Assembly (NCBI GenBank): GCA_017983635.1
Contig: JAGOBA010000008.1
Location: forward strand, 1 to 64,000
Reading direction: 5' to 3'
Length of the DNA: 64,000 bases
From: Alphaproteobacteria bacterium
GTDB taxonomy: Bacteria > Pseudomonadota > Alphaproteobacteria > Micropepsales > Micropepsaceae
The position numbers and the translations under genes were made by a program. This document shows positions 1 through 64,000 of the stretch, piece by piece. Below the pieces are notes generated by a model. The model had not been told where the DNA came from. It saw only the letters and a list, made by a program, of their open reading frames with translations, and did no database searches. Position 1 is the stretch's first letter. Every line of letters starts with the position of its first letter.

Positions 1-75
1 GCGCAGGTCGGCCAGCGAGTCGAGGACCAGCGCCCGCAGCTGCGGTTTGTGCTCGTGGTACTCGGCGGCGGTCAT
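1..75 (-). CDS. Possible reading frame running off the left edge, unknown product
   Basis: Reading leftward on the minus strand from an ATG at 73-75, the frame is open to the window edge and begins MTAAEYHEHKPQLRALVLD, a plausible protein-like composition. The same frame is also open upstream back to at least 240, where it reads RRKALVRLNGRPYGT just before that ATG, so a true start could lie further right, at a non-ATG codon between 75 and 178. I do not recognise the family. It would be transcribed divergently from the GNAT gene. This could equally be a shadow of non-coding sequence. Confidence 0.2.
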   Translation of the reverse strand, partial: MTAAEYHEHKPQLRALVLDSLADLR

Positions 76-177
76 GGTGCCGTAGGGGCGGCCGTTGAGG
101 CGGACCAAAGCCTTGCGCCGGCGATGCGCTGCGGTAGCGTCGGCGGGTCGAATCGTCAGCAAATCCAAGGCAGTCCA

Positions 178-762
178 ATGACGCTGGGATCCGGAGCCCC
201 CATTCTGCTTGAGTGCGCCGACTTCGTCTTGCGGACGATGACCCTCGACGACGCCGCTCTCGATTGGGGCGGCTGGCTTGCGAACCCGACTACCGCCCGA
301 ATGCTCAATACGAAACCGCGCGCGCTCGACTTGGCGGAGCGGCAAGCCTATGTGCGTTCGTTCGATTCACGGTCCAGCCACCTTGTCGGAATCTGGACCA
401 AAGGCAACGACCGTCTCATCGGGTTTTGGTCGATCTATGTCGACTTCGAGCTTCGGGAATTTCTCTTCAATGTCCTTATCGGAGATGCGAGCGATCGGGC
501 GCTTGGCGCGCAAAAGCAGACGAGCGACGCGATCTATGAGTACTTTTTCGACAAGCTTGGGATGAGCGCTGTTCGCTGCACCGTTGCCGGTCAAAACGAT
601 CAGATGATTGCCTATCTAAGACGACGCCGGTGGAAGCCCGCCGGCGTCACGAGCAGGCCGTCTGCGACCGGCGATCGGCGGGTCGAGATTCATCACTTCA
701 GGCTATCGAGGGAGGATTGGCGCGCACGCTTCGAAGACGGGTGGACCGAGGCGGCGGACTAG
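178..762 (+). CDS. GNAT family N-acetyltransferase
   Basis: A 194-residue protein with the layout of the RimJ/RimL-like GNAT acetyltransferases, which move an acetyl group from acetyl-CoA to an amine on a protein N-terminus or small molecule. An N-terminal segment (LRTMTLDDA) is followed by a central strand ending in LIGFWSIYVD. The C-terminal half carries AVRCTVAGQNDQMIAYLRR, the usual position of the acetyl-CoA-binding helix and the N-x-x-M/S-x-x-x-Y-like motif of this group. The frame is open to 49, but the ATG at 178 is preceded by AAGG eight bases upstream and starts where homology-like sequence begins. The substrate cannot be read from the sequence. It stands alone; the neighbour to the right is convergent. 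Confidence 0.75.
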   Translation: MTLGSGAPILLECADFVLRTMTLDDAALDWGGWLANPTTARMLNTKPRALDLAERQAYVRSFDSRSSHLVGIWTKGNDRLIGFWSIYVDFELREFLFNVLIGDASDRALGAQKQTSDAIYEYFFDKLGMSAVRCTVAGQNDQMIAYLRRRRWKPAGVTSRPSATGDRRVEIHHFRLSREDWRARFEDGWTEAAD

Positions 763-811
763 CCCGCGGACTGAGCGCGCCATGCGCGTGGTGTGCCGGC
801 AAAAGGAAAGA

Positions 812-836
812 GGACGGCGCCACTGGGGCGCCGTCC
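812..836 (-). terminator. Intrinsic terminator of the outer-membrane protein gene
   Basis: A perfect 10-bp stem (GGACGGCGCC against GGCGCCGTCC) with a 5-base loop lies 9 bases beyond the stop codon of the minus-strand gene at 845. Read on the minus strand it is followed by a T-rich stretch (TCTTTCCTTTT), as expected for a Rho-independent terminator. Confidence 0.75.
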
Positions 837-844
837 GGATGTTC

Positions 845-1609
845 TTAGGGATCGATCTTGATCGTAATATTGGCTTGAACCGCATGGTTCTCGTTGTCTT
901 CGGTTGGGATACCGAATTCGCCACCAGACTCTCCGCCACTTGCGAGGAAGGCCGGCAGTTTCGGCCCCTTGAAGAACCGATAGCCCAACCCAACGTCAAC
1001 TCCCGGCGAGACCTCATAATTGAAGCCCGCCCCGAGCTGCCAAGCGAAGCCGTTGCGCTCTTGCTGGTACAGCGCCGACGTCGTGAAGGTGCCGCCCTCG
1101 CCGCCTAGGTCGGTGTCCACAGTGGCCTGAATGGCGCCATCCCGACGGGCGCGAGCCCAACCAACGCCGCCGCCGACATAGGGCCGAACCTTGTTGCCGA
1201 TGTCGATGTCGTACCAAAGGTTGGCGAGGATTGCGAAGTTCGACGTATTCGAATCGACGATGCCCAGACCGGCGCCTTCACCGCCTTCGCCACCTGACCG
1301 GAAGCCCCAGGCGCCGCCGACGTCATTGCGGCGGTAGCTGACTTCCGCCTCTACGCGCAGGCCCTTCGCCCACTTGTCGAGGCTCGTTCCGACCGCACCG
1401 CCAAGCACGAAGCCTGTGTCCGGTTCAAAGATCGTGCTGGAGGCCGTGAACGTCTGGGACAGCTTGCCGGTAAAGAACGACGTGGACGAGTCCGGTTGGA
1501 AGTTCGCGCCGCCGAAGACGCTGAGATAGAGACCGCCCGCTTGAGCTTCTTGTGCCCCCGCGAACAGCGCCAGCGCACTCGACGCCAGCAAAGCCCGTTT
1601 GAATTCCAT
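845..1609 (-). CDS. Outer-membrane beta-barrel protein (porin/OmpA-barrel-like)
   Basis: A 254-residue secreted protein. Residues 1-24 form a signal peptide (MEFKRALLASSALALFAGA, then AQA before a mature start at GGLYLSVFGG). The mature part alternates glycine, aromatic and polar residues in short strands (GGAVGTSL, RPYVGGGVGWARAR, FAWQLGAGFNYEVSPG, VDVGLGYRFFKGPKL). This fits an eight-stranded OMP_b-brl barrel of the kind common in alphaproteobacteria. It ends in IKIDP rather than the usual C-terminal aromatic residue. An AGGAG-like site precedes the ATG at 1609, and a terminator follows the stop. The gene is 46 bases downstream of another minus-strand envelope protein, so the two may share a transcript. 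A specific pore substrate or adhesive role cannot be deduced. Confidence 0.8.
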   Translation of the reverse strand: MEFKRALLASSALALFAGAQEAQAGGLYLSVFGGANFQPDSSTSFFTGKLSQTFTASSTIFEPDTGFVLGGAVGTSLDKWAKGLRVEAEVSYRRNDVGGAWGFRSGGEGGEGAGLGIVDSNTSNFAILANLWYDIDIGNKVRPYVGGGVGWARARRDGAIQATVDTDLGGEGGTFTTSALYQQERNGFAWQLGAGFNYEVSPGVDVGLGYRFFKGPKLPAFLASGGESGGEFGIPTEDNENHAVQANITIKIDP

Positions 1610-1655
1610 TTGTTTCTCCTGATGTCGCTATGCGCTGTTTGGGTTGTCGCTTCGC

Positions 1656-2480
1656 CTAGTCGTTGCCTACGACGCGGTACCAGTTGAAGTCGGGAAGGTT
1701 CGCCGATGCACCATTTCGGTCGGCATCCTGGAATCCGTCGCCACCGAAGTGGAACGTCAGGCCGAAATTGATGGCGTTTTCATCAAGGTCGATCGAACCC
1801 GCGTCGACTGTTCTGCCGCGGTATTCGACAAAGCCCGAGACCGGAATCGACTTGCCGAACCAGTAGTGAGCGCCGATGGACCAGCCCCACTGCGTGACAT
1901 CGGTGTCGAAGACCTCGCCGTCGATGTAGGCGAGATTGGCCGCTATCTTGAGCACTTTGCTGGCGTAGTAGTTGCCGCCCAGCTGAATGAAGCCGGCGTT
2001 CTGCAGCAGCGTGAATCCCTCGGAGTCCATGTAGCCCATCTGCCCAAGCAGCGACCACTGATCGCAAAAATACTGCCCCTCGATCCCCGCCGTGAACACG
2101 GTTTCGCTGAAGAAGAAGTCGTCGCTGACCCGCCCGGTTCCAACGAACACGCCGAGCAAGCCTTGGTTGTCGCGATGGTTGATGTGACCGCCGAGCGCGA
2201 AGTGGCCCGACTTGTCGCCAAAGACCTTATCCATCGAGGCGCGCCCGATGACATCGAGCTGGATGTTCACCGTATCGCTGTAGGGCAGGTTTACGCGACC
2301 TGCCCCGATGATCGCCGGGTAAGATTCGTCAAAGCCCTGGCCGCCGTCGCCGACTTCCAGCCACGTGTGCTCGTAGCCCAGATTCAGGTCACCCATCATT
2401 CCTTTGGCGCTTGCCGGTGCCACTGCGAGCCCGATCGCCACGAGCGACGTTGTCGCCAACGTCAAAGTTCTCAAGTTCAT
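1656..2480 (-). CDS. Predicted outer-membrane protein, barrel-like, function unknown
   Basis: A 274-residue protein with a clear signal peptide (MNLRTLTLATTSLVAIGLA, cleavage after APASA). It is followed by repeated amphipathic strand-like segments such as GDLNLGYEHTWLEV, VNIQLDVIGRASMD, FALGGHINHRDNQG, FIQLGGNYYASKVLKIAANL and GWSIGAHYWFGKSI. The regular 8-12-residue alternation and the absence of internal hydrophobic helices indicate a beta-barrel. The frame is open to 2522, but the ATG at 2480 is preceded by an exact GGAGG and begins the signal peptide, so it is preferred. It lies upstream of, and in the same direction as, the porin-like gene. No enzymatic motif is visible. Confidence 0.7.
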   Translation of the reverse strand: MNLRTLTLATTSLVAIGLAVAPASAKGMMGDLNLGYEHTWLEVGDGGQGFDESYPAIIGAGRVNLPYSDTVNIQLDVIGRASMDKVFGDKSGHFALGGHINHRDNQGLLGVFVGTGRVSDDFFFSETVFTAGIEGQYFCDQWSLLGQMGYMDSEGFTLLQNAGFIQLGGNYYASKVLKIAANLAYIDGEVFDTDVTQWGWSIGAHYWFGKSIPVSGFVEYRGRTVDAGSIDLDENAINFGLTFHFGGDGFQDADRNGASANLPDFNWYRVVGND

Positions 2481-2719
2481 TAGTCCCTCCTGAATATCGC
2501 CGTGGCGCAGAAACCCCCGCACCGTCGTCTGCCTCAGGAAGACACCCCGTGGTTAACGAGCCGTTTACCGGCCGAATCTTTTTGGTTAACCGACGTGCGA
2601 ATATAGGGATTTGCTAATTCGGGAACACGATGGAACGCACCCGAACACCGCAATCTGTGTCGTGCGTGTTTTTCGAGTCACAGGCGGATTGGCGCGAAAT
2701 CAAATTTCGGTGCGCGCCG

Positions 2720-4375
2720 TCAGATAATTGCGCCCGCCGCCATGAGCGCCTCTTTGAGCGGGCCGAAGTGTGGTTCGTAGTTCTTCCAGCGGCCGGCAGA
2801 ACGCTTGTAGACAGGCTGGCGTACCTGCCAAACGCTGGCGGTCAGCACCGTGCGTTTCACATCTTGCGGGCGAAGGCAGGCCTCGTCCCAGGGCAGGCCC
2901 ACGAAGTCGATTAGCTTGCGCGAGACATCTTCCTGGTTCTCGACCAGGTCTTCGTAGTCGATTTCGAGCATGCGGCCCGGCAAGACCTCGCGCCAATGCT
3001 GCATCAAATGCTGGTAGTGGGCGTAGTGATGACCCAGGTCGGCAAGGTCGCGGCTGTAGGCGTGAGCGTCGTTGAAGTTCTGCTGCCAAATTGAAAGGCA
3101 GGTGTCGAAAGGACTGCGTCGGGTGTGAATGATCCGCGCGTTCGGGAACATCAGCGCGATGAAGCCGACTGCTTGGAAGTTGTGAGGCATCTTGTCGGTA
3201 ACGCGGGCGGCGCTGGCATCTTTTGCCTTCACATCGATCGCATCCAGATAACGCTGAGCCAATATCTCAGCGCCGACCCACGTCAGCTGGAGCGGGTTCT
3301 TTTGGGGCCCTTCATCCTTGAACACGAGGCTGCCCATCTGGCGCTCGCAGCGCTTGACGGTCTCCAATTCGCCCGCGGCGTGGACGGCCGGGTGGGCGCC
3401 GATGATGGTCTCGGTCAGCGTCGTGCCGGATCGCGGCATGCCCACGATGAAGACCGGACGCTCACTCTCGAGTCCAAAGGACTTTCGTTCCTCATAGAAT
3501 TTACGCGTGTAAGTGTTTTTGAGGTCGGCGTATGTGCGCTCGAGATCCTTGGCGTCGTACTTGCCCGCGGCCAGCTTGTTGGCGGTATCGAAATACTTGA
3601 AGGCTTCGTCGTATCGGCCGACGTCGTCGTACATTTTCGCGGCGGCGTAATAGAGGCCCCGCAACTCCTTCGCGATGGTGTCTTTCGATGCGATCAGCTT
3701 CTCGACCATGGCGATTTCGGGATCGGTCGCCTTGAACTTTCGAGCGTTGGACAGATTGACGTAGCCGCTCGACGCCCCCGGCGCGGCCGCGATGAGATCA
3801 CGTGCGGCCGCCTCAGACTCTGCCGTTCGGCCGAGACTCAACAGAGCGCGACTGATCCCGCCTTTCGCAGCCTGGCTGTCGGGCTTCAACTTCATCAGCC
3901 GATCGAAGCACTTCAGGGCGCGCTCGCCTTGACCGGTTAGGTTCAGCGTGCGGCCGAGGTTGAGCCAGGCATCGGCCATGTCGGGTTTGATCGCGAGGGC
4001 GCGTTCGAGATGTTCGATCGCGTCTTCGAAGCGCCGGACGAGCGAGAGCGCGTTGCCGTAGTTGTTCAATACCACCGGGTCCTTCGGGCGGGCGGCGACG
4101 GCGCGCTCAAGGAAGTCGAACGCTGCTTCGTGATTGCCCGCTTCCATCGCGAGCACGCCCAAGAGGTTGAGCGCGTCGGGCTGGTTGGGGACCTTCGCGA
4201 GAACGGCACGATAGACCTTCTCCGCTTCTTCGCCGCGTCCCGCCTTGTGGTGTTCGATCCCCGCTTCGAGTTGCTTTTGCAGCTCAAACGGATTGACCGG
4301 ATAGTTCCAGCCGGTGCCGCCTCGTTGCATGGGCATGCCGAGACCGGGGAGACGTGGCTGCGGGGGCTGGGACAT
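2720..4375 (-). CDS. Tetratricopeptide-repeat sulfotransferase
   Basis: A 551-residue two-part protein. Residues ~25-330 are a run of TPR units (for example YRAVLAKVPNQPDALNLLG and LERALAIKPDMADAWLNLG). From about residue 335 there is a PAPS-dependent sulfotransferase domain with the 5'-phosphosulfate loop FIVGMPRSGTTLTE, the 3'-phosphate region IIHTRRSPFDTCLSIW, and a conserved C-terminal lysine/glycine-rich segment (YKRSAGRWKNYEPHF). Such proteins transfer sulfate from PAPS to a protein tyrosine or carbohydrate hydroxyl; the acceptor here is unknown. The frame is open to 4942, but the ATG at 4375 is chosen because the extension overlaps the regulatory region and the small heat-shock gene on the other strand and has no domain character. 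Divergent from hsp20. Confidence 0.85.
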   Translation of the reverse strand: MSQPPQPRLPGLGMPMQRGGTGWNYPVNPFELQKQLEAGIEHHKAGRGEEAEKVYRAVLAKVPNQPDALNLLGVLAMEAGNHEAAFDFLERAVAARPKDPVVLNNYGNALSLVRRFEDAIEHLERALAIKPDMADAWLNLGRTLNLTGQGERALKCFDRLMKLKPDSQAAKGGISRALLSLGRTAESEAAARDLIAAAPGASSGYVNLSNARKFKATDPEIAMVEKLIASKDTIAKELRGLYYAAAKMYDDVGRYDEAFKYFDTANKLAAGKYDAKDLERTYADLKNTYTRKFYEERKSFGLESERPVFIVGMPRSGTTLTETIIGAHPAVHAAGELETVKRCERQMGSLVFKDEGPQKNPLQLTWVGAEILAQRYLDAIDVKAKDASAARVTDKMPHNFQAVGFIALMFPNARIIHTRRSPFDTCLSIWQQNFNDAHAYSRDLADLGHHYAHYQHLMQHWREVLPGRMLEIDYEDLVENQEDVSRKLIDFVGLPWDEACLRPQDVKRTVLTASVWQVRQPVYKRSAGRWKNYEPHFGPLKEALMAAGAII

Positions 4376-4444
4376 CGGAACTCTCTCGAACTGAGTGGCT
4401 TGGAATCGCTGATGTTTACGCTTAGCACGGGCGCCGTTGGCGGG

Positions 4445-4471
4445 CTTGACGGTCGAAAATCCTATCCCCAT
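4445..4471 (+). promoter_or_regulatory. RpoH (sigma-32)-type heat-shock promoter
   Basis: CTTGAC at 4445-4450 is separated by 15 bases from CCCCAT at 4466-4471 (followed by CT), close to the sigma-32 pattern CTTGAA...CCCCATNT. Transcription would begin near 4478, giving a leader of about 105 bases before the hsp20 ATG. That is the length typical of ROSE-controlled leaders. Confidence 0.7.
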
Positions 4472-4524
4472 CTGAAGCTTTGTTCGACGGGTGCCCACCG
4501 GGGCCCGGGACGGACAGGACCTCG

Positions 4525-4576
4525 AAAATCCGGCCCTTTTTGGCGGATTTTCCTTACATCGCTTCAAAAAGGATGG
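4525..4576 (+). promoter_or_regulatory. ROSE-like RNA thermometer in the hsp20 leader
   Basis: Two hairpins can be drawn in the leader. The first (4525-4551) pairs AAAATCC-GCC with GGC-GGATTTT, with G4532 bulged. The second (4557-4575) pairs CATCGCT with AGGATG, leaving the G of TCGCT bulged and a six-base loop. That is exactly the U-Y-G-C-U-opposite-AGGA arrangement that defines the Shine-Dalgarno hairpin of ROSE elements. The sequestered AGGA (4570-4573) is the ribosome-binding site for the ATG at 4583. Melting at high temperature would release it. Confidence 0.75.
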
Positions 4577-4582
4577 ACAGTC

Positions 4583-5056
4583 ATGCGCAGTTTCGATTTT
4601 AGCCCGCTTTATCGCTCGACCGTTGGTTTCGACCGGCTCGCCAATTTGCTTGAGACGGTCAATCAGGTCGACCCGGCGACGCCGAGCTATCCGCCCTACA
4701 ACATCGAGCAGTTGGCCGACAACGACTATCGAATTTCGATGGCGGTTGCGGGCTTCGGCGACCAGGACCTTTCGGTCGAGGTCAAGGAAGGCGTGCTCAC
4801 GATCACCGGCAAGCGCAACGGCGAAGAGCCAAAGTCGCGCTTCCTCTATCAGGGGATCGCCGGGCGCAGCTTCGAGCGGCGCTTCCAGCTTGCCGATCAT
4901 ATGGAAGTTCGCGGAGCGCGGCTTGAGCACGGCTTGCTGCACGTCGACATCGTGCGCGTGATTCCGGAAGAGAAGCGGGCGCGCAAGATCTCGATCTCGG
5001 CGGTAAAGGCCGGCGAGCCGCGGATCGTCGATGCGACGGTCGCCAACGCGGCCTAA
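4583..5056 (+). CDS. Small heat-shock protein Hsp20 (IbpA type)
   Basis: A 157-residue ATP-independent holdase of the alpha-crystallin family. The N-terminus (MRSFDFSPLYRSTVGFDRL) is the signature of the IbpA/HspH class A proteins. The alpha-crystallin domain runs from about residue 38 (YNIEQLADNDYRISMAVAG) to about 128 and includes the conserved L-x-I-x-G strand (GVLTITGKR) and RSFERRFQLAD. Such proteins bind unfolding cytoplasmic proteins and hand them to DnaK/ClpB. The frame extends upstream, but the ATG at 4583 sits seven to nine bases after AGGA and matches the family start. Regulation appears double: a sigma-32-type promoter and a ROSE-like hairpin over its ribosome-binding site. It converges with the Pat-like gene, with 3 bases between stops. 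Confidence 0.95.
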   Translation: MRSFDFSPLYRSTVGFDRLANLLETVNQVDPATPSYPPYNIEQLADNDYRISMAVAGFGDQDLSVEVKEGVLTITGKRNGEEPKSRFLYQGIAGRSFERRFQLADHMEVRGARLEHGLLHVDIVRVIPEEKRARKISISAVKAGEPRIVDATVANAA

Positions 5057-5059
5057 CGA

Positions 5060-7789
5060 CTAAAGTGACGGCGGCGCCGGGATGCTGGTCCCGGTGCCGC
5101 TTTCGTTTTCGAGGTTCAGCGTGACCTCGACGACACCTGGCTCCGGTGAGCCGGTGCGCTCGAAGCCGAGTTTGGCGCACATGCCGAGCATGCGGGCGTT
5201 TTCAGCAAGGACATCGCCGAAGATTTGTTTGGCGCCCGTTGTGCGCGCATAGGCGATGATTTCCTGCATCAAGCGATAGCCGAGACCGGTGCCGATGCGG
5301 TCGCTTCGAACCATGACGGCATATTCGCCGCGCGTGCGATCGGGATCGAGGGCCAGGCGGACGACGCCCACACCTTGCGGCAGTTCGCCGGACTCGTCGA
5401 TGACGGCGAAGGCCATTTCGCGGTCGTAGTCGATTTGCGTTAGCCGCTTGGCCAGGATGTCCGGCAAACGCTGGAGCGTCGAGAAGAAGCGCATGCGCAC
5501 GTCTTCAGGATCGCTGGATGCGATCGTGTCTTGGAGCGGTCCCGCGTCTTCGGGTTTGATCGGGCGCATCAAGTAAGGGCGGCCATTGCGGTCTTCGATC
5601 TGGCGTGCGAGTTCGGCGGGGTAAGGTTTGATCGCAAAGCGGTCAGTGCCGGGGCGCGGTTCCTTTGCGACGCGTATGCGCGCGTCCAGCGCGAGAACGC
5701 CTTGGTCGTTCGCCCAGAGCGGGTTGATGTCGAGTTCCTTCACTTCGGGCAGATCGATCGCGATGTCTTGCAGAGCCAGGATCGCTTTGACGATCGCATT
5801 CATGTCGGACTGCGGGCGGTCGCGGTAGCCTTTGAGCAAGCGGGCGACACGGGTTCGGCCAATCATGTCGTGTGCGAGGATCGCATTGAGCGGCGGGAGT
5901 GCCACCGCTTGGTCGTTCACGACTTCGACGGCGGTACCGCCTTGGCCGAAGAGAATGACCGGGCCGAAGAGCGGATCTTCGGAGAGGCCTAGGATCAGTT
6001 CGTGCGCGCCGGCGCGCGAGGCCATCGGCTGCACGATGAAGCCGTCGATGCGGGCGTCAGGCTGCGCTTCGCCGATGCGCAGCAGCATGGTTGCTGCTGC
6101 GCGCGCGACGGAAGGACCGTCTTTTAGGTTCAACGCAACCGCGCCGATGTCGGATTTGTGCACGATGTCGGTCGAGAGGATTTTGAGCGCGACGGGAAAT
6201 CCCATCGAGACCGCCGTGCGATGCGCTTCTTCGGGCGTTGTCGCGACGCGAAGGTCGACGGTCGGAATACCGTAAGCTTGCAGCACCGTGTTCGCTTCGA
6301 CCGCGGTCAGCCAGTCGCGACCGGCCGCGAGCGCAGCATCGATTGCGGCACGCGCTGGCTTGGTGTTGCGTTCGCTTTCGACGGTTGCAGGCGGGATCTG
6401 CATCAGCATCTCCTGCGCCTGCATGCGGCGGACGAGTTGCATCATGGCCGTGACGGCTTTCTCCGGCGTCGCGTAACCGGGCAATCCGCCCTCATCGAGA
6501 AGCTTGCGCGCACCGGCTACGGCGGCTTCACCGAGCCAGGCGGTGAAGACGGGCTTCGCGTTACCGTTATCGCGTGCGGCACGGACGATGGAGACCACAG
6601 TCTCGGCCGCAGCGGTGGAGTCGGCCACCGCTACCGGACAATTCAAGACTAAGACGGCGTCGGCGTTGTCGTCGGCCATCAGCGCTTCGAGCGCTGCGCG
6701 GTAGCGGTCGGGGCCTGCGTCGCCGATGATGTCAACGGGGTTGGCTTTGCTCCAGCTCACCGGCAGGAGGCGGTTCAGCGTTTCGACGGTGGTCGGCGAG
6801 AGCTGCGCGAGTTTGCCGGCCTCGTCGATCAGATGATCGGTTGCGAGAACGCCGGCGCCGCCACCGTTGGTGAGAATGGCGAGGCGATCACCGGTGACGC
6901 GCTGGTTCGTCGATAGGGCTTCGAGGGCGCCGAAGAGGTCGTCGATCGTCAGCACGCGGATCAAACCCGCGCGGCGGAACGCGGCATCGGCGACGGCGTC
7001 GGAGCCTGCGAGCGCGCCGGTGTGAGAACGGGCGGCACGGGCGCCTTCGGCGTGGCGACCGGACTTGACCACGATCACCGGTTTCACGCGGGCGCAGCGG
7101 CGGGCGGCGGACATGAACTTGCGAGCCTGGGTGACGCTCTCGATGTAGAGCAGCACTGCGTCGGTGCCGGGCTCAGCGGCCAAATAGTCGAGCATGTCGC
7201 CGAAGTCGATGTCGCTCATGCCCCCCATCGAGACGAGGTGCGAAAAGCCGATGCCGCGCGCGATGGCCCAATCGAGCACTGCCGTCAACATCGCGCCCGA
7301 TTGCGTTACGAAAGCGGTACGGCCGGTCGGCGCCATGCAGTGGGCGAAGCTCGCGTTCAGGCCGCCTTTCGGCGCGAGTACGCCGATGCAGTTCGGGCCA
7401 ATGATGCGCAGGGTGTGCGGGCGCGCCGCGTCGAGCATGCGTTGCTGCAATTGACGACCGTCTTCGCCCATCTCCGCAAAGCCTGCGGTCAATACGACAG
7501 CTGCCTTCGTGCCGCGCTTTGCGAGCTCATCGATCAGATCGGGAATCGGCGCCGGGGGCGTTGCGATGACGGCAAGTTCGGGCACGCGCGGCAGGGCTTC
7601 GATATTCGCGTAGAGCGGCCGGCCGTGCAGCTCGCCGCCCGCCGGATTCACGAACATCAATTCACCTTGGAGGCCCGCCTCCGCGAGATTGCGCGCGACG
7701 ACCGCGCCGACGGCGTTCGCCTTCCGGCTGGCGCCGATCAGCGCGACGCTGGCAGGCGCGAAAAGTGACCTCAAATTGCGGACGGACAT
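5060..7789 (-). CDS. Pat-like ADP-forming acyl-CoA synthetase/GNAT acetyltransferase fusion
   Basis: A 909-residue protein with the architecture of bacterial protein lysine acetyltransferase Pat/YfiQ. A CoA-binding Rossmann domain (LFAPASVALIGASRKANAVG, about 8-130) is followed by succinyl-CoA-ligase-like domains (about 145-450, with SHTGALAGSDAVADAAFRRA) and an ATP-grasp domain (about 490-700, with PVALKILSTDIVHKSDIGAV and FGQGGTAVEVV). A C-terminal GNAT domain occupies about 730-890 (YAVMVRSDRIGTGLGYRLMQ). Family members acetylate acetyl-CoA synthetase and other proteins; the synthetase part usually acts as a sensor, although a truly active ADP-forming ligase cannot be excluded. The ATG at 7789 begins MSVRNLRSLF; 24 further codons are open upstream. 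It is flanked by two hsp20 genes on the opposite strand. Confidence 0.85.
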   Translation of the reverse strand: MSVRNLRSLFAPASVALIGASRKANAVGAVVARNLAEAGLQGELMFVNPAGGELHGRPLYANIEALPRVPELAVIATPPAPIPDLIDELAKRGTKAAVVLTAGFAEMGEDGRQLQQRMLDAARPHTLRIIGPNCIGVLAPKGGLNASFAHCMAPTGRTAFVTQSGAMLTAVLDWAIARGIGFSHLVSMGGMSDIDFGDMLDYLAAEPGTDAVLLYIESVTQARKFMSAARRCARVKPVIVVKSGRHAEGARAARSHTGALAGSDAVADAAFRRAGLIRVLTIDDLFGALEALSTNQRVTGDRLAILTNGGGAGVLATDHLIDEAGKLAQLSPTTVETLNRLLPVSWSKANPVDIIGDAGPDRYRAALEALMADDNADAVLVLNCPVAVADSTAAAETVVSIVRAARDNGNAKPVFTAWLGEAAVAGARKLLDEGGLPGYATPEKAVTAMMQLVRRMQAQEMLMQIPPATVESERNTKPARAAIDAALAAGRDWLTAVEANTVLQAYGIPTVDLRVATTPEEAHRTAVSMGFPVALKILSTDIVHKSDIGAVALNLKDGPSVARAAATMLLRIGEAQPDARIDGFIVQPMASRAGAHELILGLSEDPLFGPVILFGQGGTAVEVVNDQAVALPPLNAILAHDMIGRTRVARLLKGYRDRPQSDMNAIVKAILALQDIAIDLPEVKELDINPLWANDQGVLALDARIRVAKEPRPGTDRFAIKPYPAELARQIEDRNGRPYLMRPIKPEDAGPLQDTIASSDPEDVRMRFFSTLQRLPDILAKRLTQIDYDREMAFAVIDESGELPQGVGVVRLALDPDRTRGEYAVMVRSDRIGTGLGYRLMQEIIAYARTTGAKQIFGDVLAENARMLGMCAKLGFERTGSPEPGVVEVTLNLENESGTGTSIPAPPSL

Positions 7790-7866
7790 TTGGTTTCTCG
7801 ATTGAGATTGCCGGCGGCACTTATCGGAAGGCCGCCCGGAGGCATTGTTGATCTGGGTCAAATACC

Positions 7867-7895
7867 CTTGCAGGCAGAGGCATAGCTTCCTATCT
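7867..7895 (+). promoter_or_regulatory. Candidate RpoH-type promoter for the second hsp20
   Basis: CTTGCA at 7867-7872, 16 bases, then CCTATCT at 7889-7895. This resembles the alphaproteobacterial RpoH pattern (CTTGAN, 16-18 bases, CYTATNT). It would give a leader of about 87 bases. Based on motif resemblance only. Confidence 0.5.
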
Positions 7896-7988
7896 CCAGG
7901 TCAAGAGGCCGGCGAGTGTTTTCCAAGCCCTCGCGGTGCTCTTGTCCCGAGAAAAAACCTGACATTTTTGAGACGGAGGCACATTCCC

Positions 7989-8462
7989 ATGCGTTCGCTG
8001 ATTCCCCTTTCCTTTGGCAACGATCTTGCCCGGCGCGACGACAGCGACCCGTTTGCGATCATGCAGAAAGAGATCAACCGCATGTTCAGCGATTTCGGGC
8101 GCGGCCTGCCGGCGCGCTTCGACGGCGACGTGTCGCCGCGCATCGACGTCGCCGAGACCGAAAGCGCAGTCGAGGTGACGGCTGAGCTTCCCGGCATCGA
8201 CGAAAAGGACGTCGACGTCGTGTTGCGCGACGATCTTCTGACGATCAAAGGCGAGAAGAAGAGCGAGCGGGAGGAAAAGAAGAAGGACTACCACTTGGTG
8301 GAACGGTCGTTTGGAAGTTTCTCGCGCTCGATCCGGTTGCCGTTTGAGGCGGACTCCGAAACGGTGAAGGCCAACTTTGCTAAGGGCGTCTTGAAGATTT
8401 CGATCGCGAAGCCCGCGCAAGTTAAGGAAAAGACTGTGAAAATCCCCGTCCGGAGCACGTAG
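7989..8462 (+). CDS. Small heat-shock protein Hsp20 (class C/archaeal-like type)
   Basis: A 157-residue Hsp20 distinct from the one at 4583. It starts MRSLIPLSFGNDLARRDD and has the alpha-crystallin domain from about residue 50 (RIDVAETESAVEVTAELPG) to about 148, including DLLTIKGEKKSEREEKKKDY and the GSFSRSIRLPFEAD strand. It ends with a charged tail containing the I-x-I/V-like anchor KTVKIPV used for oligomerisation. The role is an ATP-independent holdase in the cytoplasm. GGAGG stands 11 bases before the ATG; unlike the first hsp20 it has no obvious ROSE bulged-G hairpin, although AAAAA and TTTTT flank a short loop just upstream. It is divergent from the Pat-like gene. Confidence 0.95.
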   Translation: MRSLIPLSFGNDLARRDDSDPFAIMQKEINRMFSDFGRGLPARFDGDVSPRIDVAETESAVEVTAELPGIDEKDVDVVLRDDLLTIKGEKKSEREEKKKDYHLVERSFGSFSRSIRLPFEADSETVKANFAKGVLKISIAKPAQVKEKTVKIPVRST

Positions 8463-8684
8463 CGCCGCGTGTAGAATACACGCAGAAGTTATGCACAGTG
8501 ACTGCGGTTACCACACTCCGCAGTCGCTTGCGTTTTAGTCCGCTTGTTGTTGAAAAAATGATTCTCAAGCGCAGCTTGCTGTTGTAGGGTGCCTTTGGGT
8601 GCGGGGGCGTTGCGATTGGGGGCAATGGCATTCCCGGCATTCGGGGGGAGCCGTCGTCGTTTCGCTGTTCGGGGCAGCTCCAGT

Positions 8685-9611
8685 ATGATGAATTGGCCGC
8701 GTTCGTTTAATCGTCGACCTGCATTGGCTCGGCGTCAGGCCGCGTTTGATCCGTCCGCCACCATCGAAGAGTTGCGGGAACACATTAAGCAATTCTGGGT
8801 TGGGTTCGGGCCGCAGATCAAAGGCGTGGACGTGCAACCTGTGTTGATCAGCGCCATCCGCGGCGAGTGGGTGGTCCCTGAGTCAGCTACGGGGCGCCGC
8901 GTCATTCTCTATTTCCATGGCGGCGGCTTCATTGCCGGATCGCCGGAGAGCCATCGTCCGCTGATCTCGCGCTTGGCACATGCCGCGAGCGCGCGGGCCT
9001 TGGTGCCGCAATATCGTCTTGCACCGGAATTCCCCTACCCTGCCGCGTTGCGCGATGCGGCCGATGCCTATCGGTGGCTGCTGACGCAAGGGATTACGCC
9101 GAACAACATCGTTTTCGCCGGTGACGGATCCGGCGGTGGCTTGGCGATGGCGACGTTGCTCGCACTTCGCAATGCCGGGCTGCCTCTGCCAGCTGCGTTG
9201 CTGGCGTTCTCGCCGTGGGCCGACATGACGATGTCGGGTTGGTCGATGCTGAAGAACAAGCCCTCCGACGATGCACTGAGCTGGGAGCTGCTGGCGACCT
9301 GTTCGCGTCACTACCTGAAGGGCGCTTCGCCGGCGGAGGCGTTCGCCTCGCCGATCTATGGCGACTTCCGCGGATTGCCACCGATGATGATCCACGCCGG
9401 TAGTCTTGAAGTTCTGAAAGACGACGCGAGCCGCGTGGGCGAGCGGGCGGCGGCGGCGAACGTCAACGTGAACGTCGAGGTTTACGAGGGGATGCCGCAC
9501 TTGTTCCAGGGACTGTCGGAACTCGCGGAGGCCAAGGTGTCGTTGACGCGGGCAGCCGCCTTTATCAAGGCGAAGACGCCTGAAGTGGCCCTTAAGCGAG
9601 CGGCGCAGTAG
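8685..9611 (+). CDS. Alpha/beta hydrolase of the hormone-sensitive lipase family
   Basis: A 308-residue serine esterase. The oxyanion-hole motif HGGG lies in ILYFHGGGFIAGSPESH. The nucleophile elbow is GDGSGGGLA, an aspartate of the G-D-S/G-A-G-G class, with Ser as nucleophile. The probable acid lies in SLEVLKDDASRV and the catalytic His in MPHLFQ near the C-terminus. HSL-type enzymes hydrolyse short-chain esters, lactones or acylated metabolites in the cytoplasm; the substrate is unknown here. The frame extends to 8589, but the ATG pair at 8685/8688 starts near where the family similarity begins. Its stop abuts the stop of the convergent transposase gene. No signal peptide. Confidence 0.85.
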   Translation: MMNWPRSFNRRPALARRQAAFDPSATIEELREHIKQFWVGFGPQIKGVDVQPVLISAIRGEWVVPESATGRRVILYFHGGGFIAGSPESHRPLISRLAHAASARALVPQYRLAPEFPYPAALRDAADAYRWLLTQGITPNNIVFAGDGSGGGLAMATLLALRNAGLPLPAALLAFSPWADMTMSGWSMLKNKPSDDALSWELLATCSRHYLKGASPAEAFASPIYGDFRGLPPMMIHAGSLEVLKDDASRVGERAAAANVNVNVEVYEGMPHLFQGLSELAEAKVSLTRAAAFIKAKTPEVALKRAAQ

Positions 9612-10295
9612 TTAGCGCTTGTTGGCTTTCTTGGCCGGCTTCTTGGCCTTTGGCTTGGGGCCGGGGCGTTGGCGCGCCAAGGTGCGGCCGAGCTTCTTTT
9701 CCAGCGATTTGATGAAGGCGGGCGAGCCAAACGGACGGCCAGTGTGCTCGCAGGCGGCAATCATTTTCAACTCAGCGCCGGTCAGCGGCTTGGCGAGCTC
9801 GGTCTTCCAGTCCCGGCCCTTGATCGCCCTCAAATCAAGGAAGCCGTCGGCTTTGCCCTTCAACCGCGTTTGCGCACTGGACCAGCGCCAATCGCGTGCT
9901 TTCAGAGCCACCCGGCCGCGCACCGGCGCTTGCTCGACAAAACGGGCCACGAGCGGCAACGAAGCTTCGTCCATCGGAAACGACGAGAAGCGGCCACGGA
10001 ACAGGCCACCTTCACGGGAGCGGCGTGCATTGACGGCGCGGGTGAAGCGGCGGTGCGCCTCGCCCAATGCCTGGCGCAGCGCCTTCGGCCCGGGCGGCAC
10101 TAAGATCAGGTGGACTTCCTTCGGCATCAGGCAATAGGCAACGACGGAAACGCGCGCACTTGCGCAACCTTCGGCGACCAAGGCCACATATTCTTTGTAG
10201 TCTTCGTCGGTGGAAAAAATGCGCTGACCAGGGTTGCCGCGTTGCAGCACATGGTGGGGCGCTCCAGGCGCCACTGCTCTTGCCAAACGAGCCAT
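9612..10295 (-). CDS. RAYT-like Y1 transposase homologue, catalytic residues replaced
   Basis: A 227-residue protein of the REP-associated tyrosine transposase/IS200-like family, which normally cuts single-stranded DNA with an HUH motif and one tyrosine. Family landmarks are plain: MARLARAVAPGAPHHVLQRG at the N-terminus, YCLMPKEVHLILVPPG, GEAHRRFTRAVNARR, LFRGRFSSFPMDE and DWRWSSA. Two catalytic positions differ. The usual NHVHLI is KEVHLI, so the first metal-binding His is Glu, and the usual RRYTR is RRFTR, so the nucleophilic Tyr is Phe. The lysine-rich tail (KPKAKKPAKKANKR) looks like a DNA-binding extension. The frame is intact, suggesting selection for something other than strand cleavage. 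It is convergent with the esterase gene. Confidence 0.8.
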   Translation of the reverse strand: MARLARAVAPGAPHHVLQRGNPGQRIFSTDEDYKEYVALVAEGCASARVSVVAYCLMPKEVHLILVPPGPKALRQALGEAHRRFTRAVNARRSREGGLFRGRFSSFPMDEASLPLVARFVEQAPVRGRVALKARDWRWSSAQTRLKGKADGFLDLRAIKGRDWKTELAKPLTGAELKMIAACEHTGRPFGSPAFIKSLEKKLGRTLARQRPGPKPKAKKPAKKANKR

Positions 10296-10408
10296 GGCGC
10301 AAAACTAGGCCGAAGCGGCGCGCTCGTCAACGAATCTATGTCCCCGAATTCTTTTTGGGTGTGACGCGCGGCAGCGATACGGTGCGGCATCGATTTGGAG
10401 CGTCCATC

Positions 10409-11953
10409 ATGGCCCTGTTCCGTATTGTTCTGCCCTTTTTGGTGGCACTTGTGACGGCCTCCTGCGCGACCGCCCCCGCGTCCACCGGCAGCGCGCCGCG
10501 GGATGGGACCACCATCACACTCGTTCTGGTTTGCGACGTCTACAAGATGCAAGAGGAAGGCGGTCGTGGCGGGATGGCGCGGATTGCGGCGGCTTTGAAG
10601 GCTGAGAAGGCGCGGCACGCGAACGTTCTGATTGCGCACGCGGGGGACACGATCTCGCCGTCGTTGATGTCGGGCTTCGACAAGGGGGCGCACATCATCG
10701 ACCTCTTCAACATGACGCCCTTGGACATCTTGGTGCCCGGCAATCACGAGTTCGACTTCGGGCCTGACGTCTTCCTGAAGCGCATGAGCGAGACGAAAGC
10801 CGCCGTGCTTGCGGCCAATCTGCGCGAGGGGAACGGGCAGCCGATTGCCGGGATTGCGGATTCGAAGATCGTGGCGTTCGGGCCCGTGAAGGTGGGTTTC
10901 ATCGGGCTCACCGCGGATGACTCGCCGGTTTCGTCTAAGCCTGGCCGATTGAAGTTTTCACCAAGCCTGGCGACGGCTGAGCGCGAAGCGGCGCGTTTGC
11001 GCAAGGCCGGGGCGGATCTGATCGTGCTGGTGCCGCATGCCGGGCGGCCGCTCGATCAGCAGCTTTACGCTTCCGGGATCGCGGATGTGATCTTGTCGGG
11101 GCACGATCACGATCTCTACATGAACTTCAACGAGAAGACGGCGATCGTCGAGGCCGGCGAAGACGGCATGATGGTGGTGGCGGTCGATCTCTCGGTCAAC
11201 GTCGAGGACAAGGGCGACGGTAAGCGCAAGGTCCGCTGGTGGCCGCATTTCCGCTTTGTGGATACGGCTGACGTCGTGCCGGATGCCGAGGTTGCGGCGC
11301 GCGTGGCGTCGTACGAGAAGACGCTCGACGCCGAGCTTGGCCAACCGATCGGCCGAACGACGACGGAACTCGATAGCCGCAATGCGACCGTGCGCGGCGG
11401 CGAGGCGGCGATCGGCAATCTGTTCGCCGATGCGCTGCGCGAGGCGACGAAGGCCGATGTCGTGTTGATCAACGGCGGCGGGTTTCGCGGCGGGAAAATC
11501 TATCCGGCAGGGACACAGTTGACGCGCAAGGACGTGCTGACGGAGCTGCCATTTTTGAACAAGGCCTATGTGCTTGAGCTCAGCGGCGTGGCATTGAAAG
11601 ACGCCCTTGAGCAGGGCTTTACGGGCGCCGAGAACGAAGTTGGCCGGTTCCCACAGGTCTCGGGCATGCGGATCAAGGCGGACGTGAGCCGGCCGGTGGG
11701 GCAGCGGGTCGTGTCGGTGACGGTGAATGGGGCGCCGCTTAATCCCCGCGCCACGTATCGGCTGGCGACCAACGACTATCTGGCGAATGGTGGGGACGGC
11801 TACGCGGCGCTCAAGTCGGCGAAGGTCTTGGTCGGCGAGACCGATGCGGCGTTGGTCGCCAATATCGTCATTGCTCACATCAAGGCGAAGGGCACCGTGT
11901 CGCCGGTTCTCGATGGGCGCATTATGGTGGGCCGGGCTAAGCCCGCCGGGTAA
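10409..11953 (+). CDS. 5'-nucleotidase/2',3'-cyclic phosphodiesterase-family lipoprotein
   Basis: A 514-residue exported enzyme of the UshA/CpdB family. A lipoprotein signal (LVALVTASCATAP, Cys about residue 17) predicts membrane anchoring facing the periplasm. The dinuclear metallophosphatase domain follows, with IAHAGDTISPS, VPGNHEFDFGPD, VLVPHAG and LSGHDHD. The first metal motif is altered: where family members have D-x-H, this reads LVLVCDVYKMQE, so the His is replaced. The C-terminal nucleotide-binding domain (about 330-490) carries INGGGFRGGKIYPAG and the adenine-stacking region NDYLANGGDGY. It would dephosphorylate extracellular nucleotides or related esters. GGAG lies 8-10 bases before the ATG at 10409. 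The NADAR gene follows after 9 bases in the same direction. Confidence 0.85.
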   Translation: MALFRIVLPFLVALVTASCATAPASTGSAPRDGTTITLVLVCDVYKMQEEGGRGGMARIAAALKAEKARHANVLIAHAGDTISPSLMSGFDKGAHIIDLFNMTPLDILVPGNHEFDFGPDVFLKRMSETKAAVLAANLREGNGQPIAGIADSKIVAFGPVKVGFIGLTADDSPVSSKPGRLKFSPSLATAEREAARLRKAGADLIVLVPHAGRPLDQQLYASGIADVILSGHDHDLYMNFNEKTAIVEAGEDGMMVVAVDLSVNVEDKGDGKRKVRWWPHFRFVDTADVVPDAEVAARVASYEKTLDAELGQPIGRTTTELDSRNATVRGGEAAIGNLFADALREATKADVVLINGGGFRGGKIYPAGTQLTRKDVLTELPFLNKAYVLELSGVALKDALEQGFTGAENEVGRFPQVSGMRIKADVSRPVGQRVVSVTVNGAPLNPRATYRLATNDYLANGGDGYAALKSAKVLVGETDAALVANIVIAHIKAKGTVSPVLDGRIMVGRAKPAG

Positions 11954-11962
11954 GCTCAGACG

Positions 11963-12526
11963 ATGACGCACGAGCCGCGCACGCGTGAAGACCTCAGTCT
12001 GGCCATGGCGCAAGGATGGGCGCCCAAGTGGGTGTTCTTCTGGGGCCATACGCCGGCGAAGGACGGATCGATTTCGAAATCGTGCTTCAGCCAATGGTGG
12101 GAGGGGCACCCGTTCTCGATCGACGGCGTCAGTTATCGAACCGCTGAACACTACATGATGGCGTGCAAGGCGCGCTTGTTTGACGATCAGGCGATCTTGG
12201 CGAAGATACTCGCGGCACGGACGCCAGGCGAAGCTAAGAAGCTTGGGCGCTCTGTTGAAGGGTTCGATGAGGAGATCTGGCTGCGGGCGCGCTGGGACAT
12301 TGTCGTCGCGGGCAATGTCGCCAAGTTCGGTCAGCACCCGGCGCTTCGCACCTTCCTGCTTGAGACGGGTAAGAAGGTGTTGGTCGAGGCGAGCCCCGCC
12401 GACCGGATCTGGGGTATCGGCATGGCGGCAGGTGATCCGAACGCGGAGAATCCCGAGGCCTGGCAGGGACTGAATCTGCTTGGATTTGCGCTTATGGAGG
12501 CACGGCTGCGGCTGGCTGGGGGCTGA
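11963..12526 (+). CDS. NADAR domain protein (YbiA-like N-glycosidase family)
   Basis: A 187-residue NADAR/DUF1768 protein. Landmarks are VFFWGHTPAKDG, the conserved SQWWEGHPFSIDGVSYRTAE followed by HYMMACKARLF, and the C-terminal ASPADRIWGIGMAAGDPNA with NLLGFALMEAR. Family members cleave N-glycosidic bonds in riboflavin-pathway intermediates or remove ADP-ribose from guanine in DNA. Which reaction applies cannot be told from the sequence. It begins 9 bases after the nucleotidase stop, so the two are probably cotranscribed. The N-terminal 15 residues lie ahead of the domain. Confidence 0.85.
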   Translation: MTHEPRTREDLSLAMAQGWAPKWVFFWGHTPAKDGSISKSCFSQWWEGHPFSIDGVSYRTAEHYMMACKARLFDDQAILAKILAARTPGEAKKLGRSVEGFDEEIWLRARWDIVVAGNVAKFGQHPALRTFLLETGKKVLVEASPADRIWGIGMAAGDPNAENPEAWQGLNLLGFALMEARLRLAGG

Positions 12527-12825
12527 GCCCAAGCGCGCGCTACGCGGCCCGAACTTTCTTGGATCATCTGTGAGCGGAGATTTGTGCGTTCGTCACAAGA
12601 CTGAACGTGCTCACGGGCTCGTGAGCAGATTCTTCAGAATCGACGCAACCCAAACGAACAAGCGTTCGTAGAAGACCCCGACAGCAGCGAACGACGCGGC
12701 GCCCGCACAGAGAGGCCCACCGCGAAGGTTTCGCAGCCGTTCCCGAAACACTCGGGCGATCTCAATCCGGAAGGCGTGGTGCTTTTCCGGAAACGCTCAA
12801 ACCTCGTCAAATTTGGAGAACCATC
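12527..12825. other. Intergenic region with a perfect hairpin, upstream of the fasciclin gene
   Basis: 299 bases without a convincing gene. It contains a perfect inverted repeat GCTCACG-GGCT-CGTGAGC at 12609-12626. Further on, near 12766-12790, TCCGGAA occurs twice (AATCCGGAAGG and TTTTCCGGAAACG). The first hairpin could end the nucleotidase/NADAR transcript but lacks a long T-run. The TCCGGAA pair could be a regulator site for the fasciclin gene; this is inference only. Confidence 0.4.
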
Positions 12826-13380
12826 ATGTCTTTTGCTCGTAAAGCCACTGCAGTTGCCTTCGCCGCTTCGATGCTCTTGTCGGGTACGGCCATCGCCGAC
12901 GTTATGGTCGGCGGCCAAGCGATGTTCCCGACCAAGAACATCATCGAGAACGCGGTGAACTCCGCGGATCACACGACGCTTGTCGCCGCGGTGAAGGCCG
13001 CCGGTCTCGTCGACGTGCTGCAGACGAAGGGTCCGTTCACGGTGTTTGCGCCGGTGAACGCGGCTTTCGGAGCACTGCCGGCCGGTACGGTCGACACGTT
13101 GCTCAAGCCGGAAAACAAGGGCGCGCTCACAGGCGTTCTGACCTATCACGTCGTGCCGGCGCGTTTGACTTACAATGATCTGCGCAATCAGATCAAAGCC
13201 GGTCACGGCAAGGCGACGTTGAAGACCGTTGCCGGCGGTACTCTGACTGCGGAAATGAACGGCCCGGTCAACATCGTGATCAAGGATGCGACGGGCGCGT
13301 CGTCGAACATCAGCGTCTATGACGTCATCCAATCGAACGGCGTGATCCACTCGATCGATCGCGTCCTGATGCCGAAGTAA
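12826..13380 (+). CDS. Secreted fasciclin (FAS1) domain protein
   Basis: A 184-residue exported protein with a signal peptide (MSFARKATAVAFAASMLLSG, cleavage after AIA) and a single FAS1 domain. The two conserved FAS1 blocks are present: H1 at GPFTVFAPVNAAFGALPAG and H2 at SNISVYDVIQSNGVIHSIDRV, with the intervening LTYHVVPARLTYNDL. FAS1 domains mediate adhesion or protein-protein contact in the periplasm or outside the cell. A GGAG site precedes the ATG. The next two genes encode a cytochrome b and a Tat-exported molybdopterin enzyme in the same direction, separated from it by a strong terminator-like hairpin that may attenuate transcription. The N-terminal insertion MVGGQAMFPTKNIIENA before the domain is typical of the proteobacterial FAS1 group. 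Confidence 0.9.
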   Translation: MSFARKATAVAFAASMLLSGTAIADVMVGGQAMFPTKNIIENAVNSADHTTLVAAVKAAGLVDVLQTKGPFTVFAPVNAAFGALPAGTVDTLLKPENKGALTGVLTYHVVPARLTYNDLRNQIKAGHGKATLKTVAGGTLTAEMNGPVNIVIKDATGASSNISVYDVIQSNGVIHSIDRVLMPK

Positions 13381-13399
13381 CCCCCAGAGCTTTGGCAAC

Positions 13400-13444
13400 G
13401 CCGGAGGCGGGGTCTCCCTCTCTCCCCCGCCTCCGGCACTTTCT
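13400..13444 (+). terminator. Strong terminator or attenuator after the fasciclin gene
   Basis: A perfect 13-bp stem, GCCGGAGGCGGGG (13400-13412) pairing with CCCCGCCTCCGGC (13425-13437), followed by ACTTTCTT. It lies 20 bases after the fasciclin stop and 14 bases before the cytochrome gene start. It could end the fasciclin transcript or set a lower level for the two redox genes. Confidence 0.8.
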
Positions 13445-13457
13445 TGGGAAGCGACAC

Positions 13458-14039
13458 ATGACCATTCACCCGCTCATCGTGCGGATCACGCATTGGCTGA
13501 ACGCGATTGCCGTCGTGATCATGATTCTCTCCGGCTGGCAGATCTACAATGCGTCGCCGATCTTTCCGTTTTCGTTTCCGGCTTGGATGACGCTCGGCGG
13601 TTGGTTGGGCGGGGCCATTCAGTGGCACTTCGCGGCGATGTGGCTGTTGATGGCGAACGGCTTGATCTATCTGGGCTATGGCGTCGCGTCGAGCCGGATC
13701 GGCAAGCGCTTCTTTCCGATTTCGCCGAGCGAAGTGTTCAGCGATCTTAGCGAGGCACTAAAAGGTAGGCTCGCGCATGACGATCTCGCGCACTACAACG
13801 GCGTGCAGAAGGTTTTCTATGTTGGCGTCATCGCCACGCTGATCCTTGTCGTGCTGTCGGGGCTCGCGATTTGGAAGCCAGTGCAGTTGTGGTGGCTGAC
13901 TGCGGTGTTCGGCGGGTTTCAGGGTGCGCGGTTGGTGCACTTCCTTGCGATGGCGGGTATCGCCGCCTTCATTCTCATTCATGTGGTCATGGCGCTTATC
14001 GTGCCGAAGACCATTCGGGCCATGGTGTTCGGGAGATAG
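13458..14039 (+). CDS. Cytochrome b561-type membrane subunit
   Basis: A 193-residue integral membrane protein of the Ni/Fe-hydrogenase/thiosulfate-reductase cytochrome b superfamily. Four hydrophobic helices are visible: HPLIVRITHWLNAIAVVIMI, WHFAAMWLLMANGLIYLGYG, VFYVGVIATLILVVLSGLAI and LVHFLAMAGIAAFILIHVVM. Histidines in helices 1, 2 and 4 (RITHWLN, QWHFAAM, RLVHFLAM, LIHVVM) are the expected ligands for two b haems. The protein probably carries electrons between the quinone pool and the molybdopterin subunit encoded 3 bases downstream. The ATG at 13458 begins MTIHPLIVRITHW; 22 extra upstream codons overlap the terminator stem and were rejected. Confidence 0.88.
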   Translation: MTIHPLIVRITHWLNAIAVVIMILSGWQIYNASPIFPFSFPAWMTLGGWLGGAIQWHFAAMWLLMANGLIYLGYGVASSRIGKRFFPISPSEVFSDLSEALKGRLAHDDLAHYNGVQKVFYVGVIATLILVVLSGLAIWKPVQLWWLTAVFGGFQGARLVHFLAMAGIAAFILIHVVMALIVPKTIRAMVFGR

Positions 14040-14042
14040 GTC

Positions 14043-14813
14043 ATGCAATGGCGCAAACTGCTTTCGCCGTCCGAGCGCGGCGCGGTGATGAAGGAAGCGG
14101 CGGAGCGGCTCGATCAGCCCACGCGGCGGCTGTTCTTGCGCCGCGCGGCGGGAATCGGAACGATTGCGGCGATCACGGGCGTTGCGATCGTCGACGGGCC
14201 TTCGGCCGAGACGGCGCTGAAGACGATGTCGCAGTTCAATGACCGGGTTCAAGCTTGGCTTTTTGATCCGAGGCGTCGGGCGCAGACGTTCGCCGAGGCG
14301 GAGATTACGCGTCCGTTCCCGTTCAACGCGTTTTATGGCCCGGACGATGCGCCGGACTACGACGAGACGTACGAGCTTGCGATTGGCGGCTTGGTGCAGA
14401 ACAAGCGCGCGTGGAAAGTGAACGAGTTGCGAAAGCTGCCCCAAGAGACGCAGATCACGAAACACATCTGCATCGAAGGATGGAGCGCGATCGGTAAGTG
14501 GTCCGGTAGTCCGCTGCGCGAATTTCTTATGCGGGCGGGCGCAGACTTGCGGGCGAAGTATGTGACGTTCAACTGTCTCGACCGCTATTCGACGCAGATC
14601 GACATGGCGAGTGCCTTGCATCCGCAGACTATCCTAGCAACGTCATTTCTCGACGAGCCGCTGTCTCGAAAATACGGCGCGCCGGTGCGGCTCAAAATTC
14701 CAACGAAGCTTGGCTTCAAGAACGCAAAGCACATCTACGAGATCGTGGTTTCGAATGACTACGTCGAAGGGTTCTGGGAGCGGCAGGGATACAACTGGTT
14801 CGCGGGACTCTAG
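14043..14813 (+). CDS. Tat-exported molybdopterin-dependent oxidoreductase (sulfite-oxidase fold)
   Basis: A 256-residue periplasmic enzyme. A twin-arginine leader is visible (TRRLFLRRAAGIG near residues 29-41, then a hydrophobic stretch ending in VAIVDGPSAE). The rest is the oxidoreductase molybdopterin-binding domain, with a conserved Cys in ITKHICIEGWSAIGKWSG as the expected molybdenum ligand, and YSTQIDMASALHPQT and RLKIPTKLGFKNAKHI. It resembles MsrP/YedY-type subunits, but the substrate (sulfoxide, sulfite or other) cannot be fixed. It partners the cytochrome b gene just upstream and overlaps the 3' end of the convergent threonine aldolase gene by 4 bases. Confidence 0.88.
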   Translation: MQWRKLLSPSERGAVMKEAAERLDQPTRRLFLRRAAGIGTIAAITGVAIVDGPSAETALKTMSQFNDRVQAWLFDPRRRAQTFAEAEITRPFPFNAFYGPDDAPDYDETYELAIGGLVQNKRAWKVNELRKLPQETQITKHICIEGWSAIGKWSGSPLREFLMRAGADLRAKYVTFNCLDRYSTQIDMASALHPQTILATSFLDEPLSRKYGAPVRLKIPTKLGFKNAKHIYEIVVSNDYVEGFWERQGYNWFAGL

Positions 14814-15844
14814 GTACGCGCGGTAGCAAGGAAGCGGTCGATTTCCGCTTCCGTCGTCGCCCAGGAGCAGACAAGGCGGATCAGCGGGCGGCCGTCGGTG
14901 GTCGGTTCCCATTGGTGAAACTTCGCGCCGGCGGCTTCCAGCCTTTTCATCGCCGCTTCGGAGGGGAACTTGGCGAAGACTTCGTTCGCTTCGATCGGTT
15001 CGGCGAGCGTGAAGCCCGGGATCGCTTTCAGGCCTTCGCCGAGGCGTCTTGCCATTGCGTTCGAATGTCTGGCGAGTTTGAGCCAGAGGCCGTCGTCGAG
15101 CATCGCTTCGATTTGCGCCGAGAGGAAGCGCATTTTTGAGAACAAATGCCCAGCCTTCTTACGGCGGTAGCCCAAGTCGGCCACGCGGGCAGGATCAAAG
15201 AAAATTACCGCTTCGGCGGCGAGTGCGCCGTTCTTCGTGACACCGAAGGAGAGCGCGTCGACGCCTGCTTTCCAGGTGACGTCGGCCGGTTTGCATTGCA
15301 GGAAAGCTAGCGCGTTGGCAAAACGTGCGCCGTCCATATGCAGCGCGACCCTCTCAGCTTTGGCGAGTTGGCCGATCGCCTGCACTTCTGCGACGGTGTA
15401 GCTGGTACCGAGCTCGGTCGCTTGAGTGATCGAGATTGCGGCCGGCTGCGGGTGGTGCACGACGCCGCGGGCGAAGTGGGCGAGCGCGGCTTTGATGTCG
15501 GCGGGGGCGAGCTTCGCGTGTGCGCCTTTCAGCGAGATGAGCTTGGCGCCGGCAGAGAAAAACTCCGGCGCGCCGCATTCGTCGACGTGAATGTGCGCGC
15601 TTTCGTGGCAGAAGATGGCGCCGTGCGGCGGCGACAGGGTGGCGAGGGAGAGAGAGTTTGCGGCCGTGCCTGTGGCGACTGGGAAGACGGCGACTTCTTT
15701 TTCGAACAGGGTCGAGAATTTCTCGGTCAGGCGCGCGGTGATTTGATCGGCGCCGTAGCTTGCGGCCGTGCCATCGTTGGCGCGGGTGATCGCGGCTAGA
15801 ATTTCCGGCGCGGCGCCGGCGGCGTTGTCGCTAGCAAAGTTCAT
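14810..15844 (-). CDS. Low-specificity threonine aldolase
   Basis: A 344-residue PLP enzyme of the threonine aldolase family, which splits L-threonine or allo-threonine to glycine and acetaldehyde. Motifs: NFASDNAAGAAPEILAAI at the N-terminus, VFPVATGTAANSLSLATL, ESAHIHVDECGAPEFF, HMDGARFANALAFL, and the Schiff-base lysine in LSFGVTKNGALAAEA. Length and order match bacterial LtaE-type proteins. The ATG at 15844 (MNFASDN) is preferred to 15868. It is convergent with the molybdopterin gene, overlapping by 4 bases. Stereospecificity cannot be read from the sequence. Confidence 0.9.
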   Translation of the reverse strand: MNFASDNAAGAAPEILAAITRANDGTAASYGADQITARLTEKFSTLFEKEVAVFPVATGTAANSLSLATLSPPHGAIFCHESAHIHVDECGAPEFFSAGAKLISLKGAHAKLAPADIKAALAHFARGVVHHPQPAAISITQATELGTSYTVAEVQAIGQLAKAERVALHMDGARFANALAFLQCKPADVTWKAGVDALSFGVTKNGALAAEAVIFFDPARVADLGYRRKKAGHLFSKMRFLSAQIEAMLDDGLWLKLARHSNAMARRLGEGLKAIPGFTLAEPIEANEVFAKFPSEAAMKRLEAAGAKFHQWEPTTDGRPLIRLVCSWATTEAEIDRFLATART

Positions 15845-15897
15845 GGGTGCCCCGTTTTCGGGGGACACCCTAGCGATGTGACTTCAGATTGGAAGAG

Positions 15898-16140
15898 CTA
15901 GTGGCGGGCCAACTCGCGCTTCGGCGACGGCCTGAAGAGCAGATAGATCAGGCCGAAGACCAGCAGGAACGGCGCAGCCCATACGAAGAGATGGATTGCA
16001 ATCCCAAGGACCGTGAAGAACAACCCGACAGCCAGGCCGACGCCCGCCATCATCAGGCCCACCAGAATGACCAAGAGGATCACCGGAAGGAGCAGCGCCA
16101 TCACGAGCAGCGCTATCAATCCGCCTAGCAAATCGCCCAT
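15898..16140 (-). CDS. Small membrane protein, unknown function
   Basis: An 80-residue very hydrophobic protein with two or three membrane helices (LGGLIALLVMALLLPVILLV, LMMAGVGLAVGLFFTVLGIA, LFVWAAPFLLVFGLIYLLF) and a short basic tail (RPSPKRELARH). Its pattern resembles small phage-shock or envelope-stress membrane proteins, but no family is assigned. An AGGC-type ribosome-binding site precedes the ATG. A perfect 8-bp dyad 30 bases upstream of the start suggests repressor control, which strengthens the case that the gene is real. Confidence 0.65.
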   Translation of the reverse strand: MGDLLGGLIALLVMALLLPVILLVILVGLMMAGVGLAVGLFFTVLGIAIHLFVWAAPFLLVFGLIYLLFRPSPKRELARH

Positions 16141-16169
16141 TTTTTGCCTCCCAAAGCCGCCATTGCGGC

Positions 16170-16191
16170 TAGTATTAACCAGATAATACTA
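16170..16191. promoter_or_regulatory. Operator-like palindrome upstream of the small membrane gene
   Basis: TAGTATTA (16170-16177), six bases, TAATACTA (16184-16191): a perfect 8-bp dyad, AT-rich against a GC-rich background. It lies within the 301-base gap 16141-16441. Its position, 30 bases before the minus-strand start at 16140, fits an operator for a dimeric repressor. The rest of the gap, up to the glycosyltransferase start, shows nothing else that I can support. Confidence 0.55.
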
Positions 16192-16441
16192 ACTGGGCAG
16201 TAGTTCAACGGCAAGGGCTACCCGGAAAAATTGTTTGTAGGGTCGCCCGCGCGGTTGCATGCAGACCACAAGAACGACGAATGCGAACGTCGCTCGATAC
16301 CCAGGCCCACAAAACGCAACCGCTGCGCGTTAAGTTCGCGCTCCAGTACGGTGATTCGCCATGGGTTTTGCCACTGCCGTTCGCGTTGCGCCGCCTCAGG
16401 TTGGTGGTTGGAGTTCTGCCCCCGTGGCAGAGAGTGCGCCC

Positions 16442-17140
16442 ATGACGGCGCCAGCAGCTATCGACCTGACGATCATCATTCCGACGCTGAATGCCGGCGC
16501 GCGGCTGAGCGAGACTTTGTCCGCCGTCGACGAAGTGCGCGACACGTTGGCGGTCGATGTGATCGTCGTTGATGGCGGGTCGAGCGACGATACGTTGACA
16601 CGTGCATATGCCGGTGGCGCGCGCGTTGTGACGGCCGCGCGCGGGCGCGGGTTGCAGCTGTCGGCGGGCGCAAAAGAGGCGACCGGTCGCTGGTTGCTAT
16701 TCCTGCACGCGGACACGACGTTAGAACCGTTTTGGAGCACGACCGTCACGTCGTTCATGCGGGGCAAAGGTAACGGGCTCAAGGCCGCGTATTTCACGTT
16801 CGCGCTCGACGACGCCTCCAGCGCGGCGCGGCGCGTCGAAGTACTGGCGAATTGGCGCGCGCGTAGGCTTGGGTTGCCGTATGGCGATCAAGGCTTGCTG
16901 ATGTCGCGCACGATGTACGACTCGTTGGTCGGGTATCTCGATCTGCCGATCATGGAAGATGTCGACATGGTGCGGCGGATCGGGCGGCAGAATCTAATCG
17001 AGTTGCCGGCAACGGCGACGACATCGGCGGCGCGTTACCGGCGCGACGGCTATTGGAAGCGGCCGATCAAGAACCTGGCGCTGCTCACGCTCTATTTCAT
17101 GGGCGTGTCGCCGCGGCGGCTTGCCCGGATGTATGGCTAA
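16442..17140 (+). CDS. Family 2 glycosyltransferase (TIGR04283-like)
   Basis: A 232-residue GT-A-fold transferase. N-terminal IDLTIIIPTLNAGARLSETL is followed by VIVVDGGSSDDTLTRA, the sugar-nucleotide DxD-like segment LLFLHADTTLEPFW, and YGDQGLLMSRTMYDSL with LPIMEDVDMVRRI. This is the pattern of the family paired in many genomes with TIGR04282/DUF2064 proteins, as here; some such pairs have been annotated for arsenosugar biosynthesis. No transmembrane anchor is seen. The ATG at 16442 follows an open stretch from 16361 with no domain character. The last 8 bases overlap the next gene, indicating translational coupling in a three-gene operon. Confidence 0.87.
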   Translation: MTAPAAIDLTIIIPTLNAGARLSETLSAVDEVRDTLAVDVIVVDGGSSDDTLTRAYAGGARVVTAARGRGLQLSAGAKEATGRWLLFLHADTTLEPFWSTTVTSFMRGKGNGLKAAYFTFALDDASSAARRVEVLANWRARRLGLPYGDQGLLMSRTMYDSLVGYLDLPIMEDVDMVRRIGRQNLIELPATATTSAARYRRDGYWKRPIKNLALLTLYFMGVSPRRLARMYG

Positions 17141-17729
17141 ACCCCTCGTCGTCATTTTCGCCCGCGCGCCGAGATACGGCGCGGTCAAGACACGCTTGGC
17201 GCGCGATATTGGCTCCGCGGAAGCGATCCGGTTCTATCGCCGCACATTGTTCGATCTCGCCCGGCGGATTGGTGGCGATCCGCGCTTCGAGACCGTTGTG
17301 GCCACCACGCCGGACAGCGCGGCACAGATCCACGGCATCTGGCCGCCGCAGCTACGTGTGGCTCGCCAGGGTCACGGCGATCTCGGGCGCCGGATGATGC
17401 GCGCGCTTAGGGGCGCGGGGGCGCGGCCCGCGGTCGTGATAGGCAGCGACGTTCCCGGGATCACTTCGCGTCATTTGATCGTCGCGTTTCGTTCCTTGGG
17501 GCGAGCGCCATTCGTTCTCGGACCCGCACGAGACGGTGGATTCTGGCTCATTGGTGCGCGGCGCCCGTCGTGCTTGCGGCTTGAGACATTGGACGGCGTG
17601 CGCTGGTCGTCGAGCACGACCATGCAAGAGACTATCGAGCGGTTGGGGCCCGTTGACGTGCTGCCCCTTGTGCTCGAAGATGTTGATGATGGCGAGACTT
17701 TTCGCATGGTCGCGAGGATGGCACGATGA
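17133..17729 (+). CDS. DUF2064/TIGR04282 nucleotidyl- or glycosyltransferase-like protein
   Basis: A 198-residue protein of the CobC/MobA-like GT-A superfamily known as TIGR04282. Motifs: MAKPLVVIFARAPRYGAVKT followed by RLARDIG, a nucleotide-binding loop; VIGSDVPGITSRHL; and GPARDGGFWLIGARRP. It overlaps the preceding glycosyltransferase by 8 bases (ATGGCTAA) and the following GST gene by 4 bases. The two transferases probably act on the same product, one perhaps activating and the other transferring a sugar. The actual product is unknown. Confidence 0.85.
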   Translation: MAKPLVVIFARAPRYGAVKTRLARDIGSAEAIRFYRRTLFDLARRIGGDPRFETVVATTPDSAAQIHGIWPPQLRVARQGHGDLGRRMMRALRGAGARPAVVIGSDVPGITSRHLIVAFRSLGRAPFVLGPARDGGFWLIGARRPSCLRLETLDGVRWSSSTTMQETIERLGPVDVLPLVLEDVDDGETFRMVARMAR

Positions 17730-18469
17730 GCGAACCGATCGAACTGCTGCAGTTTCGCTTTTCTCCTTACAACGAAAAGGTTCGCTGGGCGCTGGACTAT
17801 AAGGGGATCGCGCATACGCGGCGCAGCCTCGCGCCGGGACCTCACGCCGCTGTGACGCGCAGGCTGACCGGACAGACGGCGACGCCTGTGTTGAAGATCG
17901 GGGCGCGCGCAATCGCAGGCTCGGCACAAATCATAGGCGAGCTTGAGACTCTCAAACCGTTGCCCGCGCTCTACCCCACGGACGAGGCGTTGAGAGCTCG
18001 GGCGCTCGCGATCGAGAAGCGCTTCGACGAAGAACTGATGCCGCGTATCCGCCGCGCGATCCTCATGACCATTGTGCACGACGGACAATACGTGTCGAAA
18101 GTGTTCGGCGGCGGGTACATGTACGGATTGCTGTTTCCGCTCGTCCGGGGGCTCGTGAAGAAGGGAAACGGCATTACGGGTCCCGAGTCGGCGGCCGACG
18201 GCGCGCGTGCCGCGCAAGAAGCGTTCGACTGGGTGGCGCAAGAGTCGAAGGCGACGGGCTATCTTGCGGGATCGTCGTTCAGTGTCGCCGACCTCGCGGT
18301 CGCCTCTCATTTGGCAACGTGCATCGACCCTCCACATGCCGACATGCAGCGCCCGCAGCCAGCGCCGCAGAAAATGAACGAATGGCTCGAACGGTGGCGC
18401 GGGCACCCGGGTGCGGAGTGGGTGATGCGCATGTATGCAAAGCACCGGCCGGCGCCGCTGGCGCGCTGA
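17726..18469 (+). CDS. Glutathione S-transferase family protein
   Basis: A 247-residue protein with an N-terminal thioredoxin-like GST domain (ELLQFRFSPYNEKVRWALDY, with the catalytic-site region SPYNEKV and the glutathione-binding TATPVLKIG, then AIAGSAQIIGELE). The C-terminal domain is all-helical (FDEELMPRIRRAILMTIVHD; GSSFSVADLAVASHL). It begins within the stop codon of the DUF2064 gene (ATGA), so it belongs to the same operon. The role is conjugation or glutathione-linked redox chemistry, presumably connected to the product of the two transferases. Confidence 0.87.
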   Translation: MSEPIELLQFRFSPYNEKVRWALDYKGIAHTRRSLAPGPHAAVTRRLTGQTATPVLKIGARAIAGSAQIIGELETLKPLPALYPTDEALRARALAIEKRFDEELMPRIRRAILMTIVHDGQYVSKVFGGGYMYGLLFPLVRGLVKKGNGITGPESAADGARAAQEAFDWVAQESKATGYLAGSSFSVADLAVASHLATCIDPPHADMQRPQPAPQKMNEWLERWRGHPGAEWVMRMYAKHRPAPLAR

Positions 18470-18477
18470 ATGCACGG

Positions 18478-19653
18478 CTACCGGCCGATCCCAGCGACCG
18501 CCTCGACCAAGCGTTCAGAGTCAGCTTCATTCTGATAGATGCCGAAGCCGATGCGCAGGCGATCGCCGCGGTGGTCGACGACGATGTTCCGGGTCGCGAG
18601 TTCCCGACTGATGCTCGCGGCTTCGGCGGTGCGGAATGTCAGGAAGCGGCCTCGCTTGGCGGGGTCCTCAATCATCAACTGCTTGGACGAGATTGGGGTC
18701 TTCGCGGTGTCGAGTTTGGTGACGAACGTGCGCTGCAGGTCGAGGCAGTAACGGTGCATGTCGCCAACGGTGAGCGCCTCCGCGTCCAGCCAATCCATTA
18801 CCGCATTCAAGCGATAGAGACCTGACGGATCGAAGGTCGCGCCGGCGAAGCGGCTGGCGTCGGTGCCGTAGGCGACGCGATCGGGGCGTGCATTCTCAAG
18901 CGCGCCGAACTCCGCGTACCAGCCGGTGTCGCGCGGGCGTTCGCCATAGCCCTGCGGGCAGTGCATGAAGCAGACGCCCTCGCCCGCCATCGCGTATTTG
19001 TAGCCGCCGGCGATGTAGAAGGCGCGGGATGCGACTGAGGTCAGGTCGAGCGGGAGCGCCATGAACGAATGGTACCCGTCGATGACCACGAACGCGTGCT
19101 TGTCTTCGACCGCGTCTGCGATCTCCCCTAGATCCGTTACGGTAAGTGCAAAGCCGGAGTTGTAGAAGACTTGGCTCAACCAGACGATATCCCAATCGTC
19201 GCCGCGTCGAATCTCGTCGATGAAGCGCGACTTGAAGGTCGCGATCGGCTCCACCGGCACGCGCACAATGTTGACGAGTTCGTCTTCCTCCAGGCGCGCC
19301 ATCTGCCGCGTGAAAGAGTGGAACTCGCCATCGGTCGCGAGCACGTTGTGCTTGGGCAAGCCGTGAGTCGCCGAAAGAAGACGCAGGAGAAGATCATGCG
19401 TGTTCGGCGCGAAGACGATCGTGCGCGAGTCCGGCAGCGACAGGCGGCGGGCGATGTGGCGTTGCGCCGCCGGAATGACGTCGGCGAAGACCTTTTCCCA
19501 CTTGCGATCGAGAAATGCCGCCGCGTCGCGCCAATAGTTTTGCTGTGCGTCGAGGGTTACGTCGGGCCACGGGTGGTGGCTATGCGCGGCGAAATGCAAT
19601 GGGGCGCCCGCGGCGCCGATCGACTTGGCAAAGTGGTCTTTGAGATGGCGCAC
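18478..19653 (-). CDS. Class V aminotransferase-fold PLP enzyme, kynureninase-like
   Basis: A 391-residue PLP-dependent enzyme. It opens with PLHFAAHSHHPWPDVTLDAQ, has VFAPNTHDLLLRLLS as the phosphate-binding region, FVVIDGYHSFMALPLDL as the aspartate segment, and the PLP lysine in AGGYKYAMAGEG. It lies 6 bases downstream of tryptophan 2,3-dioxygenase. That position implies it converts kynurenine to anthranilate and alanine, but its N-terminus differs from the canonical kynureninase Y-L-D-G-N-S-L-G opening. It belongs to a divergent clade whose reaction I infer from context. No formamidase gene is present between or near the two genes. Confidence 0.8.
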   Translation of the reverse strand: MRHLKDHFAKSIGAAGAPLHFAAHSHHPWPDVTLDAQQNYWRDAAAFLDRKWEKVFADVIPAAQRHIARRLSLPDSRTIVFAPNTHDLLLRLLSATHGLPKHNVLATDGEFHSFTRQMARLEEDELVNIVRVPVEPIATFKSRFIDEIRRGDDWDIVWLSQVFYNSGFALTVTDLGEIADAVEDKHAFVVIDGYHSFMALPLDLTSVASRAFYIAGGYKYAMAGEGVCFMHCPQGYGERPRDTGWYAEFGALENARPDRVAYGTDASRFAGATFDPSGLYRLNAVMDWLDAEALTVGDMHRYCLDLQRTFVTKLDTAKTPISSKQLMIEDPAKRGRFLTFRTAEAASISRELATRNIVVDHRGDRLRIGFGIYQNEADSERLVEAVAGIGR

Positions 19654-19659
19654 GGGGCT

Positions 19660-20730
19660 TTAAGACTCGTAGCGATAGCGCATCGACTTTCGCACGTCCT
19701 CGGGCAGCGGCGGAAGGGCGGAGCGCGGGATCAGGAACGTGGCGATGGCGAATAGGTCGTTATACGAGCGGTGTTTATCGGCCGTTGCGCGCAGATAGTC
19801 GTAGCCCGCCGAGCCGCCGGTGCCGACCTTGCGGCCCAGCATGCGCGAGACCATGAGCGCATGGCGCATGCGCCAGAGCGCCAGGGTCTCGTCCATGTCC
19901 ATGAGCGCCTTGAGCATGCGGAAGCCGGCATTCGCCGCCGGTTCGTCGCGGTAGAGGAACAGGAAGAGCGCCGCTTGCAATGCTCGGCGAGAAAACGTCC
20001 AAGCGCCCTGCGCCCGAAGGGCTGCGTAGCTGGTGTCGTCGAGCAGCCCATCGAACATCGCGCGGGACTTCTGTAGGGAACCGATCTGCACGTCTTTTTC
20101 CGCCTGGCCCAAGTGCGGGTGGGCGCGGATTTGGTCCATGTCGTGGCCCAGCATCGCGTCAAGAGCCTTTGCGTAAGCATCGCGGAAATGGAAGCCGCCA
20201 TGCTCGACGAACGGCGTGCGCGATAGCCAGCTGTCGATCTGATCGTGGAGCGACGGTTTTGTTTCTTGCGCGCGCACTCTGTCGCGCGCGGCGTTGTCCA
20301 AACTGACGTCGAAGCTCGCGTCATTGAAGGGGAGGCGGGCCTCGCGCTTCAAGCCCAGGCGAATCTCGAGCAGACGGAACTGCTCGCTTTGGAAGCCCGA
20401 ACTCGGCATCAGCAAGTTGCGGAACTCGAGGAAGTCCATCGGGGTCATGGTTTCCAGGATGTCGATCTGCGAGACGAGCAGTTGCTGGATCCTCACGACT
20501 CGCTCGGCGGCGTGCACGGCGCGGCCAAGTTCGGCATCGTCGACCACTGAGCCCGCGAAGACGTTTTGCACGAGATCGAGCTCGTGGAGAATCTGTTTGA
20601 ACCAGAGTTCGTAAGTCTGGTGAATGACGATGAACAGCATTTCGTCGTGCGCGAGAGCCCCGCGCTTGGCGCTCTCGGGCTCTTGCGATTTGAGAATACG
20701 ATCGAGTTTCAGATAGCTTGCGTAGTCCAT
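19660..20730 (-). CDS. kynA: Tryptophan 2,3-dioxygenase
   Basis: A 356-residue haem dioxygenase that opens the indole ring of L-tryptophan to N-formylkynurenine. Hallmarks: YASYLKLDRILKSQEPES, the distal-pocket His in FIVIHQTYELWFKQILHEL, FRNLLMPSSGFQSEQFRLLE, and the haem-ligand region RHALMVSRMLG followed by KVGTGGSAGYDYLRA. It ends in a short basic tail. AAAGGG lies just before the ATG at 20730; an in-frame ATG at 20748 is possible. It forms an operon with the kynureninase-like gene, suggesting tryptophan degradation or an anthranilate/NAD branch. Confidence 0.93.
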   Translation of the reverse strand: MDYASYLKLDRILKSQEPESAKRGALAHDEMLFIVIHQTYELWFKQILHELDLVQNVFAGSVVDDAELGRAVHAAERVVRIQQLLVSQIDILETMTPMDFLEFRNLLMPSSGFQSEQFRLLEIRLGLKREARLPFNDASFDVSLDNAARDRVRAQETKPSLHDQIDSWLSRTPFVEHGGFHFRDAYAKALDAMLGHDMDQIRAHPHLGQAEKDVQIGSLQKSRAMFDGLLDDTSYAALRAQGAWTFSRRALQAALFLFLYRDEPAANAGFRMLKALMDMDETLALWRMRHALMVSRMLGRKVGTGGSAGYDYLRATADKHRSYNDLFAIATFLIPRSALPPLPEDVRKSMRYRYES

Positions 20731-20934
20731 GGGCCCTTTACCCTTCATTCAGTCATTGCCGACAAGACCACACAATTCGGCGGGCAACTGCCACTAACTG
20801 CCAATTACGCCAGCAGGGCCGCCGGACACTCCTTACCATTGTGCTAACGCGCATCGAAAAACCTGCCGACATTCACACAACCGAAAGGCGAATGTGTGAT
20901 CGTCCGCTAGAAGAAGAACTGCCAGGAGTGGCAA

Positions 20935-21342
20935 ATGGCCCGGGTACTTGTTATCGACGACGACGCTTTGTTCGTCAAACTGATGGTGCACACGCTGAAA
21001 CAGCGCGGCCATGAGGTGGAGTTTGCGTTGGACGGTCTTGCGGGTTCGCGAGCGTTTAGCGGATCGCCGTTCGATGTTGTGGTCTGCGATATCGTGATGC
21101 CTGAGCAAGAAGGCGTCGAGACGATCAAGACGATGCGCCGCGATCGGCCGGATGTCGGGATTGTTGCGATTTCCGGGGGTTTGAGCCTGGGGCCGACGTC
21201 GAACATCGATGTGCTGCACATTGCGGGTCAATTGGGCGCCGACGTGACGCTGAAAAAGCCGTTCCAATTGTCGGAACTCGCGAGCGCGGTCGAACTTGCG
21301 CTCAACACGCCGCGGACATCCACCGCCAAAGCGCACGGCTGA
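20935..21342 (+). CDS. Single-domain response regulator (CheY-like)
   Basis: A 135-residue receiver domain with the acidic pocket VLVIDDDALF, the phospho-acceptor Asp in DVVVCDIVMPEQEG, and the conserved Lys in VTLKKPFQLSEL. A longer loop (AISGGLSLGPTSNIDVLHI) replaces the usual T/S motif region. There is no output domain, so it must act by protein contact or phosphotransfer. AGGAG precedes the ATG. The next gene, 13 bases downstream, is a very large hybrid kinase with its own receiver and HPt domain, so this is the likely terminal receiver of that relay. Confidence 0.92.
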   Translation: MARVLVIDDDALFVKLMVHTLKQRGHEVEFALDGLAGSRAFSGSPFDVVVCDIVMPEQEGVETIKTMRRDRPDVGIVAISGGLSLGPTSNIDVLHIAGQLGADVTLKKPFQLSELASAVELALNTPRTSTAKAHG

Positions 21343-21355
21343 ACCGGCAACCGCC

Positions 21356-24300
21356 ATGGCTGTGGACGCGCCGCCCTCGCAAGCACGTTCAGGCTGGCGG
21401 CACTCGGCGCTCGGCTGGCTTCACCTCGTCTTCGCAGGCCTAACGCTCGCAACGGTGGCGGCGAGTCTTTGGCTCGCGCACTTGGTGGTCGCCGGCTACG
21501 AGCACGCCATCGATGAGTCGCGCGAATGGGACGGTATCGACGTCCAAGCGACGCAACTGAGCAGCGCGCTGTCGCAGATGCAAGCATCCGTCCAGAATGG
21601 GCTGATCGCCAAGTCGGCTGGCCTTTCAGCGGAGTTGGAAGAGCGCGGGTATCAGAGATTCACCGCCTCCGCCCTCGCCATTCGTCAAGAACTTGTCGGC
21701 GAGGAGAGCTGGGGGCACACGACGTTGCCGCGCTTGCGAACCGCGCTTGCCGAGTCCGTTGCCGGTGTCGAGGCCGCTCACCATGAGGCGGCGTTGTTGT
21801 TCAAAGCCGCTCGCGCCAACGATACGCATGGAGCTCTTCTCAAACTCGGCGCGGTGAGCCGTGCGCAACGTGTCGCATTGATCCGCCTGGACCGCGTTCG
21901 CGATCTCATTCGCGAAACGAAGGATCAATGGTGGCAGCGGCAAGGCGCTTGGCTGCACGAACTCGGGTCTTACGAAATTCCGATCGGCGCCACTGTTGCG
22001 GCCGCAATCATCGCGCTGGCGACTTTTGGATTTCTCCTGCAGGGCCGTCATGCGGGTCTGGTGAGCGAGCTTCGCTTGGCGGAGGCGGGGCGCCGCAAAG
22101 AGACCGAGCGACTGGCGCTTAGCGAAGAGCGCTATAAGAGCCTGTCCGCATCGATGGATGGCGTCGTCTATCGCGTTCGCTTGGGAGAGCAGTGGCTTCT
22201 TGAGTATCTCAGTCCCAATACAGAGCGGTTCTTCGGCGTCGCTCCACCGCAGCTCGTCGGCTTGCCGGCCGATCAGATTCTGTGGTGGGTCATTCGCCGA
22301 CGCGATCGTGAGCGCCACCGGGTAGTTATCGATCACGCCGTTGCCTCGCGGAAACCCTATGAAGTCGAGTTTCAAGTCAAGACGCCGGACGGGAAGTATC
22401 GCTGGGTGCTGGAGCGCGGCCGTGTGGTCGATGGCGCCGGTCCCGGCGAGGCGCCGACGCTGGACGCTCTGTTCGTCGATGTCACGCAACAAGTCGAAGC
22501 GCGCGAAGCCCTTCGCGAGAGCGAGGCGCGCTTCAACAGCATGGTCACGCATCTCGACGGCGCGCTCTACAGGTCGCGCGCGCGCGAGCCGTTCGTCGAT
22601 CTCTACTTCAGCGACGGCGTCGAAAGGCTGACGGGATACACCCCCGGCGAATTGATCGGGCCCCAGGAACGGTACTTTTCCGAAGTCGTACTGCCGGAGG
22701 ACCGGGCGAGGGCTTCAGCGGTCTTCCAACGCGCCAGAGAGCAACACGTTGCGGTGGAAGTCGAGTACCGCATTCGCCATAAAGACGGCTCGATCCGTTG
22801 GATCTACGATCGCGGGGCGCCCGCGGAGATTGACGCAGACGGCCGCCCGGCTTTCATCGACGGCCTGATGATCGACATCACCGCACGCAAAGACGCTGAG
22901 GCGCGGTTGGCCGCGACCGAAGAGCGTATCGGTGAACTGATCGAGAACGTCGATGAGGTCTTCTATACCTGCATCGCGGACGATCATTGGACCGCAACTT
23001 ATCTGAGCCCGTCCTTCGAGCGGTTGACGGGCTATCCGGTGGCGGACGTACTTGAGAACAGCACACTGTCGCTCGGCGACTTGGTTCATCCCGACGATCG
23101 GGCGCATGTGCGGGAAGTGGGGGCGGCGGCACAAGGCCGCGCTTTCGAGATGACCTACCGAATTGTGACGAAGAGCGGCGAGGAACGCTGGGTCTTCGAG
23201 CGCGGGCGCACGACGGGGGAGATTGCCGACGGTCAGAAACTGGTGTCGGGCTTTATGTCCGACATTACGGTCCGAAAGAGGCTGGAGCACGCGGTCAACG
23301 AGCGCGACTCGCGGCTCGCCGCGCTGACGGCGAGCCTGGACGGCGCGATGTTCCGCGCGCGGCTTACCGACCCGGTCGTGATCGACTACATCAGCCCCGG
23401 TGTTCAGAAGATGCTTGGGCTGCCGGCGGAAGAGTTCATCGGAAAGCCGTCCCTGACGCTGGAACGAATGAACCCGAAACATCTGGCGCGCTATCTCGAG
23501 GTCGTGGTTGCGGCGAACCTGGAGATGCGGCCCTACGAGATCGAGTATCAGATCACGCATCTCGACGGATCGAAGCGATGGATGCTGGAGCGCGGCTGCG
23601 CCACCGAGCCGGACGAGAACGGCATGCCGCGCTACTCTGATGGCTTGATCTTCGACATTACTGACCAACACAATCTGCGCGAGCAGCTGGCTGAGCGCGA
23701 GCGGCGGCTGGCCGACCTGACGGCCAACATCGACGGCGTTCTGTTCCGGGCGCGGCTCGGCAAGCCGTCGATCATGGAGTACTATAGCCCCAGCATCAAA
23801 AAGCAGCTGGGCTTTGATCCGGCCGACGTGATCGGCAAACCATCGATCGGCATCCAGCTGATGCATCCCGAGGACCTCGGCCGGTACGAGCGCACTGTCT
23901 TCGGCGCAATGCGGCGGAAGGAGCCCTACGAGATCGAGTACCGGGTGGCTCTGCCAACCGGCGAGACGAAGTGGCTCATGGAGCGCGGCAGCGCCACGGC
24001 GTTCGACGAACGCGGCAAGCCCACGATCCTCGAGGGCTTCTCGATCGACATCAGCGCGCGCAAAGAGATGGAAGTCGCGCTTGAGGAAACAAACAACCGC
24101 GTGCGCAGCCTCGTCGAATGCATCGAAGAGGTGTTCTTCACTTGCCGTGTCGATCCGGATTGGACGATGGTGTTCGTGAGCCCCAGCATTGAGAAGCTCT
24201 CGGGATATCCGGCTCGCGATTTTCTGCACAACCAGGTTCGGTCGATCGGATCCCTGCTACACCCGGAGGACACCGAGGCGGCTTGGAAAATTGTGTCGGA

Positions 24301-26044
24301 AGCCATCGAGGCCGACCGGTCGTACGAGATCGAATATCGGCTCATTCGTCAGGATGGTTCGGTCCGCTGGGTATTCGAACGTGGTCGCAAGTCGGGCATC
24401 GGCAGCGACGGGGTGCCGCTGATCCACGGTTACATGGCCGACATCACGGAACGCAAGGCGGCCGAGCGGGCGCTTGCGGATGCGCGCGATGCGGCCGAGG
24501 CGGCGAGCAAAGCTAAGTCGGAATTCCTGGCGATGATGAGCCACGAGATTCGCACGCCCATGAACGGGGTGTTGGGTATGACCGGCGTTCTGCTCGACAC
24601 CGACCTTTCGGCCGAGCAGCGGCGGAGCGCATCGACTATTCGCGAGTCGGCGGAGAGCTTGCTTTCGATCATCAACGACGTCCTCGACTTTTCAAAACTC
24701 GAAGCGCAAGCGATGGAGTTCGAGCGCGTCGCCTTCGACGTGCATTCGTTGCTCGACTATTCCACCGAGATTGTGCTGCCACGGGCGAATGCGAAGGCGA
24801 TCGAGCTTAAGGTCGAGATCGGCGCGGACGTACCGCAGTTCATCAGCGCAGACCCCGGGCGAATTCGCCAGATCGTCCTCAACCTGCTCGGCAACGCCGT
24901 GAAGTTTACGGACGCGGGTAGCGTCACGTTACTGGCAAACGCGACCACGACCGACGACGGCGCGATTCTGCGGATTGCGGTTGTCGATACCGGGATCGGG
25001 ATTCCGGCAGACCGGCTGGGTCGCCTGTTCCAAAGTTTCAGCCAAACGGACGCGTCGATTTCACGCCGGTATGGCGGCACGGGGCTTGGGCTTGCGATCT
25101 CGAAAAAGCTCGCGGAACGCATGGGCGGGCGGATCGGCGTCGAGAGCAAGCCGGGCGTGGGCTCGACGTTCTGGTTCGAGCTGCCGGTGAAGGTCGCTAG
25201 CGGCGAGGCCAACGAAGCCACGAGCGGTCGGGGCATCGAAGTGGCGCGTGCGGAAGTTGCCATGGCCGAGGTTGTGGCCCTCGGGCGCCCATTGCGCCTG
25301 CTGGTCGCAGAGGACAACGCGACCAACCAGCTCGTCGCGCGGTCGGTGCTGGCGAAGTTCGGCATTTCGCCCGATTTTGTCGGCAACGGTTTGGAGGCCA
25401 TCGATGCGGTTCGCCAGCGAGCCTACGACCTGGTGCTGATGGACGTTCATATGCCCGAAATGGACGGGCTCGATGCGACGAAGGCCATTCGCTCGTTCAA
25501 AGATGCGCGGGCGCGGATACCGATCGTGGCGCTGACGGCCAACGCCTTCGCGCAGGATATCGAACAATGCCGCGCCGCGGGTATGAACGGCCATGTCGGT
25601 AAGCCGTTCCGGAAGGAAGAACTCATCATCGCCATCGCCGATGCCATGCAGGGCCGCAATCGGTTCGACGGCGCGCGGTCAGCCGAGAAGCCCGTGCAAG
25701 CGGCGATCGTGGATTGGGACGCGATAGAGCGTTTCCGCGCTGACTCGGGCGACGAGATGCTGCAGTTGCTGATCGAAACGTTCGTCGCCGACGCTGTGCC
25801 GAAACTCGATCTGTTGGCGCAGGTTGCGCGCGACGGCCGGGCCGATGCAGAAGCCGTGCGGATTGCGCACTCGTTGAAGAGCGCGGGGGCGATGGCAGGC
25901 GCGGCGGCGTTATCGCGCTTTGCGGCGATGCTGGAGGGCAAGCTGGCGTCGAAGGCCGCGATGAGCGAGGCGGAAGCGGCCGAGATCACGGCACTCTTCA
26001 CAGGCTATCACGCCGCGCTGAAAGAACGCGGTCTCGCGGCTTAA
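21356..26044 (+). CDS. Hybrid sensor histidine kinase with six PAS domains, receiver and HPt
   Basis: A 1562-residue membrane kinase. Two membrane helices (about 18-45 and 203-227) enclose a periplasmic region of about 155 residues. There follow six tandem PAS/PAC units, each of about 125-130 residues, between about 259 and 1045, recognisable by DGVVYRVR, DGALYRSR, DEVFYTCI, DGAMFRAR, DGVLFRAR and EEVFFTCR and by a repeated E-Y-x-x-x-x-x-D-G-S-x-x-W motif. The HisKA box has His1063 in FLAMMSHEIRTPMNG. The ATPase has NLLGNAVKFTD and GGTGLGLAISKKLAERMGG. A receiver with Asp1363 (VLMDVHMPEMDG) and an HPt with His1505 (IAHSLKSAGAM) follow. The ATG at 21356 is preferred over 21296, which overlaps the response regulator. 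It probably phosphorylates the preceding receiver protein. Confidence 0.95.
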   Translation: MAVDAPPSQARSGWRHSALGWLHLVFAGLTLATVAASLWLAHLVVAGYEHAIDESREWDGIDVQATQLSSALSQMQASVQNGLIAKSAGLSAELEERGYQRFTASALAIRQELVGEESWGHTTLPRLRTALAESVAGVEAAHHEAALLFKAARANDTHGALLKLGAVSRAQRVALIRLDRVRDLIRETKDQWWQRQGAWLHELGSYEIPIGATVAAAIIALATFGFLLQGRHAGLVSELRLAEAGRRKETERLALSEERYKSLSASMDGVVYRVRLGEQWLLEYLSPNTERFFGVAPPQLVGLPADQILWWVIRRRDRERHRVVIDHAVASRKPYEVEFQVKTPDGKYRWVLERGRVVDGAGPGEAPTLDALFVDVTQQVEAREALRESEARFNSMVTHLDGALYRSRAREPFVDLYFSDGVERLTGYTPGELIGPQERYFSEVVLPEDRARASAVFQRAREQHVAVEVEYRIRHKDGSIRWIYDRGAPAEIDADGRPAFIDGLMIDITARKDAEARLAATEERIGELIENVDEVFYTCIADDHWTATYLSPSFERLTGYPVADVLENSTLSLGDLVHPDDRAHVREVGAAAQGRAFEMTYRIVTKSGEERWVFERGRTTGEIADGQKLVSGFMSDITVRKRLEHAVNERDSRLAALTASLDGAMFRARLTDPVVIDYISPGVQKMLGLPAEEFIGKPSLTLERMNPKHLARYLEVVVAANLEMRPYEIEYQITHLDGSKRWMLERGCATEPDENGMPRYSDGLIFDITDQHNLREQLAERERRLADLTANIDGVLFRARLGKPSIMEYYSPSIKKQLGFDPADVIGKPSIGIQLMHPEDLGRYERTVFGAMRRKEPYEIEYRVALPTGETKWLMERGSATAFDERGKPTILEGFSIDISARKEMEVALEETNNRVRSLVECIEEVFFTCRVDPDWTMVFVSPSIEKLSGYPARDFLHNQVRSIGSLLHPEDTEAAWKIVSEAIEADRSYEIEYRLIRQDGSVRWVFERGRKSGIGSDGVPLIHGYMADITERKAAERALADARDAAEAASKAKSEFLAMMSHEIRTPMNGVLGMTGVLLDTDLSAEQRRSASTIRESAESLLSIINDVLDFSKLEAQAMEFERVAFDVHSLLDYSTEIVLPRANAKAIELKVEIGADVPQFISADPGRIRQIVLNLLGNAVKFTDAGSVTLLANATTTDDGAILRIAVVDTGIGIPADRLGRLFQSFSQTDASISRRYGGTGLGLAISKKLAERMGGRIGVESKPGVGSTFWFELPVKVASGEANEATSGRGIEVARAEVAMAEVVALGRPLRLLVAEDNATNQLVARSVLAKFGISPDFVGNGLEAIDAVRQRAYDLVLMDVHMPEMDGLDATKAIRSFKDARARIPIVALTANAFAQDIEQCRAAGMNGHVGKPFRKEELIIAIADAMQGRNRFDGARSAEKPVQAAIVDWDAIERFRADSGDEMLQLLIETFVADAVPKLDLLAQVARDGRADAEAVRIAHSLKSAGAMAGAAALSRFAAMLEGKLASKAAMSEAEAAEITALFTGYHAALKERGLAA

Positions 26045-26904
26045 GGCTGCACACCTTCGAACACAGTCAAAAGCCCACGTGTGACGGCGCCGGGGAAAAC
26101 GCTGTTGTGCGTTTCGCCGTCATAGATCTTCAGACGCACTTGAAGTTTTCCGTTGTTGCGGCTCTTCAACTTCGTCACGAGTTCTTCCAGATCGTCGACC
26201 ATGGCGCGGTTTGTCTGCGGTTGATTTTCCATTGAGCCGACGGCGAAGAAGACGCGCGCTTCTGGCCTGACGCTCGCTGCCGCCTCCGCCATCGTGAGCG
26301 CGGTGCGGTTTGCGTACCAAAGGGAGGGGCTCACGATGATGTAGCGCGTGAACAACTCGGGCTCGGTCAGAAGAATGTAGGTGGCGAAGAGGCCGCCGTA
26401 GGAATGGCCGATGATCGTGCGATCGCGACGGTCGGCACGAAAGTGCTTTTCAATGTAAGGAACAAGTTCCGTGCGGAAGAAGGCGCGGAATTTCGGCGCA
26501 CCGCCGGAGACCCTCTGAAACTCCGCCCCGTAGCCGCCGTCGGGTGCGTAGACCGGCGTGTAGTCGCGGGTGCGGTTCATTCGGTAGACGCCGCGGTTCG
26601 CCGCGGCGCCTGGATAGGCGATGGCCACCAGGACCATCGGCGGCAGATTCTCACGCTCGACGAAGTGCTGCACGACGTTGCGCACGAGGGCGAACGAGTA
26701 GTCCGCGTCGAGCATATAGACGACAGGGTAGGATTGCTTCGACTTCGCGTAGTCCGGCGGAAGCGCGACGAAGATATCGTAGTTCGCACCGGTTTTGGCG
26801 GAGTGGAGGTGGCGGACTTCGGTGTTGGGGACGGTGTAGGGTTTGGCGGCAGCTGCGACGGCTAGCACGAGTGTGACGACCGCGGCGCTGATGAGGCGGA
26901 TCAT
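26041..26904 (-). CDS. Secreted alpha/beta hydrolase (putative esterase family)
   Basis: A 287-residue exported esterase of the PF00756/IroE-like family. The signal peptide is MIRLISAAVVTLVLAVAAAA, cleaved before KPYTVPN. Motifs: YPVVYMLDADYSF, LVAIAYPGA, the nucleophile elbow GHSYGGLFATY, and a C-terminal His in YDGETHNSVFPGA. Relatives hydrolyse siderophore esters or acyl esters; no iron genes lie nearby, so the substrate is open. An in-frame ATG at 26922 would overlap the upstream methyltransferase stop; 26904 begins the signal peptide and is preferred. It overlaps the kinase gene stop by 4 bases on the opposite strand. Confidence 0.87.
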   Translation of the reverse strand: MIRLISAAVVTLVLAVAAAAKPYTVPNTEVRHLHSAKTGANYDIFVALPPDYAKSKQSYPVVYMLDADYSFALVRNVVQHFVERENLPPMVLVAIAYPGAAANRGVYRMNRTRDYTPVYAPDGGYGAEFQRVSGGAPKFRAFFRTELVPYIEKHFRADRRDRTIIGHSYGGLFATYILLTEPELFTRYIIVSPSLWYANRTALTMAEAAASVRPEARVFFAVGSMENQPQTNRAMVDDLEELVTKLKSRNNGKLQVRLKIYDGETHNSVFPGAVTRGLLTVFEGVQP

Positions 26905-26915
26905 GAGGCTCACAG

Positions 26916-27653
26916 CTAGCACCGCGTAAAGACGAAGAGGTCGATGTCGATCATCGCGGGCTCCTTGCGCGTCGAAGCGACGGCACGCATGCTCGCGATG
27001 CCGCGCTCGAAGTCCTCATTGGAGAGCCGGATCAACGTCGAGTCGGCGCGGAAGGAGGCCTTCTCCGCGAGGTCGGCGACGCTTTCCGCCATCTTGTGAG
27101 CAACAGTTTCGTGGCTGCTTAGATCGAAGCCATTGTGCGTGAACGCATCGATGATTTCAGTGGCCGCCGGGAGCGCGACGAGCGTTTGGCTGTAGTTCGG
27201 AAAGAAGGCTTCATACGGCGAGCCGTGCCCGCGGGTACTGTTGCGGATGCAGACGACGCCCGTCTTGCGAAGCACTCTGTGGCACTCTCTTGCCACGAGG
27301 GGCGGCGATTTGAAGTGATGAAATGCCATCGACGAGAAGATGAGATCGGCACTCTGGTCGGCGCATGGGAGTTGCTCGCCCGCGCCCTGGAGGTAGGTCA
27401 CGCGCGCCGAGGGGGGCTTTGCCCTGGCTTGCGTCAACATCTTCGAGGATGGGTCAATCCCGATTGTCGCGGCATTGAACCGCTTCGCAAGCAGTTCGGT
27501 AAAGCGGCCGGTCCCGCAGCCGAGGTCGATGATCGATGAGACGGGGCGGATGACTCCGGCCTCGATGCGGTCCATCCACATGTCGAGCACGCCGTCCGGC
27601 GGTGTGCGACCTCGGTCGTAGGTCTCGGGCATTTCGGTTTGGTCGTAGTCCAT
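26916..27653 (-). CDS. Class I SAM-dependent methyltransferase
   Basis: A 245-residue protein with the methyltransferase type-11 fold. SAM-binding motif I is IIDLGCGTGRFTELLA, motif II the acidic residue in TIGIDPSSKML, and motif IV SADLIFSSMAFHHF, with LVARECHRVLRKTGVVCIRN beyond. No signal or membrane segment is present. The acceptor is unknown; the SMAFHHF motif is typical of small-molecule or quinone/lipid methyltransferases. It lies upstream of the secreted esterase in the same direction, with 11 bases between them. Confidence 0.87.
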   Translation of the reverse strand: MDYDQTEMPETYDRGRTPPDGVLDMWMDRIEAGVIRPVSSIIDLGCGTGRFTELLAKRFNAATIGIDPSSKMLTQARAKPPSARVTYLQGAGEQLPCADQSADLIFSSMAFHHFKSPPLVARECHRVLRKTGVVCIRNSTRGHGSPYEAFFPNYSQTLVALPAATEIIDAFTHNGFDLSSHETVAHKMAESVADLAEKASFRADSTLIRLSNEDFERGIASMRAVASTRKEPAMIDIDLFVFTRC

Positions 27654-27670
27654 GCGCGCAGCTTAGCATC

Positions 27671-27702
27671 AAAAAAGGCCCCGGCTTATGGCCGGGACCT
27701 TG
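27671..27702 (-). terminator. Intrinsic terminator after groEL
   Basis: Read on the minus strand: GGTCCCGGC, a short ATAA-containing loop, then GCCGGGGCC (one G-U pair) followed by six Ts. It lies about 83 bases beyond the groEL stop and just upstream of the methyltransferase start. Confidence 0.8.
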
Positions 27703-27784
27703 TCGTTCTGAGAGGCTTCTGGATCCTCGCATTCGCGAGGATAAGGTTTTGCGGCACGCCCGTTTGGGCGCGCTCGCAAGGGCC

Positions 27785-29449
<1,665 letters not shown>

Positions 29450-29492
29450 TCAGATTTCGGGACAAGAAAAAAGCGACCAGACCGGGATGGTC

Positions 29493-29807
29493 TTAAGCCG
29501 CCTTCTTCGCCGAGGCCTTGCCTTCCAGCACGCCCATGATGTCGGACTCTTTCATGATCAGGAGGTCCTGACCGTCGATCTTCACTTCCGTGCCGGACCA
29601 TTTGCCGAACAGGATGCGATCGCCGACCTTCACTTCCGGTTGGATACGGTCGCCTTTTTCGTCGCGGCCGCCGGGGCCGACGGCGACGATTTCGCCTTCT
29701 TGCGGCTTTTCTTGCGCGGTGTCGGGGATGATGATGCCGCCGGCCGTCTTCACGTCTTCCTGGACGCGCTTAACGACAACGCGGTCACCGAGGGGACGGA
29801 ACTTCAT
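29493..29807 (-). CDS. groS: Co-chaperonin GroES (10 kDa)
   Basis: A 104-residue lid of the GroEL chamber. It begins [18 protein letters not shown] and has the mobile loop around [19 protein letters not shown], the GroEL-contacting segment, and [17 protein letters not shown] toward the end. The C-terminus has a slightly extended alanine/lysine tail ([10 protein letters not shown]). AGGAGAG precedes the ATG. First gene of the groES-groEL operon. Confidence 0.98.
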
Positions 29808-29855
29808 GAGGTTCTCTCCTAAATGATCGTCTGTTTGCGTAAAAATGAGGGGCTG

Positions 29856-29882
29856 TTAGCAGTCAGGTTGGCTGAGTGCTAA
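29856..29882 (-). promoter_or_regulatory. CIRCE operator (HrcA site) of groESL
   Basis: TTAGCAGTC, nine bases, GAGTGCTAA; the consensus is TTAGCACTC-N9-GAGTGCTAA, with one mismatch in the left arm. It lies 49 bases upstream of the groES start in the leader, the usual place for repression by HrcA. The hrcA gene itself is not in this window. Confidence 0.93.
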
Positions 29883-29894
29883 AGCGCGCCGTGG

Positions 29895-29923
29895 ACTTAA
29901 GGAGTGCGGGTGGCATCGTCAAG
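29895..29923 (-). promoter_or_regulatory. Candidate heat-shock promoter of groESL
   Basis: On the minus strand CTTGAC (29923-29918), 16 bases, then CTTAAGT (29901-29895). The -35 element matches both RpoH and housekeeping sigma patterns, and the -10 resembles CYTATNT poorly. It lies just upstream of CIRCE. Confidence 0.5.
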
Positions 29924-29987
29924 GGCCGCGCGAAAGAAAATGACGGGAGGAAAAATCCCTTGTTCACCAGACCCTTACTTGGTGCTT

Positions 29988-31682
29988 CTACCAGCCAAAT
30001 TGAAGGGTGACGAAGGGCCTTAGGCCCCGATCTCCCTTATTGGCGACATCGCGGGACAGCGGCTGAGCCAATTCCAGGCTCAAGACCGCGCCTGATATCG
30101 GTGACAGGCGCACCCCTAGACCCGCTGAGCTGAGGTCTTCTTCGTTGGGACCGGCAACGCGGTTCCAGACCAAGGCGCCATCGGCGAATGCATAGACCTG
30201 AACCGTCTTCAGCCACTCGAAGACGTCGCTCAACGTGTAGCGAAGCTCGAGCGATCCGGCGACACCGTGATCGCCGGTAATCTCGCTGTAGTTATAGGCA
30301 CGGCCGAAGCGAGCGCCGCCGGCTCCAAACTCCTCCGCCCGAACGAGGGCACCGTCGGCGAGCTGGCCGGCGAACGAGAAGGACATATCCAAGCGGTCGG
30401 CGAGTTTCCGGGTGAGCGTCGCGTCCAACCGGACCTTGCTGAACTGCGGCCGGCCATCGGCGTTGGTCATGCTGGAGTCGCCGTTCTTCGATGCATCTAA
30501 GGCGTCGAGGCCACGCGATCCTTCCACGGTGACATCCGTGCGGGTGCCGCCACTGACGAGCGTGTAGCTCAAACTGCCGCGCAGGACGCGGGTGTGCTCC
30601 TCGGTTTGGGCGCCCGCCGTCGCTACCTCGGCAGTGTCGCGCGCATCGAAGAAGACCGTTGCCCAAAGCGACTGCGCGCGCGTCCTTAGGACGGGTACAG
30701 TCGCGCGGGCGTATAAGCGGTCGACTTCGCCGTTCTTGCCGGCCTGCTCGTTGCGCGTGCGCGACATTGAGGTCCCGACTTCCGTCCAGAGATCGCCGGC
30801 CAACCAAGGTCTCGCATAGCTGACGTCGCCGAAGACGAGGGCGCTCGTATCGCTCGGCAACGTGAACAACGAGGCTGCCAGGCGGTCGCCGGAAGCCACG
30901 ACCGAGTTCCATCCGCCCCATGCAAAGGCCTGGTCGGAGCCGCTTTCGCCGTTGCCGCGATTGTCGCCATAGAGGCGCCAAGAGACGCCTGCAACGGCGA
31001 CCGCGATCTTGAGTGTGTATTTTGCCAGATCGTCCGGATCAGCCAGGAGCTGCGAGGACGCGACCTTGTAGCCGTAGCGGTCGGCCAGCAGGAGCAAGTC
31101 GCGCTCGAATGTCGCCAGGCGCGCCGGGCGTTCGGCCAGGGTGCTCGTGAAATGCACCTCGGCGTCGGCCCCGGCCATGCCGGTGACGACGATTCCGGCG
31201 ACGTAACCTTCGACGACGTTGATCTTCAGATGCCCGCCTGGAACTTCTTGCGGCGGCAGGTAGGCCCGCGACAGGAAGAAGCCGCGATCTCGGTAGAGCT
31301 TGGTGAGGCACTGCGTGAGCCCGACCAAGCTGGCCGCGCCAACGGTCGTCCCCATTAGCGGCGCTATGCAGGCATCCGCTTCAGCCCGATCGATCGAGAT
31401 CAGACCCTCGATCGAGGTCGAGCGAAGCGTAAATTGAGGAATCGAAGCGAGGTCGGCTTCATCGACCTTGAGCGGCGTTGTTGTGGTTGAGGCGTCCTTG
31501 TCGGGGCGAGCAGACTCTGTGGGGAGACGCTCCTCAACGCGCTGAGGATCAACGTTGTCGGCGAGAACCGACGAACTCATGGACGCAATGCAGGCGGCAA
31601 GCGCGGTCCTGCGCTTCCAGCGTGGCGTTGCAATGGTTGATCCCCTGATCACGCGCGCTCTGTTGCGTCTTCGATCAGGCAT
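29988..31682 (-). CDS. TpsB/ShlB-family outer-membrane transporter (two-partner secretion)
   Basis: A 564-residue Omp85-superfamily transporter. After a basic leader and hydrophobic segment (RRTALAACIASMSSSVLADN) comes a POTRA domain (about 80-170) with LYRDRGFFLSRAYLPPQEV and LKINVVEGYVAGIVVTG, then a C-terminal barrel with SWRLYGDNRGNGESGS, SVVASGDRLAASLF and repeated strands, ending FVTLQFGW. Such proteins export large TpsA adhesins or haemolysins through the outer membrane. No TpsA gene is present in the window, so its cargo is encoded elsewhere or missing. It is divergent, across 211 bases, from a FecR-domain/CHASE2 kinase pair often found with such transporters. Confidence 0.87.
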   Translation of the reverse strand: MPDRRRNRARVIRGSTIATPRWKRRTALAACIASMSSSVLADNVDPQRVEERLPTESARPDKDASTTTTPLKVDEADLASIPQFTLRSTSIEGLISIDRAEADACIAPLMGTTVGAASLVGLTQCLTKLYRDRGFFLSRAYLPPQEVPGGHLKINVVEGYVAGIVVTGMAGADAEVHFTSTLAERPARLATFERDLLLLADRYGYKVASSQLLADPDDLAKYTLKIAVAVAGVSWRLYGDNRGNGESGSDQAFAWGGWNSVVASGDRLAASLFTLPSDTSALVFGDVSYARPWLAGDLWTEVGTSMSRTRNEQAGKNGEVDRLYARATVPVLRTRAQSLWATVFFDARDTAEVATAGAQTEEHTRVLRGSLSYTLVSGGTRTDVTVEGSRGLDALDASKNGDSSMTNADGRPQFSKVRLDATLTRKLADRLDMSFSFAGQLADGALVRAEEFGAGGARFGRAYNYSEITGDHGVAGSLELRYTLSDVFEWLKTVQVYAFADGALVWNRVAGPNEEDLSSAGLGVRLSPISGAVLSLELAQPLSRDVANKGDRGLRPFVTLQFGW

Positions 31683-31893
31683 TAGTGGCGGATCGGAGTT
31701 AACGGCCCGCTAACCAGTAAGGCACCGCGTCAACCGATCCTCAATCCTAACGGCAAGCAGCAAGTTCGAATCGCCCTGGCCAACCCTCGTCAACCAACTT
31801 TCTTTCGGACCCGTTAAGCGGCTGACGGCCAGGATCGCCCTTCAAATCGGCGGGAATTCGTCAGTTCCCGTCCCCCAGACCTGGAGTGGATGC

Positions 31894-33030
31894 ATGCTGT
31901 TCAACGGAATGCGCAAGCTTGCCTTTGTGTCGTCGGTCGCTCTCGCAGCGCTCACCTCACCGGCCATCGCCGGCGAGGCGTGGCGGGTCGTGGACACTGC
32001 CGGTGCTGTCAAGGTTGGTGGCGCCGGCGTGATGCCGGTGTCACTGAATCGCGACCAGCCGCTGCCGGCCGATTCTTGGGTGCAAACCGGCGTGGGCGGT
32101 CGCGCGGTTCTGGCGCGCGGGCAAGAGACAATCGTCGTCGAGCCGAACAGCCGCGTCCAGTTGCCCGACGAAGAGGTCAACGGCAACACGCAGGTTCTGC
32201 AAACGCTGGGGTCGGCCCTCTACAAGATCGGAAAGCAAAAGAAGCCGCACTTCCAGGTCGACACGCCGTATCTGGCGGCGGTCGTGAAGGGAACCGAGTT
32301 TACGGTTAGTGTCGATGAGGGCCGGGCATCGGTCATGGTGACGGAGGGGCTCGTCGAAGTGGCGACCCCGGGCGGACAGGATGCTGAGTTCGTGCCGCCC
32401 GGTTTCACAGCCGTCGTCAGTGGCGAGCACAAGGGCGACGTCGTCGTCGGGCAAACGCCGCGCAACGACAACGCGGAGACGAACCCAGCACGCGAGCAGA
32501 GTCGCCCGACGCCGGACGAAAGCGCGGAACGGCACGACGGCAAGCCAGAGCAGGTCGGCGACAACGGCACGTCGTCGGTTCTGATCCCGGTCGCGGTCGG
32601 CGAAGTCGAAGTCAACATCAAGGAAGTGTCCGGCGGCCTTGCCTTTGGCGAGATGAAGACGGCTGCGGTCGAGGCCGGCGGATCGGTGGTGGACAAAACC
32701 GACAATTCAAAGCGTGACGGAAGCATCGAAGCCGATGCGGCGAAGGCGGACGGCGGGTCAGTCTCGTTGGCGCCAAGCCTAGGGCCGTCCGACGCCGGGA
32801 CTGCGCCGGCTGAGACGGATTCCGGCAACGGCAAGGGAATTGGCCACAACGATAGCGTTGGGGGCATTGGCACCTCACCCGTTCTCGATGTCGGTGCGCC
32901 GCCGCCAGTGCTGGGCGACGTCGGCGCAGGCAACGGAAACGGCGGCGGCAACGGCAATGCCGGTGGCAGCAACGGCAATGCCGGCGGCAACGGAAACGGC
33001 AGCGGTCGTGGCGGCAAGCCGGTCACGTAA
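31894..33030 (+). CDS. FecR-domain exported protein with glycine/asparagine-rich tail
   Basis: A 378-residue protein. The signal peptide (MRKLAFVSSVALAALTSPAI, cleaved before GEAWRVV) precedes a FecR-type beta-sandwich domain (about 30-180; for example VGGRAVLARGQETIVVEPNS and YLAAVVKGTEFTVSVDEGRA). A long acidic, low-complexity linker follows, then a C-terminal Gly/Asn repeat (GNGNGGGNGNAGGSNGNAGG). FecR domains in this setting are periplasmic ligand-binding or signal-relay modules rather than anti-sigma factors, since no sigma factor gene is near. It is upstream of, and probably cotranscribed with, the CHASE2 kinase, 23 bases away. GGAG precedes the ATG. Confidence 0.85.
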   Translation: MLFNGMRKLAFVSSVALAALTSPAIAGEAWRVVDTAGAVKVGGAGVMPVSLNRDQPLPADSWVQTGVGGRAVLARGQETIVVEPNSRVQLPDEEVNGNTQVLQTLGSALYKIGKQKKPHFQVDTPYLAAVVKGTEFTVSVDEGRASVMVTEGLVEVATPGGQDAEFVPPGFTAVVSGEHKGDVVVGQTPRNDNAETNPAREQSRPTPDESAERHDGKPEQVGDNGTSSVLIPVAVGEVEVNIKEVSGGLAFGEMKTAAVEAGGSVVDKTDNSKRDGSIEADAAKADGGSVSLAPSLGPSDAGTAPAETDSGNGKGIGHNDSVGGIGTSPVLDVGAPPPVLGDVGAGNGNGGGNGNAGGSNGNAGGNGNGSGRGGKPVT

Positions 33031-33053
33031 GCCGGTCGAGCTGGGGGAAGCTG

Positions 33054-35267
33054 ATGGGGGCCTTGCGTAACTTGAAACGGGCGGCAGCGCGCTGGCGCTA
33101 CGAGCTGATGATCTTCATGCTCGTGGCGATCGGCGGCGCCGCCGGCCTGCTGGCGGGGCTGCAATACGGCATCAACGATCTGACGTTTCGGATGCTGAGC
33201 CGGCCGGCATCGGGCGAGATCGTCATTGTTCAGATCGACCCCAAGAGTTTGGCTGAGGTCGACACGTGGCCTTGGGCGCGCAGCAAGCATGCGGCGTTGA
33301 TCGATAAACTCGTCGGTGCCGGTGCGGAAATGATCGCTCTTGACATCGACTTCTCCTCGCCCTCGCGACCCGTCGAAGATGCGCGTTTGGTCGAGGCGGT
33401 CGCTGCCGCCAAGGGCCGTGTCGTACTGCCCTCGTTCATTCAACACGCGACGCCGGGCGCCGGGCGCGAGTTGATCGAGACCAATCCGCTTCCGGCTCTG
33501 CGCGATCACGCGTTGATCGGCAATGCGAACATATTCACACCGTCCGGCAAGGCGCGGCAAGCGAGCTTGGGCCTTTATCTTGCGGATGGACGCTATAGGC
33601 CGACATTCGCGGCGTTGATCGGGCAACGCGGCCGCGCGTTCATCAGCGATTTCGACATCGACTTCGGCATCGATGGGTCTTCCATCAAGCGCTTGTCGTA
33701 TGTCGACGTTTTGAACGGAAACTTCGACGCCGCCGCCGTGAAGGGCAAGCGCGTCGTCGTCGGCGCCACCGCGATCGAACTCGGCGACTTCGTGCCTGTT
33801 CCGCTGCGCGGTGTGGCCCCCGGCGTGGAGTTGCAGACCCTGATCGCAGAGAGCCTGCGGCAGAACCGCGCGCTGTTGTCGTTCGGTCAGCCGGGCGCGC
33901 TGCTGTTACTCGTGCTTGCATTGATCGTGGTGCGACCGAGCCGGTCGGCGTGGACGGATCGGCGCTTTGGCATGCGGCTGGCGCTGTGCGTCGCCGGGCT
34001 CGGCGCGTTGCAATTCGTCGCCTATGCCGCGTTCCCGGTCGTGCTGCCGTCGGCTCTGGCTTTTGTCGGCCTCGGTCTCTGCTTTGCCGTGGTGGCCACT
34101 AAGGAGTTCGGTGCGCGCGCGAACAACGTGTTGCGCGAGCGGTCCGCCGGCAACCTGCGCCGGGTGATGATGAACATGATCGTCGAGGAAAGCTCCGACG
34201 GCGTCGTTGTTTCTGACGTTACCGGCCGTATTGAGCTTACGAACGAGCGCGCGGCCACGCTATTGAATGCGACGAAAAGCACCCTGCTCGGCCGGCAGGT
34301 CGGCCGCCACCTGCCGCGATTTGAAGAGACCGCAGCGACGGGCGACGACGCGCTACACCAGACCGAGCTTGCGGTCGAATGCGACGGCGGGACAACGCTT
34401 CTAGATATTAGCGTGCGCCGGCTCACCTTGCCGGCAGTCGCCAACGCTGGGCCGCTAACGCAGATCGATGTCTATACGCTGCGCGACGTGACGATGAAGC
34501 GCCGCGCGGAGAGCGCCGAGCGGCGGGCTCAAGAGGAGCGGTTCTTGGCCGAGCGCGCCAAGTCGAACTTCATTGCGAATATGAGCCACGAGTTGCGCAC
34601 GCCGCTGAACGCGATCATCGGCTTTTCGGAGATGATGGCGAACCAGGTCATGGGACCGCTCGGCAAGCCACAATATGTCGAGTTCGCCGATGTCGTCGCG
34701 AAGAGCGGGCATCATCTCCTGGGCCTCGTCAACAACATTCTCGAGATCTCGCGATTGGAGCACGACGCGGCAACGTTGGAGCTGGAAGAGATCGACTTCG
34801 GGGAATGCGCGAATGGTTGCGCAGCGCTCGCACGCGGATCACGCGACTACAAATCGCAACAGATCGATGTGAGGGTTGCAGAGGGCTTGCTCCTGCAGGC
34901 GGACCGACGCGTGATCAAACATCTGCTGGCCAACTTGGTGTCGAATGCCGTGAAGTTCACGGGGCCGAACGGTCAGATCACGATTGCGGCGCGTGCGAAT
35001 GGCGACGATGTCGAGTTCGATGTCTCGGACGACGGCGTTGGGATCGATCCAACGTTGATGCCGCATTTGACGGACTTGTTCCGGCAGGCGGATCAGAGCT
35101 TTACGCGCAAGCACGAGGGAATGGGCGTCGGGCTCTATCTCGTAAAGCGCTACATCGATCTGATGAAGGGCACTCTCGCCTTCGAGAGCGAGCCAGGCAA
35201 GGGCACGCGCGTACGCGTGACGCTACCCGGCGCCGTGGTGCGGCGGATGGAGGCGGACGCCGCTTAG
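33054..35267 (+). CDS. CHASE2-PAS sensor histidine kinase
   Basis: A 737-residue membrane kinase. One N-terminal helix (about 17-38) precedes a periplasmic CHASE2 domain (about 40-280; IVIVQIDPKSLAEVDTWPWA and ALDIDFSSPS). Three hydrophobic helices follow (about 283-350), then a PAS domain (NMIVEESSDGVVVSDVTGRI), a coiled linker, the HisKA box with His512 (NFIANMSHELRTPLNAI) and a HATPase_c domain (NLVSNAVKFTGPNG; GMGVGLYLVKRYIDLMKG). There is no receiver domain and no response regulator next door. Together with the FecR protein it probably senses an envelope state linked to the divergent TpsB transporter. It ends overlapping the stop of the convergent redoxin gene by 4 bases. Confidence 0.93.
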   Translation: MGALRNLKRAAARWRYELMIFMLVAIGGAAGLLAGLQYGINDLTFRMLSRPASGEIVIVQIDPKSLAEVDTWPWARSKHAALIDKLVGAGAEMIALDIDFSSPSRPVEDARLVEAVAAAKGRVVLPSFIQHATPGAGRELIETNPLPALRDHALIGNANIFTPSGKARQASLGLYLADGRYRPTFAALIGQRGRAFISDFDIDFGIDGSSIKRLSYVDVLNGNFDAAAVKGKRVVVGATAIELGDFVPVPLRGVAPGVELQTLIAESLRQNRALLSFGQPGALLLLVLALIVVRPSRSAWTDRRFGMRLALCVAGLGALQFVAYAAFPVVLPSALAFVGLGLCFAVVATKEFGARANNVLRERSAGNLRRVMMNMIVEESSDGVVVSDVTGRIELTNERAATLLNATKSTLLGRQVGRHLPRFEETAATGDDALHQTELAVECDGGTTLLDISVRRLTLPAVANAGPLTQIDVYTLRDVTMKRRAESAERRAQEERFLAERAKSNFIANMSHELRTPLNAIIGFSEMMANQVMGPLGKPQYVEFADVVAKSGHHLLGLVNNILEISRLEHDAATLELEEIDFGECANGCAALARGSRDYKSQQIDVRVAEGLLLQADRRVIKHLLANLVSNAVKFTGPNGQITIAARANGDDVEFDVSDDGVGIDPTLMPHLTDLFRQADQSFTRKHEGMGVGLYLVKRYIDLMKGTLAFESEPGKGTRVRVTLPGAVVRRMEADAA

Positions 35268-35866
35268 TACTTGACGCTGCAGCCGTAAGGGTCAGTGGCG
35301 GTCTCGGCGACCATGCCGCCGGTCGAGACCGCGTTGAAGGCCTCCCGCACGTAGTTGCGCGCGGTTGCAATCGTCACGGCGTCGGTGTTCGGTTGATCGT
35401 CGATCGCGCCCATGTAGCGGAGCACACCTGCCTTATCGACGACGAACATGTGCGGCGTGGTTTGCGCCTCGTAGAGCTTGCCGACGGCGCCGGTCGGGTC
35501 GAGCAGAACGGCCGTCGGTGCCGCGCCGCGCGAGGCGGTCAGCGTGTTCGCTTCCGCGCCGTTGACGTTGCCCTGCTTGCCCGGCGCGGAGGAGATGATC
35601 GAGAGCCAGATGCCGCCGGCCTTTGTGATCTCCTGCTGGAGCTTCTGCATGTTGCCGGCGCCGTAGTGCTTCCTCACATAGGGGCAGCCGTCATTGGTCC
35701 ATTCAAGAACAACCGTCTTGCCCTTGAAATCGGCGAGCGCGTGGCGCTTGCCGTTCGTGTCCTCTGCGGTGAACACGGGCGCCGCTTGGCCGATCGTGGG
35801 CGAGGCAAACGCCGCCGTCGTGAGCGAGGCCAGCGCGGCGGCGGTGAGGACGAGCATCCGGATCAT
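35264..35866 (-). CDS. Secreted thioredoxin-fold/AhpC-like redoxin
   Basis: A 200-residue exported protein. The signal peptide is MIRMLVLTAAALASLTTAAF, then a redoxin domain with PTIGQAAPVFTAEDTNGKRH, a catalytic cysteine in EWTNDGCPYVRKHYGAGNMQ, TAVLLDPTGAVGKLYEAQTT and PHMFVVDKAGVLRYMGAIDD. Only one Cys occupies the active site (C-P-Y-V instead of CxxC), pointing to a peroxidase-like or one-cysteine mechanism, with a second Cys near the C-terminus (YGCSVKY). It begins within the stop of the dsbD gene (ATGA), so DsbD is its probable source of reducing equivalents in the periplasm. Confidence 0.87.
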   Translation of the reverse strand: MIRMLVLTAAALASLTTAAFASPTIGQAAPVFTAEDTNGKRHALADFKGKTVVLEWTNDGCPYVRKHYGAGNMQKLQQEITKAGGIWLSIISSAPGKQGNVNGAEANTLTASRGAAPTAVLLDPTGAVGKLYEAQTTPHMFVVDKAGVLRYMGAIDDQPNTDAVTIATARNYVREAFNAVSTGGMVAETATDPYGCSVKY

Positions 35867-37974
35867 TTTGGCGTTCCCAGTGTTTCTAGAATGAGCGATT
35901 GGGTCAGGAGCTGCGGCAGGATTATCGGGTCGCTGCCGCCTGGAGGAAAGTAGAGATAGAGCGGAACACCTTCGCGTCCATGCCGCTTCAAAAGCGCGCT
36001 GATTTCCGGATTTTGATTCGTCCAATCGCCGACGACATAGGCCGTGCTCGTCGCCGCGAACGCGTCGCGAACGGTGGCCGACGACAAGGCCACACGCTCG
36101 TTGTAGAGACAGCTGACGCACCAGGCGGCCGTCAGGTTCACGAAAACTGCCTTGCCCTCTGCGCGCAGCGCAGCGAGGCGCGCGGCCGTGTAGGGTTCGG
36201 AAGGAATGGTGCTGCCGCCGGACTCGCCGATAGCGGCGTCGGCTTTGCGAGGCGCGAACGGAAGCACCACCAACGCTGCAGTCGCAGCAAGCGCTAAGAG
36301 GAATGTCACACTGGCCAAGATCGCCGACTTCGACTGTGCTAGGCGCGCTTGAGCTACGCCGAAGGCCCAGGCGGCGAGTGCGAGCGTGATCAGGCCGATC
36401 ATCACGCGGAAGAGGCCCTCGGGTGTTACTTGTTGCGAGAGCACCCAGACGAGCCAGGCTGCGGCGCCATACATCGGGAAGGCCAGGAACTGCTTGAAGC
36501 GCTCCATCCAAGCGCCCGGACTTGGCAACAAGCGGATGAGGGCGGGGCTGAACGAAAAGATCACCCAGGGTAAGGCGAGGCCGAAGCCAAGGGCCAGGAA
36601 GATCGCGATCGTGATCGCGGGCGGCTGCGTGAACGCGAAGCCCATGGCGGCGCCCATGAACGGTGCCGTGCAAGGTGCCGCGACGACGACGGCGAGGACG
36701 CCGGTGAAGAAGGCGCCGATCAGGCCGCCACGGCCGGCGAGCCCCTGCCCTGCGCCTTGGATCGAGCCGCCGACGTTGAAGACGCCGGAGAGGTTTAGAC
36801 CCACGAGGGTCAAGATGTAGGCCAGGATTGCGACCGAGAGCGGCGACTGAAGTTGGAAGCCCCAACCGACGTCCTCACCCAGCGAGCGCAACCACAGTAG
36901 TGCGACAGCGAGCCCGGCGAAGGTCGTCAGAACGCCAAGCAGGTAGGCGACGCCATCTGTCCAGGGGTGATCGCGGTGGCCGGCTTGCACGAGCGCCAGC
37001 GCTTTCATCGAGAGGATGGGGAACACGCAGGGCATGAGGTTCAAGATCAAGCCGCCTAGGATCGCGAATAGGATCGCTTGCAGCAGCGGCAGATCGGCGG
37101 CGGCGACGGTCGTCACGCCGGCGGGGACATCGCCTTGCTTGAGGGAAACTTCGAACGCTTGTGCCGGATTGGCAAGCAAGAGAACGCCGTCGATTTCCGA
37201 GGTTTCCTTGCGCTTCTCAGGGTCACGCAGACGCCAACCAGGCGGAACAGTGATCGCAAAACCGCCGGCACGCTGTTCGGCAACTTGCGGTGCGGAGGCT
37301 TTCAGCAGGCCCTTCGTGTACGGAAAGAACAACGCGCCTGCGCCCGCCTCGGTCCGGTTCAACGTGGGTTGAAAGAATAGCGTGACGGCATCGTCCTTCG
37401 CAGCAAAGCGGGCGTCGAACGCCGCAGTCTTCAAAGGCTCGCGTTCGCGGTACCTCGTAAAGAGGTCTCGCCATTGCTCGTTGGGCGCGGGTGACGCAAC
37501 CACGGGCAAGGCGAGATCGAGCGTCGCTTCTTCGGGGATGCAGATGTCTTTGCAGACGAGCCACTTGGCGTGCGCGGTGACGGACACCGTCGTGCCTACG
37601 GCTAAGCCTGCGGGGACGTTGATCTCAGTCCGCAGCAGGACTTCGTCGCGGAAGCCGTAGTTCGCAAGCTCACCGAAGGCGATCCGCTCCGGCTGTGGCC
37701 ACGCGATGTCTCCGGCCTTAAAGCCTGGCGGAAGCGACCAGTCGATCGTTGTCGGTTCGCCCGATTCACCAGGGTTGCGCCAATAGGTGTGCCACTCCGG
37801 CTGCATGCGCTCGATGAGGCCGATCGAGATCGTCCCGCCCGATGCGGGGATGCCTGTGGCTTCGGCGACGAGGCGCACCTCGACGCGTGGTGTCGTTGCG
37901 ACATCGGCGGCGCCCGCGATGGACGCGCCAGCGAGGATCGCTGCGAGGGCGAAAAGTACTGACAAAAACCGCAT
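35863..37974 (-). CDS. DsbD-family thiol:disulfide interchange protein
   Basis: A 703-residue protein carrying electrons from cytoplasmic thioredoxin to the periplasm. The signal peptide (MRFLSVLFALAAILAGASIA) is followed by an N-terminal DsbD-alpha-like domain with WLVCKDICIPEEATLDLALP. The central transmembrane part has the redox cysteines in LNLMPCVFPILSMKALAL and VVVAAPCTAPFMGAAMGFAF and about eight helices. The C-terminal thioredoxin domain has LTAAWCVSCLYNERVAL (CxxC). A TTG-initiated 5-residue extension is possible; the ATG at 37974 starts the signal peptide. It overlaps the redoxin gene by 4 bases, and the two form an operon. Confidence 0.9.
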   Translation of the reverse strand: MRFLSVLFALAAILAGASIAGAADVATTPRVEVRLVAEATGIPASGGTISIGLIERMQPEWHTYWRNPGESGEPTTIDWSLPPGFKAGDIAWPQPERIAFGELANYGFRDEVLLRTEINVPAGLAVGTTVSVTAHAKWLVCKDICIPEEATLDLALPVVASPAPNEQWRDLFTRYREREPLKTAAFDARFAAKDDAVTLFFQPTLNRTEAGAGALFFPYTKGLLKASAPQVAEQRAGGFAITVPPGWRLRDPEKRKETSEIDGVLLLANPAQAFEVSLKQGDVPAGVTTVAAADLPLLQAILFAILGGLILNLMPCVFPILSMKALALVQAGHRDHPWTDGVAYLLGVLTTFAGLAVALLWLRSLGEDVGWGFQLQSPLSVAILAYILTLVGLNLSGVFNVGGSIQGAGQGLAGRGGLIGAFFTGVLAVVVAAPCTAPFMGAAMGFAFTQPPAITIAIFLALGFGLALPWVIFSFSPALIRLLPSPGAWMERFKQFLAFPMYGAAAWLVWVLSQQVTPEGLFRVMIGLITLALAAWAFGVAQARLAQSKSAILASVTFLLALAATAALVVLPFAPRKADAAIGESGGSTIPSEPYTAARLAALRAEGKAVFVNLTAAWCVSCLYNERVALSSATVRDAFAATSTAYVVGDWTNQNPEISALLKRHGREGVPLYLYFPPGGSDPIILPQLLTQSLILETLGTPK

Positions 37975-38115
37975 GAAGTTCGCCGTCAAACCCCTACCCC
38001 GGCCGGATCGAATCCGCGCTATATAGCCGACGAACCCATCGACGGCGAGCGCCCGAGAGGCTTAATGCGCTGCGGCTCGCGCGACTGTGACCCAACAAAC
38101 CCTAAGGAGAAGCCC

Positions 38116-39144
38116 ATGCGCAACTCGAACCGGCAATGGCGGCTGAAACGGCGGCCTGTCGGCGACATCATGGCGGGCGATCTGGAACTGATGGATTCGC
38201 CCAAACCGGTGCCGGGAAAGGGCGAGATTTTGGTGCGCAATATCTACCTGTCGCTCGATCCGACGAACCGGATTTGGATGAGCGATATGGAGCAGTACAT
38301 GCCGCCGGTGGCGATCGGCGACGTGATGCGAGGCGGGACGCTGGGGGTGGTCGAGCAATCGAATGCTGACGGCTTTGCGGTTGGCGACATCGTCATCCCC
38401 GGCATGGGCGGCTGGCAGGACTACACGATCGGATCGGCGAGCGGTCCGTTCCCTTCGCAGAAGTTGCCGAAGATTCCGGGCGTGCCGCTTTCCACGTTCA
38501 TGAGCGCGCTGGGGTTCACCGGTGCGACGGCCTATTTCGGCTTGCTGGATCTCGGCAAGCCGCAGCCGGGTGAGACCGTCGTCGTGTCGGCGGCGGCCGG
38601 TGCGGTCGGACAGATCGTCGGGCAGATTGCGAAAATCAAAGGTTGCCGCGTCGTCGGTCTCGCCGGGACGGACGAGAAGTGCCGCTATGTGGTGAAGGAT
38701 CTCGGCTTCGATTCTTGCATCAACTACAAGAAAGAGAACGTCGCGCAGGCGCTGAAGCGCGAGTGTCCGAAGGGTATCGACGTCGATTTCGAGAACGCTG
38801 GCGGCGAGATTTTGGATGCGGTTTTGGCGAACATCAATCTGAAGGCGCGCATCGCGCTGTGCGGGTTGATCTCGCAGTACAATGCGACCGGGCCCGTGCC
38901 GGGACCATACAATTTCACGAACATTTTGATGAAGCGGGCGCGGGTCGAGGGTTTCATCATCATCGACTACATGCCGCGCTTCGGCGAGTTCGCGATGCAG
39001 ATGGCTCAGTGGCTGATGGAGGGCAAGGTCAAGGATCGCGTCGATATCCATGACGGGCTTGAGAATGCGGTGACGACGCTGAACGAACTTTTCACAGGCG
39101 GCAATACCGGCAAGCTTTTGGTCCGCGTGAGTGCGGAGCCCTGA
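38116..39144 (+). CDS. NADP-dependent medium-chain oxidoreductase (leukotriene B4 dehydrogenase-like)
   Basis: A 342-residue member of the zinc-free medium-chain dehydrogenase/reductase family, such as YncB/CurA. Motifs: QWRLKRRPVGDIMAGDLEL, LVRNIYLSLDPTNRIWMSD, the nucleotide-binding loop VVVSAAAGAVGQIVGQIAK, VVGLAGTDEKCRYVVKDLG, the D-F-E-N-x-G-G motif and GLISQYNATGPVPGPYNFTN. Such enzymes reduce the C=C bond of enones and related carbonyls with NADPH. AAGGAG lies 8 bases before the ATG. It is followed after one base by a small membrane-protein gene and an overlapping GNAT gene, suggesting a three-gene operon. Confidence 0.92.
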   Translation: MRNSNRQWRLKRRPVGDIMAGDLELMDSPKPVPGKGEILVRNIYLSLDPTNRIWMSDMEQYMPPVAIGDVMRGGTLGVVEQSNADGFAVGDIVIPGMGGWQDYTIGSASGPFPSQKLPKIPGVPLSTFMSALGFTGATAYFGLLDLGKPQPGETVVVSAAAGAVGQIVGQIAKIKGCRVVGLAGTDEKCRYVVKDLGFDSCINYKKENVAQALKRECPKGIDVDFENAGGEILDAVLANINLKARIALCGLISQYNATGPVPGPYNFTNILMKRARVEGFIIIDYMPRFGEFAMQMAQWLMEGKVKDRVDIHDGLENAVTTLNELFTGGNTGKLLVRVSAEP

Positions 39145-39145
39145 T

Positions 39146-39520
39146 ATGAGCTGGCGGGTTTTCTTTATCGTTGCGGCGGCGTTCAATTTCTTGGCGGGAT
39201 TGCCGCTGGCGGTTGCGCCTGCCGAAATGGCCGCGTCTCTGGGCGTGCCGGTGCCGGATGATTTGATGTATCACCGGTTCACCGGGCTCTTGGTCGCTTG
39301 TTTTGGCGGTGTCTACTCATTGCTCGCGACCGATCCGATGCGCTACCGGCCGGTGCTATGGACCGGCGTGATCGGAAAGGCGGGCGTCGTGGTGCTGTTC
39401 ACGGAAGCCTTTCTCGGCGGGCGGCTGCCGTTTCAGGCCTATGCGGTGTCGCTGGGCGATCTTGCGTTCGTGATTGGGTTTCTTGTGTTCCTGCTAACGA
39501 CGGGCAAGAAGACGGCATGA
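39146..39520 (+). CDS. Small integral membrane protein, four helices, unknown function
   Basis: A 124-residue hydrophobic protein with four predicted helices (VFFIVAAAFNFLAGLPLAVA, FTGLLVACFGGVYSLLATD, VLWTGVIGKAGVVVLFTEAF and VSLGDLAFVIGFLVFLLTT). The pattern recalls small DoxX- or DUF4345-like membrane proteins, but I cannot assign a family. The ATG at 39146 begins one base after the preceding stop. Its stop overlaps the start of the following GNAT gene (ATGA). Confidence 0.75.
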   Translation: MSWRVFFIVAAAFNFLAGLPLAVAPAEMAASLGVPVPDDLMYHRFTGLLVACFGGVYSLLATDPMRYRPVLWTGVIGKAGVVVLFTEAFLGGRLPFQAYAVSLGDLAFVIGFLVFLLTTGKKTA

Positions 39521-39933
39521 GCGAGCTTTCCATCAGTGTCGAGACGCCGCCTGCGAAGACCACGCTTGAGGCGCTCAACAAGGGGCTCGACGTCTACAAC
39601 GCGCAGTTCGCGCCGGCGACGTTCGCAGAGTTCGCCGTGCCGCTGAAGACGGCGGCGGGCGAGGTAAAGGGCGGCATCTACGCGATGGCGTGGGCGGGGT
39701 CGCTCTTCATCAAATGGTTCTGGATCGACGAGTCGTTGCGCCGCGCGGGGCACGGGCGAAAGCTGATGGCGGCGGCGGAAGAGGAAGGACGGCGGCGCGG
39801 GTGCAGCACCGTCTGGCTCGACACGTTCGAGTTCCAGGCACGGCCGTTCTACGAGAAGCTGGGCTACAAGGAATTCGGGACGCTCGACTATCCGGCCGGG
39901 TTCAAGCGCTTCTTCATGCAGAAGGCGCTTTGA
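39517..39933 (+). CDS. GNAT family N-acetyltransferase
   Basis: A 138-residue GNAT protein. The acetyl-CoA site lies in LFIKWFWIDESLRRAGHGRK and LMAAAEEEGRRRGCSTVWLD, and the C-terminal strand in FEFQARPFYEKLGYKEFGTL, with the usual Y-x-K-x-G-Y motif. It starts within the stop of the upstream membrane-protein gene and is probably translationally coupled to it. Small aminoglycoside-like or amine substrates are typical, but the target is unknown. Confidence 0.87.
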   Translation: MSELSISVETPPAKTTLEALNKGLDVYNAQFAPATFAEFAVPLKTAAGEVKGGIYAMAWAGSLFIKWFWIDESLRRAGHGRKLMAAAEEEGRRRGCSTVWLDTFEFQARPFYEKLGYKEFGTLDYPAGFKRFFMQKAL

Positions 39934-39971
39934 CGTCCGTTCAATGTGTCCCGGTCGCCGACCCGGAAGCT

Positions 39972-40325
39972 CTAATGCGCCTCGAACTTTGGCTCTTTCG
40001 GGATTGGAAAGTACTCCACGGCCTCGGTGAGCTTGCCGTCGCGGGCAGTCCAGAAAGATATGGCCCAGAGAATGCGTTCGCCCTTATCGATCAATACGCG
40101 GGTGAAGGCCAGTTCGTCGCCGCCGCTCGCTTCAAGCAAGATGCACTTTGCGTCGGCGAGGAGTTCGCGGTTGACCTGGATGTAGCGGTCGGCGCTCAAG
40201 ACCTCTTCCTCGGTTTGCGGCCAATCGGCGCGGAAGCCGTCGGCGAAGAGCGCACGAGCTTCGTCCCATTTGCCGTGATCGACGTGGGACCAGAAGCGCG
40301 CGGCTAGAACCACGGCGGCGGTCAT
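39972..40325 (-). CDS. SnoaL-like/NTF2-fold protein
   Basis: A 117-residue cone-shaped NTF2-like protein (MTAAVVLAARFWSHVDHGKW; FADGFRADWPQTEEEVLSAD; WAISFWTARDGKLTEAVEYF). Such domains serve as small isomerases, hydrolases or binding proteins. The start at 40325 overlaps the stop of the upstream GNAT gene (ATGA), so it is the last gene of a four-gene minus-strand operon beginning with thiolase. A longer open frame to 40472 is a shadow of the GNAT gene. Confidence 0.8.
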   Translation of the reverse strand: MTAAVVLAARFWSHVDHGKWDEARALFADGFRADWPQTEEEVLSADRYIQVNRELLADAKCILLEASGGDELAFTRVLIDKGERILWAISFWTARDGKLTEAVEYFPIPKEPKFEAH

Positions 40326-40834
40326 GTTGGCACTTGGCGGATCATGAACAGGCGCTTCGACATGTCGAGACCGGCGTCGGCTTGCTCTTGCCACGCCTCG
40401 CCATGTTCGGGCCCTGCTTGGTCGCGCGGAAATTCCTCGAAGCCGAGCGTGGCATAATAGGGTCCGTTCCATGGCACGTGCCGAAAGGTAGATAGCGTGA
40501 TCGCCGGGTAGCGTCCGCGAACGTCTTCGCCCAAGCGATCGATCATACCAGCCGCTAGTTTGTGGCCGGCGTGCGCAGGATCCACCGACACCTCTTCGAT
40601 GTAAGCTTGGCCGTCCATCGGCGACCAGATCAGAAAGCCGGCTACCGTGTCCGCCAGTAGCGCGACGTAGAGGAAGCCGTCGCGGGCGCGATCTTCCAGG
40701 ATCGACGCTGGCGTCGGTTCGTGGTCCGCGACATCCGTCATGCCGAATTCGCGGAAGTGGACACTGGAAGCGCGCTCGATCGCGCGCAAGCGTTCCGCGT
40801 GGGCGGGAACGCCACGCTCGATGCGATAGTTCAC
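40322..40834 (-). CDS. GNAT family N-acetyltransferase
   Basis: A 170-residue GNAT protein: MNYRIERGVPAHAERLRAIE, then VAGFLIWSPMDGQAYIEEVS, the CoA-binding segment VDPAHAGHKLAAGMIDRLG, and FRHVPWNGPYYATLGFEEFP, with the classic N-x-x-Y/F-Y-x-x-x-G-F ending. It is coupled with the SnoaL-like gene downstream (4-base overlap) and begins one base after the NTF2-like lipoprotein gene. Substrate unknown. Confidence 0.87.
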   Translation of the reverse strand: MNYRIERGVPAHAERLRAIERASSVHFREFGMTDVADHEPTPASILEDRARDGFLYVALLADTVAGFLIWSPMDGQAYIEEVSVDPAHAGHKLAAGMIDRLGEDVRGRYPAITLSTFRHVPWNGPYYATLGFEEFPRDQAGPEHGEAWQEQADAGLDMSKRLFMIRQVPT

Positions 40835-40835
40835 G

Positions 40836-41312
40836 TCACTTCGGCCGGAAGGCCATACGGTGGATCCACCATTCGCCGTTGGCGGCGCGGACCCAGGTCG
40901 CCTCGAAGCGACCTTGTGCGGTCACCGTCTTGCCGTCCGGGGTACGAACCGTTTGCGTGAACTCGCCGCTCTGTACGACGGCCGGGCCGTTGTAGGAGAT
41001 GAAGGCCGTGCGCATCTCGAAACCTAAGACCTTCACGCCTTGCTGCGCTTCGAGCGCGCTGCGGATCGCGTCGCGGCCGCGGAGAGGCCCGCTCGCGCGC
41101 TCCCAAACGCCGTCCGGCGCGTAGGCTTCCGCGACCGCAGCCGCGTTCTGCGCGCCCATTAGCGCGCTGAACCTTTGCAGGGCGCCCTCGACCTGCCGCT
41201 CGGTCGCCGGGCCATAGGCGACCGGCGCCGTTTGGATCGGCTTGTTCATCAGCAACTGCTCGCAGGCGGTCAGGCTGAGCAGGGCGAGGCTCAAGAAAAC
41301 AAAACGCTTCAT
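40836..41312 (-). CDS. Lipoprotein with NTF2-like (SnoaL/EcaC) domain
   Basis: A 158-residue lipoprotein: signal with lipobox in [17 protein letters not shown], then an NTF2-like domain (RQVEGALQRFSALMGAQNAA; GVWERASGPLRGRDAIRSAL; GRFEATWVRAANGEWWIHRM). It resembles the SgcJ/EcaC group but is anchored in the envelope. Its start overlaps the thiolase stop by one base (TAATG), so its translation probably depends on thiolase translation. Confidence 0.83.
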   Translation of the reverse strand: MKRFVFLSLALLSLTACEQLLMNKPIQTAPVAYGPATERQVEGALQRFSALMGAQNAAAVAEAYAPDGVWERASGPLRGRDAIRSALEAQQGVKVLGFEMRTAFISYNGPAVVQSGEFTQTVRTPDGKTVTAQGRFEATWVRAANGEWWIHRMAFRPK

Positions 41313-42496
41313 TAGTGGACAACCTCAAACAATCCGGCAGCACCCATCCCACCGCCAATGCACATGGTGATGACCACGTTTTTCGCTTTGCGGCGGCGGC
41401 CTTCGATCAGCGCGTGGCCGACGAGGCGTGCGCCGGTCATGCCGAAGGGGTGGCCGATCGAGATCGAGCCGCCGTTGACGTTCAGCTTCTCGTGCGGGAT
41501 GTCGAGCCGATCCATGCTGTAGATGACCTGGCTCGCAAACGCCTCGTTGAGTTCCCAAAGATCGATATCGCTGACCTTCAGACCATGGCGCTGCAAGAGG
41601 CGAGGTACGGCGAAGACGGGGCCGATGCCCATTTCGTCAGGCTCGCAGCCCGCGACGGCGAAGCCCTTGAAGATGCCCAGCGGCTTTAGGTTGCGCTTGG
41701 CGGCTTCCTTGCCTTCCATGAGGACTGCGGCGGAGGCGCCGTCGGAGAGTTGGCTCGCGTTACCGGCGGTAACAAACTTGTCGGCGCCCTTCACCGGCTT
41801 CAACGAGGCGAGGCCTTCGTAGGTCGTGTCCGGGCGGTTGCACTCATCCTTGGTCACGGTATAGGCGACGTTCTTCGTTTCGCCGGTTTCCTTGTTCACG
41901 GTCGTCATGACCGTTTCCATCGGCACGATCTCGTCGGCGAATTTGTTCGCTTGCTGAGCCGCGGCCGTACGCTTCTGGCTTTCGTAGGAGAAGCGGTCTT
42001 GGCGTTCGCGGCTGATATTGTAGCGCGCGGCCACGATGTCAGCGGTGTCGATCATCGGCATCCAAAGCGCCGGATAGGTTTGCATCAACTTTTCTTCGGT
42101 GATGCGATTGACGTTGAGCGTGCCTTGGACGAGCGAAATCGACTCGACGCCGGCACCGATCGCGATCGGAACGCTTTCGTTCAAGATGCGCCCCGCCGCC
42201 ATCGCAATCGATTGCAGGCCGGAGGAGCAGAAGCGATTGACCGTCGTGCCGGATGTGGTGACGGGGCAACCGGCCCAGATCGCTGCGAGTCGGCCGACGT
42301 TTTGACCGGTCGCGCCTTCGGGAAGGCCGCAACCCATGATCACGTCTTCGACTTCGCCCGGATCGATCTTCGCGCGCTCGATCGCGTGCTTCACGGCATG
42401 TCCGGCCATAGCCGCGCCGTGCGTGTTGTTGAAGCCGCCACGATACGATTTCGCCAATCCCGTGCGTGCCGTCGACACGACCACTGCTTCGCGCAT
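41312..42496 (-). CDS. Acetyl-CoA C-acyltransferase (thiolase)
   Basis: A 394-residue thiolase of the degradative/FadA-AtoB superfamily. The acyl-enzyme Cys is in [17 protein letters not shown], the catalytic His in [20 protein letters not shown], and the second Cys in [16 protein letters not shown]. It catalyses reversible cleavage of 3-ketoacyl-CoA with CoA. The length is normal. It heads a minus-strand operon with an NTF2-like lipoprotein, a GNAT protein and a SnoaL-like protein, an unusual mixture. The chain-length preference cannot be told. Confidence 0.94.
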
Positions 42497-42612
42497 GAAG
42501 AACCTCCCAGCTCTGATCGAATACCCAATGGGGCGGACGTTATCGCTTTACCCGCTCGCTTGGCGAGGGGGTAGTTTTGAGTCAATGTCGGGCGCGACTG
42601 CTTGAGGGACCC

Positions 42613-43524
42613 ATGGCCGGACCGATTGAAGCTTTGCGAACGCCCGACGAACGCTTTGCACAGCTGCCGGGCTATGCGTTCAGGCCGCATTATCTCGATA
42701 ATCTTGAGGGTTACGAGGGTCTCAGGCTACACTATCTCGACGAGCGGCCCGTCCGCGCGGCCTCGGACACCCAGACCTATCTTTGCCTGCATGGGCAACC
42801 GACGTGGTCCTATCTCTATCGCAAGATGATCCCTGTTTTCGTCGGCGCGGGGCACCGCGTGGTGGCGCCGGACTTCTTTGGCTTCGGGCGTTCGGACAAG
42901 CCGGTCGCGGATGAGATCTACACGTTCAACTTCCACCGCAACATGTTGGTGCAGCTGGTGGAGCGGCTTGATCTCACGAACGTGACGCTGGTGGTGCAGG
43001 ATTGGGGTGGGCTCCTCGGGCTCACGATCCCGCCGGATGCGCCGGAACGGTACAAGCGGCTGCTCGTGATGAACACAACACTTGCCGTGGGCAAGAGCCC
43101 AGGTGCCGGGTTCGATACCTGGAAGGCGTTCTCCAAGGGTAATCCCGACTATGTGGTCTCCGGCTTGATGAAGCGCGGGACGAGCGTGCTTAGCGATGCC
43201 GAGGCGGCGGCCTACGATGCACCGTTTCCCGATGCCCGGTACCGCGCGGGGGTTCGCCGATTTCCTGAGATGGTGATGGTGTCGCCCGAAATGGAAGGCG
43301 CCGACATTTCGCAGCGTGCTGCAGTTTGGTGGGCGAATGCGTGGGAGGGACAGAGTTTCATGGCCGTCGGCATGAAAGATCCGGTCTTGGGGTCGCCGGT
43401 GATGGCGCAGCTTCGACAGACAATCCGCGGCTGCCCTCCACCGCTAGAGATCGCGGACGGCGGTCACTTCGTGCAGGAATGGGGCGAAGAGATCGCTAAG
43501 GCTGCGGTGAAGGCCTTTTCGTGA
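42613..43524 (+). CDS. Haloalkane dehalogenase (HLD-I type)
   Basis: A 303-residue alpha/beta hydrolase. It carries the oxyanion motif CLHGQPTWSYLYRKM, the nucleophile Asp in VTLVVQDWGGLLGLTIP rather than Ser, the acid Asp in AVGMKDPVLGSPV, and the catalytic His in IADGGHFVQEWGEEIAKAA. A Trp next to the nucleophile (QDWGG) and the cap-domain Trp in NAWEGQSF supply the halide-binding site of DhlA-like enzymes. It would convert haloalkanes to alcohols and halide. The ATG at 42613 begins MAGPIEALRTPDERF and follows GAGGGA. No halide-regulated neighbour is visible. Confidence 0.9.
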   Translation: MAGPIEALRTPDERFAQLPGYAFRPHYLDNLEGYEGLRLHYLDERPVRAASDTQTYLCLHGQPTWSYLYRKMIPVFVGAGHRVVAPDFFGFGRSDKPVADEIYTFNFHRNMLVQLVERLDLTNVTLVVQDWGGLLGLTIPPDAPERYKRLLVMNTTLAVGKSPGAGFDTWKAFSKGNPDYVVSGLMKRGTSVLSDAEAAAYDAPFPDARYRAGVRRFPEMVMVSPEMEGADISQRAAVWWANAWEGQSFMAVGMKDPVLGSPVMAQLRQTIRGCPPPLEIADGGHFVQEWGEEIAKAAVKAFS

Positions 43525-43526
43525 TC

Positions 43527-44693
43527 TCAGCGGAGAGCGCCGCATGGGCCCTCGAATGTGAGTTCGGTTAGCCATGAGCCGCGGATGAAACCGAACGTGC
43601 CATAGAATGGGCGCTCGAAGTAGATTTTCGTGCCATCGCGGCTCCAGCGCAGTTTGGTGACTGTCGAACCGCCGGGACCGTGCTTTGCGTGCGGATGGCC
43701 CCGTTCGTTGTAGAACGTCAACCGCTCCGTCCACTTGCGCTCGGGGGTCGTGAGATAGACGTCGCTCCGCAATTTCTTCTTGTCTTGCGTCGGCCGGAAG
43801 TCACAGCATGACGAAGACATGAATGCGACGAGATTGCCGTCGGGGGAGATCTCGCCGAATTCTTCCCAACCGTCGGGATTCTTAGTCAGGTTGGCACTTT
43901 GACCTGACTTCAGATTGTGCACCCATAAATCCATGGCCTGGGGGGTCGTTTGGTTCGCGTCACTTGCGAACATGATGAAGTCGCCGTTGCGCGACCAGCT
44001 TTGCGTTTCATACCAAGTGGCGCTCGGCAACGTGATCGTCTTCAGGGGACTCAACGTCGGGACACCGGCGGAATCGGCTTTGAACTCAGCAAGACGCACC
44101 CGCCAGATGCCCCAGGGCGCGCCGCCTGGGCTTGTATTGCCCTTTCGAAAAGCGGCTTGCGCGCGGGGATCGTCGTCGAAGAGTTCGGCCCAGATCAGCT
44201 TCGAACCGTCAGGCGACGGTTCGGGGATGAGCGCGCCGAACGTATCGGCCTTTCCGTTCGGATAGTTCGTGAGGTTCCACCACTGTGCCCCGTCGAGTGT
44301 CGCCATCCAAACGTCGTTGTACCAGCCCGCCCCGGGCGCACCGACAATGCCCTCGAACGGATGGCTCGCCATTTCGACTTGCATGACAAGGCGTTTGCCG
44401 TCGGGCATGAACGAAGGCGAGCCCTTGTGGCGGTCGGCGCGCGGACCGCCTGAGACATTGTTGCAAGTCAGGCAGCGCTCGCTTCCGCTGCGGCGATCGT
44501 AGACATAGATTTGATGCCTGCCGCCGACTGGTCGCGCGAAGACAATGGTGTTCGGCTCCGAAGGGGAGACTGAGAAGCCAGCGCTGGCGGGCACAATGTC
44601 CGACAAGCTTACAACCTTGCAAGCGTCGGGTGCATTTGCGCTGGCAAGCGAACAGGCAAAAGCTGCGGCAACACTCAAGAGCAAGTTGCGCAT
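43527..44693 (-). CDS. Secreted WD40-like beta-propeller (TolB/PD40-type) protein
   Basis: A 388-residue exported protein. The signal peptide is MRNLLLSVAAAFACSLASAN. Repeated PD40-like blades follow: GSPSFMPDGKRLVMQVEM, PEPSPDGSKLIWAELFDDD, SWSRNGDFIMFASDANQTT, GEISPDGNLVAFMSSSCCD and RWSRDGTKIYFERPF. Four cysteines in pairs (CLTCNN, SCCDF) may form disulfides. There is no peptidase domain, so it is probably a binding or scaffold protein in the periplasm. The ATG at 44693 is preceded by GGAGG; upstream open codons are ignored. It is convergent with the dehalogenase gene. Confidence 0.85.
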   Translation of the reverse strand: MRNLLLSVAAAFACSLASANAPDACKVVSLSDIVPASAGFSVSPSEPNTIVFARPVGGRHQIYVYDRRSGSERCLTCNNVSGGPRADRHKGSPSFMPDGKRLVMQVEMASHPFEGIVGAPGAGWYNDVWMATLDGAQWWNLTNYPNGKADTFGALIPEPSPDGSKLIWAELFDDDPRAQAAFRKGNTSPGGAPWGIWRVRLAEFKADSAGVPTLSPLKTITLPSATWYETQSWSRNGDFIMFASDANQTTPQAMDLWVHNLKSGQSANLTKNPDGWEEFGEISPDGNLVAFMSSSCCDFRPTQDKKKLRSDVYLTTPERKWTERLTFYNERGHPHAKHGPGGSTVTKLRWSRDGTKIYFERPFYGTFGFIRGSWLTELTFEGPCGALR

Positions 44694-44855
44694 CACATCC
44701 CTCCAACCGGAACGTAGATCGGATCCTACTCTAGATGAACCGGAGCCAAACGGAACAGCAACCCTTGCGAGACGATTGATCGGGACGCACGGCACCGTCG
44801 CTTGTCAGGTCCCCGCGAAGGCGGAACGCTGATAGTGCCATCGCGGAGAACCCAG

Positions 44856-45605
44856 GTGACTTCGTTCGAACGAGTATCGCGCAGAACGCTGCTCGCGTCC
44901 GCAGGCGCGCTCCTGCTTGCGCCGGCGCTACTTCGATCAGCGCGCGCAGAACCGGGCGACGTTTATGCCGACCAAGCTCTGGCGGTTGACGGACAGTCGC
45001 GGCGATATCGACTAGTGGCGCCAGCAACGGCAACCCTAAAACCGCCTTTGATGGTCGCGCTGCATGGCATGCTGTTCGACTCGCCGAGCGTGATGCCTCT
45101 CTACACCGGGCTTGATGAGATGGCGCGGGTCCACGGCGCGATCCTTGTCTATCCGAAGGCGTTCGAGAACCATTGGCCACTGTCGTTCGGTCCGAAACTT
45201 CAGCGTGAACTTCGCTTTCTCGACGCCCTGGTCGGCGAGATGCAGCGCATACACAACACCGACCCGCAGCGTGTCTTCCTGCTCGGCATGTCAAACGGCG
45301 GTTATTTCGCCGTTGTGGTCGCCTCGCGCAGATCGCAATACCTGGCGGGACTCGCGGTGCACTCGGGAACCGCGGGCGTCACCGGCTTCGGTTTCGAGAC
45401 GAAGCGAAAATTCCCGGTGTTCGTCGCGCACGGCACCGCCGACCCCATTATCAACATCCGCGACGGGCGCTACCTTGCGGACATGTTTCGGCGGCTAAAC
45501 CATCCAACCGCGTTCGTCGAGTTTCCCGGCCTTGGTCATATCTGGGCGCGCGACCAAGGCGTGAACGAGCGCATCTGGTCACACTGGGCGCAAAACCCGG
45601 CTTAG
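44856..45605 (+). CDS. Tat-exported alpha/beta hydrolase (PHB depolymerase/LpqC-like)
   Basis: A 249-residue secreted esterase. The Tat-type signal is in FERVSRRTLLASAGALLLA, cleaved near RARA. The hydrolase core has LMVALHGMLFDSPS, the nucleophile elbow FLLGMSNGGYFAVVVA (G-M-S-N-G), a possible acid in HGTADPIINIRDG, and the His in PGLGHIWARDQG. The family includes polyhydroxybutyrate depolymerases and feruloyl esterases. The start is a GTG at 44856 with GGAG about nine bases upstream; the frame is open to 44802. Divergent from the propeller protein. Confidence 0.83.
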   Translation: MTSFERVSRRTLLASAGALLLAPALLRSARAEPGDVYADQALAVDGQSRRYRLVAPATATLKPPLMVALHGMLFDSPSVMPLYTGLDEMARVHGAILVYPKAFENHWPLSFGPKLQRELRFLDALVGEMQRIHNTDPQRVFLLGMSNGGYFAVVVASRRSQYLAGLAVHSGTAGVTGFGFETKRKFPVFVAHGTADPIINIRDGRYLADMFRRLNHPTAFVEFPGLGHIWARDQGVNERIWSHWAQNPA

Positions 45606-45613
45606 GTGCCGCC

Positions 45614-46084
45614 TCAGTTCGTGCCTGCGATGCCGCCGGAGGAGCCGAAATCGCGTTTGGCGGCGACAACGGTGACAGTGTAGCCGGCGATCACATCGAC
45701 CAGCTGCATCATCATCAGGATGAAGAACGTCGAGTTCATGAATCCTTTTATGATCAGAAACTCGAGCAGGAAGAGCACGAAGGTCAGCGCTGCGATCGCG
45801 TGATTGATGAGCGAGATTGCGTCGGTACGCGTCGACTTGATGATTTCGACAAAGAGGAACACGAGGCCCACGACGATGATCAGGTCGCCGGGTGAGAGGC
45901 TCCACGAATCGCCTGAGAGGCCGTGGATCGTGAACAGCGTCGAAGCAAGCCACGCCTTGAAATCTTCAGATGCGCCGGCAAGGCCGGTCATCACCATGAA
46001 GTTCAAGAATAGGACCGGGATCGCCAACAGCGGAAACACATCCAGGATTCGATAGAACGCCGATGGACCTTGTTTCGCCGCCAT
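45614..46084 (-). CDS. Membrane protein of four helices, unknown function
   Basis: A 156-residue integral membrane protein with helices at FPLLAIPVLFLNFMVMTGLA, LIIVVGLVFLFVEIIKSTR, AIAALTFVLFLLEFLIIKG and FILMMMQLVDVIAGYTVTVV, and a short tail with FGSSGGIAGTN. No motif identifies a family; it may be a small accessory membrane protein. The upstream ATG at 46114 gives ten extra residues without hydrophobic character, so 46084 is preferred. Confidence 0.72.
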   Translation of the reverse strand: MAAKQGPSAFYRILDVFPLLAIPVLFLNFMVMTGLAGASEDFKAWLASTLFTIHGLSGDSWSLSPGDLIIVVGLVFLFVEIIKSTRTDAISLINHAIAALTFVLFLLEFLIIKGFMNSTFFILMMMQLVDVIAGYTVTVVAAKRDFGSSGGIAGTN

Positions 46085-46142
46085 GATCACGCACCTTGGT
46101 TTTCCGCAGCGCAAGAGACCATAGGGGGCTGGCGATGTCGAG

Positions 46143-48023
46143 TTATTCGGCCGCGTGGCCGCGGATCGACCACATGAAGTCGAGGCCGTGCGTCTCGATA
46201 TGCTCGGCGGCGTGGACGTAACCCGCTTCGACGGCTTGGTCGAACGACTTCCACGAGCGCAGACCTATGCCGGGCAACGGTGGGTCGAGTAGGACGTCGG
46301 CGGCCTCGCGCGCTTGGCGGCGCTGGGTTTCGTTGCCGACGGTCCCTGAGCGCATCAGGATCGAGACGATCGACGGGGCGCCGGCAAGTTGCTGGCGGAA
46401 GAGCTTCGACCAGGGTTGGTCGCTGAAGTCTTCGCGTTCGGCGGTGAGGGCTTCGTCGCCCGCCACATCGACGCCGATGATGGGGCCGGACGTATAGGTC
46501 GACATCACGTCTACGGGAAAGTTGTTCATCAGGCCGCCGTCGGCGAGCAGATTCCTATCGTGCACGAGCGGCGGCAAGAGACCCGGGATCGCGACCGTTG
46601 CGCGCAGGGCGCGCCAGAGCGGGCCGTCGCGGTGCACGAACTCGCGGCCTAAGGTCAGGTTCGACGAGACGCAGAAGTAGCTGCGGTCGAGGTCTTCGAT
46701 GCAGCGCTCGCCGAAATGATCCTGCAAGAGCTTCGTCACCTTCTTGCCGCGCAGCACGGCGACGAGCGGCAAGGTGAAGTCCGAGAGCGGCTTTGCATCG
46801 ACGAAGGCTTGGCGCATGCGGCGCGAGAGCTCTTGGTGGTCCCAGCCGATCGCGACGCCGGCGGCAACGATGCCGCCCATGCTGGTGCCGCCGATGAAGT
46901 CGAACGGCACGCCGGCTTCGCGGAGCGCGCGCACGACACCGATATGCGCGTAGCCGCGCGCGCCACCGCCGGCGAGCACGAGGCCTACGGCGCGGCCGCT
47001 CAAGATGCGGGCGAAGCGGGCGATGTCGCCCTTGTCGCCTTCGCGCAGATAGTGGTGATGGTTGAAGGGGCCGTTCGCGCCTAGGCCCGTTGCGCTCAAA
47101 CCGGGGCCGCCGGGCGTGCGCAGGAGAACGAGGTCCGGCATCTGGCGGCGGAGACGGCCTTGGGCTTCGGCGTTGTAGAAGTGGCGCGGGATTTGGTCGC
47201 CAGCACGGGCAATCAACAAGATGCGATCGGCTTGGCGCAGGCACTGATTCGTCCAGGCGCTTTCAGGCGCGTCGCCGAGATAGAGGATTACGTCGTGCGC
47301 GGTCTCGTAGCGCGCGAACCAGTCGCTGGGGCGGCCGAGCGACTCGCGGTCGGCGACGCCAGCTTTGAGCGCCATGCCGGCGAAGGCGCGTGCGAGATCG
47401 GCGCCGAGCGCGCGGGTGTCAATGCCGTCATGCAGCGGTACGAAGGCGATCGTACGCGCGTGTTGGCTGCCGACGGAGCGCTTCGTTGTGTTCCGCAGAC
47501 GCCGGACCAGCAAGCGCATCAGGTTCATCGAGAGGCGCGGATGGCGCGCGAGCAGGCGCTCGAACTCGGCCTTGCCGATGCGCAGGAGTTCGCTGTCGCG
47601 CAGCGCGACCAGTTTGGCTGCGTGCGCGTCGCCCGCGATCACGGACATTTCGCCGACGGTTTCGCCGGCCGGAACGTTGGCGACGAAATGGTCTTCGCCT
47701 TGATCGTCTTGCGTGAAGACGCCGAGGCCGCCGGCCACGACGACGAAGACGGCTTGGTCGTGCTCGCCTTCGCGGGTGAGGACTGCGCCGCCGGGAAGCG
47801 AGAACCACTGCGCGTTTTGGAGTAACGCGTCGAGCGCGCGATCGCCGATCTCGTGCGTGATCGGGAACGAGGCCAAGCGCTCGCGCAGCTCCGCGGGGTA
47901 GAAGCTTGGCGCGGCCGTTTCCGGACGCCAGCGGTTGATCAGGCGCGACGCGCCTTCGCTGGCCGCGGTCAATGCCGGCTTTGGAATCCAGCGTTTCAGA
48001 TAGTCGAAGCGATTGTCGCGCAT
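46143..48023 (-). CDS. Patatin-like phospholipase with N-terminal cyclic-nucleotide-binding domain
   Basis: A 626-residue NTE/RssA-type lipid hydrolase. A cNMP-binding jelly-roll occupies about 60-170 (GGAVLTREGEHDQAVFVVVA; AGETVGEMSVIAGD). A middle region (about 190-330) is typical of NTE-like proteins. The patatin domain (about 355-520) has the oxyanion loop VLAGGGARGYAHIGVVRALR, the serine in FDFIGGTSMGGIVAAG and the Asp in LLADGGLMNNFPVDV. It would deacylate phospholipids or lysolipids under control of a nucleotide ligand. The ATG at 48023 follows one base after the SDR stop, in an operon with SDR and aldo/keto reductase genes. Confidence 0.92.
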   Translation of the reverse strand: MRDNRFDYLKRWIPKPALTAASEGASRLINRWRPETAAPSFYPAELRERLASFPITHEIGDRALDALLQNAQWFSLPGGAVLTREGEHDQAVFVVVAGGLGVFTQDDQGEDHFVANVPAGETVGEMSVIAGDAHAAKLVALRDSELLRIGKAEFERLLARHPRLSMNLMRLLVRRLRNTTKRSVGSQHARTIAFVPLHDGIDTRALGADLARAFAGMALKAGVADRESLGRPSDWFARYETAHDVILYLGDAPESAWTNQCLRQADRILLIARAGDQIPRHFYNAEAQGRLRRQMPDLVLLRTPGGPGLSATGLGANGPFNHHHYLREGDKGDIARFARILSGRAVGLVLAGGGARGYAHIGVVRALREAGVPFDFIGGTSMGGIVAAGVAIGWDHQELSRRMRQAFVDAKPLSDFTLPLVAVLRGKKVTKLLQDHFGERCIEDLDRSYFCVSSNLTLGREFVHRDGPLWRALRATVAIPGLLPPLVHDRNLLADGGLMNNFPVDVMSTYTSGPIIGVDVAGDEALTAEREDFSDQPWSKLFRQQLAGAPSIVSILMRSGTVGNETQRRQAREAADVLLDPPLPGIGLRSWKSFDQAVEAGYVHAAEHIETHGLDFMWSIRGHAAE

Positions 48024-48024
48024 A

Positions 48025-48843
48025 TCACCAGGCGGTCCAACCGCCATCGACCGCGAGCGTCGCGCCGGTGATGTAGCTTGCGGCATCGGAGGCGAGGAAC
48101 ACGGCGGCGCCGGCAATTTCGGCCGGTGCGCCGACCCGGGCGAGCGGCGTTTTCGCGGCGAGACGTTCGATGAAGGCCGGATGCTGGCGCTGGAACTCTT
48201 CGCGCGGGAAGGGGCCGGGGGCGATAGCGTTGACGCGGATGGCTTTCGTGCCCCAGTGCGCGGCCATGTAGCGGGTCAACTGCAACAAAGCCGCTTTTGC
48301 CGGGCCATAGTGCGGCGGGCTGTTCAGGCCAGTGTCACCGTAGATCGAGGGGTCGGGGCTCACCGTGCCGTACATCGAGGCGATGTTGATGACCGCAGCG
48401 TGGCCGGTCGCTTCAACGGCTTTGAGCAATGCCGGTTCGGCAATGCGCATGGCGCAAAACGCGGCGCGGACACCGCTGTCGTATGCGGAAGCGAATTGGT
48501 CGGCGGCGGTCGAGGCTATCGTGCCCATCTCGACGGTGATTGCGTTGTTCACGAGCACGTCGAGGCGTGGCAAGCCTACCAAGCAACGCGTCAGGGCGTC
48601 GTCGTCGCGCATGTCGAAGGCGCTGACGGCGATGGCGTCGGGGTCGTAGTTCTCGTGGCGCAGTTTGGCGCGGAGCGTGTCGAGGCGGCCGGCGTTGCGC
48701 CCGTTCAGGATCACGCGGGCGCCGGCGCTCAAGAAGCCGCGCACCATTGCTTGGCCGAGGTGGCCCGCGGCGCCGGAGACGAACGCGGTCCGGCCGTCAA
48801 GCCGGAACATGCGGTCGTAGGCGATGGCGGGGGCCGTGCTCAT
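48025..48843 (-). CDS. Short-chain dehydrogenase/reductase
   Basis: A 272-residue classical SDR. The cofactor loop is TAFVSGAAGHLGQAMVRGFL, the N-N-A-type motif LVNNAITVEMG, the catalytic Ser in VINIASMYGTVS and the Tyr/Lys pair in HYGPAKAALLQLTRYMAAHW (Y-x-x-x-K), with the C-terminal ITGATLAVDGGWTAW. It oxidises or reduces a hydroxyl/carbonyl with NAD(P). It starts in the stop of the aldo/keto reductase gene (ATGA) and is followed after one base by the patatin gene, so the three form one operon. Confidence 0.93.
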   Translation of the reverse strand: MSTAPAIAYDRMFRLDGRTAFVSGAAGHLGQAMVRGFLSAGARVILNGRNAGRLDTLRAKLRHENYDPDAIAVSAFDMRDDDALTRCLVGLPRLDVLVNNAITVEMGTIASTAADQFASAYDSGVRAAFCAMRIAEPALLKAVEATGHAAVINIASMYGTVSPDPSIYGDTGLNSPPHYGPAKAALLQLTRYMAAHWGTKAIRVNAIAPGPFPREEFQRQHPAFIERLAAKTPLARVGAPAEIAGAAVFLASDAASYITGATLAVDGGWTAW

Positions 48844-49772
48844 GCGGCCTTGGCCCAGAGGGCCGGGTTCAGGAGTTGCTCCGTCGCGCGCGGGAGCGCG
48901 TCGTTGACGGCGAAGATTTCGTTCGCGGTGAGCGCGGGACGCTTGAACAAAGCGAGATTGAGCGCGAGTTGGCTCAACGACTCCATGCCGACGACGACGC
49001 CGTCGATCCAGCTTTGCGCGCGCACGTAAGCGAGACAGAGGTCGGCGGGGCTGTCGCGGCCGAGATCGCGGGCCAGGCGGCGCAGTGTCTTCTTCAACGC
49101 GGCCGGCTCAATGCCGGCGACCGCGGGCCAGTTCGCGTCACCACCGGCGAGCAGGCCCTGCAGCAGCGCGCTGCGGGCGTGGACAGTGACGTTCGGGCGC
49201 TTCGCGAGCGCTTCGATCACGCCGCTGTCGCGCCAGCGCCAGTCAAGCGCGTTGAACGGGAGCTGCAGGTGGCGGACGTTCGGATCGGCGAGCGCCGTCA
49301 GGGCTTCTTGCGGCGAATAAACGGAAACGCCCAAATCGTAGAGCACGCCTTCGTCGCGGAATTCTTTGATGCGTTGCCAGATCGCGCCGTTGTGTGAGCT
49401 CAGGTGCGCGGCGCGGTGCAGCAGCAGGACTTCGATGCGGTCGACGCCGAGGCGCGCACAAGAGGCGTGGATGGAGTTCGCGACCGCTTGGCGAACAGTG
49501 CCGATGGGCGCGCTCTCTTCGATATCGTCGAGGGGGCTGAGCTTCGTGACGATGCGCACGCCCTTGGAGCCCGGGAGTGCTGCGCCGATACGGTGTTCCG
49601 ACGTGCCGTAGGCGGCGGCGGTGTCGATCCACTTGACGCCGGCACCTACGGCGGAGCGCAGGATCAGTTCCGACTCCCGCTCGCTCGGCTGGCCGACGCG
49701 GTTCGCGGCGCCGTAGGTCAGCCCGAGTTGCGCGGTGCCTAGAACGAGTTCGGCGGGGGTGTGCGTGCTCAT
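48840..49772 (-). CDS. Aldo/keto reductase
   Basis: A 310-residue TIM-barrel oxidoreductase. Motifs: LVLGTAQLGLTYGAANRVGQ, WIDTAAAYGTSEHRIGAALP (Asp and Tyr of the catalytic tetrad), RIVTKLSPLDDI (Lys) and IEVLLLHRAAHLSSHN (His). It is of the kind that reduces sugar or aldehyde substrates with NADPH. It is first in a likely operon with SDR and patatin. The bacterial relatives include enzymes of nucleotide-sugar metabolism, but no such genes are next door. Confidence 0.9.
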   Translation of the reverse strand: MSTHTPAELVLGTAQLGLTYGAANRVGQPSERESELILRSAVGAGVKWIDTAAAYGTSEHRIGAALPGSKGVRIVTKLSPLDDIEESAPIGTVRQAVANSIHASCARLGVDRIEVLLLHRAAHLSSHNGAIWQRIKEFRDEGVLYDLGVSVYSPQEALTALADPNVRHLQLPFNALDWRWRDSGVIEALAKRPNVTVHARSALLQGLLAGGDANWPAVAGIEPAALKKTLRRLARDLGRDSPADLCLAYVRAQSWIDGVVVGMESLSQLALNLALFKRPALTANEIFAVNDALPRATEQLLNPALWAKAA

Positions 49773-49835
49773 CGGGTGAGCATCGCAGAGATGTGTATGC
49801 GGAACTTTAACTAGAAAATTAACGCCTCGGTAACC

Positions 49836-50282
49836 TCACGCCTTCGGCCAGATCTTCCAGACGGCGGTGGCGGTGAAGACGACTTTGTCACCCGCTTTGA
49901 AGTCGCCGCGCATGAAAACGATTTCGCGGGTTTTGCGGACGACTTCGGGGCGGCAGGTGATGAGGTCGCCGACGTTGGCGGCGCTTAGAAAGTTCGTTTG
50001 CTGGCTGACCGTTACGCAGGGCGCGCGGTCGGTCACGTCCCAGATCGCGTAACCTAAGCAGGCATCTGCGAATGTCATCAGCGCGCCGCCGTGGGCGATG
50101 CCGGCGGCATTCGTGTGGCGGTCGTCGATGTAGAAGGCGAACTCGCGCATGCCGTCCTTGATGCGGTCGAAGTAGGGGCCGAGATGGGCTTCGAACGGAT
50201 CGAATTGTTCGGCGTGGCGCCAGCCGTCCGGCGCGGCGATTTCGCGGGCCGGCGTCTGGCGCGTCATGTAAGCGTCCGACAC
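49836..50282 (-). CDS. PaaI-type acyl-CoA thioesterase
   Basis: A 148-residue hot-dog-fold thioesterase with HTNAAGIAHGGALMTFADAC, the conserved HGG with the Asp after it, and TVSQQTNFLSAANVGDLITC. It hydrolyses acyl-CoA. The GTG at 50282 shares a base with the stop of the upstream thioesterase (TAGTG), so translation is coupled; an ATG at 50267 (MTRQTPAREI) is a possible alternative start. A twin of the next gene. Confidence 0.88.
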   Translation of the reverse strand: MSDAYMTRQTPAREIAAPDGWRHAEQFDPFEAHLGPYFDRIKDGMREFAFYIDDRHTNAAGIAHGGALMTFADACLGYAIWDVTDRAPCVTVSQQTNFLSAANVGDLITCRPEVVRKTREIVFMRGDFKAGDKVVFTATAVWKIWPKA

Positions 50283-50695
50283 TATTCGCTCCCCACGATC
50301 TTCCAGAGGCCCGTGGCGGTCAGGATCGGCTTGCCTTCGACGGCGAGTTCGCCGGCGATGAAGACGATCGAGCGGGTGCGCCGCGTGATGGTCGCCGTTC
50401 CACGGATGCGGTCCCCAAGCCGGGCGGGCCCGATGAGGTCGCAGTTCAGCGAGATCGTCATCGCGCGGCCGCCTTCGAGCGCGTCGTTGACGCTCTTGCC
50501 CATGACGATGTCGGCCAGCGCCATCGCCATGCCGCCGTGCAGCGTGGCGCCGCCGTTCAGGTGGATGTCGCGGACGTCGAAGATGAATTCCTTGCCGTCC
50601 GGCGATTGCCAGACGGGGCCGATGTATTTGTTGAAGCCCGTGTCGCCGAATACGGCGTTGTAGCCCGCGGGCGCGGGCTTGGTCGTTGTCGTCAT
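50282..50695 (-). CDS. PaaI-type acyl-CoA thioesterase
   Basis: A 137-residue second hot-dog thioesterase: DIHLNGGATLHGGMAMALAD with the HGG motif, and SLNCDLIGPARLGDRIRG. Its C-terminal strand (RSIVFIAGELAVEGKPILTA) resembles that of its neighbour, suggesting an old duplication. It precedes the other thioesterase and follows the enoyl-CoA hydratase gene after 9 bases; the three probably act on acyl-CoA intermediates. Confidence 0.88.
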   Translation of the reverse strand: MTTTTKPAPAGYNAVFGDTGFNKYIGPVWQSPDGKEFIFDVRDIHLNGGATLHGGMAMALADIVMGKSVNDALEGGRAMTISLNCDLIGPARLGDRIRGTATITRRTRSIVFIAGELAVEGKPILTATGLWKIVGSE

Positions 50696-50704
50696 TGCGG
50701 TCGC

Positions 50705-51550
50705 TTACATCGCCTTCCGCAAAGGGAGCAGGTCGTCGTAGACCGGCGCGCGCTTTTCTTGCTTGGCCTTGAAGCTTTCCATCATGTCGGCGGTCGGGTT
50801 GAACATGCCGGCCTGCCAGGTCGCGATGTAGTCGAGGCCGTCGCGGATCGAATGATCGCGGGCGTAGTTGATCATGACTTTCGAGCCGTGGACCGCGAGC
50901 GGCGACTTCGAGGCGATCTCGCCGGCCAGTTCCAAGACGTGGGCGAGCATTTGCTCCTGGCTGTCGAAGAGTTCGTTCACAAAGCCGAGGTCGTAGGCTT
51001 TCTTCGCGGGGAGACGGCGGCCGGCATAAGCGAGTTCGCGCACGAGGCCTTGTGGCAGCAGATGGCAGAGGCGCGGGAACGTGCCGACGTCGGCGGTCAT
51101 GGCGAGGTTGATTTCCTGGATCACGAAAAACGCGTCCTTCGTGGCGTAGCGCATGTCGGCGCAGGTCGACAGATCGACCGCGCCGCCGATGCAGCCGCCC
51201 TGCACCGCCATCAGCACCGGCATGCGCGCTTCGTCGAGGCAGGAGAACGTGTTCTGCAGGCGGTGCACCTCCGCGCGCAGGTTGGCGCGCAGACGGCCGG
51301 TTTCGCCGCCGCTGCCCGCTACGCCCTGCCCGTCGGTGAAGACCGAAAGATCCATGCCGGCCGAGAAGTGTTTGCCGGTCGAGGAGATCACGATGGCGCG
51401 GGCCTTACCCTCATCGTTGATGGCGTGCACGATGGCGGGTAGTTCGTTCCAGAACGCGCGGTTCATCGAGTTGAACGCTTCGGGGCGCTTCAGTTGAATG
51501 TGGGCGACCTTGTCCTTGGTCTCGACGTTGAAGCAGGTGTAGGCGGTCAT
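50705..51550 (-). CDS. Enoyl-CoA hydratase/isomerase family protein
   Basis: A 281-residue crotonase-fold protein: AHIQLKRPEAFNSMNRAFWN, the oxyanion segment KHFSAGMDLSVFTD, and VQGGCIGGAVDLSTCADMRY. An acidic residue follows in VIQEINLAMTADVGTFPRL; this E-x-x-x-x-x-x-x-D pattern is that of dienoyl-CoA isomerase-like members, so Delta3,5-Delta2,4-dienoyl-CoA isomerisation is possible. AAGGA precedes the ATG at 51550. It heads a three-gene cluster with two PaaI thioesterases; beta-oxidation is the likely setting. Confidence 0.9.
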   Translation of the reverse strand: MTAYTCFNVETKDKVAHIQLKRPEAFNSMNRAFWNELPAIVHAINDEGKARAIVISSTGKHFSAGMDLSVFTDGQGVAGSGGETGRLRANLRAEVHRLQNTFSCLDEARMPVLMAVQGGCIGGAVDLSTCADMRYATKDAFFVIQEINLAMTADVGTFPRLCHLLPQGLVRELAYAGRRLPAKKAYDLGFVNELFDSQEQMLAHVLELAGEIASKSPLAVHGSKVMINYARDHSIRDGLDYIATWQAGMFNPTADMMESFKAKQEKRAPVYDDLLPLRKAM

Positions 51551-51638
51551 CGGCGCTTGTCCTTCATGCGATTTGAATGGCGATGGCGGTTCATAGCATG
51601 AGGGTGGCCATGCCCCAATTGCCGCAGATTTCGGCGGC

Positions 51639-51667
51639 TGGACAGGGCCCAGGCTATTCCCTATAAC
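51639..51667 (+). promoter_or_regulatory. Sigma-70 promoter of tRNA-Phe
   Basis: TGGACA (51639-51644), 17 bases, TATAAC (51662-51667), about 41 bases upstream of the tRNA. A perfect hairpin CGCCGGGTG-GTT-CACCCGGCG at 51680-51700 lies between promoter and gene and may be a leader structure. Confidence 0.6.
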
Positions 51668-51707
51668 CCCGGGCCTTCGCGCCGGGTGGTTCACCCGGCG
51701 ATGGTCA

Positions 51708-51783
<76 letters not shown>

Positions 51784-52814
51784 CCCTTCGCTTGCGAAGC
51801 TAAGCGAAGGCTGCCGCGCCGAAGCCACTTGGCGAAGGCGGGCGACGCTTCCGCAAGCTACGGCTCGGCAAGCCACCCTTCGCTAATCGGCGAGGCCGCA
51901 TCAGCTCACGCAAATGAGACATCTGAGACAGCGAGACGCTGTCCCACTTCACCCGCGCCCGCAGAAATCCGCACGCCGAACGCGCGAGCCGGTGGCGCGC
52001 TCGCAGCTTCGCCGCGGGCGTTGGTGGTGGTGCATAGAGTCCCCCGTAGCTTTCGTGAAGGGGGGACCGGAGCGTGACATCGCGGCTTCGGGTGGCGCGG
52101 CCACCTCTGCAATCGAAACCAGCGAAGCGTGCCCTGCGAAGCCCACTTGGGTGAAGCCGGGCGATGTGTTCGCAAGCCTCCTTCGAAGCGATGAGTTCAA
52201 GGCACCGTAGAGCGCGGCGAAGAATGCGTCGTCACTGTCCGCGATGCGCTTGCGATGAGCCGGCATCGATGTTCTCCCAACGGTACGTTTTTCCAGGTCA
52301 GCAGCCCTTTGAAGCTTGTCATGGGGCACAGGGGTCGGCTGCGCCACTTGAGCGGGTGATCGAAGGCGTGTCTGCCGCGCGACCCATGCGATCAAAGGCG
52401 GCTCGGTACGCTCTCGCGCGAGCCTAGACCGTTCGCACGATTTCACGCTTCCATCGGCAGCGCCGACGGCAAACGCAATTCCACCGATACTAAGATTGAG
52501 CGCCGAATATCGCCGAAAGCGCCGAAGCGGTCAAGAACAAAATGGCAACTTTTTTGTCGCAGGCGGTGCGTTGCGCCCGCAAGCGCTGCCAAGACCTTTC
52601 TGCAAGACTCTGATCCAAGACCGAACGCCAAGACCAAACTTCAAGACCGAAAGCCAAGACCGAAAGCCAAGACCGACGACACCCGCTGGCCGCGCCAGAG
52701 ATAGCGGCGGAGGAAGAGCGGGGCGAGGAGAGGTTGTGACAACCGGCATCGCCTAAGAACAACCGATCCGCCTATCCTCGGCCAGCCGAAGCCGCGACGA
52801 GAGGAGCCCCACAC
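51784..52814. other. Gene-poor region downstream of tRNA-Phe
   Basis: About 1 kb without a convincing gene; open frames in it have biased, unstructured composition. Two bases after the tRNA there is a perfect 9-bp inverted repeat (CCTTCGCTT / AAGCGAAGG, 51785-51810) which may end the tRNA transcript, though no T-run follows. CCACCCTTCGCT occurs at 51782 and again at 51873. A diverged longer similarity links about 51829-51862 (CTTGGCGAAGGCGGGCGACG) and about 52147-52180 (CTTGGGTGAAGCCGGGCGAT). The last quarter holds the 13-bp tandem array. Confidence 0.6.
52590..52680 (+). repeat. Seven-copy 13-bp tandem repeat
   Basis: Seven contiguous 13-base units fill 91 bases. Units 4-7 begin CAAGACC and the commonest form is CAAGACCGAAAGC; units 5 and 6 are identical, while the two outermost left units are the most diverged (CAAGACCTTTCTG, CAAGACTCTGATC). 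The 13-base period is not a multiple of three, so it is not a protein repeat. It lies 134 bases before the DinB-family start. Confidence 0.9.
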
Positions 52815-53354
52815 ATGACCACCGCCCCGCTAGTCACCCCCGGCTACGTCCGCACGATGGCCGCCTACAACAGCGAGATGAACCGCCGCAACTACGAAGC
52901 CGCCGCCCGCCTCACCGACGAAGAGCGCAAGCGCGAGCAGGGCGCCTTCTGGGGCTCGATCCACGGCACGCTGAGCCACCTGCTCTGGGCCGACCGCATG
53001 TGGATGTCGCGCTTCGACGGCTGGCCGCCGCCGGAGGTGCCCAGCAAAGACAGCGCCAAGATGATCGAAGACTTCAGGGCGCTGAAGGCGGAACGCGAGG
53101 CGGCCGACGCCAAGATCGAAGCCTTTGCCGCGCGCGTGGACGAGCCCTGGCTCGCGGCCGATCAAGTCTGGTTCTCAGGCGCGGCAGGGCGCGAGCTGCG
53201 CATGAAGCGCCACTTCCTCATGATGCATGTCTTCAACCACCAAACCCACCACCGCGGCCAAGCCCACGCCCTCATCACCGCCGCGAACGAACGCACCGGC
53301 GACACCGACCTCTTCCTGCTGATGCCGGTGCTGATGGCGGCGGGGGTGATTTAG
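52815..53354 (+). CDS. DinB-family (DUF664-like) metal-binding four-helix protein
   Basis: A 179-residue DinB/YfiT-like protein. The three metal-binding histidines are in GTLSHLLWADRMW and in MHVFNHQTHHRGQAHALI, the classic H-x-x-x-H pair. Family members are thiol transferases or stress-induced proteins; the reaction here is unknown. GAGAGGAG lies before the ATG. It stands alone between the tandem repeat and the restriction-like operon and has host-like base composition. Confidence 0.88.
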   Translation: MTTAPLVTPGYVRTMAAYNSEMNRRNYEAAARLTDEERKREQGAFWGSIHGTLSHLLWADRMWMSRFDGWPPPEVPSKDSAKMIEDFRALKAEREAADAKIEAFAARVDEPWLAADQVWFSGAAGRELRMKRHFLMMHVFNHQTHHRGQAHALITAANERTGDTDLFLLMPVLMAAGVI

Positions 53355-53380
53355 CTCGTAACCGCACCCGCGCCGCTTAT

Positions 53381-53403
53381 CCTCCCCGCCTCAGCGGGGG
53401 AGG
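53381..53403 (+). terminator. Hairpin after the DinB-family gene
   Basis: CCTCCCCGC, loop CTCA, then GCGGGGGAGG (one extra G bulged), 27 bases after the stop. It lacks a T-run, so it may instead be a REP-type palindrome. Confidence 0.4.
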
Positions 53404-53527
53404 GCGCGTTCGGGGAAAACGTTGGAGTGTGCCTGTCGAGGGCGGAAAGGGATTTCATTTCCCGGCTATTACACCAACACGAAATTGCGCTTCACACGGC
53501 TTAGAATCACGATCGCCGCCGCGAATC

Positions 53528-53645
53528 GGACACGATGTCCAATGTTGCCATGTAGCGACATATCTAGGTTGTCGTTGGCATATCTGGAAGGTAGCTCGCG
53601 CGGATTACCGCGAAACCGCGGCCGTTTATTCGCGCTAGATCTAGC
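53528..53645 (+). promoter_or_regulatory. Symmetric and repeated motifs in the leader of the methyltransferase operon
   Basis: In the 342-base gap before the methyltransferase three motifs lie close together. GGACA-CGA-TGTCC (53528-53540) is a perfect 5-bp dyad. CATATCT occurs at 53559 and 53579, exactly 20 bases (two helical turns) apart. GCTAGATCTAGC (53634-53645) is a 12-bp perfect palindrome, 51 bases upstream of the start. They look like binding sites for a controlling protein; none of the four downstream genes is an obvious helix-turn-helix regulator. The rest of the gap holds nothing recognisable. Confidence 0.45.
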
Positions 53646-53696
53646 CGGGGCGCCACTGTATGGTCCGCATCACTACATGATGGGACAAAAATACAA

Positions 53697-54677
53697 ATGG
53701 CACACGGGCGAAAACCACGCCTTTCGGCTGAGCTTGTCGTTCAGCCAACCGAGAAAACATGGAAGTTCTCCACACCCACGATCTGCCATACGAAGGTTGA
53801 GGACTTTTTGGCCCTCGCCCCAGAGCGAGGCCTGTTCGACCTCATCGTCACTTCGCCACCATACAATATCGGTAAGACCTACGAGCCCGCGCAAAAAGAA
53901 CTCAGTCGATATCTCCTGCAGCAAAAAAAAGTCGTGAAGGAGCTCGTGAAACGCCTGAAACCAACGGGCAGCATTTGCTGGCAAGTCGGAAATTTTGTCG
54001 AAAACGGTGAGATAGCTCCACTCGATCTGGAGTTTCACAAGATGTTTCGCAAGCTGGGACTAAAGCTGCGAAACCGAATTGTTTGGCGTTTCCGCCACGG
54101 TCTTCACAACACGCGGCGATTTAGCGGCCGTTACGAAGTCATCCTTTGGTACACGAAATCCGACAAATACACGTTCAACTTGGACGCGGTTCGAGTCCCA
54201 TCCAAGTACCCGGGGAAGAAGCACTATCGCGGCAGCAAGAAGGGCCAGTACTCTGGTCACCCATTGGGTAAGAATCCTTCGGATGTATGGGACGATTTTT
54301 GGGACATCCCAAACGTAAAAGGGAACCACATCGAGAAAACAGCGCACCCATGCCAATTTCCTGTCGGGCTTGTGGAGCGTCTAATTCTAGCGCTGACGAA
54401 GGAGAACGATGTCGTCTTCGATCCCTACGCTGGCGTCTGCTCGGCTGGCGTCGCCGCGGTGGTGCACGGCAGACGCTTTATCGGATGCGAGAAGCTAAAA
54501 AAATACACTGTCTTAGGCAGGAAGCGCCTCGATCTGGCCGTGGCGGGTCGCGCACGGTATCGCCATCATGACAAACCGATTTATGATCATACCAAGTCAA
54601 AGCTATCGCTAATGCCGCCCGAATTTGTCGAAGTTGCCCCCGGGCTGGGGCTCCACAGGACCACACCTTTGTGCTAG
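53697..54677 (+). CDS. Beta-class site-specific DNA methyltransferase
   Basis: A 326-residue DNA methyltransferase. The catalytic motif IV TSPPYN (residues 52-57) comes first and the SAM-binding motif I FDPYAGVCSAGVAA (about 241-254) late, so the domain order is that of the beta class. S-P-P-Y suggests N4-cytosine modification, although N6-adenine enzymes with this motif exist. Between them are RRFSGRYEVILWYTKSDKY and the motif X-like CQFPVGLVERLILAL. Motif I is unusual in having V-C-S where G-S-G-T is usual. It is the first gene of a four-gene operon, 55 bases before the ParB-like gene, and probably supplies self-protection. Base composition is lower in GC than the host region. The ribosome-binding site is weak. 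Confidence 0.9.
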   Translation: MAHGRKPRLSAELVVQPTEKTWKFSTPTICHTKVEDFLALAPERGLFDLIVTSPPYNIGKTYEPAQKELSRYLLQQKKVVKELVKRLKPTGSICWQVGNFVENGEIAPLDLEFHKMFRKLGLKLRNRIVWRFRHGLHNTRRFSGRYEVILWYTKSDKYTFNLDAVRVPSKYPGKKHYRGSKKGQYSGHPLGKNPSDVWDDFWDIPNVKGNHIEKTAHPCQFPVGLVERLILALTKENDVVFDPYAGVCSAGVAAVVHGRRFIGCEKLKKYTVLGRKRLDLAVAGRARYRHHDKPIYDHTKSKLSLMPPEFVEVAPGLGLHRTTPLC

Positions 54678-54732
54678 TAGCGTGTACATGATCCCTTGAG
54701 ATAGGTTCTTTCGCTTGAAAGAATAAGAACTA

Positions 54733-55992
54733 ATGCAACTTGGCTGGCCGCTTCCCAAACGAAAAGACCTAATAACGAAGTTGGCGAAGCTGACCGGGCG
54801 GCCCGTACATTCAGTATATTTTCAGGGCCGTCGTCAGGACCTTCCTGTTCACACGGTTTCGATAGATTTTCCCAAATACCGTTTGGACAACGGGCGTACC
54901 CGCTCGGCCCAAGCCGCGTATCTCGCTCAGCACCCTGACATGCGAGCGGATCTGTTCGAGAGTGATCTGGAGTCGGAGTCCGCCCAAAAGGCGCAGCACG
55001 AATTACTGCGAACAATGTTGGGGGGCGGCGAGAAAGACCTTCTGCGATTCTTCAGCACGCGCGAGCAGATGCAACCGTTCATTCTTACGGACATGGGTTT
55101 CGTATTGAACGGAAACCGTCGGCTGTGTGCGTTTCGAGAACTCGTTCTCATCGATAAGGCACTTAACGAGCCCAAGTTCTCGAACATAGAAGTAGTGTTC
55201 CTACCGCCTGCTGACGAACGCGAACTCGACAAGCTGGAGGCGTTGTACCAGCTTACAGAGGATATCAAGGAGGCATACAGCTGGACCGCGCGAGCGTACA
55301 TGCTGCGAGTCCGTCAGAAAGAGCATGGCTTCGACAATGAGGAGCTGTCGTCCATCTACCAACTGGCAGAGTCAGAGGTATCAGATCTGCTTGGAATGCT
55401 GAGCCTTGCTGAAGAATACCTCGATGAGAGAGGGAAGCCCAATCAATTCGTCGAGGTGGATGGCGACGAGTTCGCCTTTCGACAGCTCCTAAAGGCCCGT
55501 GTGAAGCTCGAAAACGAGGCCGAACGAGATGCAGTTCAGGAGCTGGCGTTTTGCGTAATCGAAAAGTGGGATGAGGGCCGCCTCTATGCGGTAATCCCGC
55601 GCCTCGCCGAGAATCTGCCTGAAATCCGCAGCGCCGTCGTCAAGGAGTTTCCTGCTCCGCCAAAGACAAAAACCAGCGAGGCAGCGTCTTTGCTTGGCAT
55701 GAAAACCGTCACCGTTGATCCAGTGACAACGGTGCTCAGTTCGGTGGAAAACAGGGACAAGGTGCGCGAAATCATCGCTGATGTGCTTGAAGTCGCGGCA
55801 GAACGAAAGAGAGAAGCGAAGCGCGGCAACCGCGTCATAACGCGGCTTAGTCGCGCGCACGAGCTGATCGTAAGCGCGTTGGCAGACTGGGATAAAGCCG
55901 CTGACAAGAAAGCGGTGGCATCGAAGATTGACGATATTTCGCTCAGCCTAGGTGAACTCCGAAAAAAGGCCGATAGTGACGGTTCGGATTGA
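54733..55992 (+). CDS. ParB-like (ParB/Srx-fold) protein of a restriction-type operon
   Basis: A 419-residue protein. An N-terminal region ends in the ParB/sulfiredoxin-like segment MQPFILTDMGFVLNGNRRLC with AFRELVLI (about 112-138; N-G-N-R-R-L is the family's nucleotide-binding motif). Helical segments follow (LDKLEALYQLTEDIKEAYSW; LSSIYQLAESEVSDLLGML) that resemble the ParB helix-turn-helix. A charged C-terminal region is probably alpha-helical. ParB-like domains hydrolyse or bind CTP/ATP, load onto DNA, or act as nucleases; I do not know which applies. There is no parA gene, so chromosome partition is unlikely. Its last 17 to 41 bases overlap the helicase gene, indicating coupled translation and a shared complex. 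Confidence 0.75.
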   Translation: MQLGWPLPKRKDLITKLAKLTGRPVHSVYFQGRRQDLPVHTVSIDFPKYRLDNGRTRSAQAAYLAQHPDMRADLFESDLESESAQKAQHELLRTMLGGGEKDLLRFFSTREQMQPFILTDMGFVLNGNRRLCAFRELVLIDKALNEPKFSNIEVVFLPPADERELDKLEALYQLTEDIKEAYSWTARAYMLRVRQKEHGFDNEELSSIYQLAESEVSDLLGMLSLAEEYLDERGKPNQFVEVDGDEFAFRQLLKARVKLENEAERDAVQELAFCVIEKWDEGRLYAVIPRLAENLPEIRSAVVKEFPAPPKTKTSEAASLLGMKTVTVDPVTTVLSSVENRDKVREIIADVLEVAAERKREAKRGNRVITRLSRAHELIVSALADWDKAADKKAVASKIDDISLSLGELRKKADSDGSD

Positions 55993-57760
55993 CTACGATC
56001 CAGAGACCGTTGAGGCGGTGCTTTCCACCACCGCCACCGGGCGATTCTGGGACATAACGGTCAGGACGGTTCGCGAGACCTCCGACGAAGCGCGCTCGTT
56101 GTCGGATACGGAGCTAAGGCTCCCCTGGTGGACGTTCATAGTTGGGCGACGGGCGCTCGCTTTTCAGGTCGCAACGAACGATATCCCCGTTGAATTCACC
56201 GCGCGCGCGTCCGATCGTCTCAAGGACGCGAACGATCGCGTTGAGCTACTCACCAATGTTCAATCCACGCCTGAGCTTTCTGACGCGGACCTATTGGAGG
56301 CGCTAAAGCGGCAGGGATTTGTCAGGCCACTAAAACCATTTCAAACGCGGAACTTGAGAAAACTACTGAGACTTCCGGTTGGTGCCACCTTCTCCGTTCC
56401 TGGCTCTGGCAAGACGACCGAGGCGTTGGCCTTCTTCGCGTTTTTCCGACAAAAGGATGCACGGCTGCTAGTGGTCGCCCCGAAGAACGCGTTTGCGGCG
56501 TGGGAAGAACAACTAGCAGAGTGTTTGGGACCCGACCTGAAGTTTGTACGGCTTATCGGGGGAAGAAATGCGATTGAGTGGATGGTTGAGAGTATCCAGC
56601 CATCGTTGATGCTCGTGACATACGAGCAGTTTCCAACCGTCTCGACGATATTGGCGAGATATCTAGCTCGCTCTGCGAGCTTTATGTTTCTAGATGAAAG
56701 CCACCGCATCAAGGGAGGGGTGCACAAGGTCAGAGCCAATGCGATCCTGCGCGTTGCTCCCGTGGCGGACTTCAAACTCATCCTTTCGGGCACGCCACTG
56801 CCTAACGCTGCTTCTGATTTGCTCCCTCAATTCAAGTTCATCGCACCAGAGCTAGTCGTAGACGACGAAAAGGTGATTGACGAGATAAAGCCCTTCTTTG
56901 TTCGCACGACAAAAAAGGACCTGGGATTGCGCGCGCCGGAACGCGTGTTGATGCGCGTTCCGATGGCGGAAGAGCAACGTGGACTTTACGAGTTGTTGAA
57001 GTCCGAACTCGCAAGATCTGCTCAAGAATCTCTGCGGCGGGAGCAGCGACGTGCCCTGCGTTCCATCGGTCGAAGCGCGGTGCGACTATTACAGTTCACG
57101 TCGAACCCATCGCTCCTCATCGGCAAGGTGCCTCAATTCGATGAGCTTTTGGGACAAGTCATAGAAGAGGGAGATAGTCCTAAACTCGATTGGGTGTGTC
57201 GACGCGCGCGGTATCTGGCCAGGAAAAACCACAAGGTAATAATATGGTCATCGTTCGTTGAGAACGTGGAGCTTCTGGCGGAAAGATTGTCGGATCTGGG
57301 TGCCGACTACATTCACGGCGGAGTAGAGACAAGTTCAGATGCGGAAGCCGATAGTCGCGAAACGCGAATTGCGCGCTTCCACAATGACCCGCATGCGATG
57401 GTGCTTGTAGCCAATCCGGCGGCGTGCGGCGAAGGTATCAGTCTGCATACTGTATGCGACCACGCTATTTACATAGACCGCAACTATAACGCCGCTCAAT
57501 ATCTACAGTCCGAAGACCGCATTCACCGTATTGGATCGGACAATCAGAAATTCGTGGAAATAGTCGTCTGTCCCGATTCAATCGATGACTCCGTACACTC
57601 AAGACTTCAAACCAAGATAGCAAGGATGGCCGAAGCTCTAGACGACGAGGGCCTCAGCGTGAGTCCTATCTCATTGGATGCGGATGAACTGAACCCAGAT
57701 GATGACGACGTCCTAGATCTTCTTAAGCACTTGGGCGATCCCACAAAAGCAGCGGCATGA
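55976..57760 (+). CDS. SNF2/DEAD-like helicase of the operon
   Basis: A 594-residue superfamily-2 helicase. A roughly 110-residue N-terminal domain of unknown fold precedes Walker A VPGSGKTTEA (Lys146), motif II DESHRIK (Asp240-Glu241), motif III LSGTPLPNAA (about 271), and the second RecA domain with VIIWSSFVENVELLAERL and motif VI YLQSEDRIHRIGSDNQ (about 510). The DESH box and Q-S-E-D-R-I-H-R-I-G motif place it with SNF2 translocases, although P-G-S-G-K-T replaces the usual G-L-G-K-T. It likely moves along DNA or remodels protein-DNA complexes. The GTG at 55976 follows AAAAAAGG by six bases; a GTG at 55952 is the alternative. The next gene overlaps it by 4 bases. Confidence 0.9.
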   Translation: MTVRIDYDPETVEAVLSTTATGRFWDITVRTVRETSDEARSLSDTELRLPWWTFIVGRRALAFQVATNDIPVEFTARASDRLKDANDRVELLTNVQSTPELSDADLLEALKRQGFVRPLKPFQTRNLRKLLRLPVGATFSVPGSGKTTEALAFFAFFRQKDARLLVVAPKNAFAAWEEQLAECLGPDLKFVRLIGGRNAIEWMVESIQPSLMLVTYEQFPTVSTILARYLARSASFMFLDESHRIKGGVHKVRANAILRVAPVADFKLILSGTPLPNAASDLLPQFKFIAPELVVDDEKVIDEIKPFFVRTTKKDLGLRAPERVLMRVPMAEEQRGLYELLKSELARSAQESLRREQRRALRSIGRSAVRLLQFTSNPSLLIGKVPQFDELLGQVIEEGDSPKLDWVCRRARYLARKNHKVIIWSSFVENVELLAERLSDLGADYIHGGVETSSDAEADSRETRIARFHNDPHAMVLVANPAACGEGISLHTVCDHAIYIDRNYNAAQYLQSEDRIHRIGSDNQKFVEIVVCPDSIDDSVHSRLQTKIARMAEALDDEGLSVSPISLDADELNPDDDDVLDLLKHLGDPTKAAA

Positions 57761-58602
57761 TGATTTCCGTGGGCCTCTTATATGACGCACAGAAGCTGCT
57801 TGCCACGGTGCAAGATACAGACATGACGGCGGCCGACCTTCAGAAGAGTTTCGCCAAGCTCGAAGTTGCCAAGTTCGCCTCGGTCCTCAGCGTCGCGCAG
57901 CAATGCCAGTGGCTTGAGGTAAATCACCTGGACATACTTGCGCTGAGCGCCAACGGGCGAAAAATTCACGATCTACATGACCCCGCCCTGCAGCTCCGGC
58001 ATCAACTGCGCGACATACTAAGCTGGACGAGCCCATCATGGGCAAAGAAAATCGCAGACGGGCGATCAGAAGCCCTCAGCAAGATGCCGGACGACGTGCG
58101 GCAAATATTCGACGAAGCCGGCCTTCTTGCCGAGATGACCCTTGAACTTAAGACCTGGTGGGACTCCATAGGCCTTGCCGCTCGCAATCGTCGTGGTGAG
58201 GCGAATATGCTGACTGGCAATACTGCAGAAAAAATGACCCTTGACTTTGAGGCCGAGCGAACCGGACAAAAGCCAAAGTGGATGAGTGCGGAGTCGAACT
58301 ACGCCGGGTACGACATTCTATCCATAGTTGGTCCGGAAGAGCCTCGACCGTGCCCTATCGAGGTAAAGGGTACTACGCTGCGTGCAAAAGAGGCGTTCTT
58401 TACGCTATCGCGCAACGAGTGGTCTGCTGCTCATGGCAATCCCGACTATCGCGTGCATCTTTGGCTTGTACGCGATGGCAAGCCCAGCCCCACTGATCAG
58501 CTAAGGGTGGTGACATCGGATCAGCTTGCTGCACATATCCCAACGAACAACGGCGACGGTAAGTGGGAGACTGTCCGCGTAGCGTTTTCCGTATTCTGGT
58601 AG
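57757..58602 (+). CDS. DUF3883-like protein, predicted PD-(D/E)XK nuclease
   Basis: A 281-residue protein. The N-terminal half (about 1-130) is a helical region of unknown family. The C-terminal half resembles DUF3883: a glutamate in NTAEKMTLDFEAERTG (about 154-166), Asp186 in NYAGYDILSI, and Glu202-x-Lys204 in CPIEVKGTT. This E...D...E-x-K arrangement is the active site of PD-(D/E)XK endonucleases. It is followed by ARFEKxL-like helix AFFTLSRNEWSAAH and YRVHLWLVRDGK. It is the fourth gene of the operon and starts within the helicase stop codon (ATGA), so it is the probable cutting effector of the system. Loss of GC relative to the host continues to its end. Confidence 0.78.
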   Translation: MMISVGLLYDAQKLLATVQDTDMTAADLQKSFAKLEVAKFASVLSVAQQCQWLEVNHLDILALSANGRKIHDLHDPALQLRHQLRDILSWTSPSWAKKIADGRSEALSKMPDDVRQIFDEAGLLAEMTLELKTWWDSIGLAARNRRGEANMLTGNTAEKMTLDFEAERTGQKPKWMSAESNYAGYDILSIVGPEEPRPCPIEVKGTTLRAKEAFFTLSRNEWSAAHGNPDYRVHLWLVRDGKPSPTDQLRVVTSDQLAAHIPTNNGDGKWETVRVAFSVFW

Positions 58603-59322
<720 letters not shown>

Positions 59323-59323
59323 A

Positions 59324-59403
59324 GAATTGGGTCAGAGTAGATTCGTTCTCCGCCCGCCATGCCGACCGACAAGCCGCAGCTACGTTTACTCTGACCCCAA
59401 TTC
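59324..59403. mobile_element. REPIN/MITE-like inverted-repeat element
   Basis: 80 bases bounded by GAATTGGGTCAGAGTA (59324-59339) and TACTCTGACCCCAATTC (59387-59403), reverse complements except for one inserted base. The GGGTCAGAGTA end sequence resembles the palindromic elements seen beside RAYT transposases in many proteobacteria. It starts immediately after the stop of the truncated monooxygenase. No coding capacity. Confidence 0.65.
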
Positions 59404-59451
59404 TCCCCATGAGTGGGCGGGGGACGCCCACGCTCCCAGGAGAGTGCCCGC

Positions 59452-59910
59452 ATGAGAACGACAGCGCTTACGATCGCCCTCGCGCTCGCCACCGCAGCAA
59501 ACGCCTTCGCCGCGCCAATGACAATCGCCGACAAGGACCTCGCGGCCACGCTCGAAGCACACGTGAAGGCCGTGCAATCCCGCGATCTCCCGGCCCTGGA
59601 AAAGACAATCACTACCGGCGAAGCTCTCGACCTCATCCTGCCGAACGGCAAGAGATTGACGACGCGCGCGGAATTCGTCGGTCTCCACCGCGACTGGTTC
59701 AACGAAACAAACTGGACCTGGACGCTAGAGCCGCTCGCCATCACAATGGCCGGCGACATGGCCATCATCACCGCTCACACGCACTACGAAGAACGCGAAG
59801 GCGCGAAAACCACGCAAACCGAGAACTACCTCTCCCTCGCCTTCCGCAAAGAAGGCGGCACCTGGCGCCTGGTGCATGATCAGAATACGCGGATTGCGAC
59901 GAAACATTGA
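59452..59910 (+). CDS. Secreted NTF2-like (SnoaL/DUF4440-type) protein
   Basis: A 152-residue exported protein. The signal peptide is [20 protein letters not shown], cleaved near AAP. The NTF2-like domain follows ([54 protein letters not shown]). Likely a periplasmic ligand-binding protein or small enzyme. AGGAGAG lies before the ATG at 59452. It begins 48 bases after the REPIN-like element. Confidence 0.85.
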
Positions 59911-60052
59911 AAGCGATACGGCGGCAGTAAACATATTCTCCTCGGGAGCCGCGGGAGCCGCGTGAGTCGCGGCAGTCGAGTGGAGAATGGGTATCACGTC
60001 ACCGTATTTTATGCACGACGGTTGCCGTCTGCAAAATTTCAGAAGCAAGTCG

Positions 60053-60820
60053 CTAAGACTCTTGAAGGCCGCCAGATAGGTGGTGAACGATGTACCGCGA
60101 TGCCGGATGCCTCAGCCGCCTGAGTTCAGCGATCACCGCATTGTGGTTATAGTCAACACGGCGATGCTCAATTTCGTATCCGCCTGCGTCCGCAGACAGG
60201 GCCACATAGCTTGCCCGCAGGTCAAAAGGAAGCGGATTGGAAACGCTGCCCAAGTTTACCAACCTTCGACCATTCACAAGGCGATTCATGGGGCGGTGCG
60301 TGTGCCCTGCAAGGATGAGGTTCGCGGTGCTCGCCGCAACCAAGGCGTCCAATTGTTCATCAGACCAATCGGGCCTTAAACCCGGACCATCGTCGTTACC
60401 AGGTGAGGCGTGAACTCCGAGTGCACGCGTTCCGTCCGGGAGCTCGCGTAAAATTTCCGTGGGCAGCCGTTCAATCCAATCTAGCCAACCCGTCGCGGTA
60501 AGGCACCCTTGTGTCCAGGCAAACGTCCCTGCGCATTCAACTAAGGCTCTGAGCTTTGTGGGATCACTGGCCGCATCACTCATGCTCGGCGCTGGACGGT
60601 CTTGGCCTGTGAAGACATAGCGGTCTGTATTTCCCTTGATGCATCTCAGGTTTGGAACCGCATTGAGCATCTCCAAGACCCTGACGGGATGCGGTCCCAT
60701 GGCAACAATGTCACCAAGAACCCAAATCTCGTCAGCGCCGCCGGTGCGCCGGATATCATCCAAGACGGCAGCGAGCGCCAGGTCGTTGCCGTGAATATCT
60801 GAAAGTGCAGCAATCCTCAT
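60053..60820 (-). CDS. Calcineurin-like metallophosphoesterase (YfcE/MPP type)
   Basis: A 255-residue dinuclear phosphoesterase with all five motifs: AALSDIHGNDLALAAVL (D-x-H), VLGDIVAMGP (G-D), IKGNTDRYV (G-N-x-D/H variant), LGVHASPG (H) and LAGHTHRPMNRL (G-H-x-H). In motif III the usual H/E after G-N is T-D, a common variant in the YfcE/MJ0936 group. Substrates may be phosphodiesters or nucleotides. GC of a sample at 60301 is 58%, slightly low. Isolated gene on the minus strand. Confidence 0.9.
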   Translation of the reverse strand: MRIAALSDIHGNDLALAAVLDDIRRTGGADEIWVLGDIVAMGPHPVRVLEMLNAVPNLRCIKGNTDRYVFTGQDRPAPSMSDAASDPTKLRALVECAGTFAWTQGCLTATGWLDWIERLPTEILRELPDGTRALGVHASPGNDDGPGLRPDWSDEQLDALVAASTANLILAGHTHRPMNRLVNGRRLVNLGSVSNPLPFDLRASYVALSADAGGYEIEHRRVDYNHNAVIAELRRLRHPASRYIVHHLSGGLQES

Positions 60821-60896
60821 GCGAGACCTAAGTACAATGACTGTCGGGAAAAGAATATGAACTGAGTAGATCAGCGTCCCGCCCGCGAATCACAGA

Positions 60897-61232
60897 TCAC
60901 GATGCGTTGGCGCAGACGTATTTGTAGACGCCGTCGCCGACGGATCCCGGGACGATCGGGCGGCCTTCGTTGCGCCAGTTGGGGTAGTTGTAGCCGTCCA
61001 TGGCATAGAGCTTGATGGTGTAGGCCGTCGCGGTTTCGCAATTCACGGCGGCGTCGGATTTTTCGGAGTATCTGACGGTGAAGTAGACGAGGCCGTCGCT
61101 GCCCCGCCGGATGCTGTCCTTGTCGACGGAGGCGCCGATTTCCTCATCGACGACGACCACCCAGTTCTCGGCTTGGGCCGCTGTCGCCGTGAGCAGCAGC
61201 ACCGCGATGATGGACGTGAGTGATAGGCGCAT
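60897..61232 (-). CDS. Small secreted protein, surface-adhesin-E-like
   Basis: A 111-residue protein with a signal peptide (MRLSLTSIIAVLLLTATAAQ, cleaved before AENW). Its mature part has the order VVVVDEEIGASVDKDSIRRG, FTVRYSEKSDAAVNCETATA and GDGVYKYVCANAS with two cysteines that could pair. The pattern recalls the surface-adhesin protein E family, with low confidence. The upstream ATG at 61256 adds eight residues without signal character. Confidence 0.68.
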   Translation of the reverse strand: MRLSLTSIIAVLLLTATAAQAENWVVVVDEEIGASVDKDSIRRGSDGLVYFTVRYSEKSDAAVNCETATAYTIKLYAMDGYNYPNWRNEGRPIVPGSVGDGVYKYVCANAS

Positions 61233-61316
61233 GTCGTTCCCCTGCCCCGGTGTCATCGGTCAGGCATGGTAGGCGTCGCCACGCCAAATGACAAATTGAG
61301 CGGGGCTGCGCGCTGG

Positions 61317-61742
61317 CTACGGCTTTGGCTCTTGGGATTGTTGGCGGAAGGGCCAGCTGATCACGCCGCCGCAGAAGAGGGCCCACCAGACGATGACGGG
61401 TTGGAACGCTAGTCTGGGTCCGTGGTACCACCAGCTGAGGCGCGTGCCGCCGATCATGATGTCTTCCATCGCATGCTTGACGTTGGCCGGGAAAACGCAA
61501 ACCGCGTAGAGCGCGAGCATCACGCCGGCTGCGTAGCGCAGACGCGTCGTGAGCAGGGCGACAGCGCCCGCGATCTCGGCCGCGCCGGTCAGCAGCACGG
61601 TTTCGCGCGGGAACGGCACCCAATCCGGCACGATCGGCAAGAAGACCTCCGGCGATCGAAGATGCACGATGCCCACAAACCCGTACGCCGCCGCGAGGAT
61701 GTAGCGCAACACGGTTCGCAGTCGCTCGATGCGCGGTGTCAT
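61317..61742 (-). CDS. DoxX-family membrane protein
   Basis: A 141-residue membrane protein with four helices: LRYILAAAYGFVGIVHL, TVLLTGAAEIAGAVALLTT, YAAGVMLALYAVCVFPANVK and PVIVWWALFCGGVISWPF. The GIVHLRSPEVFLPIVPDWVP segment and AEIAGAVALL are the DoxX signature. Family members participate in thiosulfate, quinone or oxidative-stress chemistry, not established here. The start at 61742 is preferred; the longer open frame upstream lies inside the preceding gene. Confidence 0.85.
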   Translation of the reverse strand: MTPRIERLRTVLRYILAAAYGFVGIVHLRSPEVFLPIVPDWVPFPRETVLLTGAAEIAGAVALLTTRLRYAAGVMLALYAVCVFPANVKHAMEDIMIGGTRLSWWYHGPRLAFQPVIVWWALFCGGVISWPFRQQSQEPKP

Positions 61743-61819
61743 GTTCGCAGACTCTGTCTTATGGCGTGACAGCCACGCTATACGAGATGGCGGGACAGCG
61801 CCTTCATCAACAAGCCGAA

Positions 61820-62206
61820 TTACCTGCCGGTGGCCGGCTTTGGCGGCGGCACGCGATCGACCTTGTCGAAGAACTTGCGGCCCAGTGCCACCAGCTGTCC
61901 GTCGCTGAGGTGATCGACGGTTTCCCAGCCCGCGATGCAGGGCACAAGGGCGGCGCGGTGCTTTTCCACGTCGTGCCTGAAGTCCGCTTGCGACTGGCGC
62001 GATCCCGTCACCAGGATTTCCTTGACGCCGGCCAGCGCATCGCAAACCTCGCCGAAAAACTCGTGTACCGCGCGCACGTCGCTGCCGTGCTGGCGCGTAT
62101 AGTGGGTGTGATCCTTGACGGTCTGGGCCTTCACGTCCGTTCCGTTGAACTGCTGGATCTTCGCGTTGTGATGGTCGATCCAGAGGACCGCGTGGAATAG
62201 TGTCAT
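61820..62206 (-). CDS. Small eRF1-domain-like protein (translational machinery protein family)
   Basis: A 128-residue protein beginning MTLFHAVLWIDHHNAKIQQF and continuing with HGSDVRAVHEFFGEVCDALA, ILVTGSRQSQADFRHDVEKH and LVALGRKFFDKVDRV. It resembles short bacterial proteins annotated as translational machinery or eRF1-domain-like; the molecular role is unknown. AAGGAG lies before the ATG at 62206, supporting that start over an open extension to 62278. Upstream of DoxX, 77 bases apart. Confidence 0.7.
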   Translation of the reverse strand: MTLFHAVLWIDHHNAKIQQFNGTDVKAQTVKDHTHYTRQHGSDVRAVHEFFGEVCDALAGVKEILVTGSRQSQADFRHDVEKHRAALVPCIAGWETVDHLSDGQLVALGRKFFDKVDRVPPPKPATGR

Positions 62207-62519
62207 GATCAAGCTCCTTCGCTGCGCACCGGTTCTGGGGTTGCGCGTTGCAACTCTTGGCCGCCACAGAACGCGCAACGCACAGCATCGGTCTTGATCT
62301 AGGTCAGGCCACTAGGGCGCTCAAAAGGTGGCGTCGTATCTGCCTCCTCGTTGAACGGCCGCCCTGTCGTGCCCGTTTCTCCCCTGCCGGCTTTACCGGC
62401 AGCTCCCGGGTGCAACCGGTGGGGGCGCTCTGACGATGCCGTGATGTGGGGCGACCTGGACCGAAACTCCCGTTCGGGCCTAGCATCACGCCGACCTTTG
62501 AGGAACGGGTGGGTTTGCA
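62207..62519. other. Divergent intergenic region with a hairpin
   Basis: 313 bases between the divergent eRF1-like and DUF885 genes. It has a perfect 7-bp hairpin CTGCCGG-CTTTA-CCGGCAG at 62384-62402. I see no convincing promoter consensus and no short gene. Confidence 0.5.
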
Positions 62520-64000
62520 ATGATCAGACGGACTTTGCGCGTATTTCTGTGGCTGCTCGCTATCGCAGTGGTCATTGGCGGCTATGCGGGCTACCGGCTT
62601 GTGTGGGGCACACCCTTTACGATTACGCAGCTTGCCGACCGGCAGGCCATTTTCTTCTTATTGGATTCACCGGAACTGCTGACGTCGATCGGCCTCGTCG
62701 ACGGCACGATGCTCGATTTCCACTCCGGCAAGTTCTCAGATTATGGCGTCGCCGAACGCGATCGCAATTTCGCCGTCGCCGAGCGAAACCTCGCCGAGCT
62801 GAAAGCCTTCGACCGCGCGTCGCTGAGTCTTCAGGATCAAATCACATACGACGTCCTGCAGTTTCAGTACGCAAGCATACTTGACGACCGGAAGTTCGCT
62901 TGGACCTCCTCAGGCGGCCTGTACGCGATCAGCCCCATGTGGGGCGGCCAGATCGGCGTCATCAATTTCATGATCCAAGGCCACACGATCAAGAACCGTC
63001 TGACTGCGGAAAACTACGTCAAACGAGTCGGCCTTATTGCCGAGCGGCTCGATAAGGTGACGGCGGAAGCCCAACGCCAGTACAAGCTCGGCGTCGTCCT
63101 GCCGGTATCCTTGCTCGATAAGTCACTGGCGATCATCAAAGATAACGTGGCGCCGAAACCGTCGGAGCATCCGCTTGTGCAGACGCTGGCCGAGAAGATC
63201 GACAAGGCGAAGCCGGCCGACATCGACGCGGACCTGAAGGCAAGTCTGATGAAACAGGCGGCAAGCTCGATCGAGTCGACGATGTATCCCGCCTACGCGC
63301 GGATGACGGCGGTGCTGGAAAGCATGCGCCCCGCGGCCGAGAAACAGAGCGACGGCGTCGACCGTCTGCCCGGCGGCGCGGCATACTACGCGCTCGCCTT
63401 GCGGCGCAACACAACGACGGACTACACGGCGGATCAGATCCATCAGTTGGGTCTGGATGAAGCGGCGCGGATCACACGCGAGATGGACGCGATCCTGGTC
63501 TCGCAAGGCTTGGCACAAGGCACCGTCGCCGAGCGAACCAAACAGCTCGGCGAAGACCCAAAATACTTATACGCCAACACCGACGAAGGCCGGGCGCAGA
63601 TCTTGGCGGAGTACGACCGTCTGTTGAAAGAAGTGCTGGCCGTGACGCCGCAATACTTCTCGACCATCCCATCCACAAAGCTCGAAGTCCGCCGCGATCC
63701 GCCGGCCTCCGAGAAAGGCGGCTCAGGCGCCCACTACAATGCCGCCGCACTCGATGGTTCCAGGCCCGGCGTGTTTTACGCGAACCTGCGCGACACGAAA
63801 GAAACGCCGAAGTGGTCGATGAAGACCCTCGCCTATCATGAGGGAATCCCCGGGCATCACTTCCAGATCGCTACTGCGCAAAACCTCAAGGGCCTGCCCT
63901 TCATCCGGCAACAGACGCTGTTCACGGCCTATGCCGAAGGCTGGGCGCTCTATGCCGAACGCCTCGCCAAGGAAATGGGAATGTACAATGACGACCCGCT
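62520..64000 (+). CDS. DUF885 family peptidase-like protein, 3' end beyond the window
   Basis: 493 codons are visible and the frame is still open at the right edge. A signal anchor (MIRRTLRVFLWLLAIAVVIG) is followed by helical regions and, from about residue 385, the DUF885 core: RRDPPASEKGGSGAHYNAAA, RPGVFYANLRDTKETPKWSM and TLAYHEGIPGHHFQIATAQ, with the metalloprotease-like motif H-E-G-x-P-G-H-H, then FTAYAEGWALYAERLAKEMG. Full-length relatives have about 580-620 residues, so roughly 100 are missing. It is probably an exported or membrane-anchored zinc peptidase; the specificity is not known. Confidence 0.9.
   Translation, partial: MIRRTLRVFLWLLAIAVVIGGYAGYRLVWGTPFTITQLADRQAIFFLLDSPELLTSIGLVDGTMLDFHSGKFSDYGVAERDRNFAVAERNLAELKAFDRASLSLQDQITYDVLQFQYASILDDRKFAWTSSGGLYAISPMWGGQIGVINFMIQGHTIKNRLTAENYVKRVGLIAERLDKVTAEAQRQYKLGVVLPVSLLDKSLAIIKDNVAPKPSEHPLVQTLAEKIDKAKPADIDADLKASLMKQAASSIESTMYPAYARMTAVLESMRPAAEKQSDGVDRLPGGAAYYALALRRNTTTDYTADQIHQLGLDEAARITREMDAILVSQGLAQGTVAERTKQLGEDPKYLYANTDEGRAQILAEYDRLLKEVLAVTPQYFSTIPSTKLEVRRDPPASEKGGSGAHYNAAALDGSRPGVFYANLRDTKETPKWSMKTLAYHEGIPGHHFQIATAQNLKGLPFIRQQTLFTAYAEGWALYAERLAKEMGMYNDDP

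Follow-up and report, generated by a model that had tools for sequence, protein, structure and literature searches.

The window, which is the whole 64 kb stretch of DNA that was analysed, carries at 4583–5056 on the forward strand an hsp20 gene for a small heat-shock protein (sHSP) of the IbpA/HspA type (157 amino acids; Pfam PF00011, E 3e-19); by alignment its product is 50% identical to E. coli IbpA. The divergent gene at 2723–4390 (reverse strand) encodes a TPR–sulfotransferase fusion protein and starts near the hsp20 promoter. A second hsp20 lies at 7989–8462, and a third was located elsewhere in the genome (contig C3, 40844); ROSE leaders were looked for at both and none was seen. Another group of sHSP paralogues in the family (L201, L206, L207, L211 and L212) has its own bulged-G Shine–Dalgarno hairpin with arms AGCC/GGCU, a hairpin that the third hsp20 lacks. 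The reverse-strand open reading frame at 9612–10295 contains HHVLQRGN (found by eye), which suggests a RAYT-like REP-associated tyrosine transposase.

Promoter and leader of hsp20

A sigma-32 (RpoH)-type promoter was read directly from the sequence at 4445–4471 (+), with CTTGAC at 4445–4450, a 15-base spacer and CCCCAT at 4466–4471; the boxes are thus of the CTTGAA (−35) and CCCCAT (−10) types and lie within the 13–18 bp spacing of sigma-32 promoters. The pattern CTTGAM-N13–16-CCCCAT was found once on both strands of the 64 kb (0.04 occurrences expected), and most orthologues are preceded by a like promoter, CTTGA..C(C/T)(C/T)AT. RpoH is encoded in the genome (TIGR02392, 375.6 bits, above the cut-off), as is a second RpoH-like protein. 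The ATG at 4583 lies 111 bases past the end of the −10 box, and the promoter places the transcript start near 4478, giving a 5′ leader of about 105 nt (4478–4582, +).

Folding from this deduced start gave a minimum-energy structure with three hairpins on the forward strand, a number and leader length within the 2–4 hairpins in 60 to >100 nt that mark ROSE elements before sHSP genes. Hairpin 1 (4479–4518) ends in the cap CGGGU-G4493-CCC[ACC]GGG-GCCCG at 4488–4507, identified by the cap scan described below; the minimum-energy drawing shows a G/G 1×1 loop there, which is near-equivalent to the bulge form. Hairpin 2 (4524–4552) reads GAAAAUCCG-G4533-CC[CUUUUU]GG-CGGAUUUUC, with a bulged G, and is kept in 8/8 genus members. 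The third, the thermosensor hairpin CAUC-G4561-CUU[CAAA]AAG-GAUG (4557–4575), covers the Shine–Dalgarno sequence AGGA (4570–4573, 9 nt before the ATG): CATC (4557–4560) pairs with the GATG that ends at 4575, G4561 is unpaired, and CTT (4562–4564) pairs with AAG across the loop CAAA (7 pairs in all), so that UCGCU at 4559–4563 stands opposite AGGA. When the promoter was included in the folded sequence the structure changed and the z-score against shuffles was only −1.1; folding energy alone was therefore given little weight, and conservation was taken as the strong evidence. The first-pass annotation had proposed a ROSE-type hairpin, CATCGCT with AGGATG and an unpaired G, under a CTTGAC-N15-CCCCAT promoter; both were borne out by direct reading, by their retention in orthologues and, for the promoter, by its single occurrence and the presence of RpoH. 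Its distance of about 105 bases from promoter to start codon fits the deduced transcript start, although counted from the end of the −10 box the interval is 111 bases, and its one upstream hairpin has to be replaced by two, making three hairpins in the leader.

The probable thermosensor hairpin and its conservation

Conservation was assessed in 97 orthologous leaders, of which eight came from the genus, counting the window itself, 78 from other members of the family and 11 from elsewhere in the class. The sensor hairpin could be written for nearly all and is kept in >90%; the GCU/AG core is accompanied by outer pair 1 in 91/97 leaders, pair 2 in 92/97 and pair 4 in 96/97, and the equivalent of G4561 is retained in nearly all. 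Within the genus the form is CAUC-g-CU..AG-GAUG with a variable loop length. The covariation signal comes from other genera, because the arms hardly vary within the genus; outside it they co-vary as CAAC/GUUG, CAAAC/GUUUG, AUGUC/GAUAU, GAUAUC/GAUAUC and CAUGUU/GAUAUG. Among 45 distinct extra-genus hairpins, aligned in a register that favours pairing (the best-pairing AG was chosen for each sequence and a few poorly pairing hairpins were omitted), 95.2% of cells were paired against 77.7 ± 1.6 when shuffled, the covariation score was 0.439 against 0.143, and both-sided changes were found in 47 cells against 15.9 ± 2.8; slid registers collapsed (≤61% paired, covariation ≤0.08). When all 62 distinct arm pairs were used, 285/310 cells were paired against 212 ± 6 after shuffling. 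The structure is thus held by compensatory change in relatives outside the genus.

The core itself also varies by compensation. The U-A pair beside C-G is A-U in 58 of the 97 leaders and U-A in 33; a large sister genus (L018, L029, L112–L169) has ACGCU opposite AGGU, a compensated pair swap, and in six leaders with GGCU a G opposite G replaces C-G. As the ACGCU/AGGU form and the A-U majority show, U(U/C)GCU, the defining motif in the literature (PMC3669281, PMC12857270), can be exchanged by compensation; what stays constant is the bulged G together with the CU/AG pairs.

For recognition of the element by model, a covariance model was trained on relatives with no sequence from the window's genus. 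Its best match in the 64 kb was 4554–4575 (19.4 bits, E 0.0076), and it also picked, in Aeromonas and Vibrio among others, the Shine–Dalgarno hairpin upstream of ibpA-type genes. Across the whole genome the sensor site was second of three weak matches to this small model; the match above it (contig C21, 20.4 bits) has no suitably placed start codon with an open frame and the one below it (contig C10, 18.9 bits) lies inside an apparent coding region, and both were rejected as chance. Only four GCU/AG-core bulged-G hairpins with at least four Watson–Crick outer pairs are present on both strands of the 64 kb, and among them 4557–4575 alone holds AGGA and precedes a start codon. The ROSE search that had been suggested as a check gave a divided answer. 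Whereas the site was the top match in the window for the model built without the genus, Rfam RF00435 (ROSE) scored the leader at 14.1 bits (E 8.3; cut-off 45), and RF01832 (ROSE_2; cut-off 65 bits) gave no match in the window at either curated or relaxed thresholds. RF00435 gave 55–66 bits on Rhizobium, and ROSE_2 gave 100 bits on E. coli; on unmistakable ROSE-core leaders of related Alphaproteobacteria RF00435 reached 28–31 bits, under its cut-off, and on Martelella and Aureimonas it gave nothing above threshold. Since it misses clear ROSE leaders, its low score here reflects a narrow model, too narrow to refute the assignment. Matches to SAH and SAM_alpha on the opposite strand fell below threshold and were rejected as chance, and a near-threshold match to NsiR1, a cyanobacterial sRNA family, in sequence L017 (2111–2171, reverse strand; 35.4 bits, cut-off 39) is probably chance as well.

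The computed openness of AGGA was 0.03 at 25°C, 0.11 at 42°C and 0.19 at 50°C, so that only limited opening is predicted at 42°C; with G4561 removed in silico it was ≤0.015 at all temperatures. In a ROSE-like element, deletion of the equivalent G lessened heat induction (PMC11342760), and in pseudomonal ibpA leaders stabilising deletions in hairpin II lowered expression and ribosome binding (PMC3669281). Upstream hairpins of the ROSE elements studied are stable and the last one melts (PMC3669281; for E. coli ibpA, PMC9450479). On this pattern, RpoH-containing polymerase would initiate near 4478 upon heat stress; in the cool, the 3′ hairpin would pair UCGCU with the Shine–Dalgarno AGGA and block the ribosome, and with warming the short helix, weakened by bulged G4561, would open gradually and allow Hsp20 to be produced, while the GC-rich hairpins 1 and 2 would remain closed and let the sensor hairpin fold independently. 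The leader is thus very probably a ROSE-type RNA thermometer transcribed under RpoH, with its Shine–Dalgarno sequence masked in the cool, and dual control of transcription and translation by heat is the expected outcome. That the hairpin arose by chance, or serves translational efficiency without temperature control, would suit the unremarkable folding z-score of the region and the near-background Rfam score, but such an origin would hardly yield covariation across family and class or a G-C-U/A-G core that is invariant in 45 distinct hairpins, and we regard it as highly improbable.

Relation to known ROSE elements

By its defining features the element is of ROSE type and lies outside both Rfam ROSE families. 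With ROSE proper (RF00435; Bradyrhizobium hspA and rhizobial sHSP leaders) it shares the sHSP gene, the sigma-32-type promoter, several hairpins and a U(U/C)GCU paired to the Shine–Dalgarno sequence with a bulged G, and the RF00435 consensus draws a bulged G in the first hairpin too; it differs in its score (14.1 bits against the cut-off of 45), in its shorter sensor stem (7 pairs) and in the sequences of hairpins 1 and 2. ROSE_2 (RF01832; E. coli and Salmonella ibpA) likewise has three hairpins, of which the last masks the Shine–Dalgarno sequence with a bulged G and both upstream ones carry a bulged-G cap, but its stems are different and Rfam reports no match. The short ROSE-like elements of Pseudomonas ibpA resemble the window in having a short sensor hairpin whose U(U/C)GCU stands between G-C pairs, a stable upstream hairpin and a sigma-32-type promoter, but have two hairpins rather than three (PMC3669281). 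ROSE-G has a related core opposite the Shine–Dalgarno sequence; it differs in having CUGCU with a G bulged on both strands and in preceding ABC transporter genes, against UCGCU with a one-strand bulge here (PMC12857270). What is added is a further leader of a known kind: ROSE-type control is extended to an alphaproteobacterial genus whose named records, as far as found, are metagenome assemblies, and a large clade of ROSE-type leaders is shown to be missed by the Rfam model. The part that specialists may not expect is a cap repeated along the leader.

The bulged-G cap and the hairpins upstream of the sensor

All three hairpins of the window leader share a cap in which one unpaired G on the 5′ side is followed by 2–3 bp and a short loop. 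The first-pass annotation had placed the unpaired G of the Shine–Dalgarno hairpin correctly (G4561) and overlooked that both upstream hairpins share this geometry. Bulges were counted in upstream hairpins with 7 bp or more, in the leaders and in 588 control windows, summed over groups. A 5′ one-base bulge at the cap position was present in 139/259 upstream leader hairpins and was G in 132, and a 3′ bulge was present in 6; the 775 hairpins of the control windows had a 5′ bulge in 50 (G in 7) and a 3′ bulge in 51. In a pattern scan independent of the minimum-energy fold, caps with G on the 5′ side occurred upstream of the sensor at 1.32 per leader, at least five times as often as those with any other base or side (0.08–0.26), and at 0.24 before other open reading frames of the window; these counts ignore kinship among the sequences, against which the occurrence in both alpha- and gammaproteobacteria and the asymmetry of side and base serve as safeguards. 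In about half of the caps GG stands at the bulge point, so that which G bulges is ambiguous. The two upstream hairpins of E. coli ibpA carry the cap, and it was also found once in the ibpB leader, in 3/3 hairpins of most Aeromonas leaders and in both Rfam ROSE consensus structures; in the scan, several Vibrio and Photobacterium leaders showed no upstream cap. A search of the open literature found no description of the cap as a repeated unit, the bulged G being described there for the Shine–Dalgarno hairpin alone.

According to PMC3669281 the part played by the 5′ hairpins in ROSE elements is incompletely understood, and the way in which IbpA selects its own mRNA is an open question too (PMC10474464). 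Translation is repressed via R93 when IbpA of E. coli, Cedecea or Vibrio binds the 5′ UTR of its own mRNA; in E. coli this repression also requires R97/K98 and Y34, and structured RNAs, RNA thermometers among them, seem to be favoured by IbpA (PMC10474464). The window Hsp20 has R93, R97/K98 and the aromatic residue at Y34 in equivalent positions, namely Y36, R95, R99 and R100 for E. coli Y34, R93, R97 and K98 (alignment; K98 as R). In addition to its role as a thermometer, the leader may therefore be a platform where the protein's own oligomers bind the bulged-G hairpins and repress translation, which unfolded protein would turn on by titrating Hsp20 away; this addition, compatible with the thermometer, is put forward tentatively, by analogy with IbpA, and we lean somewhat against it. 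It is consistent with the presence of all four IbpA positions, with the second window hsp20, whose product lacks R93-type residues and which has no bulged-G hairpins before it in the cap scan, and with the recurrence of the cap, here and in distant sHSP leaders, in upstream hairpins, which in the characterised elements stay unmelted (PMC3669281, PMC9450479). It is less easily reconciled with E. coli IbpB, which has no R93 although the ibpB leader contains one cap, or with the third hsp20 of the genome, which retains R93 but is without a ROSE leader.

Because melting leaves the bulged G of the stable upstream hairpins unexplained, and because the window Hsp20 keeps the IbpA residues, the cap is proposed as a unit of protein recognition. 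ROSE sHSP leaders would then be arrays of this unit recognised by the sHSP oligomer, with the upstream hairpins as putative protein sites and the last copy doubling as the thermometer, a generalisation from IbpA that is more speculative still and that we consider rather unlikely. The repeated cap nevertheless matters more than the leader itself, as one mutable base per hairpin gives access both to the role of the 5′ hairpins and to the choice of mRNA by IbpA. The main alternative to recognition is duplication of the sensor hairpin: the upstream bulged-G hairpins would be its decayed tandem copies, with no role other than keeping the leader folded. In Aeromonas and the gammaproteobacterium PMG_192 the cap letters of the first hairpin are indeed near-identical to those of the sensor (GCUC/GAGG). 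This origin too is doubtful, and is disfavoured because decay would not be expected to preserve just the side, the base and the loop distance: these three are kept in the alphaproteobacterial caps, although most of them read gCC/GG and their stems are unrelated in sequence.
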